Source: a virus. From it: a stretch of 20,839 nucleotides of DNA. Shown piece by piece: positions 1-20,839 of the stretch. A model generated the notes under the pieces. That model saw only the letters and a program-made list of their open reading frames with translations, made no database searches and was not told the origin of the DNA. Position numbers and translations under genes: made by a program. The DNA lies in the IMG/VR virus record IMGVR_UViG_3300032241_002371, positions 1 to 20,839 of that record; one strand, written 5' to 3'. Position 1 is the first letter of the stretch. Each line of letters begins with the position of its first letter.

Positions 1-651
1 ATAGGTGCCGGTAAAGATACCGCAGCAGACTATCTTGTTAATTATCATGGTTTTAGGCGAGATAGTTTTGCTAATACATTAAAAGATGCAATCTCATCTA
101 TTTTTGGTTGGGATAGGATCCTTTTAGAAGGACGCACAAAAGAAGCCCGTGAATGGAGAGAACAAGTTGATACTTGGTGGGCTGATCGATTAAGCATTCC
201 ACATCTTACTCCTCGATGGATTTTACAGTATTGGGGTACAGAAGTATGCCGACTTAATTTTCATGATGATATTTGGATTGCAAGCCTAGAAAATAAAATC
301 CGTAAAACTGGAGATAACATTGTTATTTCAGATGTTAGGTTTCCAAACGAGATTAAAGCTATTCACAATGCCGGCGGATTGGTTGTTAGAATAAAAAGAG
401 GTCCGGATCCAGAATGGTACACAGATGCAGAAGCAGCTAACTTAGGTCCAAAACACATCGGATGGGCGATCAGCAAAGAAAGACTAAAAAAATTAAATAT
501 TCATCCAAGTGAAACTAGTTGGATCGGTGGAGAAATCGATCATACAATTGTCAATGATTCTACTATTGATGATTTATTCAAACAAATTAAAAATTTGCTG
601 CCAGAAGAAGATTTAAGTACCGAAGTTAAAATTGCATTAGATTTAATCTAA
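1..651 (+). CDS. 1: Deoxynucleoside monophosphate kinase, T4 gp1-like (5' end missing)
   Basis: The reading frame is open from base 1 to the stop at 649-651, giving 216 residues with no start codon, so the N-terminus lies outside the window. The first residues, IGAGKDT, are the end of a P-loop of the T4 gp1 type (GxxGSGKDT). Further on come FRRDSFANTLKD, a WILQYWGTEVCR segment and ISDVRFPNE, all typical of phage dNMP kinases. The family phosphorylates dNMPs to dNDPs in the cytoplasm to feed phage DNA synthesis. T4 gp1 has about 241 residues, so roughly 10-20 residues are missing here. An ATG at 379 lies inside the conserved region and is not the real start. Family assignment is from motifs; substrate range cannot be read. 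Confidence 0.85.
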   Translation: MGAGKDTAADYLVNYHGFRRDSFANTLKDAISSIFGWDRILLEGRTKEAREWREQVDTWWADRLSIPHLTPRWILQYWGTEVCRLNFHDDIWIASLENKIRKTGDNIVISDVRFPNEIKAIHNAGGLVVRIKRGPDPEWYTDAEAANLGPKHIGWAISKERLKKLNIHPSETSWIGGEIDHTIVNDSTIDDLFKQIKNLLPEEDLSTEVKIALDLI

Positions 652-719
652 AAATCCAGATTGCCATTTGTTTCTAGCCTTTTAGATCTATATTTAACCT
701 GAATTTTTTATCATTTTGG

Positions 720-727
720 GCTAAATA
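720..727 (+). promoter_or_regulatory. Late promoter box upstream of tail sheath gene
   Basis: GCTAAATA resembles the T4 late promoter -10 box (TATAAATA), which is used by phage sigma factor gp55 with gp33 and the sliding clamp. Here a normal leader follows, with a strong AAGGAG ribosome binding site at 746-751 and the sheath ATG at 761. No terminator is visible between the kinase stop at 651 and this box. Confidence 0.55.
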
Positions 728-760
728 AAACAAAGTAGATCCCTTAAAGGAGTTAGACAA

Positions 761-3694
761 ATGGCAACAACATTACAATCACCTGGAGTATCAGTATCGG
801 TCATTGACGAGAGTTTTTATACTCCGGCCGCTGCAGGTACAGTCCCGATGATATTTGTAGCGACTGCACAGGATAAAATGAATGCTTCTGCATCTGGTAC
901 AGCGCAAGGAACAACTTTAGCTAAAGATGGAACAGTTTGGGTTATTACCAGTCAACGAGACTTAACCGACACCTTTGGCACACCTTATTTTGAAACTGAT
1001 GCAGAAGGTAACCCTGTAAACGGTGGAGAACTTAACGAATATGGTTTACAAGCCGCATATAGTGCTCTAGGGGTAAGCAGCCGAGCATATATCGTAAGAG
1101 CAAATGTAGATCTAGGCCAATTAAAACCTACAGCCACAGAACCAACCGGAACTCCTGTAAATGGAACAGAGTGGTTGGACACTATGGATTCGACTTTTGG
1201 TGTAAATGAATGGAATGCCACAACAAAAACTTTCACTGTTAAAACTCCTTTAGTAATTGACGCCAGTAATTTAACTACAGATTATGATAGTATGAACAGC
1301 AGCCCCAGTTCTGCATTTGGCACAGTCGGTTCATACTGTATGGTATTTTTAGGTGGTATAGGGCAACTATTTTATAAAAACAGCAGTGGTACATGGGTAT
1401 CTGTAGTTGATGGATTTGATAGTGGTAAAAAAGTTCGTTTAAGCCCTAACTATCAATATCCTGATTTCACTCCATCAGGCCTGAGCGCTATTAATGGTAG
1501 TATATGGATTAAAACTACGAGTCCTAGCCAAGGTTCTAATTGGGTGTTTAAGGTTTATAGTGCAACATCAAACCAATGGAATTTGGTTTCTGCTCCTTTA
1601 TACTACACAAGAGATGTTGCCATCGCCGCACTAGATTCTACAGGTGGTGGACAAAATATTCCTGTAGGTTCATTGTTTGTTCAATACGATGTTACACAAA
1701 CAAATAATGTTGTTTATCAACCTTTAATTCGTTACAGAAATAGTCCTACTTCGATCTCTGTGACAAGTTCCTCTGTTTTAAATTCTAACGCTGCATTCAC
1801 CATTTCTGAAACATTGGCAAATGGTGCTTATGGCTCTACTTATACAATTAATACCTATGCAAGCTCTTCAGTTCCGTTAGGTCAATTAATTGCTACAGCT
1901 ATTAATTCCACAGCAGGATTGCAGTTTACATCAGCAACATGGGATTCTGCTTTGAATAGATTAACAATAAGTCATAAATTAGGTGGTGAGATTAAATTTG
2001 TCGAATCTCAAGGTAATCCCTTAACAGTAACATTGGATATGTCACCGTCGACTGTGGCAAATTTCTATGCAGGCCCGGGATCAACATACCTTGCAAGTAA
2101 TTGGAAACCTTTAAATTATGAGGCATTGCCTACTACACCTACAGTTAATCCAAATGATGGGCAATTATGGTATGATAGTAGTTTAGATGTTGACATTATG
2201 TATAATAATGGAACACAGTGGGTAGGTTATCTAAACGCTTTCTCGTCGACTGATCCTGCAGGCCCAACAGTAAGCGCAAGTCAGCCTACAACTCAACAAG
2301 ATGGTTCAGACCTTGTAACTGGTGACATTTGGGTAAGCACAGCAGATCCTGAAAATTACGGATCTGAAATTTATGTCTATGATGGTACAAATTGGATTTT
2401 ACAAAATGTACAGGATCACGATAGTCCTAATGGATGGGTATTTCACGATGCTCGATGGGCTAACACAGGTACCAGTGAAGTTAGTACTTCCATAGCCGAC
2501 CTGTTAGCCAGTAATTATGTAGATCCTGATTGTGTAGATCCTGCATTATATCCACGAGGAACCAGATTATGGAACACCCGTCGTAGTGGAAATAATGTTA
2601 AAAAATACATGACAAATTATATAGATCTAAACAGTACCAATCCACGAGTTGGTAACGAAGCAATGACCGACTATGCACCCAATCGTTGGGTTACTGCAAG
2701 TCCCAACGATGCTAATGGTGTAGGACAATTCGGCCGCCATGCTCAACGTGCTGTTGTGGTCAAAGCACTAAAAGCTTTGGTGACAGATAGTACAAATATT
2801 AGAGATACAGATACTTTAGCATACAATCTAATTGTTTGCCCTGGTTATCCTGAGTTAATTCAAAATATGATTGAACTTAATACAGATATCGGTCAAACAG
2901 CATTTGTAATCGGTGATACACCATTTAGATTAGATCCGACTGGAACTGAATTAACAAATTATGGTTTAAATACTGCAGGTGTTGTTGATAATAATGACTA
3001 TGGTGCTGTTTCGTATGATACAAATATGGCAATGTTTTACCCAAGCGGTTATACCAATGATAACTTAGGTAATAGCATTGTTGTTCCTCCAAGTCATATG
3101 ATGATTAGAACTATTATTAACAGCGACAATAAGAGTTATCCTTGGTTCGCTCCTGCAGGTACACGCAGAGGAGTAGTTGATAATGTGACCAGTGTAGGTT
3201 ATGTAGTTCCAAATACAGGTGTGTTTAAAACCGTTAGCTTGTATCAAGGTCTGCGCGATGTTCTAGCCACACCTGGTGTAAGAATCAATCCAATCGCATC
3301 TTTACCAGGAATTGGTATTGTTAACATGGGACAATACACAAGAGTTCCTTCGAGTTATGCTAGTGCATTAGATAGAATAAATGTTAGTCGTTTAGTGGCA
3401 TACATTCGTAGACAATTGAACATTCTAGCAAAACCTTTCTTATTCGAACCTAATGATAGTCAAACTCGTACTGAGGTAAAAGCAGCGGTCGACGCGTTAT
3501 TAGCAGAATTAGTTAGCCAACGAGCACTTTACGATTTTTTGACTGTATGTGATTCTTCAAATAATACTCCTGCAAGAATAGATCGTAGTGAATTATGGGT
3601 TGATATAGCAATCGAACCTGTTAAGGCCGTAGAGTTCATCTATATTCCTGTAAGAATTCTTAATACCGGTGCTATCAAAGCACTTAACAAATAA
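761..3694 (+). CDS. 18: Tail sheath protein, T4 gp18-like, enlarged
   Basis: Major contractile sheath subunit; it polymerises around the tail tube and contracts on infection. The N-terminus (MATTLQSPGVSVSVIDES) is the usual sheath opening, in which the chain enters with a 'SPGV' strand. The C-terminal third (about residues 600-977) carries the conserved sheath core: YPELIQNMIELNTDIGQTAFVIGD, then WFAPAGTRRGVV and SLPGIGIVNMGQYTR, and finally a helix-rich end with VSRLVAYIRRQL and VDIAIEPVKAVEFIYI. At 977 residues it is much longer than T4 gp18 (659). The extra length sits at about residues 130-560 and contains several related W-rich modules. The start is fixed by AAGGAG at 746-751. The gene is followed 10 bases later by the tail tube gene, the normal T4 order. 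Confidence 0.93.
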   Translation: MATTLQSPGVSVSVIDESFYTPAAAGTVPMIFVATAQDKMNASASGTAQGTTLAKDGTVWVITSQRDLTDTFGTPYFETDAEGNPVNGGELNEYGLQAAYSALGVSSRAYIVRANVDLGQLKPTATEPTGTPVNGTEWLDTMDSTFGVNEWNATTKTFTVKTPLVIDASNLTTDYDSMNSSPSSAFGTVGSYCMVFLGGIGQLFYKNSSGTWVSVVDGFDSGKKVRLSPNYQYPDFTPSGLSAINGSIWIKTTSPSQGSNWVFKVYSATSNQWNLVSAPLYYTRDVAIAALDSTGGGQNIPVGSLFVQYDVTQTNNVVYQPLIRYRNSPTSISVTSSSVLNSNAAFTISETLANGAYGSTYTINTYASSSVPLGQLIATAINSTAGLQFTSATWDSALNRLTISHKLGGEIKFVESQGNPLTVTLDMSPSTVANFYAGPGSTYLASNWKPLNYEALPTTPTVNPNDGQLWYDSSLDVDIMYNNGTQWVGYLNAFSSTDPAGPTVSASQPTTQQDGSDLVTGDIWVSTADPENYGSEIYVYDGTNWILQNVQDHDSPNGWVFHDARWANTGTSEVSTSIADLLASNYVDPDCVDPALYPRGTRLWNTRRSGNNVKKYMTNYIDLNSTNPRVGNEAMTDYAPNRWVTASPNDANGVGQFGRHAQRAVVVKALKALVTDSTNIRDTDTLAYNLIVCPGYPELIQNMIELNTDIGQTAFVIGDTPFRLDPTGTELTNYGLNTAGVVDNNDYGAVSYDTNMAMFYPSGYTNDNLGNSIVVPPSHMMIRTIINSDNKSYPWFAPAGTRRGVVDNVTSVGYVVPNTGVFKTVSLYQGLRDVLATPGVRINPIASLPGIGIVNMGQYTRVPSSYASALDRINVSRLVAYIRRQLNILAKPFLFEPNDSQTRTEVKAAVDALLAELVSQRALYDFLTVCDSSNNTPARIDRSELWVDIAIEPVKAVEFIYIPVRILNTGAIKALNK

Positions 3695-3704
3695 GGAGCA
3701 GTAA

Positions 3705-4343
3705 ATGCCAATTGCAAGTTTAAATAGATTTTCGGTACCATTAGATACAGATCAGAGCGCAAGTAATCAAGGTCTGTTAATGCCAAAATTACCATTTCGG
3801 TTTAGAGTAATTTTGGTTGATTTTGGCGTCGGTGGTGCTCCAGTTACAGAATTAACCAAACAGGTGATCAGCGTTGATCGTCCTAAACCAACTTTCGACG
3901 AAATTAAACTAGATGTTTATAATAGTGTAGTTAAAATTGCAGGTAAACCAAAATGGGATGATATTAAATTATCATTGCGTGATGATATGACCAATGCTGT
4001 TACCAGTAAGGTTGGGGAACAGATGCAAAAACAATTTGATTTCTTTGAACAATCCAGTGCAGCATCCGGACTTGACTATAAATTTACAACTTACATTGAA
4101 TTACTAGATGGCGGCAATGGCGCATATACACCTACAGTACTAGAGACATTTGAAATTCAAGGCTGTTGGATTAAAAACGTTACTTATGATGGCGGTGATT
4201 ATACTAAATCTACAGAAGCAATGAAAATGGAATTATCAATTTGTTACGATAATGCAGTTCAAACAGCAGGAATTAATGGTGAATTATTAGGACTAGGTGC
4301 CCCGGTTGGTAGAACATTAGGTACCACAGCAATAGGAAGTTAA
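3705..4343 (+). CDS. 19: Tail tube protein, T4 gp19-like
   Basis: Subunit of the inner tail tube through which DNA passes. Evidence is its position directly after the sheath gene and the tube-family pattern: an N-terminal strand region (LPFRFRVILVDFG), a VISVDRPKPTFDEIKLDVYNSV segment, a KWDDIKLSLRDD strand-turn typical of gp19 proteins, and a later FEIQGCWIKNVTYDGGDYTKS segment with strands before the C-terminus. It has 212 residues against 163 in T4, the excess being mainly a C-terminal tail and a central loop. AAGGAGCAG just ahead of the ATG supports the start. No promoter is visible in the 10-base gap, so it is probably co-transcribed with the sheath. A terminator follows at 4358. Confidence 0.9.
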   Translation: MPIASLNRFSVPLDTDQSASNQGLLMPKLPFRFRVILVDFGVGGAPVTELTKQVISVDRPKPTFDEIKLDVYNSVVKIAGKPKWDDIKLSLRDDMTNAVTSKVGEQMQKQFDFFEQSSAASGLDYKFTTYIELLDGGNGAYTPTVLETFEIQGCWIKNVTYDGGDYTKSTEAMKMELSICYDNAVQTAGINGELLGLGAPVGRTLGTTAIGS

Positions 4344-4357
4344 ATTCGTGACCCAGT

Positions 4358-4385
4358 AAAAACCCGGTTGAAACCGGGTTTTTTT
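4358..4385 (+). terminator. Rho-independent terminator after tail tube gene
   Basis: AAAAACCCGG at 4358-4367 pairs with CCGGGTTTTT at 4374-4383 around the loop TTGAAA, followed by a T run. It ends the sheath-tube transcript. A late promoter box begins four bases downstream. Confidence 0.9.
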
Positions 4386-4388
4386 ATG

Positions 4389-4396
4389 GCTAAATA
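4389..4396 (+). promoter_or_regulatory. Late promoter box with almost no leader before the ATG
   Basis: GCTAAATA ends six bases before the ATG at 4403, and no Shine-Dalgarno sequence lies between. With T4 late spacing (the box covers about -13 to -6) the transcript would start at about 4402, giving a leaderless mRNA. Confidence 0.5.
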
Positions 4397-4402
4397 AATG
4401 TT

Positions 4403-5470
4403 ATGAGCGATCCTTTTTTTAAATTTTTAAGTGGAACATCTGTTAACGGTGACCGACTTTTTTATAAAAGTTATTCCCACGCCACACAATTATACCTTAA
4501 TGATAAATTAGGTTTAACACCTAAGTTAGGTTTCCTATATTTTGTATCTTTTGAATTTAATCCATATGCTCCAGTGCCCTTAAGCCAAGATAAAGATCAA
4601 CAATATGATATAGGTATGTTAGTGAAAAATATTACTCTACCTAGATTTAAGGTAGCAACAGAAACAATAAATCAATACAACAGAAAAACAAATATTCAAA
4701 CTAAAATAACCTACGACCCCATTGATATAGAATTTCATGATGATAATTTAGAATCGACTAACTTACTCTGGCAAAATTATTTTAATTATTATTACTCAGA
4801 TTCTATAAATCATCCCAATGGAGAAATTGGCAAAGAATTTTCGTATGATACAAAATATGATATCAACGATTATCAATATGGATACAATATACAAAGTCAA
4901 GCACCATTTTTAAATGCTATTAACATATTTGTTTTACATCAAGGAAAATTTTCCCAATACACAATAGGAAATCCTATAATAAGTTCATGGAATTATGATA
5001 AGGTTGATCAATCCGAATACACGAAAATACTAGGCAATAAAATGTCTGTGGTGTATGACACTGTTTCATACTATCAAGGATCTATTCAAGAAAGTGATAA
5101 AGCATCTCAATATGAGGCTAGATATTATGACAATTCACCGGCCGGTATAGATTATTCTAATAGTAATGGACCAATAGTAGGACAACAATCAAATAATAGT
5201 CTTGCCACCGCTCAACAAACTACAACACCCGAAAGTCCGCTATCGCTGAGCGAAAAAGAAAAATATCTTTCTTCCTTGCCCACAGGCCAAACTTTAGCAA
5301 ATTCTACTACACTACAACCTTTTCCTATAGGGTATGGCACATGGTCTTTAGGTCAAACAGCCGCACCGGGTGTAAATGTAACAGGAATTGATTTATGGTA
5401 CGGTGCAGGTGGACTGCATGGAAAAGCAACTATTAATGCAGGACCTATAAGTCTAGCCGTTAAAAAATAA
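4403..5470 (+). CDS. Tail tube/baseplate-tube-like structural protein
   Basis: A 355-residue protein not identified with certainty. Its central part resembles tail-tube-fold proteins: a MLVKNITLPRFKVATETINQ strand pair, a hairpin ending TKITYDPIDIEFHDD, then a helix (NLLWQNYFNYYY), and further on a strand stretch with NIFVLHQGKF and KMSVVYDTVSYYQGSI. The same order (interface strand, long hairpin, conserved D-rich turn, helix, final strands) occurs in T4 gp19 and in the tube initiator gp54. After about residue 240 it has a low-complexity S/Q/T-rich linker and a G/A-rich tail. Its place after gp19 fits a minor tube, tube-cap or baseplate hub role. The role is inferred; gp54-like is only one option. 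Confidence 0.5.
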   Translation: MSDPFFKFLSGTSVNGDRLFYKSYSHATQLYLNDKLGLTPKLGFLYFVSFEFNPYAPVPLSQDKDQQYDIGMLVKNITLPRFKVATETINQYNRKTNIQTKITYDPIDIEFHDDNLESTNLLWQNYFNYYYSDSINHPNGEIGKEFSYDTKYDINDYQYGYNIQSQAPFLNAINIFVLHQGKFSQYTIGNPIISSWNYDKVDQSEYTKILGNKMSVVYDTVSYYQGSIQESDKASQYEARYYDNSPAGIDYSNSNGPIVGQQSNNSLATAQQTTTPESPLSLSEKEKYLSSLPTGQTLANSTTLQPFPIGYGTWSLGQTAAPGVNVTGIDLWYGAGGLHGKATINAGPISLAVKK

Positions 5471-5471
5471 T

Positions 5472-5831
5472 ATGTACAACAATTTACCATATACAACACC
5501 GCCCAGCGCCGCGGATCAAGCATACAATAATCAATTTAACATACCTTTTGGTTTAGATTCTAATGTGTTCGCACTGATGAAAGGTTTTTTCGAAAGTCGT
5601 AGTTTTGATAGTGTGGCAGCTGAAGTATTGGCCGTCACTTTTATGCAGCAAGCAGCAGCAGACAACTACAATCCCATGGAAGTATTGACACAATTAAAAG
5701 GTGTTGACAGTGTAAAATTGAATGCCATTGCTATTGAATTAATTAACTATAACAGATACAAAACAAGTTACCTAGGAACTAACAGAGGGCTTAATACTTT
5801 TCAACCAGTGAGTAGAAATGTTTTACCATGA
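5472..5831 (+). CDS. Conserved-looking hypothetical protein in the tail/head gene block
   Basis: A protein of 119 residues that I do not recognise. The N-terminal 25 residues are N/P/Y-rich and probably extended. The middle (about 35-100) looks helical, with a segment centred on SVAAEVLAVTFMQQAAADNYNPMEVLTQLKG. There is no signal peptide or membrane segment. It starts one base after the stop of the preceding gene, and its stop overlaps the next ATG (ATGA at 5828-5831), so it is translationally coupled to the gp4 gene. Its context suggests a small virion or assembly protein, which is inference only. Confidence 0.65.
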   Translation: MYNNLPYTTPPSAADQAYNNQFNIPFGLDSNVFALMKGFFESRSFDSVAAEVLAVTFMQQAAADNYNPMEVLTQLKGVDSVKLNAIAIELINYNRYKTSYLGTNRGLNTFQPVSRNVLP

Positions 5832-6274
5832 GTCTTAAATTTTCTAAAGGTATATATAAGATAAAAAATGTTGAAAAATATGTAGGTTCAAAAAGTCCTG
5901 TATATCGTAGTGGTTGGGAACAGACATTTATGATGTTCTGTGACAACAATCCTGCTATATTGGAATGGGCCAGCGAACCTATTAAAATACCTTATAGAGA
6001 TCCTCTCACAGGAAAACAAACAGTTTATGTTCCTGACTTTCTAATAAAATATGTAGATCGTAATCAAAAGATGCATGTCGAGGTAATTGAAATAAAACCC
6101 GAAAATCAACAGATATTAGAAAAGGTTGGTAAAAATCCTTACAATCAAGCTCAGTTTGTAAAAAATATGGCCAAATGGGATGCAGCAAATAAATTCTGTA
6201 AACAGCGAGGAATTTTATTTAGAATTATCAACGAGCATAATTTGTATCATCAGGGCAATAAAAAAAATAAATAA
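5828..6274 (+). CDS. 4: Head completion nuclease, T4 gp4-like
   Basis: Close in length (148 against about 150 residues) and pattern to T4 gp4, which finishes the filled head before tail attachment. Visible signatures are KNVEKYVGSKSPVYRSGWE near residues 13-31, NPAILEWASEPIKIPY at 41-56, YVPDF at 67-71 and EVIEIKP at 85-91. E31, D70, E88 and K90 form a PD-(D/E)XK (TnsA-like) nuclease site. The C-terminal part has a helix (QFVKNMAKWDAANKFCKQRG) and a final strand. The start overlaps the previous stop (ATGA). Family assignment is firm from the motif set; nuclease activity is inferred from the intact catalytic residues. Confidence 0.9.
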   Translation: MSLKFSKGIYKIKNVEKYVGSKSPVYRSGWEQTFMMFCDNNPAILEWASEPIKIPYRDPLTGKQTVYVPDFLIKYVDRNQKMHVEVIEIKPENQQILEKVGKNPYNQAQFVKNMAKWDAANKFCKQRGILFRIINEHNLYHQGNKKNK

Positions 6275-6298
6275 AAAACTACAAATTTCCTGAATATT

Positions 6299-6312
6299 GG
6301 AGAAGTAAAATT
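6299..6312 (+). promoter_or_regulatory. Ribosome binding site that favours an ATT start for the terminase small subunit
   Basis: GGAGAAG at 6299-6305 is followed by an in-frame ATT at 6310 at ideal spacing. The next recognised start codon, TTG at 6322, would sit 16-19 bases from the site, which is too far. No ATG or GTG lies in frame nearby. The choice of ATT is inferred. Confidence 0.5.
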
Positions 6313-6792
6313 ACAAAAAAATTGGAAACATTATTTAATCTCCCTACAGATGAACCTGTAGTTACACCAGTACCAGATGGTGAATCCGAGCCATTGTCAG
6401 TAATAAATTTAGAAGAAAAATTAGAAGAATTTGATAAAATTGCTGCCGCATTACCAAGAGTTAAAGGACTTGGTGATATGGCTGACAGCGAATTGGACGC
6501 ATTAGCAAACAAGGCAGAACAAGCATACGATGATTTAATGGATCTGGGAATGAATGTTGATGCAAGATATGGAGCTAGAATGTTCGAAGTGGCAGCTCAG
6601 ATGATGAATGCTGCAATTCTTGCTAAAACAAATAAGATAGATAAAAAATTAAAAATGGTAGATTTGCAATTGAAGAAATTAGCAATTGAGAAAAAATCAA
6701 ATAAAAATGAAGAAGCTCCTATCGAAGGGGAAGGTTATATCATCACAGATCGCAATAGCATCTTGGAAAAACTTAAGAAATTGAATAAATAA
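6310..6792 (+). CDS. 16: Terminase small subunit, T4 gp16-like
   Basis: Regulatory subunit of the DNA packaging motor; it forms rings that bind DNA and stimulate the gp17 ATPase. Assignment rests on length (about 156-160 residues against 164 in T4), an acidic N-terminus followed by a helical middle, and a segment resembling the gp16 core: VDARYGARMFEVAAQMMNAA followed by a Lys-rich coiled helix at about residues 80-120, matching T4's SPRHMEVFATLMGQM-type helix pair. The C-terminal tail is short and charged and ends in ILEKLKKLNK. It lies two genes upstream of gp17, whereas in T4 the two genes adjoin. The start is uncertain: ATT at 6310 has a good ribosome site, while TTG at 6322 is the first conventional codon. 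Confidence 0.7.
   Translation: MTKKLETLFNLPTDEPVVTPVPDGESEPLSVINLEEKLEEFDKIAAALPRVKGLGDMADSELDALANKAEQAYDDLMDLGMNVDARYGARMFEVAAQMMNAAILAKTNKIDKKLKMVDLQLKKLAIEKKSNKNEEAPIEGEGYIITDRNSILEKLKKLNK
6784..6791 (+). promoter_or_regulatory. Late promoter box overlapping the gp16 stop codon
   Basis: AATAAATA lies across the last codons of the terminase small subunit gene and ends seven bases before the ATG at 6799. No Shine-Dalgarno sequence intervenes. It has the same layout as the boxes before 4403, 8720 and 10318. Confidence 0.4.
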
Positions 6793-6798
6793 TATATC

Positions 6799-7392
6799 AT
6801 GAAAAACTTTAAAGAATATCTTTCAGAAAGTATTACAGCTCGTAAACATGAATTTCGTGTTAAGGTCGCTGGTGATTTCACCACCGAGCAAGAAAATAAA
6901 TTAAAGAGTATGCTTGATAGATATCAGGTAAGTGCCTTCAAAAAAGTAGGAACTACACCTATTCAAGCATTTCCTTTAGATTTTCCTCAAGTTCGTAATT
7001 GCGATGTAAAAATTTATGAGGTAACAGTAGATTATCCTACTACACAGCAAGAACTTACAGAATATCTCACATCTGGTTTACAAGTTAGCAAACAAAGATT
7101 AGTAGTTCGCCGTCCCGGAGAACCCAGTGAAGAATATCAACATGTGGACGAAGAGCGAGAAGGTGCTTTATTAGATGATCCGGATTACAAAGAAGCTGGC
7201 AAGCCTAATTTTGATGATTACTATGGCAACAAATATAACAGTGGATTTGTAAAAGAATTAAATGACATATTAAAGCTAGAACGAAAAGCCAGAGGCGAAC
7301 AGATCCCCACTGAGGGTGCGGCCAAATTTAATACAGATGCTGACCCCAATGTTACAAGTCCTGTTAAACAGGCCGAAGACCCAAGGAAATAA
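6799..7392 (+). CDS. Hypothetical protein between terminase genes
   Basis: 197 residues, function not recognised. It opens with MKNFKEYLSES, an amphipathic helix ending in L-x-E. This resembles the N-termini of T4-type prohead proteins trimmed by the gp21 protease, which cuts after Glu, but that link is inferred. Residues 15-100 look like a compact alpha/beta domain (HEFRVKVAGDFTTEQENKLKSML, then VKIYEVTVDYPTTQQELTEYL and QRLVVRRPGE), possibly a two-strand, one-helix repeat. Residues 110-197 are charged and probably disordered. It sits between gp16 and gp17 with the 419-residue protein, so a head, scaffold or packaging role is possible. Confidence 0.7.
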   Translation: MKNFKEYLSESITARKHEFRVKVAGDFTTEQENKLKSMLDRYQVSAFKKVGTTPIQAFPLDFPQVRNCDVKIYEVTVDYPTTQQELTEYLTSGLQVSKQRLVVRRPGEPSEEYQHVDEEREGALLDDPDYKEAGKPNFDDYYGNKYNSGFVKELNDILKLERKARGEQIPTEGAAKFNTDADPNVTSPVKQAEDPRK

Positions 7393-7394
7393 TT

Positions 7395-8654
7395 ATGAAA
7401 ATGATCAACCTACTACAGAGATTGGCAGAGTTAGATGCTGCCAACCCACGCGTCAAAAAAATGATGACACAGGAAAACAGTTTGGCCACTGTTGGCAATG
7501 TCGGCGGACAGCAAGGTGTGGCAGAAGCAACAGATAATAGCGAACTTAGGGACGCGGTTTTAAGTGTCTTACAAAATATTCTACAAGGTGCTCAAGATGG
7601 GCATGACATGATCGATGATGTTGCCGACGAGTTAGGCGATTATTTTGATGATGTTAAAAACAGTGATGATGAAACTCTAAAAAAAGCTTATGCATTTGCT
7701 AGAGAGCATGGTGCAGAGGCCGAGGACAATCCCGAGGCAATGGTGAGAGCAATGAAAATGGCCATTAGCCAACTACAAACAGGTCAAACTGATTTCGAAG
7801 GTGTGGCGGAAGAGGTTGAGAATGATCCATACCATGGGCTCCCAGACGATGAAAAAAATAAAATAGATCAGGCAGTTTATAACGCTATTACCACATTTGC
7901 TAAAGGGAAGGAACCTAGTAACATTAGTGATGACGACTTAGGTGATATAGATTTCTATATAAAAGATCATAAACTAGGGTTTCCAAAAGATACTCTGGAC
8001 ACAATTGAGGTTAAAGGGGTTGATCTCATGCAGATTCTCCAAGATGTTTATAATCAATGGATGGATGGACCTTATAAGCCTAGACATGGTAGAGGGTCAA
8101 TCAACCAGAAAGGTGTGGCGTTTGGACAAGTTCAGCAAGGTTTGGCGGAAGGTTTAAATGAATGTGGTCCAATGGGTATGCCAGGTCAACCTCATAGTCC
8201 GGCAAGTATCAATATGACTGCTGCCAGTGGCGACGAATTAAGCAGTATGCTAAAAGATATTTTAAGTTTAGCCGGACTGCAAAAAGTTGAACCAGAGCAT
8301 TTAGGTCATGAAATGCCACCGGTTACAGTTAGTCCGGTACCAACAATCGGCGTAGGCCCAATGTCAGCGGAACCTATGACTGCAGAACCTATTGAAACAG
8401 ATAGTGAAAGTATGCGTTCTGTACTTGATAAATTGCATCCAGAAGAAGAAACTGATGAAAGCTATGATAAGATGTATGACACAAGTCCTGCAGATCCACG
8501 CGATGCTCCTGCATTCGATTCTGAGGAATTTGCTCATCATGAAAATCAACCAGGTAGTGGCGACGATGAAGAGGGAGAAAAACGACAAACTAATCTTCCT
8601 ACTGCTACATATGAAAATTTAATGGCAGAATATCGCAAGTTTATCAACGAATAA
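7395..8654 (+). CDS. Acidic modular hypothetical protein between terminase genes
   Basis: 419 residues, not recognised. It is strongly acidic and modular. Residues 1-35 are an amphipathic helix (NLLQRLAELDAANPRVKKMM). Short Q-Q-G-V/L-A-E motifs at about residues 39-44, 136-139 (variant EGVAE) and 247-252 flank two acidic helical domains (about 48-135 and 145-230). A P/M-rich linker follows at about 260-350, with the motif DILSLAGLQK near 294, and the protein ends in a D/E-rich tail closing with YRKFINE. V/L-A-E and L-x-E sequences are the type cut by T4 prohead protease gp21, so a processed internal head or scaffold protein is a reasonable guess. Start: ATG at 7395 after AAGGAAAT. The coding DNA holds four copies of an AAGGTGTGGC-like repeat. 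Confidence 0.75.
   Translation: MKMINLLQRLAELDAANPRVKKMMTQENSLATVGNVGGQQGVAEATDNSELRDAVLSVLQNILQGAQDGHDMIDDVADELGDYFDDVKNSDDETLKKAYAFAREHGAEAEDNPEAMVRAMKMAISQLQTGQTDFEGVAEEVENDPYHGLPDDEKNKIDQAVYNAITTFAKGKEPSNISDDDLGDIDFYIKDHKLGFPKDTLDTIEVKGVDLMQILQDVYNQWMDGPYKPRHGRGSINQKGVAFGQVQQGLAEGLNECGPMGMPGQPHSPASINMTAASGDELSSMLKDILSLAGLQKVEPEHLGHEMPPVTVSPVPTIGVGPMSAEPMTAEPIETDSESMRSVLDKLHPEEETDESYDKMYDTSPADPRDAPAFDSEEFAHHENQPGSGDDEEGEKRQTNLPTATYENLMAEYRKFINE
7513..8151 (+). repeat. Four dispersed AAGGTGTGGC-type repeats
   Basis: AAGGTGTGGCAGAAG (7513-7527), AAGGTGTGGCGGAAG (7798-7812), AAGGTGTGGCGTTTG (8110-8124) and AAGGTTTGGCGGAAG (8137-8151). Three copies encode (Q/E)G(V/L)AE and the third encodes KGVAF in the same phase. 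Codon choice is conserved beyond what the peptide needs. Confidence 0.75.
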
Positions 8655-8674
8655 TAAACATTAGGATGTAATCC

Positions 8675-8703
8675 AAAATAGCCTCCGAGGAGGCTATTTT
8701 TTT
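8675..8703 (+). terminator. Rho-independent terminator before gp17
   Basis: AAAATAGCCTC at 8675-8685 pairs with GAGGCTATTTT at 8690-8700 around the loop CGAG, with a T tract continuing to 8703. It separates the 6799-8654 genes from the large terminase gene. A late box starts two bases later. Confidence 0.92.
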
Positions 8704-8704
8704 G

Positions 8705-8712
8705 AGTAAATA
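8705..8712 (+). promoter_or_regulatory. Late promoter box for large terminase gene
   Basis: AGTAAATA directly follows the terminator and ends seven bases before the ATG at 8720, without a Shine-Dalgarno sequence. The predicted start of transcription is about 8718. Confidence 0.5.
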
Positions 8713-8719
8713 AACGACT

Positions 8720-10306
8720 ATGGGAAGTAAAAATTTAGATGGTAAACTGGTTAAAACACCACATGTAACTCAAAAGTTTACCGAGGAAGATATAGAAAAT
8801 TTAGTTAAATGTCAGGACCTAAATACAGGTGCTGAGTTTTTCATGACGAACTATTTTTATATTCAACATCCTGTTAAAGGAAAACTAAAATATCAACCCT
8901 ACGATTATCAAAAAGATCTATTAAAAAGCTATAATAATTATAGATTCAGTGTTAATATGCTAGGTCGTCAACTAGGAAAGACGACCACAGCGGTAGGTTA
9001 CCTATTATGGTATGCTATGTTTATTCCAGACAGTACCATACTTATTTCTGCACATAAATTCACAGGTGCACAGGAAATCATGCAGAGGCTTCGTTATGGA
9101 TACGAAATGTGCCCTGATTGGATTAGAGCAGGGGTAACAAGTTATAATAAACAGAGTATAGAGTTTGATAATGGGTCTAGAATAGTAGCTCAAACAACCA
9201 CAGAAACAACAGGCCGCGGTATGAGTATTTCATTACTGTATCTTGATGAATTCGCTTATGTTGAACCTAATATTGCAGTAGAATTTTGGACCAGTATTTC
9301 ACCAACATTGGCCACTGGTGGTAAAGCTATTATTACATCAACTCCTAACAGTGATGAAGATCAATTTTCTTTTATTTGGAAAGAGGCAAATAAAAGATTA
9401 GACGAATTCGGGAATACTACAGATGTGGGTAAAAATGGATTTTATCCGTTTATGGCTATTTGGAATCAACATCCAGAACGAGATGAAAAATGGGCCAATG
9501 AAGAAAGAAGTCGTGTAGGCGAAGAACGATTTCGACGAGAACACCAATGCGAATTTCTTGTGTTCGATGAAACTTTGATCAGCAGCATTAAATTATCAGA
9601 CATGGAAGGAAAAGAACCCATAATGAAGATGGGTCAATGTCGTTGGTATAAAAAAATTAATCCTAAATTTACCTATTTAATAGCATTGGACCCAAGTTTA
9701 GGAACAGGTGGCGATCCTTCAGGTATACAAGTTATTGAATTACCTAGTTTTGAACAGGTAGCAGAATGGCATCATAATCTAACTCCTATTCAGGGGCAGA
9801 TTCGAATCTTAAGAGATATATGCAATTACATAAACGAAGAATGTACCAAAAAGAATTCCGCTGTTAGCATTTATTACAGTGTAGAAAATAATAGTGTCGG
9901 TGAGGCAGCATTAGTGGCCATTAATGAACTTGGAGAGGAAAATATTCCCGGATTATTTTTAAGCGAACCTATAAGAAAAGGACATGTGAGAAGGTATAGA
10001 AAGGGGTTTTACACCACACATTCTACAAAAATTACTACCTGTGCAAAATTAAAACATCTAATAGAAAGCAACAGAATGACCATTAATTCTAAAGCACTGA
10101 TTACAGAATTAAAGGCATTTGTTGCAAAAAGTCTGAGTTTTGAAGCAAAAACAGGGCAGCATGATGATCTTGTTAGTGCTTTACTTTTAAGTGTTAGAAT
10201 GGCCACGGTACTACAAGATTGGGATCCTGCGATCTATGACAAACTTCGTGAAGAACGAGAGGATGAATGGATCATGCCCATGCCTATATATGTTTCTTCA
10301 TTTTAA
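8720..10306 (+). CDS. 17: Terminase large subunit, T4 gp17-like
   Basis: The motor ATPase and headful nuclease that pumps DNA into the prohead through the portal. The N-terminal ATPase has Walker A GRQLGKTT at residues 82-89 (the same GRQLGKTT/SRQLGKTT signature as T4 gp17), Walker B LLYLDE at 172-177 and the coupling motif TSTPN at 207-211. The C-terminal RNase H-like nuclease begins with LIALDPSLGTGGDPSG at about 320-335 (catalytic D324) and has GQHDDLVSALLL near 490, carrying the further metal-binding Asp residues. It has 528 residues against 610 in T4, being shorter mainly at the ends. The start lies at 8720 just after a late box and terminator. Confidence 0.95.
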   Translation: MGSKNLDGKLVKTPHVTQKFTEEDIENLVKCQDLNTGAEFFMTNYFYIQHPVKGKLKYQPYDYQKDLLKSYNNYRFSVNMLGRQLGKTTTAVGYLLWYAMFIPDSTILISAHKFTGAQEIMQRLRYGYEMCPDWIRAGVTSYNKQSIEFDNGSRIVAQTTTETTGRGMSISLLYLDEFAYVEPNIAVEFWTSISPTLATGGKAIITSTPNSDEDQFSFIWKEANKRLDEFGNTTDVGKNGFYPFMAIWNQHPERDEKWANEERSRVGEERFRREHQCEFLVFDETLISSIKLSDMEGKEPIMKMGQCRWYKKINPKFTYLIALDPSLGTGGDPSGIQVIELPSFEQVAEWHHNLTPIQGQIRILRDICNYINEECTKKNSAVSIYYSVENNSVGEAALVAINELGEENIPGLFLSEPIRKGHVRRYRKGFYTTHSTKITTCAKLKHLIESNRMTINSKALITELKAFVAKSLSFEAKTGQHDDLVSALLLSVRMATVLQDWDPAIYDKLREEREDEWIMPMPIYVSSF

Positions 10307-10312
10307 TAAATA
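10305..10312 (+). promoter_or_regulatory. Late promoter box at the gp17 stop
   Basis: AATAAATA overlaps the last base of the gp17 stop codon and ends five bases before the ATG at 10318. No Shine-Dalgarno sequence is seen. Confidence 0.45.
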
Positions 10313-10317
10313 ATACT

Positions 10318-12378
10318 ATGAAACCTATTCAAATAATCAGTCAAGACCTTTTTGATAAAATTCGAAGCCGATTTTCTAATTTAGAAATGGGGGATGAAAC
10401 AGGAGCGGTTACTATTGATCCTGCTGAGGCAAGATTTTTTGATTTTGATTTTGTTGCCGAAGGAAATACACTAGGTAGAATAAGTATCAGTATTAATGAT
10501 CCGGGCAGTTTAAAAATTTACTATAGTCAAGGGATTACAGAAAATCAAGATGATCCTACAAAGAAATATTGGTATAGTTTTTTAAAAGAAATGAGATTTT
10601 TTTCTCAGCGCAGACTGTTGAGATTCGATACCAGAGATATAGGAAAAGATAATCTTGATCGAAATGATTTTCAAGTACTAGCTACTACACAAGGAAAGAA
10701 GGAAGAGGAAATGCCAAAAACAGTAAGTGAATCCAGATGGAATCATCGAAGCACCAAAAAAACCAGTCGTGCAGTTACAGGAGCAACCGAGGTAATTGTA
10801 AGACACAGTCGTCCTGTAGACGAAACCTATCCTGGTAGCAGAAGCCAAAGAAAAAATATTAAGGCAATTTTTATTCAAAATAGAGATGGTGAAAGATTTA
10901 AATATCCCTTCATTCATCCTGCCGGTGCATTTGCTATGGCTCAACATATTGATCACGGCGGTGTTCCGCACGATCCGGGCGGTAAGGCAATTATTAGAAT
11001 GAGTGAAGAGATTGCTCAATTACAGGAATTTCAAAGAAAAGTTCATAGTGCCACACTACACGACGATGCAACAGGAATTACAGAGCGTGCCATAGGCCGA
11101 TTAAACGAATTAAAGGCAAAAGTAGAATCACTAGGCAAAAGACATCACTATGAAAGTTGGATGGCAGAATTTAACGAATTAGAGCATAGCGACCAAGAAT
11201 TACATGAATTAGACCCTGTTCAATTTGAAGAATATAAACAGAAATTTACTCAAACTAATTTTCAGGAAGAACTTTCACAGTATTTTCCTTTATTAGATAG
11301 AATAATGAAGGAACACAATAAAGTTGATTTAGAAGAATATGTAAGAGAAGAAACCTTACCTTGGGAAACTGATGGCGAAGCTGCTGAGCGTGAAAAAAAG
11401 GAAAAAGAAAATCCTGAGAATACAAAAACGGGTTCTGCTGATGGACACTCAAGAGCAAACCAATTAGCCAAACAAGCAATACCAAAAAAAGAAGCATTTG
11501 ATATTGGAATGGGTTCGACTGGTCATGAAAAAGTATCACCTGAACAAAAATTTGAAGAATGGGCTGAAGCGGTAGAGCAGGGTAAATTAACACCCGATCA
11601 ATTGGATCAATTTAAAAAAGCACTCGAACAATTACCACAGGGTGCAGAAGGAGCTGAATTAGATTGGGGTCCCGATGGCAATACTCCTTGGGAATTTTTT
11701 AGTGAGTTTGGGTTAACTGATTCAGAATTAAAGAAAAAACTTGAAGCATCTTTTGAAGGAAATGAGGACAGCGATCCTTTTGACACATTTAAATCATGGG
11801 CCAAAGAAAGCTATCCAGAATTAATGACCCAACTAGGAATTTCAGATGAGGAACAACCGGCTCCGGATCAAGGACAACCAGTTCCAGGTCAGGAACAACC
11901 AGTTCCAGGTCAGGAACAACCTACTGCCGAAAATGAAGAAATGAAAGGTCGAGAGCCGATGATGCCTACTCGCGAAGGTATTGTTAAGGAAGTGGCTAAA
12001 ATTGTTAAAAGTTTTTATAATGCGGATAACGAAAGTGTAGGACCTTTCCGTGGTGAAGAAAATATTAAATTAGACTGCAAGAAAAAGGTTGCAGAAAAAT
12101 TCGGCGATCGGGCAGGAGAATTCGCTGAAAAATTGGCTGAAAAATTTATTTCACAACTTTCAAACAAATGGGAAAGAAAACACGGTGCTGTCGAGGATGA
12201 CGGATTCAGCATTGATAGATTACAGGAACTGATCGGAAATATTAAACAAAAAATAGAAAGTATCGGAGATGTTGGCGGACATCCTGGCAAAAACATTATG
12301 CCGGCTGAAAGCAATGTATCGGAAAGTAAAAATCCAGATATTTTGGATATTTTGAAACTTTCTGGCTTAAAAAAATAA
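10318..12378 (+). CDS. Large charged hypothetical protein (possible virion/scaffold protein)
   Basis: About 686 residues. An ATG at 10267 is also in frame but lies inside gp17; the start at 10318, right after the late box, gives MKPIQIISQDLFDKI. Function not recognised. The N-terminal 130 residues look globular (EARFFDFDFVAEGNTLGRISISIND, YWYSFLKEMRFFSQRRLLRFD). A basic segment follows (WNHRSTKKTSRAVTGATE), then FIHPAGAFAMAQHIDHGG at about residues 200-217 and long charged helices. After about residue 350 it is strongly acidic with low-complexity linkers, a PVPGQEQ repeat near 515-535, and a final helical domain ending DILDILKLSGLKK. It lacks membrane segments. It sits between gp17 and the replication block and is followed by a terminator. 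Confidence 0.75.
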   Translation: MKPIQIISQDLFDKIRSRFSNLEMGDETGAVTIDPAEARFFDFDFVAEGNTLGRISISINDPGSLKIYYSQGITENQDDPTKKYWYSFLKEMRFFSQRRLLRFDTRDIGKDNLDRNDFQVLATTQGKKEEEMPKTVSESRWNHRSTKKTSRAVTGATEVIVRHSRPVDETYPGSRSQRKNIKAIFIQNRDGERFKYPFIHPAGAFAMAQHIDHGGVPHDPGGKAIIRMSEEIAQLQEFQRKVHSATLHDDATGITERAIGRLNELKAKVESLGKRHHYESWMAEFNELEHSDQELHELDPVQFEEYKQKFTQTNFQEELSQYFPLLDRIMKEHNKVDLEEYVREETLPWETDGEAAEREKKEKENPENTKTGSADGHSRANQLAKQAIPKKEAFDIGMGSTGHEKVSPEQKFEEWAEAVEQGKLTPDQLDQFKKALEQLPQGAEGAELDWGPDGNTPWEFFSEFGLTDSELKKKLEASFEGNEDSDPFDTFKSWAKESYPELMTQLGISDEEQPAPDQGQPVPGQEQPVPGQEQPTAENEEMKGREPMMPTREGIVKEVAKIVKSFYNADNESVGPFRGEENIKLDCKKKVAEKFGDRAGEFAEKLAEKFISQLSNKWERKHGAVEDDGFSIDRLQELIGNIKQKIESIGDVGGHPGKNIMPAESNVSESKNPDILDILKLSGLKK
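11858..11920 (+). repeat. Three tandem 21-bp repeats encoding a P-x-P-G-Q-E-Q type linker
   Basis: Two perfect copies (CAGTTCCAGGTCAGGAACAAC at 11879-11899 and the same bases at 11900-11920) follow a diverged copy at 11858-11878. Each unit encodes seven residues of a Pro/Gln linker. The copy number is likely to vary by slippage. Confidence 0.9.
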
Positions 12379-12388
12379 TATAGATATA

Positions 12389-12417
12389 TTGTTCTGATAA
12401 ATAAAACTGTGTATAAT
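12389..12417 (+). promoter_or_regulatory. Sigma70-type promoter ahead of gp32
   Basis: A perfect -10 box TATAAT (12412-12417) lies 17 bases after TTGTTC (12389-12394), a weak -35 (three of six matches). The start would be about 12424, inside the 3' arm of the overlapping terminator hairpin, so the new transcript would not form it. A GATAAATA late-like box at 12396-12403 overlaps. Confidence 0.5.
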
Positions 12418-12442
12418 TTAGATTATGCACAGTTTTTCTTTT
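12403..12442 (+). terminator. Rho-independent terminator before gp32
   Basis: A 15-bp stem (12403-12417 with 12422-12436, one U-G pair) closes the loop TTAG and is followed by TCTTTTT. It should stop late transcripts of the preceding large gene. Its 5' arm contains the TATAAT of the next promoter. Confidence 0.9.
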
Positions 12443-12504
12443 TAGTCAGTGGGCTTTAAAGAAATGGCATAAATTTAGGCAAATTAATATAAGGAGAAAT
12501 TATT

Positions 12505-13473
12505 ATGGCAACGCTTCAAGAAATTCGTGCAAAACTTCAGGCAGCATCACAACAAAGCTCCAATAGCGGTAGCGGAGACAATCAAATTTATCCCCATTGG
12601 AATATTGCAGAAGGAACTAGTGCTACAGTTCGTTTCTTGCCCGATGGAGACCCCAACAATACCTTTTTTTGGATCGAACGAGCAATGATCAAATTGCCTT
12701 TCGCCGGAATCAAAGGGGAAACTAATAGCAAACCGACTCAAGTTCAAGTTCCTTGTATGGAAATGTGGGGCGAGACATGCCCAATTCTTACTGAGGTACG
12801 CCCTTGGTTCAAAGATAAGAGCCTTGAAGAAATGGGTCGTCGATATTGGAAAAAGAAATCATACCTTTTCCAAGGTTTCGTAGTTGAAAGTAAATATCAA
12901 GAAGATAAAACCCCCGAAAATCCTATTCGCAGGTTTATTATTGGTAGTCAAATTTTTAATATCGTAAAAAACGCACTTATGGATAGTGAGATCGAGGAAC
13001 TACCTACTGACTATGTTCGTGGACTCGATTTCAAAATCGTTAAGACCAGCAAAGGCGGCTACGCAGATTATAGTACATCAAATTGGGCGCGTCGTGAACG
13101 GGCTCTTAACGATGCCGAAAAAGCTGCAATCGACCAGTACGGACTTTTTAAACTCAATGATTTCCTTCCAAAGAAACCCACTGATGTTGAACTTAAAGTT
13201 ATTAAGGAGATGTTTGAAGCCAGTGTCGATGGCGAAGCATTTGATATGGATCGTTGGGGTCAATATTATAAACCTGCTGGTGCAGCCCAATCTAACACTT
13301 CTAATTCATCGTCGACACGAGTATCAGCACAACAATCAAACAATGATGATGATTCTTCTGTTGAACAAGAATCGCCGAAATCTACGGTAAAGGAAACTAA
13401 ATCTTCTGGTTCAGAAGCTTCTAGTCGTGCCGCAGATATCATTAACATGATCCGTAACCGTCAGCAACAATAA
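12505..13473 (+). CDS. 32: Single-stranded DNA-binding protein, T4 gp32-like
   Basis: Coats single-stranded DNA at forks and recombination intermediates and works with UvsX, UvsY and the polymerase. Length is 322 against 301 residues in T4. The N-terminus (LQEIRAKLQAASQQ) is the cooperative self-interaction region. The core has FLPDGDPNNTFFWIERAMIKLPFAGIKG near residues 44-71, PCMEMWGETCPIL at 83-95, and YWKKKSYLFQGFVVES, FIIGSQIFNIVKNAL and DFKIVKTSKGGYADYSTSNW, matching the gp32 OB-fold. Only two cysteines (84 and 92) are seen in the zinc-binding region, so the T4 one-His, three-Cys site is not obviously complete. The C-terminal 60 residues are Ser/Asp/Glu-rich and end with a conserved-looking helix, AADIINMIRNRQQQ. 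AAGGAG ahead of the ATG fixes the start. UvsX, UvsY and UvsW follow. Confidence 0.92.
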   Translation: MATLQEIRAKLQAASQQSSNSGSGDNQIYPHWNIAEGTSATVRFLPDGDPNNTFFWIERAMIKLPFAGIKGETNSKPTQVQVPCMEMWGETCPILTEVRPWFKDKSLEEMGRRYWKKKSYLFQGFVVESKYQEDKTPENPIRRFIIGSQIFNIVKNALMDSEIEELPTDYVRGLDFKIVKTSKGGYADYSTSNWARRERALNDAEKAAIDQYGLFKLNDFLPKKPTDVELKVIKEMFEASVDGEAFDMDRWGQYYKPAGAAQSNTSNSSSTRVSAQQSNNDDDSSVEQESPKSTVKETKSSGSEASSRAADIINMIRNRQQQ

Positions 13474-13513
13474 TAGGAGATAGACTATTGATCTAAATGG
13501 GATAGGTATTTAA

Positions 13514-13521
13514 TATAAATA
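13514..13521 (+). promoter_or_regulatory. T4-consensus late promoter for the GIY-YIG endonuclease
   Basis: An exact TATAAATA. With T4 late spacing transcription begins at about 13527, inside the 5' arm of the hairpin at 13523-13539, which removes that arm from the late transcript. Confidence 0.7.
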
Positions 13522-13522
13522 T

Positions 13523-13539
13523 ATACAAGAGACTTGTAT
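13523..13539 (+). promoter_or_regulatory. Hairpin covering the ribosome site and start codon of the GIY-YIG endonuclease
   Basis: ATACAAG (13523-13529) pairs with CTTGTAT (13533-13539) around AGA. The 3' arm includes the first two bases of the ATG at 13538, and the loop region holds the likely ribosome site AAGAGA. Transcripts reading in from gp32 would contain the full hairpin. Confidence 0.65.
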
Positions 13540-14288
13540 GCAAATATATTATGTCTATGCCTATCTCAGAAGGTCAAATGGGACTCCGTATTATATCGGT
13601 AAAGGAAAAAAATAATAGAGTATTTGAATCTCATGGTAGGATATCCGTTCCAAAAAATCGTAATTATATTGTAATGCTTGAACAAAATTTAACCAACGTA
13701 GGAGCATGTGCAATAGAACGTAGAATGATTAGATGGTACGGTCGCAAAGATTTAGGTACAGGAATATTATTAAACTTAACCGACGGTGGTGAAGGGTTAA
13801 GCAACCCCGGGCCTTCGACTAGAGAACAAATGAAAGAAAATATCCGCAATGGAGTAACAGGAATGAAAAATAAATCTCATTCCGAAAAAACTTTGCAGAA
13901 AATGAGTAATTCTGCTAAATCTCGAGGATTTACCGAAGAACATTTGAATGCGATAAGATTATCAAATTCAAAACGAAAAGGTAGAAAAGAGGATCCGGAA
14001 GTTGGTAAAAAAAGAGGAGAGGCAATAAGTAAGGCTAAAAAAGGAAAATCAAACGGCCATGTCGGTTTAAAAAGGTCCGAAGAAACTAAGAGAAGAATGA
14101 AAGAATCTCAAAAGCACTTGTCGGAAATGAAGGCTCAAACAATGAGAAAAACAATGACCGGTCGTGTAAAAACCCTAGAGGAAAAAGCCAAAATTAGTGC
14201 CTCTTTAAAGGGCAAACCTTGGAGTGAAGCAAGAAGAGCCGCACAAATTAAGAAAAAGGAAGAAAAAAATGGCAAATCGTCCATTTGA
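13538..14288 (+). CDS. GIY-YIG homing endonuclease with NUMOD3 repeats, broken by a frameshift
   Basis: Free-standing homing endonuclease of the T4 Seg/I-TevI kind, which cuts alleles lacking the gene so that it is copied in by repair. From 13538 the frame reads MQIYYVYAYLRRSNGTPYYIGKGKK and stops at 13613. The rest (NNRVFESHGR onward) is in the +1 frame and continues to 14288. Removing one A from the A7 run at 13606-13612 joins them into a normal YYIGKGKNNRVFE. Remaining catalytic signs are R of NNRVF, E of ACAIERRMIRWYGR and N of ILLNLTDGGEG. Then come NUMOD3 DNA-binding repeats (KSHSEKTLQKMSNSAKS; GLKRSEETKRRMKES; a third near LEEKAKISASLKGKPWSE). A start at 13551 would lack the GIY-YIG core. 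The 3' end overlaps uvsX by 20 bases. Either a real pseudogene, a sequencing error, or slippage-dependent expression. Confidence 0.85.
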
Positions 14289-15342
14289 CATAAGTAAATT
14301 CAGAAAAAGTATCACTAAAAGTATCGATGGTTTAGGAATTGGTTTTAATGATCCTACTGATTGGGTCTCCACTGGAAACTATGCACTAAACTATCTTATC
14401 TCGGGGAATTTCTTTCGGGGAATTCCCCTTGGTAAAGTGACTGTATTTGCGGGAGAATCAGGAGCAGGTAAATCATATATTTGCTCAGGCAATATTATTC
14501 GTCACGCTCAACAACAGGACATTTTTGTTGTTCTAATCGACACAGAAAATGCACTTGACGAAGAGTGGTTAAAGGCACTAGGTGTTGATACCTCGGAAGA
14601 AAAACTTCTTAAACTTAATATGGCAATGATTGATGATGTTGCTAAAACTATCAACGAGTTTATGAAGGAATATAAAATAATTCCTCAGGAAGAAAGACCT
14701 AAGGTGCTATTTGTTATTGACTCTTTAGGAATGTTGCTAACTCCTACTGATCTAAATCAGTTTGAAGCTGGTGACCTTAAAGGTGATATGGGCCGTAAAC
14801 CTAAGGCATTGACAGCACTTGTTCGCAATTGCGTTAATATGTTCGGCAGTTACAATGTAGGATTGGTTGCTACCAATCATACCTATGCGAGTCAAGACCC
14901 ATATAATCCCGATGATAAAATCAGCGGTGGCCAAGGATTTGTGTATGCAAGTTCGATTGTGGTGGCAATGAAAAAACTCAAACTCAAAGAGGATGAGGAT
15001 GGCAATAAGGTGTCAGAAGTTTTGGGTATCAGATCAGGTTGTAAAATCATGAAAACCAGATATTCTAAACCTTTTGAAACGATTGAACTTAAGATTCCGT
15101 ATACTACCGGTATGAATCCATATTCTGGTATGTTTGATTTACTTGAAAACAAAAAGATTGTAACTAAAGAAGGAAATCGTTATACTTATATTGATACTAA
15201 TGGAGAAATTCATAAGTATTATCGAAAAGAGTGGGAACGAAACGAAAACAAATGTTTAGATTTGGTGATGGCAGAATTTGACCAAAAACTAAACACTGTA
15301 AATGAAAATTCCGAAACAGTTGCAGAATCTCAGGAAGAATGA
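14269..15342 (+). CDS. uvsX: UvsX recombinase (RecA family)
   Basis: Strand-exchange protein of T4-type recombination and recombination-dependent replication; it forms filaments on single-stranded DNA with help from UvsY. It has 357 residues (T4: 391) from the ATG at 14269, supported by AAGGAAG upstream; an in-frame ATG at 14224 lies inside the endonuclease gene and is less likely. Walker A GESGAGKS is at residues 62-69, and Walker B is VLFVIDSLG near 145-153. GLVATNHTYASQDPYNPDDKISGGQGF is the DNA-binding loop 2 region, and IRSGCKIMKTRYSKPFETIELKI is typical UvsX. The C-terminal tail is acidic (NENSETVAESQEE). The P-loop is a fuller RecA-like form than T4's. A terminator follows at 15348. 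Confidence 0.95.
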   Translation: MANRPFDISKFRKSITKSIDGLGIGFNDPTDWVSTGNYALNYLISGNFFRGIPLGKVTVFAGESGAGKSYICSGNIIRHAQQQDIFVVLIDTENALDEEWLKALGVDTSEEKLLKLNMAMIDDVAKTINEFMKEYKIIPQEERPKVLFVIDSLGMLLTPTDLNQFEAGDLKGDMGRKPKALTALVRNCVNMFGSYNVGLVATNHTYASQDPYNPDDKISGGQGFVYASSIVVAMKKLKLKEDEDGNKVSEVLGIRSGCKIMKTRYSKPFETIELKIPYTTGMNPYSGMFDLLENKKIVTKEGNRYTYIDTNGEIHKYYRKEWERNENKCLDLVMAEFDQKLNTVNENSETVAESQEE

Positions 15343-15347
15343 TCACC

Positions 15348-15380
15348 GACAGATTCCTTTTATTAGGAATCTGTCCTTCT
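15348..15380 (+). terminator. Rho-independent terminator after uvsX
   Basis: GACAGATTCCT (15348-15358) pairs with AGGAATCTGTC (15365-15375) around TTTATT. The T tract is weak (CTTCTT), so termination may be partial, letting some transcripts continue into uvsY and uvsW. Confidence 0.8.
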
Positions 15381-15427
15381 TGAATCGACATATTTTAAAT
15401 CAAAAAAATTAAAACAAAGGATAAACA

Positions 15428-15691
15428 ATGGATGAAGATCTTATCATTGAAATTTGGGACCTATTTAAAGAATATATTTCAGACAAAAATAAAGAAGTCG
15501 CAGCTAATCAATTTGTTGATATGCTGGTAGATAAAGATGTTGATGTAAAAACGCTGAAAGGACTTCTTGGATACGATTCTTATCTCGATGATGCTATCAA
15601 TCTTTCTATTAACCAAGATGATGAAGAAAAGGAAGATGATGAAGATGATTGGGGAGAGGAATTTTATGAGGACAGTGACGAGGATATGTAA
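15428..15691 (+). CDS. Small acidic hypothetical protein between uvsX and uvsY
   Basis: 87 residues, not recognised. Residues 1-60 look helical (DLIIEIWDLFKEYISDKNKEVAANQFVDMLVDK, then VKTLKGLLGYDSYLDDAIN). Residues 64-87 are almost all Asp and Glu. Start: ATG at 15428 after AAAGGA. The stop shares one base with the UvsY start (TAATG at 15689-15693), implying coupled translation. An acidic tail of this kind could contact gp32 or UvsY or mimic DNA, but no function can be assigned. Confidence 0.8.
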   Translation: MDEDLIIEIWDLFKEYISDKNKEVAANQFVDMLVDKDVDVKTLKGLLGYDSYLDDAINLSINQDDEEKEDDEDDWGEEFYEDSDEDM

Positions 15692-16146
15692 TGGGATGGT
15701 ACTCAGAAGTTAGTAAAGATATTGCTAATCTTCCCGATTGTATTGATTTCTTTTACAAAGAGCTCGATAAGGCACGAGCAGAAGTTAGAATACACGGTAA
15801 TGTGGAAAGAGCTTCTGCCCAATTGCCAGGTGTTGTTGAACAACGATTCAATCAATTGCAAGAGATTGAAGCAATTCTTGAATTTTTAAACATCGAACTT
15901 AGAAAAATTAAATCTCGTATATTTAGAAAATATCTTGAAAATTATCAAAGAGCATTAAGCAGTAGAGATGCTGAAAAATTTGCCGAAGGCGAATCAGATG
16001 TAGTAGATATGGAAAAAATAATTAATGAATTCGCAATGTTGAGAAATCATTGGTTAGGTATCATTAAAGGGTTGGATATTAAAGGTTTCCAACTGAATAA
16101 TATTATCAAACTTAGAACTTCCGGATTAGAGGATATTACTATATAA
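15691..16146 (+). CDS. uvsY: UvsY recombination mediator
   Basis: Mediator that loads UvsX onto gp32-coated single-stranded DNA. It has 151 residues against 137 in T4, and position downstream of uvsX is the expected neighbourhood. The best match to T4 UvsY is in the second half: YLENYQRALSSRDAEKFAEG, a helix with DMEKIINEFAMLRNHWLGIIKGLDIKGFQLNNIIKLRTSG, equivalent to T4's helical stretch ending in SRGFAIKHIQDMRAF. The first half is helical with heptad-like spacing, in keeping with UvsY's coiled-coil hexamer. The start overlaps the preceding stop by one base; the next gene begins two bases after the stop. Confidence 0.85.
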   Translation: MGWYSEVSKDIANLPDCIDFFYKELDKARAEVRIHGNVERASAQLPGVVEQRFNQLQEIEAILEFLNIELRKIKSRIFRKYLENYQRALSSRDAEKFAEGESDVVDMEKIINEFAMLRNHWLGIIKGLDIKGFQLNNIIKLRTSGLEDITI

Positions 16147-16148
16147 CT

Positions 16149-17339
16149 ATGATTTACATAGAAGATATTATTTCTAAGATTTACAGATCACCTAACAGAG
16201 TGTTCAACCTATGGGATAATAAAATTATTGATAGTTTCTACTACCAAATTCTCGATGGTTTCTCATTAACGGAAAAACAAGCCGCATTGGCCGTTAAAAT
16301 CTTAAAAAAACATAATAAAATAATTTCTAAAATTTTTATGCAAGATGTAACAAATGATTTGGAATCTCCTAACTTTAAATTAGGGATTAGAAAAATTGTT
16401 TCTTTGAAGAAAATTGAAATTATTAAGGATAATGTGTATGGCAAGGTCGCTCGAGCTATTTTTCCATATAACGAAAATATAATTAAAAAAATTAGGGATA
16501 ATAAAGAAAAATTTGGATTTGCAATGTGGGATAAAGAGGCAAAATGTTGGAATTTTCCTCTAAACGAAAATTTTATTAAGTTTCTCAGTGAGTTGTCTAA
16601 TGAAATGTTCTTTGACACAGATGACGAATTTAAACAGTTAGAACAACAAATAAAAAATATTATCAATGATATGGAAAAATATGCCCCAATTTTGGCATAC
16701 GAAGACAATCACTTCAAAATTATTAATTCTCCATACATCAATTTAGATTTGAAGAACGCAACACTACTAGAGGCAATCTTTGAGGCAAGAAAATATGGAA
16801 TAACTACTTGGGATTCAACCATCGAGGACATGATTCAAAATTCAAATATTGACCATATTACAAAATTATTTTTGAAAACAGATCCAAAGGAAAAAATTTC
16901 CATTAATAATCAATATGCAGAAATTTCTTGTCTATCGAATATCGTAAAATATTTGAGTCCTTGCCTTATAATTATACCTGGCGGTGATGAATTACAAATT
17001 CTATCAAACACACACAAATTTTTATCTGAACAGAATTTTAAAAATGAGGAAATTAGTGTAATGTTTAGATTACCCAGTGACTCTTATAAACAATTCAATG
17101 AATTTGTTAAGGATAACCATTTGAATTCACCGGTGAACGAAAAAACAAAAATTGTTTTTATCAGTGGAAAATTACCTAAACCCATGATAAAATCAAATAT
17201 TAAATTTAATAGTATTATTAATTTTGGACTACACAACCCACACTTTTCTATGCGAGACTATATTACACATCATGAAAATTGTGTGATATTTTCTAACGGT
17301 AGAACTCATAAGGATAACGCAATTGTCCAAGTCATGTAA
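16149..17339 (+). CDS. Hypothetical protein with possible HARP-like segment, between uvsY and uvsW
   Basis: 396 residues, not firmly recognised. Residues about 40-55 read FSLTEKQAALAVKILKKHNK, like the ends of helicase accessory helices. Residues about 102-145 (ARAIFPYNENIIKKIRDNK, then KEAKCWNFPLNENFIKFL) resemble the HARP domain of SMARCAL1-type annealing helicases: F-x-Y, helix, then W-x-F-P-L and helix. The C-terminal half (YLSPCLIIIPGGDELQILS, KTKIVFISGKL, SIINFGLHNP) looks like a Rossmann or RecA-type fold without a Walker A motif, so a degenerate helicase half is possible. Its setting suggests a role with UvsW in fork remodelling; this is inference. It is richer in Lys and Asn than its neighbours. 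The uvsW start overlaps its last 17 bases. Confidence 0.75.
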   Translation: MIYIEDIISKIYRSPNRVFNLWDNKIIDSFYYQILDGFSLTEKQAALAVKILKKHNKIISKIFMQDVTNDLESPNFKLGIRKIVSLKKIEIIKDNVYGKVARAIFPYNENIIKKIRDNKEKFGFAMWDKEAKCWNFPLNENFIKFLSELSNEMFFDTDDEFKQLEQQIKNIINDMEKYAPILAYEDNHFKIINSPYINLDLKNATLLEAIFEARKYGITTWDSTIEDMIQNSNIDHITKLFLKTDPKEKISINNQYAEISCLSNIVKYLSPCLIIIPGGDELQILSNTHKFLSEQNFKNEEISVMFRLPSDSYKQFNEFVKDNHLNSPVNEKTKIVFISGKLPKPMIKSNIKFNSIINFGLHNPHFSMRDYITHHENCVIFSNGRTHKDNAIVQVM

Positions 17340-18348
17340 AGTCGTTATCAAGGATGAAGTGAATGTTAAGATTGAAAACCTCGATCTTGACACAAGAAAG
17401 TTCTTGGTCCGTAAATTTAAGTACGAAGACCCCTCTGCTAGGTTCAGACCTTCATATAAATTAGGTCGATGGGATGGTACAGTGAGTTTTTTCGGTCTCG
17501 GTGGTACTACCTATCTTTCCATGCTACCACAGGTCTTGGAATACCTTGAAGAAAAAAATTATTATATCGAGCTTGAGGATCATAGAAACCCCACTGACCT
17601 AAAATTTGACGAAATTTCCGAGGATTTTTGGGGTGATAGAACTTGGCCTAAGGGTCATAGGTTCGAAGGACAACCCATTAGACTGAGAGATGATCAAGTC
17701 GAGGTTATTAATAAATTTTTAATCAATCCTCAATGTATTCAGGAAATCTCTACCGGTTTTGGGAAAACCATTACCACCGCAACTTTAGCGAAAATTTGCG
17801 AAAAATATGGTAGAACCATTACCATCGTACCTAACAAATCTTTGGTCGAACAAACCGAAGAAGATTTTATTAATTGCGGGCTCGATGTTGGTGTTTACTA
17901 CGGAGATAGAAAAGAGCTGGGTCATACACATACGATTTGTACATGGCAAAGTTTGAACATTTTAGATAAAAAATCCAAAGATTTTGATGTTGATCCAGAA
18001 ATGTTAACACTGGCAGAATTGTTAGAAGCTGTGCAATGTGTTATGGTAGATGAATGTTTTTCCGGTGATAGTAAAGTATTAACTGCCAACGGTTACAAAG
18101 CAATTAAAGATATACAAACAGGTGATGAAATCATAAACTATTCCGAAGATACACAAAAATTCAAAGTAGATACTGTAATTAAACAACATAAAAATTTAAC
18201 AAAGTCACTCAGTGAAAAAATGTATGAAATGGAATTTGATAATGGATCTAAAATACAAGTGTCGGGAAATCATAAGTTTTTAACTAATTTAGGATGGGTA
18301 CGTGCCGATGAGTTAACAAATGACCATGAAATTATAAATAACACATAA
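17323..18348 (+). CDS. uvsW: UvsW helicase N-terminal part fused to N-terminal split-intein domain
   Basis: UvsW is an SF2 helicase that unwinds R-loops, regresses forks and migrates branches. The start is TTG at 17323, with AAGGA eight bases upstream. Residues 1-60 form the UvsW N-domain (RKFLVRKFKYEDPSARFRPSYKLGRWDGTVSF, close in pattern to T4). Walker A is STGFGKT at 143-149, and motif Ia-like IVPNKSLVEQTEEDF follows. Residue 244 is the Glu of VMVDE; then the intein begins at Cys245 (CFSGDSKVLTANG) and runs 97 residues to a TAA at 18346. Host sequence resumes only at 19370 with CHMAKAD, completing the DECH motif. This half alone lacks the C-terminal helicase motifs, so it must be trans-spliced to be active. 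Confidence 0.92.
   Translation: MSKSCKVVIKDEVNVKIENLDLDTRKFLVRKFKYEDPSARFRPSYKLGRWDGTVSFFGLGGTTYLSMLPQVLEYLEEKNYYIELEDHRNPTDLKFDEISEDFWGDRTWPKGHRFEGQPIRLRDDQVEVINKFLINPQCIQEISTGFGKTITTATLAKICEKYGRTITIVPNKSLVEQTEEDFINCGLDVGVYYGDRKELGHTHTICTWQSLNILDKKSKDFDVDPEMLTLAELLEAVQCVMVDECFSGDSKVLTANGYKAIKDIQTGDEIINYSEDTQKFKVDTVIKQHKNLTKSLSEKMYEMEFDNGSKIQVSGNHKFLTNLGWVRADELTNDHEIINNT
18055..18345 (+). other. N-terminal split-intein domain (97 residues)
   Basis: Block A is CFSGDSKVLTANGYKAIKDI with catalytic Cys1. Block B is QVSGNHKFL, with the essential His and Ser in place of the usual Thr of the TxxH motif. The rest has the HINT fold pattern (TGDEIINY; MYEMEFDNGSKIQVSG; LGWVRADEL). The length is close to the N-part of cyanobacterial DnaE split inteins (about 102 residues). 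Confidence 0.9.
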
Positions 18349-18351
18349 ATA
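18333..18351 (+). promoter_or_regulatory. Two late promoter boxes for the intein-associated endonuclease
   Basis: TATAAATA at 18333-18340 is an exact T4 late box, and CATAAATA at 18344-18351 is a near match. The second contains the TAA stop codon of the upstream uvsW part. Starts are predicted at about 18346 and 18357; the latter transcript lacks the 5' arm of the hairpin that covers the endonuclease start codon. Confidence 0.65.
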
Positions 18352-18378
18352 CATATAACTAAAGCAGAAGTATTTATG
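18344..18378 (+). promoter_or_regulatory. Hairpin hiding the start codon of the intein-associated endonuclease
   Basis: CATAAATAC (18344-18352) is a perfect 9-base match to GTATTTATG (18370-18378), whose last three bases are the endonuclease ATG. The loop is 17 bases. Only transcripts coming from the uvsW promoter side carry both arms. Confidence 0.65.
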
Positions 18379-19296
18379 AAAAAAACAAATCAACAAATAA
18401 TAGATGAACTCAATGAGAGTTTGAAAAAAAATAATCAAGAAACTCGTGTTATAAAATATTCTAGTGATACCATATCGTTGGCTAACGGAACAATCTTAAA
18501 TGATAAAGAAAAGTCTCGTTTTGTTAAACGAGTAAAAAATACTAAAACAAATTTATGGGTCAAACAAATAGATAACCTGTTATCTGGAAAAATTACTGAA
18601 AAGGAAATCAAATCTAAATTAGCATCAATTGGTGGCAACTCCGTACAAAAAAAATATGGACATATTATCAAACAAAATCTTAATACAGGTAAACCCTGGA
18701 ACGCTGGTACCAAGGGACAACGTATAGGCACGTTAGGTCCACGAGATCAAAAAGTTAAGGATAAAATTAGTGAGAAGAATTCTGGCGCCGGTAACGGAAT
18801 GTACGGAATTAGAATGTCAGATGATTCTAAAAAAATGAGATCTAATTTAATGAAGAAAAAAATACTATTTGGAGAATTTACTCCAAATAGTAACAATAGA
18901 AATACCCACTGGGATTCCACTTTTAATGGTGAAAAATATAGATCAAGCTGGGAAGCCTTATATCAATACATCAATCAAACTGCTGACTATGAAAAATTAA
19001 GAATTGAATATACATTTAATGGAGATACAAAAATTTACATAGTTGATTTTGTAGATCATATAAACAAACAAGTTATAGAAGTTAAACCAAAAGAGTTATG
19101 CACCGGGAAAAAATTTCAAGCAAAACTGTCAGCATTATCTAAATGGGCAACTGCGCACAACTATACAATAACGATAGTTGATAAACAATGGTTACAGAGT
19201 CAGTTAGTAGAAATTGATTATACAAAATTTGATGATAATACTGCAAAAAAAATAAAGGCTCTATATGAAATTAATAAAAAAAATAGAAATAAGTAA
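18376..19296 (+). CDS. Free-standing homing endonuclease with gp4/TnsA-like nuclease domain, between split-intein halves
   Basis: 306 residues. The N-terminal 80 residues are helical and basic. A DNA-binding middle has NTGKPWNAGTKG at about 103-114 and NGMYGIRMSDDSKKMRSNLMKKK near 140-162, the look of NUMOD-type repeats. The C-terminal nuclease has KYRSSWEAL (E193), YIVDF (D224) and QVIEVKP (E235, K237), a PD-(D/E)XK set in the same order and wording as the gp4 gene at 5828 (YRSGWE, YVPDF, EVIEIKP). It probably cuts intein-less uvsW alleles and drives spread of the insertion. It is in the same frame as the upstream uvsW part, one stop codon away, and its 3' end overlaps the downstream part by 32 bases in another frame. 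A hairpin lies inside at 18863-18892. Confidence 0.85.
   Translation: MKKTNQQIIDELNESLKKNNQETRVIKYSSDTISLANGTILNDKEKSRFVKRVKNTKTNLWVKQIDNLLSGKITEKEIKSKLASIGGNSVQKKYGHIIKQNLNTGKPWNAGTKGQRIGTLGPRDQKVKDKISEKNSGAGNGMYGIRMSDDSKKMRSNLMKKKILFGEFTPNSNNRNTHWDSTFNGEKYRSSWEALYQYINQTADYEKLRIEYTFNGDTKIYIVDFVDHINKQVIEVKPKELCTGKKFQAKLSALSKWATAHNYTITIVDKQWLQSQLVEIDYTKFDDNTAKKIKALYEINKKNRNK
18863..18892 (+). repeat. Perfect 12-bp inverted repeat inside the endonuclease gene
   Basis: TACTATTTGGAG (18863-18874) and CTCCAAATAGTA (18881-18892) around AATTTA. It falls in the linker between the DNA-binding repeats and the nuclease domain. There is no T tract after it, so it is not a standard terminator. Confidence 0.9.
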
Positions 19297-19369
19297 ACCA
19301 AAAGAAGTATATAATTTACATATTAAGGACGATCACAACTACATTGTAGAGGGCGCAGTAGTAGCCAAT
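19265..19369 (+). other. C-terminal split-intein domain (35 residues)
   Basis: Block F is VYNLHIKDDHNYIVEG, with the His of DHNY, and block G is AVVAN followed by Cys+1. The penultimate residue is Ala rather than His, as in DnaE-type split inteins, which have Ser there. The length matches the roughly 35-residue C-parts of natural split inteins. Confidence 0.92.
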
Positions 19370-20101
19370 TGCCATATGGCCAAGGCTGACGTACTGAAAA
19401 ATCTATTAACTCGTAATTTGGCCAGTGCACCTATTAGATGGGGATTGACCGGTACTGTTCCTAAACAAGACCATGAATTTCAAAGCATTAGAGCTGCACT
19501 TGGTGAAGTTGTACATAGGGTCTTTGCTCATGAACTTCAAGAAAAAGGTGTGCTGTCCGACTGCCATGTACAAGTCGTACAAACTGCTGAATACAGAGAA
19601 TTTGGCAGCTATGCGGAAGAATTAAAATATTTGGTAACCGATAAAAATCGCATGGAATATGTTGCAAAGCTTATTAAAAATATAGTAAAATCAGGTAACA
19701 CTTTAATTCTTGTAGATAGAATCGAAAGTGGTGAATTCCTTGTAGAAAATATCCCCGACAGTGTATTCATATCCGGCAAAGTGAAAACCAAAGATCGTAA
19801 AGAAGAATATGATGAAATTAAAACTGCTGATAACAAGATTATTGTGGCGACTTATGGTGTGGCCGCTGTGGGTATTAATATTCCAAGGATTTTTAATCTG
19901 GTTCTTCTTGAACCCGGAAAAAGCTTTGTTCGTGTTATACAGTCTATTGGACGGGGTATTAGGAGAGCTGAAGATAAAGACTTTGTACAAATCTGGGATA
20001 TCACCGCAGCCACAAAATACGCCAAAAGACATCTCACGGAACGAAAACGCTACTATAAGGAAGCGAAATATCCTTTTACAATCGAAAAAGTGAAATATTA
20101 A
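19265..20101 (+). CDS. uvsW: C-terminal split-intein domain fused to UvsW helicase C-terminal part
   Basis: 278 residues. ATG at 19265 has AAAGG six bases upstream, inside the 3' end of the endonuclease gene. Residues 1-35 are the C-terminal intein domain ending in Asn35. The UvsW C-extein starts at Cys36 (CHMAKADVLKNLL, second half of the DECH motif) and has motif III GLTGT, a second RecA domain with LILVDRIESGE, motif V ATYGVAAVGINIPR and motif VI QSIGRGIRR. The C-terminal residues (KRHLTERKRYYKEAKYPFTIEKV) match the UvsW end. Joining 244 N-extein and 243 C-extein residues gives 487, close to T4 UvsW (about 503). It has its own start and ribosome site, so it can be made separately and trans-spliced. 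Confidence 0.92.
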   Translation: MKLIKKIEISKPKEVYNLHIKDDHNYIVEGAVVANCHMAKADVLKNLLTRNLASAPIRWGLTGTVPKQDHEFQSIRAALGEVVHRVFAHELQEKGVLSDCHVQVVQTAEYREFGSYAEELKYLVTDKNRMEYVAKLIKNIVKSGNTLILVDRIESGEFLVENIPDSVFISGKVKTKDRKEEYDEIKTADNKIIVATYGVAAVGINIPRIFNLVLLEPGKSFVRVIQSIGRGIRRAEDKDFVQIWDITAATKYAKRHLTERKRYYKEAKYPFTIEKVKY

Positions 20102-20103
20102 TA

Positions 20104-20607
20104 ATGCAGATATTGACTCTCGAAAATAAGGCCTTTTTTCTAAACGATCTACCTGACGAAATTGAAGAAGATTTGAGATTTGCTATACTTGATAATAGCG
20201 ATCATAATAATCCCGATCACTTTTTTGTTCCACTGATTTTTTTAGAAAGTTTTACAGGACCTGCAGTTGTACTACAAATTGGTAATAATGAAATTACCAT
20301 GCCACTAGATTGGTGCACTATTGTGGGTGATCCTGAAGGCCCTGATATGGAAATTTTACCATTAACTAGTCTCAATGGTAGAGGATTTAAAACTTTTTGT
20401 TTTAACCCCTTAACAGGATTTAAACCAGAATTTCTAGACATAGATATTGTAGATGTTTATCAGGATGTTAAATGGTACTTCCCTAAAATGAAAGCAGGAC
20501 AGTTACTTTGTACCCCATTACATTCCGGCGAAAATCCACTATGCTCTTATTTTGTTAAGGAAGTTAGCAGACAAAGTGAGATCGTTGACTATACAAAATG
20601 CTGGTAA
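20104..20607 (+). CDS. Hypothetical protein downstream of uvsW
   Basis: 167 residues, not recognised. The sequence looks like a compact, largely beta protein: AFFLNDLPDEIEEDLRF, VPLIFLESFTGPAVVLQIGNNEITMPLDWCTIVGD, then EILPLTSLNGRGFKTFCFNPLTGFKPEFLDIDIVDVYQDVKWYFP, and MKAGQLLCTPLHSGENPLCSYFVKEVSRQSEIVDY. It has five cysteines, but not in a clear zinc-binding pattern, and no membrane segment or signal peptide. It begins two bases after the uvsW stop, so it probably shares that transcript. Confidence 0.8.
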   Translation: MQILTLENKAFFLNDLPDEIEEDLRFAILDNSDHNNPDHFFVPLIFLESFTGPAVVLQIGNNEITMPLDWCTIVGDPEGPDMEILPLTSLNGRGFKTFCFNPLTGFKPEFLDIDIVDVYQDVKWYFPKMKAGQLLCTPLHSGENPLCSYFVKEVSRQSEIVDYTKCW

Positions 20608-20611
20608 TGAA

Positions 20612-20839
20612 ATGAGTTCTAATTTAAAACCCGGTGCTTCCTATATTTACGAACACGTAAATGGTATCACATATGCTAGAGAAAGCGGTGCACCCTTTAG
20701 CTCAAGAGTTGAAATCGGTAGAAGTTACGAAAGAATAAAATGGGAAGAAGAATTAGAAGATAGACAACTATGGAATAAAATTAGATTGGCCAGCGAAAAA
20801 AATCCCGCTTTACGAGAAGCTATGGAAAAATGTAAAATG
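20612..20839 (+). CDS. Hypothetical protein, 3' end missing
   Basis: The frame opens at ATG 20612, four bases after the previous stop, and runs without a stop to the window edge (76 codons). The start of the protein is MSSNLKPGASYIYEHVNGIT, followed by YARESGAPFSSRVEIGRSYER, an acidic/basic helix and NPALREAMEKCK. I recall similar short proteins with a 'YIYE.vnG.tY.RE' opening in marine T4-like phages but know no function. An ATG at 20607 stops after two codons and is not used. Confidence 0.75.
   Translation, partial: MSSNLKPGASYIYEHVNGITYARESGAPFSSRVEIGRSYERIKWEEELEDRQLWNKIRLASEKNPALREAMEKCKM

What the first reader, a model, noticed from the sequence alone, without database searches (positions are those of the whole stretch)
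17323..20101. Fractured uvsW gene: split intein inside the DECH box with a free-standing endonuclease between the halves
The upstream reading frame ends VMVDE followed by an intein start (Cys1, block A, block B) and a stop. The downstream frame starts with blocks F and G ending in Asn, then CHMAKAD. The extein junction restores DE|CH exactly, and Cys serves as the +1 residue. A 306-residue endonuclease gene separates the halves. This matches the 'fractured gene' arrangement described from marine metagenomes for other phage genes (Dassa and colleagues, 2009), but I do not recall uvsW as a host gene or this kind of nuclease. Because the insertion destroys the Walker B motif, no helicase activity is possible until trans-splicing.
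Basis: partly seen in the sequence, partly recalled or inferred. Interest (0 to 1): 0.93.

Follow-up and report, generated by a model that had tools for sequence, protein, structure and literature searches.

The report
Helicase gene split by mobile intein
A phage DNA-repair helicase gene (uvsW) is cut in two at its active site by a split protein-splicing element with a DNA-cutting gene parked between the halves, and related phages show the same site intact, split, eroded and re-joined, which makes the origin and repair of such broken genes directly testable.

Summary
uvsW is broken between Asp-Glu and Cys-His of its Walker B box by a split intein (IntN 97 aa, IntC 35 aa), with a 306-aa nuclease gene between the halves. 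It is not an assembly error: the same break with the nuclease occurs in 63 IMG/VR loci fetched here and in cultured phages (Salmonella S16, Proteus PM2). New here: (1) the nuclease is a NUMOD3 plus TnsA-like PD-(D/E)XK homing-type enzyme; relatives sit between split-intein halves in terL and gp44, also at DE|C Walker B motifs. (2) Its start codon lies in a 9-bp hairpin whose 5' arm is a T4-late-promoter-like CATAAATAC, present in 63/63 loci, predicting late-only expression as for I-TevI. (3) Homing is recent: window and L069 share 283/285 and 105/105 intein nucleotides while exteins are mostly 60-90% identical. (4) Alleles form a natural series at one site: intein-free, split with nuclease, split with eroded or lost nuclease, and three re-fused cis-inteins, one with an out-of-frame relic of the nuclease tail in its linker. 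Splicing, cutting and timing are inferred, not shown.

The parts
17323..18054 (+). UvsW N-extein (244 aa, TTG start; UvsW_N-like, ResIII/DEAD domain, ends ..VMVDE)
   Evidence: Pfam ResIII 45.3 bits, UvsW_N 22.3 bits (below its cut-off); T4 UvsW 1rif/2oca by phmmer
18055..18348 (+). IntN, 97 aa plus stop: Cys1, block A CFSGDSKVLT, block B SGNHKFLT
   Evidence: TIGR01445 2.2e-10, Pfam Intein_splicing 4.2e-10; aligned in A2
18344..18352 (+). CATAAATAC, late-promoter-like element overlapping the IntN stop codon; also the 5' arm of the hairpin
   Evidence: [CT]ATAA[AG]TAC in 63/63 HEN leaders, two reading phases; 0 in 517 kb of intein-free loci; TAAATA enriched upstream of this phage's genes, 9 of 16 vs 0.9 expected
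18370..18378 (+). GTATTTATG, 3' arm of the 9-bp hairpin, containing the nuclease start codon
   Evidence: fold -9.0 kcal/mol for the read-through RNA; start codon unpaired 0.00 (read-through) vs 0.79 (late start)
18376..19296 (+). homing-type endonuclease, 306 aa: N-terminal DNA-binding part with NUMOD3-like motif, C-terminal TnsA-like PD-(D/E)XK domain (E193, D224, E235, K237)
   Evidence: TnsA-like_N in 24/31 and NUMOD3 in 19/31 family members; AF2 pLDDT 85; TnsA best fold match Z 8.0; E193, D224, E235 invariant, K237 >=90%
19265..19369 (+). IntC, 35 aa, own ATG inside the nuclease gene (32-nt overlap); ends VVAN
   Evidence: TIGR01443 22.2 bits over cut-off 15.6; ATG at residue 1 in 36/36 distinct alleles, Asn-last and Cys+1 in 36/36
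19370..20101 (+). UvsW C-extein (243 aa, starts CHMAKAD; Helicase_C)
   Evidence: Pfam Helicase_C 5.1e-09; T4 UvsW 2oca 4.9e-17

Best explanation
This is a mobile fractured-gene cassette in uvsW. The N-half (helicase domain 1 + IntN) and the C-half (IntC + helicase domain 2) are made as two proteins; the intein halves associate, form a HINT domain and trans-splice, restoring a 487-residue UvsW with an intact DECH box (inferred from conserved residues and fold). The gene between them encodes a NUMOD3/TnsA-like homing endonuclease that most likely cuts intein-free uvsW at the codons for the DE|(C/V)H box, so that the whole cassette is copied in by recombination; the intein hides the site and spares the host gene (recent copying is shown by sequence; cutting is inferred). 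The nuclease is probably silent on read-through mRNA, because a 9-bp hairpin hides its start codon, and is made late from a promoter inside the 5' arm, whose transcript lacks that arm (inferred, as for T4 I-TevI). Over time the nuclease is often deleted while the split intein stays, and sometimes the halves re-fuse into an ordinary cis intein.
For: Anatomy and family models. Invariant splice residues in 36 distinct alleles; purifying selection (dN/dS where computable: IN 0.13-0.31, HEN 0.13-0.19, IC 0.05-0.08). Predicted HINT fold of natural fused alleles, Z 18.9, 132/139 residues. Same arrangement in 63 viral loci and in isolates S16, SEA1, PM2. Recent homing: intein 283/285 + 105/105 + 231/231 nt identical between window and L069, while 60-nt extein blocks run 37-55/60, with 53/60 and 55/60 beside the insertion; intein presence patchy on the UvsW tree, 6 changes. 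Nuclease. Leader. Decay and re-fusion series.
Against: No splicing, cleavage or expression data. The penultimate intein residue is Ala (Ser/Ala/Glu across this clade), not the usual His, and the window has Ser for block B Thr, so splicing could be slow. The hairpin shows no compensatory changes: its arms are pinned by promoter and start codon, so its support is conservation and position only, and several leaders pair imperfectly. S16/PM2 and terL cassettes lack this leader. TnsA fold Z 8.0 is at the level where chance folds can appear; it is backed by Pfam matches in relatives, while the window's own nuclease does not reach the TnsA cut-off alone.
Confidence: 0.86

Rival explanations
1. Assembly error or mutation: a normal continuous intein or uvsW gene broken by a misassembled or recently inserted nuclease gene, with no working trans-splicing.
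For: Single metagenomic contig; continuous alleles exist in L285, L245, L232.
Against: The same break with the nuclease in 63 loci and in isolate genomes; both halves conserved under purifying selection; IntC always has its own ATG at residue 1, 36/36; split halves persist even after the nuclease is lost in about 12 alleles.
Confidence: 0.02
2. Genes in pieces without splicing: the two UvsW halves work as a two-subunit helicase and the intein ends are dead remnants (as in Aeh1 nrdA split by mobE).
For: A phage gene split by a homing endonuclease can work in pieces (cited in PMC10448857); block G His is missing.
Against: Cys1, NHKF, terminal Asn and +1 Cys stay invariant and IntC dN/dS is 0.05-0.08; alleles re-fused in frame keep every splice residue, where dead ends would block the Walker B box.
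Confidence: 0.07
3. The intervening gene is not a homing enzyme but a domesticated phage nuclease (for example a relative of the head-completion nuclease gp4) that merely landed in the intein.
For: Its catalytic domain resembles the phage's own gp4/head-closure nucleases (phrog_218).
Against: NUMOD3 DNA-binding motif; the family recurs between intein halves in uvsW, terL and gp44; near-identical cassettes in diverged genes; frequent decay while the intein stays.
Confidence: 0.1
4. The leader motif is an operator or a coincidental AT-rich sequence, not a late promoter/hairpin switch.
For: No covariation; cultured S16/PM2 cassettes lack it; I-TevI-type operators also overlap promoters (PMC2988022).
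Against: 63/63 loci keep it in two reading phases; 0 in 517 kb of intein-free loci; TAAATA marks gene starts here; L032/L034 keep a hairpin with a different stem.
Confidence: 0.25

Closest known systems
Fractured genes of Dassa et al. 2009 (NAR 37:2560; title and idea known, text not held here)
   Same: A conserved DNA enzyme broken by a split intein with a free-standing endonuclease gene between the halves, mainly in phage.
   Different: Host gene uvsW at DE|CH (not among those I recall, not checkable here); nuclease is NUMOD3 + TnsA-like PD-(D/E)XK; nuclease-less and re-fused alleles documented at the same site.
AceL NrdHF split intein (PMC7891396) and MIJ3 PolB split intein (PMC6892783)
   Same: Phage fractured gene with GIY-YIG or HNH endonuclease between intein halves; AceL IntN is 98 aa.
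   Different: Class 3 (AceL) or other nuclease; here class 1 (Cys1), IntC 35 aa, TnsA-like nuclease.
Salmonella phage S16 / SEA1 / STP4-a and Proteus phage PM2 uvsW loci (GenBank)
   Same: Same gene, same DE|CH site, IntN about 57-61% identical, nuclease of the same family (36-40%).
   Different: UvsW itself is only about a third identical; IntC ends LAHN; nuclease start overlaps the IntN end with no late-promoter hairpin.
T4 I-TevI regulation (late promoter + start-site hairpin; PMC2988022)
   Same: Nuclease inside an earlier transcription unit; hairpin on read-through RNA; late promoter placed so late RNA lacks the 5' arm.
   Different: Here in a split intein; the hairpin covers the start codon more than the RBS, and the promoter is itself the 5' arm.
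TnsA of Tn7 / gp4-like head-completion nucleases
   Same: Catalytic fold and E..D..ExK residues.
   Different: Fused to a NUMOD3 DNA-binding part; homing-type context.

Membership tests
Fractured gene with split intein | Conserved enzyme gene split in two ORFs by intein halves at one point | tested here: met
Fractured gene with split intein | Free-standing endonuclease gene between the halves | tested here: met
Fractured gene with split intein | Halves trans-splice into a functional enzyme | not testable with these tools
   splice residues conserved but no assay
Class 1 intein (HINT) | Cys/Ser at position 1, block B TxxH-type, C-terminal Asn, Cys/Ser/Thr at +1 | tested here: met
   (window has SxxH where relatives have TxxH)
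Class 1 intein (HINT) | Penultimate His in block G (usual, not universal, so not decisive) | tested here: not met
   SN 20, AN 14, EN 2 of 36 distinct alleles; HN in S16/PM2
Class 1 intein (HINT) | HINT fold | tested here: met
   AF2 of natural fused alleles, Z 18.9 to NpuDnaB intein
UvsW helicase | N-terminal domain, helicase domains 1 and 2 of UvsW type | tested here: met
   (UvsW_N below Pfam cut-off)
Vsr-like/EDxHD homing endonuclease (Dassa; I-Bth0305I) | Closest kinship to Vsr/I-Bth0305I | tested here: inconclusive
   Vsr Z 5.7 and I-Bth0305I Z 5.4 below TnsA Z 8.0; no Vsr family hit by sequence
NUMOD3 + TnsA-like PD-(D/E)XK nuclease | TnsA-like_N catalytic domain with E, D, ExK, plus NUMOD3 | tested here: met
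   the window member itself is below both Pfam cut-offs, met through family members
Homing endonuclease | Cuts the intein-free allele and drives copying of its cassette | not testable with these tools
   sequence signature of recent copying only
I-TevI-type late-promoter/hairpin control | Hairpin hides translation start on read-through RNA; late promoter leaves out the 5' arm | tested here: inconclusive
   anatomy and conservation fit; no covariation, no transcript data

The most novel reading that the evidence does not exclude
The uvsW DE|CH site shows a full natural life cycle of a split intein: homing cassettes bring the intein already split, the nuclease then erodes, and the halves are re-fused into continuous cis inteins. 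If so, split inteins can be the source of some ordinary inteins, the reverse of the usual view that splits arise from continuous ones, and a TnsA-like homing nuclease family specialises on Walker B DE|C sites of several phage ATPases.
Probability: 0.5. Interest if true: 0.85.

Novelty: new variant of a known kind. Interest (0 to 1): 0.74.

Why it matters
How split inteins and broken genes arise, persist and heal is an open question. Here one insertion site holds every state at once in natural phages: empty, split with nuclease, split with decaying or absent nuclease, and re-fused, with a nuclease relic marking the direction in one case. It adds a helicase active-site host gene and a TnsA-like homing nuclease family that recurs at DE|C Walker B sites of uvsW, terL and gp44, and it predicts an I-TevI-like switch inside a split intein. 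The short IntC (35 aa), the unusual block G and the naturally fused partners also make it a convenient split-intein set for bench work.

Tried and rejected
Assembly error: rejected by 63 loci and isolate genomes. Vsr-like nuclease: no sequence support and lower fold score than TnsA; left inconclusive rather than excluded. PDB sequence search with the nuclease profile found nothing up to E 10. Covariation of the leader hairpin: none; the claim rests on position and conservation. Leader in S16/PM2 and terL cassettes: no TAAATA within 60 nt. Relatives of the nuclease in bacterial and archaeal genomes: none confirmed. Dassa 2009 full text is not in the library, so whether uvsW was among its host genes could not be checked; searches for uvsW + intein, S16 + uvsW + homing endonuclease and TnsA + homing endonuclease + intein gave no paper describing this. 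The intein tree has few columns (130), so individual branch orders are weak.
Full report
WHAT IS THERE. The three ORFs lie as described: 17323-18348 = UvsW N-half (244 aa) + IntN (97 aa); 18376-19296 = nuclease (306 aa); 19265-20101 = IntC (35 aa) + UvsW C-half (243 aa). Family models name the helicase and intein parts: ResIII/DEAD and Helicase_C, Intein_splicing, intein_Nterm and intein_Cterm, the last two above their curated cut-offs. T4 UvsW is the best PDB match to both halves. The spliced product would be 487 aa with VMVDE|CHMAK. PHROGs families 16259, 22417 and 9690 span the three ORFs, so the arrangement was already present, unremarked, in reference phages.

NOT AN ARTEFACT. A search of IMG/VR with the nuclease and with the UvsW C-half gave 152 loci. 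Mapping of the extein, intein and nuclease pieces shows the DE|C break with intein halves and nuclease in 63 loci (window included). Cultured phages Salmonella S16 and SEA1 and Proteus PM2 have it too, annotated as two helicase genes with a hypothetical protein between. S16 IntN is 60.6% identical to the window's although the UvsW half with its intein is only 33.5% identical overall in SEA1 and PM2, which points to horizontal spread.

THE EMPTY SITE. 79 loci are intein-free at the same point. Their junctions read DEVH in 78 and DECH in one (L151), whereas every intein-bearing allele has Cys at +1. The Cys codon therefore probably travels with the cassette (inference).

SPLICING COMPETENCE. In 36 distinct alleles IntC starts with ATG, ends in Asn and is followed by Cys; Cys1 and block B NH[KR] are kept. 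The penultimate residue is Ser, Ala or Glu, never His, in this clade; S16/PM2 have His. dN/dS, where computable, is 0.13-0.31 for IntN, 0.05-0.08 for IntC and 0.13-0.19 for the nuclease. Natural fused alleles fold as a HINT domain (pLDDT 88; Z 18.9 to NpuDnaB intein over 132 of 139 residues; Z 17 to gp41-1). Splicing itself is inferred.

THE NUCLEASE. 31 homologues align with invariant E193, D224 and E235 and K237 in 90% or more. 24 of 31 match Pfam TnsA-like_N (best 2.8e-10) and 19 of 31 NUMOD3 (1.7e-9); the window's copy alone is below both cut-offs. The AF2 model (pLDDT 85) matches TnsA best (1t0f, Z 8.0, rmsd 3.2, 117 residues), ahead of Vsr (5.7) and I-Bth0305I (5.4); among viral models it matches PM2 and PspYZU05 homologues and head-completion nucleases. 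The same family sits between split-intein halves in terL (HY03, phiR1-RT, PspYZU05: YIDE|CA) and in clamp-loader gp44 (L066-L068: LLDE|CD), always at a Walker B DE|C. The gp44, S16 and terL versions carry Cys-rich, zinc-finger-like N-terminal parts instead, as read from sequence.

RECENT MOBILITY. Between window and L069 the intein is 283/285 and 105/105 nt identical and the nuclease tail 231/231, while extein 60-nt blocks run from 37 to 55 of 60; the two blocks touching the insertion are 53/60 and 55/60, as a short co-converted tract would give. L074, intein-free, is as close to the window in UvsW as L069 is. On the UvsW tree intein presence needs at least 6 changes (the sampling was biased by the queries).

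CONTROL LEADER. CATAAATAC (18344-18352) is the reverse complement of GTATTTATG (18370-18378), the nuclease start. Read-through RNA folds the 9-bp stem (start codon unpaired 0.00); RNA begun where a T4-type late promoter would start (about 18357) lacks the 5' arm (unpaired 0.79). TAAATA, the late-promoter core, lies 5-60 nt upstream of gene starts 9 of 16 times in the window (0.9 expected). The motif is in 63/63 loci, in two reading phases relative to IntN, and absent from 517 kb of intein-free loci. Two leaders (L032, L034) use a different stem. There is no covariation, and S16/PM2/terL cassettes lack the element. T4 I-TevI is controlled in this way (PMC2988022). The switch is therefore well motivated but unproved.

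DECAY AND HEALING. Searching with intein-half profiles and measuring the gap between halves gave a series: full nuclease (908-977 nt); truncated (L231 349, L206/L210 300, L069/L162 195); relics (L248 92, L180 60, L271 58, L294 57, L265 24, L177 20); almost nothing (L179 10, L199 8, L172 3), all still split; and three fused, in-frame inteins (L285, L245, L232). L285 is a complete uvsW ORF with a 130-aa cis intein. In L232 the linker DNA is 38/45 identical to the tail of the L004 nuclease, in the nuclease's own frame and with its stop, but out of frame with the intein: this fused allele descends from a fractured one. On the intein tree nuclease-less and fused alleles are scattered among nuclease-bearing ones (12 changes, shuffled mean 13.4). 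For L285 and L245 the direction is not shown.

WHAT IS KNOWN. Fractured genes with split inteins are a described class (Dassa 2009, cited in PMC10448857 and PMC7891396; text not held). Later cases are nrdHF with GIY-YIG (PMC7891396) and PolB with HNH (PMC6892783). No held paper joins uvsW with a split intein or TnsA with an intein homing nuclease. I therefore rate it a new variant of a known kind.

SHOWN VERSUS INFERRED. Shown: anatomy, recurrence, conservation, recent sequence transfer, decay series, one re-fusion with relic. Inferred: trans-splicing, cleavage of the empty site, late-only expression.

Noticed in passing
L008 441-2984, also L010, L036, L038, L040, L059 (and L294, L237, L175 by search): A second split intein in the Walker A box (GAGK|T) of the same uvsW gene, with its own unrelated nuclease gene (weak DUF559 match only): the helicase is in three pieces needing two trans-splicing events. 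Its split is atypical (IntN 27-39 aa, IntC about 135 aa).
   Followed up: partly
L064 1-2022: Walker A box holds a continuous, much larger intein (read by eye as LAGLIDADG-like, not searched) while the Walker B box is fractured: two inteins in two organisations in one gene.
   Followed up: no
L066, L067, L068, L073: Clamp-loader gp44 broken at LLDE|CD by a split intein with the same nuclease family; L066 carries a further intein with a weak LAGLIDADG match; leaders in L068 and L073 also fold hairpins near the nuclease start.
   Followed up: partly
window 13537-14288: GIY-YIG/NUMOD3 homing endonuclease gene between gp32 and uvsX is frameshifted in a run of seven A: MQIYYVYAYLRRSNGTPYYIGKGKK* continues in another frame. 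Pseudogene, programmed shift or sequencing error.
   Followed up: partly
L155 1030-1665 and L154 4343-5053: S16 has a free-standing GIY-YIG-like homing endonuclease just upstream of the fractured uvsW; PM2 has a NUMOD/HNH-like gene just downstream: uvsW is a crowded homing target (T4 segE lies at inh/uvsW too, PMC2988022).
   Followed up: no
L155 2639-2690 and L154 2588-2640: In S16 and PM2 a strong GC stem (GCGGCC..GGCCGC) lies within the first codons of the nuclease, perhaps another translational brake (by eye).
   Followed up: no
L160 1460-3211 (Shigella phage JK32): terL N-half, IntN and a TnsA-like nuclease form one long ORF, with IntC plus the terL C-half as a second ORF: nuclease fused to the intein half instead of free-standing.
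   Followed up: no
window 16149-17339: 396-aa ORF directly upstream of and overlapping uvsW, related pieces seen upstream of uvsW in some loci, with no convincing family match.
   Followed up: no

Follow-up and report, generated by a model that had tools for sequence, protein, structure and literature searches.

A putative homing endonuclease with a gp4/TnsA-like nuclease domain between the halves of a split intein in a phage uvsW gene

What kind of nuclease is encoded between the two halves of a split intein in a phage uvsW helicase gene, and where did this nuclease come from? The question is raised by a 306-residue ORF in the virus record IMGVR_UViG_3300032241_002371, which was analyzed over its entire length of 20,839 bases (referred to here as the window); the record itself has this length and is not part of a larger genome. 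According to the ORF list, Pfam, and PHROG, the gene content (a terminase-like gene, gp4, a RecA/UvsX-like gene, and UvsW) is that of a T4-like phage fragment, and a megablast search of the whole window against phages returned no match. The terminase is a gene that we take to be one from the ORF list and not from a family search. The first-pass annotation had proposed that the ORF shares its nuclease core with the head nuclease gp4 of the same phage. The reading that we consider very probable is that the ORF is a homing endonuclease located between two split-intein genes, with a C-terminal PD-(D/E)XK domain of the gp4/TnsA subtype, and that it is mobile by way of empty uvsW genes.

The UvsW gene is broken at its Walker B box, at the junction DE/C (the slash marks the intein position), and is spread over three ORFs (Table 1). 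The two intein halves lie on separate ORFs and carry the residues C1 and N/C+1, as is found in split inteins; the penultimate residue of the C-terminal half is Ala instead of the usual His. The last 32 bases of the endonuclease ORF are shared with the start of the C-terminal half. The TTG start of the UvsW N-terminal extein is the choice of the ORF tool, and the boundary of the N-terminal intein half was read off the sequence.

Table 1. Features of the window that are relevant to the split uvsW gene and its endonuclease
Feature	Coordinates	Strand	Basis
gp4 head-completion nuclease, 148 aa, same phage; E31, D70, E88, K90	5828..6274	+	PHROG 218 6e-41, Pfam TnsA-like 9e-24
UvsW N-terminal extein, first 244 residues, ends ...VMVDE (Walker B)	17323..18054	+	ResIII and UvsW_N matches; PHROG 16259/16 DNA helicase
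Split intein, N-terminal half, 97 aa, begins CFSGD, includes stop codon	18055..18348	+	Intein_splicing 4e-10, TIGR01445 2e-10
Putative homing endonuclease ORF, 306 aa	18376..19296	+	ORF list; relatives; AlphaFold model, mean pLDDT 86.9
NUMOD3-equivalent region, about residues 115-150	18718..18825	+	NUMOD3 at 117-152 in relatives L041, L021, L060
gp4/TnsA-like nuclease core, residues 166-280	18871..19215	+	PHROG, Pfam in relatives, hhalign, fold, conservation
Predicted catalytic E193	18952..18954	+	
Predicted catalytic D224	19045..19047	+	
Predicted catalytic E235	19078..19080	+	
Predicted catalytic K237	19084..19086	+	
Split intein, C-terminal half, 35 aa, ends VVAN, own ATG	19265..19369	+	TIGR01443 1e-4, Intein_splicing 0.005, sequence
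UvsW C-terminal extein, begins CHMAKAD	19370..20101	+	Helicase_C 5e-9; PHROG 9690/16
Left tract, 12 bases of UvsW and most of the N-intein	18043..18334	+	100% identity with L068
Right tract, endonuclease end, C-intein, 20 bases of UvsW	19064..19389	+	100% identity with L068

Similarities emerge between the endonuclease ORF and gp4. The motifs YRSSWE (residues 188-193), YIVDF (221-225), and QVIEVKP (232-238) correspond to YRSGWE (26-31), YVPDF (67-71), and EVIEIKP (85-91) in gp4, and their order is identical, as the first-pass annotation had noticed. Its further statement that the spacing is of the same style does not hold, since E and D lie 31 residues apart in the ORF as against 39 in gp4, and D and the next E are separated by 11 and 18 residues, respectively. 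Common to the endonucleases and gp4 are the motifs YRSSWE, ExxxIPY, DF, E(I/V)KP, and AKxxA..WC. As a control for chance similarity, a gp4 profile built without the gp4 of the window was run on the 152 six-frame segments of the window, and the ORF ranked second (8e-4), after gp4 itself (3.6e-70) and ahead of a next segment at 5.3; the reverse profile, made from relatives of the ORF, retrieved gp4 at 3.7e-7 with the next segment at 0.55. Among 1840 shuffled relatives, the best value obtained was 0.002, and a pairwise BLAST of the ORF against gp4 gave an E-value of 0.015 in a database of one sequence. Within the endonuclease family, 31 of 46 members matched the gp4 profile at E < 1e-3 (best 9.4e-9), so that the similarity is marginal for the single sequence and clear for the family, at which level chance similarity was ruled out. 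The PHROG 218 profile (gp4 head closure) matched the ORF at 1e-5 over residues 166-275 and was also matched by 25 of 36 relatives.

The ORF is nevertheless no gp4 proper: it lies between intein halves in uvsW, and the phage possesses a separate gp4 gene. T4 gp4 (PHROG 218, PF08722), which has the same nuclease core with E..D..ExK and a YRSxWE motif and is the best profile match, is a core gene product of about 150 residues encoded near genes 2 and 53, whereas the endonuclease is sporadic, intein-borne, 306 residues long, and equipped with an additional N-terminal part. The prediction of gp4 as a PD-(D/E)XK enzyme used TnsA and T7 Endo I as its templates (PMC1189080), and a later report, as cited in PMC7824862, found that gp4 has a DNase activity which packaging requires.

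The assignment of the core to this nuclease type was addressed with profiles and predicted folds. In hhalign, the endonuclease family scored 98.3% against gp4 (E 2.4e-14), 92.4% against Tn7 TnsA, a weaker 80.2% against T7 endonuclease I, and 0.2% against Vsr (four Vsr proteins), with controls of 98.5% for gp4 against TnsA and 0.1% for gp4 against Vsr; the single-pair E-values are not database-calibrated, and alignment depths differ (46, 22, 15, 5, and 4 sequences). The Pfam TnsA-like family PF08722 was matched by 28 of 36 relatives (E up to 0.1, best 4.4e-10), T7 endonuclease I (PF05367) by nine, and DUF559 by three, and the 23 Pfam families to which these 36 relatives gave matches did not include Vsr (PF03852); the window ORF alone gave no match to PF08722 at E up to 1. 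The AlphaFold model of the endonuclease had TnsA as its nearest solved fold (1f1z and 1t0f, Z 7.8 and 7.5; rmsd 3.1 over 118 aligned residues), followed by an unrelated row at Z 5.3, Vsr 1cw0 at Z 5.1, and I-Bth0305I 3r3p at Z 4.7. Z-scores below 8, such as the 7.8 for TnsA, can reflect a common arrangement, and the best Foldseek hit of the model had an E-value of 0.06. The gp4 model (pLDDT 90.4) matched TnsA at Z 10.3. A PDB sequence search with the endonuclease profile returned no match at E up to 10, and the same search with gp4 returned a TnsAB fusion (0.087) and T7 endonuclease I. In the viral fold library BFVD, the top matches include phage proteins labelled 'TnsA endonuclease N-terminal domain-containing', and the entries ranked 28 and 36 carry the label 'head completion nuclease'; automatic annotation had thus already picked up the TnsA-like domain in some relatives.

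By sequence, then, the nuclease core belongs to the gp4/TnsA type rather than to the Vsr type, in agreement with the first-pass annotation, and the clear best match to Vsr/EDxHD families that would have spoken against it was not seen. In the structure comparison TnsA ranks ahead of Vsr, at modest scores. That the ORF is a divergent Vsr/EDxHD endonuclease is highly improbable: Vsr belongs to the same superfamily, and 1cw0 and I-Bth0305I do align to the same domain, but the hhalign and Pfam results argue against it, and the GxPDxV...GCFWHxH-type residues of Vsr have no counterpart that we could see, YIVDF..EVKP being present instead. A Vsr origin was ruled out by hhalign, with a profile made of Vsr proteins, and by Pfam; the fold alone would not separate Vsr from TnsA.

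The predicted catalytic residues are strongly conserved. In the alignment of 159 rows, E193, D224, and E235 are invariant wherever covered (156, 154, and 156 rows, respectively), and position 237 is Lys in 151 and Arg in five of the 156 covering rows. The E..D..ExK pattern is likewise invariant or nearly so in gp4 and invariant in TnsA. The replacement of Lys by Arg was observed in L042-L044, L073, and L074, which include Salmonella phage S16 and Proteus phage PM2, and these enzymes are possibly weakened. It is improbable that the ORF is a decayed remnant that has no nuclease activity and has been retained by chance: decay does happen, as illustrated by the relatives L068 and L069, which lack residues 1-230, and by the rows with Arg at the K237 position, but the copy in the window is full length and has intact E193, D224, E235, and K237, all of which are conserved in the family of 83 distinct sequences. 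The N-terminal part of the endonuclease probably binds DNA. NUMOD-like repeats had been suggested for it from the sequence of the ORF; this was borne out among the relatives, 19 of 36 of which matched NUMOD3 in Pfam, but not for the window ORF alone, which gave no NUMOD3 match at E up to 1. Residues 113-120 of its AlphaFold model are of low confidence. In L075-L076, L163, and L066, the nuclease core is retained, the N-terminal part differs, and the place of the NUMOD3 region is taken by zinc-finger-like or other segments.

The endonuclease belongs to a family found at several host genes. The family set comprises 157 rows from searches and fetched phage regions, corresponding to at least 83 distinct sequences as some contigs were refetched; since one family search took the best 80 of a larger number of matches, all family figures hold among the matches listed. 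N-intein, endonuclease, C-intein, and UvsW were all present in the fetched DNA for 64 of the 83 distinct relatives, and UvsW-form cassettes occur in named phages including Salmonella phage S16 and Proteus phage PM2. Six more (L026, L062, L070, L071, L184, and L197) are cut by contig ends and have UvsW-type intein halves; L070 has a divergent helicase half (26% identity). Insertions were also found in terminase genes (four relatives: L075, L076, L078, and L164), in PhoH genes of Campylobacter phages (three: L077, L162, and L163), and in clamp-loader genes (four: L065, L066, L067, and L161), the latter identified by PHROG in the two that were submitted (L066 and L161) and by eye in L065 and L067. 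A Prevotella Lak phage (L165) has a further cassette in a gene resembling uvsW, and L072 has no host-gene assignment. All junctions read outside the main UvsW set are DE/C at Walker B. A continuous single ORF was seen in none of the 141 rows that have both intein halves (near-copies counted).

Terminase inteins are split elsewhere, the N-half of L075 having about 41 residues and its C-half about 107; atypical split inteins are also represented by AceL-TerL. Thanatos-2 has its endonuclease joined in frame with the N-terminal terminase ORF, and in L223:2421-4400 the endonuclease, the UvsW N-terminal half, and the N-intein apparently form one frame of 660 residues, comparable to the Thanatos-2 fusion. 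Other free-standing ORFs with a nuclease-like SDF..E(V/I)K pattern were observed just upstream of the interrupted clamp-loader gene (L067:1109-1807 and L065:2393-2896), the former with no PHROG match at 1e-5. The C-terminal half of the clamp loader in L065:4452-6746 seemingly holds a further intein, TC/VTGDTKV..., as read from the translation.

The comparison of UvsW loci speaks for the mobility of the cassette. Among the best 80 of 556 UvsW relatives of the window's N-extein, 77 loci are uninterrupted and three contain an intein. All 77 empty alleles read DEVH, with Val after DE, and the intein alleles read DE/C..N/CH in 136 of 138 rows (one reads DSD, and one has no N side), so that the +1 Cys apparently comes with the cassette. 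In two metagenome contigs, L068 and L069, 279 bases of the N-intein, 228 bases of the endonuclease end, and 105 bases of the C-intein match the window at 100% identity. In L068, the UvsW sequence beside the element has an identity of 81.4% on the left and 72.4% on the right, and further out these values are 74.7% and 77.8%; full identity extends beyond the intein by 12 bases on the left and 20 on the right. That two contigs should both be chimeric assemblies is unlikely. The cassette in L068:1111-1727 carries the endonuclease deletion; its N-intein frame ends ...DHEITNKL, its C-intein frame is intact, and both intein halves remain open and separate.

The same picture was obtained from identity comparisons, for which the 118 rows with full parts were dereplicated to 53 UvsW relatives. 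Endonuclease and UvsW identities correlate with an r of 0.70 over the 1378 pairs. In 13 pairs the endonuclease is more similar than UvsW by at least 10 points, and in the seven clearest the endonucleases are 92-100% and the UvsW-C parts 66-85% identical. At the opposite extreme, UvsW-C parts that are 74-89% identical accompany endonucleases of only 39-55% identity, and in 1002 pairs the endonuclease is less similar than UvsW by at least 10 points, as expected of a faster-changing protein. These comparisons show, at the level of sequence, that the cassette has moved horizontally between diverged phages; ordinary phage recombination instead of homing could be the cause.

Under the homing reading that we prefer, the endonuclease would, in a mixed infection, cut an uninterrupted uvsW near its Walker B codons (DE/V), and repair from the interrupted copy would install the N-intein, the endonuclease, and the C-intein, at the same time turning the next codon from Val to Cys, a residue on which the intein depends. 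Protein trans-splicing would then join the two UvsW pieces, and the endonuclease would later have been lost in some lineages (L068 and L069). DNA cutting and its specificity, as well as trans-splicing, are predicted here by analogy with other homing endonucleases and split inteins, and we infer both the position of the cut and that the endonuclease drives the transfer. Since empty, full, and endonuclease-deleted cassettes all exist, the homing cycle is open to direct testing.

Where the nuclease came from was approached with trees. The first trees contained 43 endonucleases, namely, that of the window and 42 of the 83 distinct relatives, and the tree with T7 endonuclease I as outgroup contained 22. 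The endonucleases form one clade, with a support of 100/100 in the TnsA-rooted tree and 96/93 with the T7 endonuclease I outgroup. In the TnsA-rooted tree they nest within gp4 and adjoin window-like gp4 (97/84), and together with the best profile match and the common motifs this placement favors a capture of the nuclease from a gp4 gene, by which a packaging nuclease joined to DNA-binding modules became a homing endonuclease. A precedent is F-CphI, which has the Endo VII motif of T4 gene 49 according to PMC6083498. On the other side, the AU test did not reject gp4 as a single clade in any of three alignments (p 0.37, 0.42, and 0.09), keeping gp4 together costs 1.0-4.3 log units, the stem branch of the endonucleases is long (2.04), and with the T7 endonuclease I outgroup the best tree moves the endonucleases outside gp4 and TnsA (82/92). 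Descent from the head gene, as proposed in the first-pass annotation, is thus possible on the sequence evidence, being found under the TnsA root and depending on the outgroup; to the capture scenario as a whole we give a minority chance.

It is about an even bet that gp4 and the endonuclease, neither being the parent of the other, each arose on its own from a larger pool of phage nucleases that resemble TnsA and T7 endonuclease I. The tree with the T7 endonuclease I outgroup leaves room for this, as it allows both a grouping of the endonucleases with gp4 (p 0.38) and one with TnsA (p 0.36); the T7 endonuclease I matches among the relatives and the many phage endonucleases of similar kind in BFVD are in line with it, whereas the gp4 profile match beats those of TnsA and T7 endonuclease I, although the profile depths differ. 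A more far-reaching proposal, which we put forward tentatively, is that gp4 gave rise to a homing endonuclease that, with exchangeable DNA-binding modules and split inteins, repeatedly entered the Walker B box (DE/C) of four ATPase gene families. If so, a virion packaging enzyme would have become a gene drive that spreads through phage replication and packaging ATPases.

A comparison with known systems places the endonuclease among several related arrangements. The gene arrangement is like that of the fractured genes with split inteins reportedly described by Dassa et al. in 2009, in which the N-intein, an EDxHD/Vsr-like endonuclease, and the C-intein are said to lie on separate ORFs; the nuclease there is reportedly Vsr-like, and here it is gp4/TnsA-like. 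Tn7 TnsA, the nearest solved fold, has the same order of E, D, and ExK; TnsA works with a transposase encoded by a neighboring gene, whereas no transposase was found in the window. I-Ssp6803I, from a group I intron of a bacterial gene, was absent from the fold matches listed, which carries no evidential weight. PD-(D/E)XK is a listed family of homing endonucleases, and I-Ssp6803I is named as one of its members, in PMC6083498 and PMC3943268 (the family) and in PMC3943268 (the enzyme); by name alone, it has the broad superfamily in common with the endonuclease of the window. F-CphI resembles the latter in having the catalytic motif of a T4 core nuclease beside a self-splicing element, but it is of another nuclease type and parent gene, is linked to a group I intron, and was experimentally tested (PMC6083498).

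Split-intein cassettes with endonucleases are already known, and the work of Dassa et al. is cited for them in PMC12350094 and PMC6892783. The latter reports an HNH endonuclease between split-intein halves in phage MIJ3, so that the premise of the first-pass annotation, that endonucleases in split inteins are Vsr-like, was too narrow. For IBB_35, the PhoH and terminase genes are reported to be interrupted by inteins and introns, the terminase also carrying an HNH mobE-like enzyme, and the passages of PMC3322345 that were consulted make no mention of a gp4/TnsA-like nuclease. In the literature searched, mostly by titles and abstracts, a gp4/TnsA-like endonuclease in a split intein appears to be undescribed. 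It would be a third nuclease type in such cassettes, beside the Vsr/EDxHD type and the HNH type (PMC6892783).

The analysis also suggests a function for PHROG 22417, which is listed as unknown, and for PHROG 15427, which is listed as an endonuclease. As one clade across four ATPase families, at DE/C in the junctions read outside the main UvsW set, the enzymes offer a natural set of related putative homing enzymes directed at one protein motif, and the signs of recent transfer between phages make the cassette a good test case of how such gene drives acquire nucleases. They raise the question of whether a virion nuclease can turn into a homing enzyme, F-CphI being suggestive of this in the case of Endo VII. 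Two other ORFs of the window are of note. Directly upstream of the split uvsW gene, a 396-aa ORF (16149-17339) gave no credible match in Pfam and PHROGs. A second endonuclease-like ORF (13551-14288), which sits between ORF 12505-13473 and the RecA/UvsX gene, contains three NUMOD3 stretches (Pfam 1e-11) and matches the PHROG 314 homing endonuclease (4e-8).
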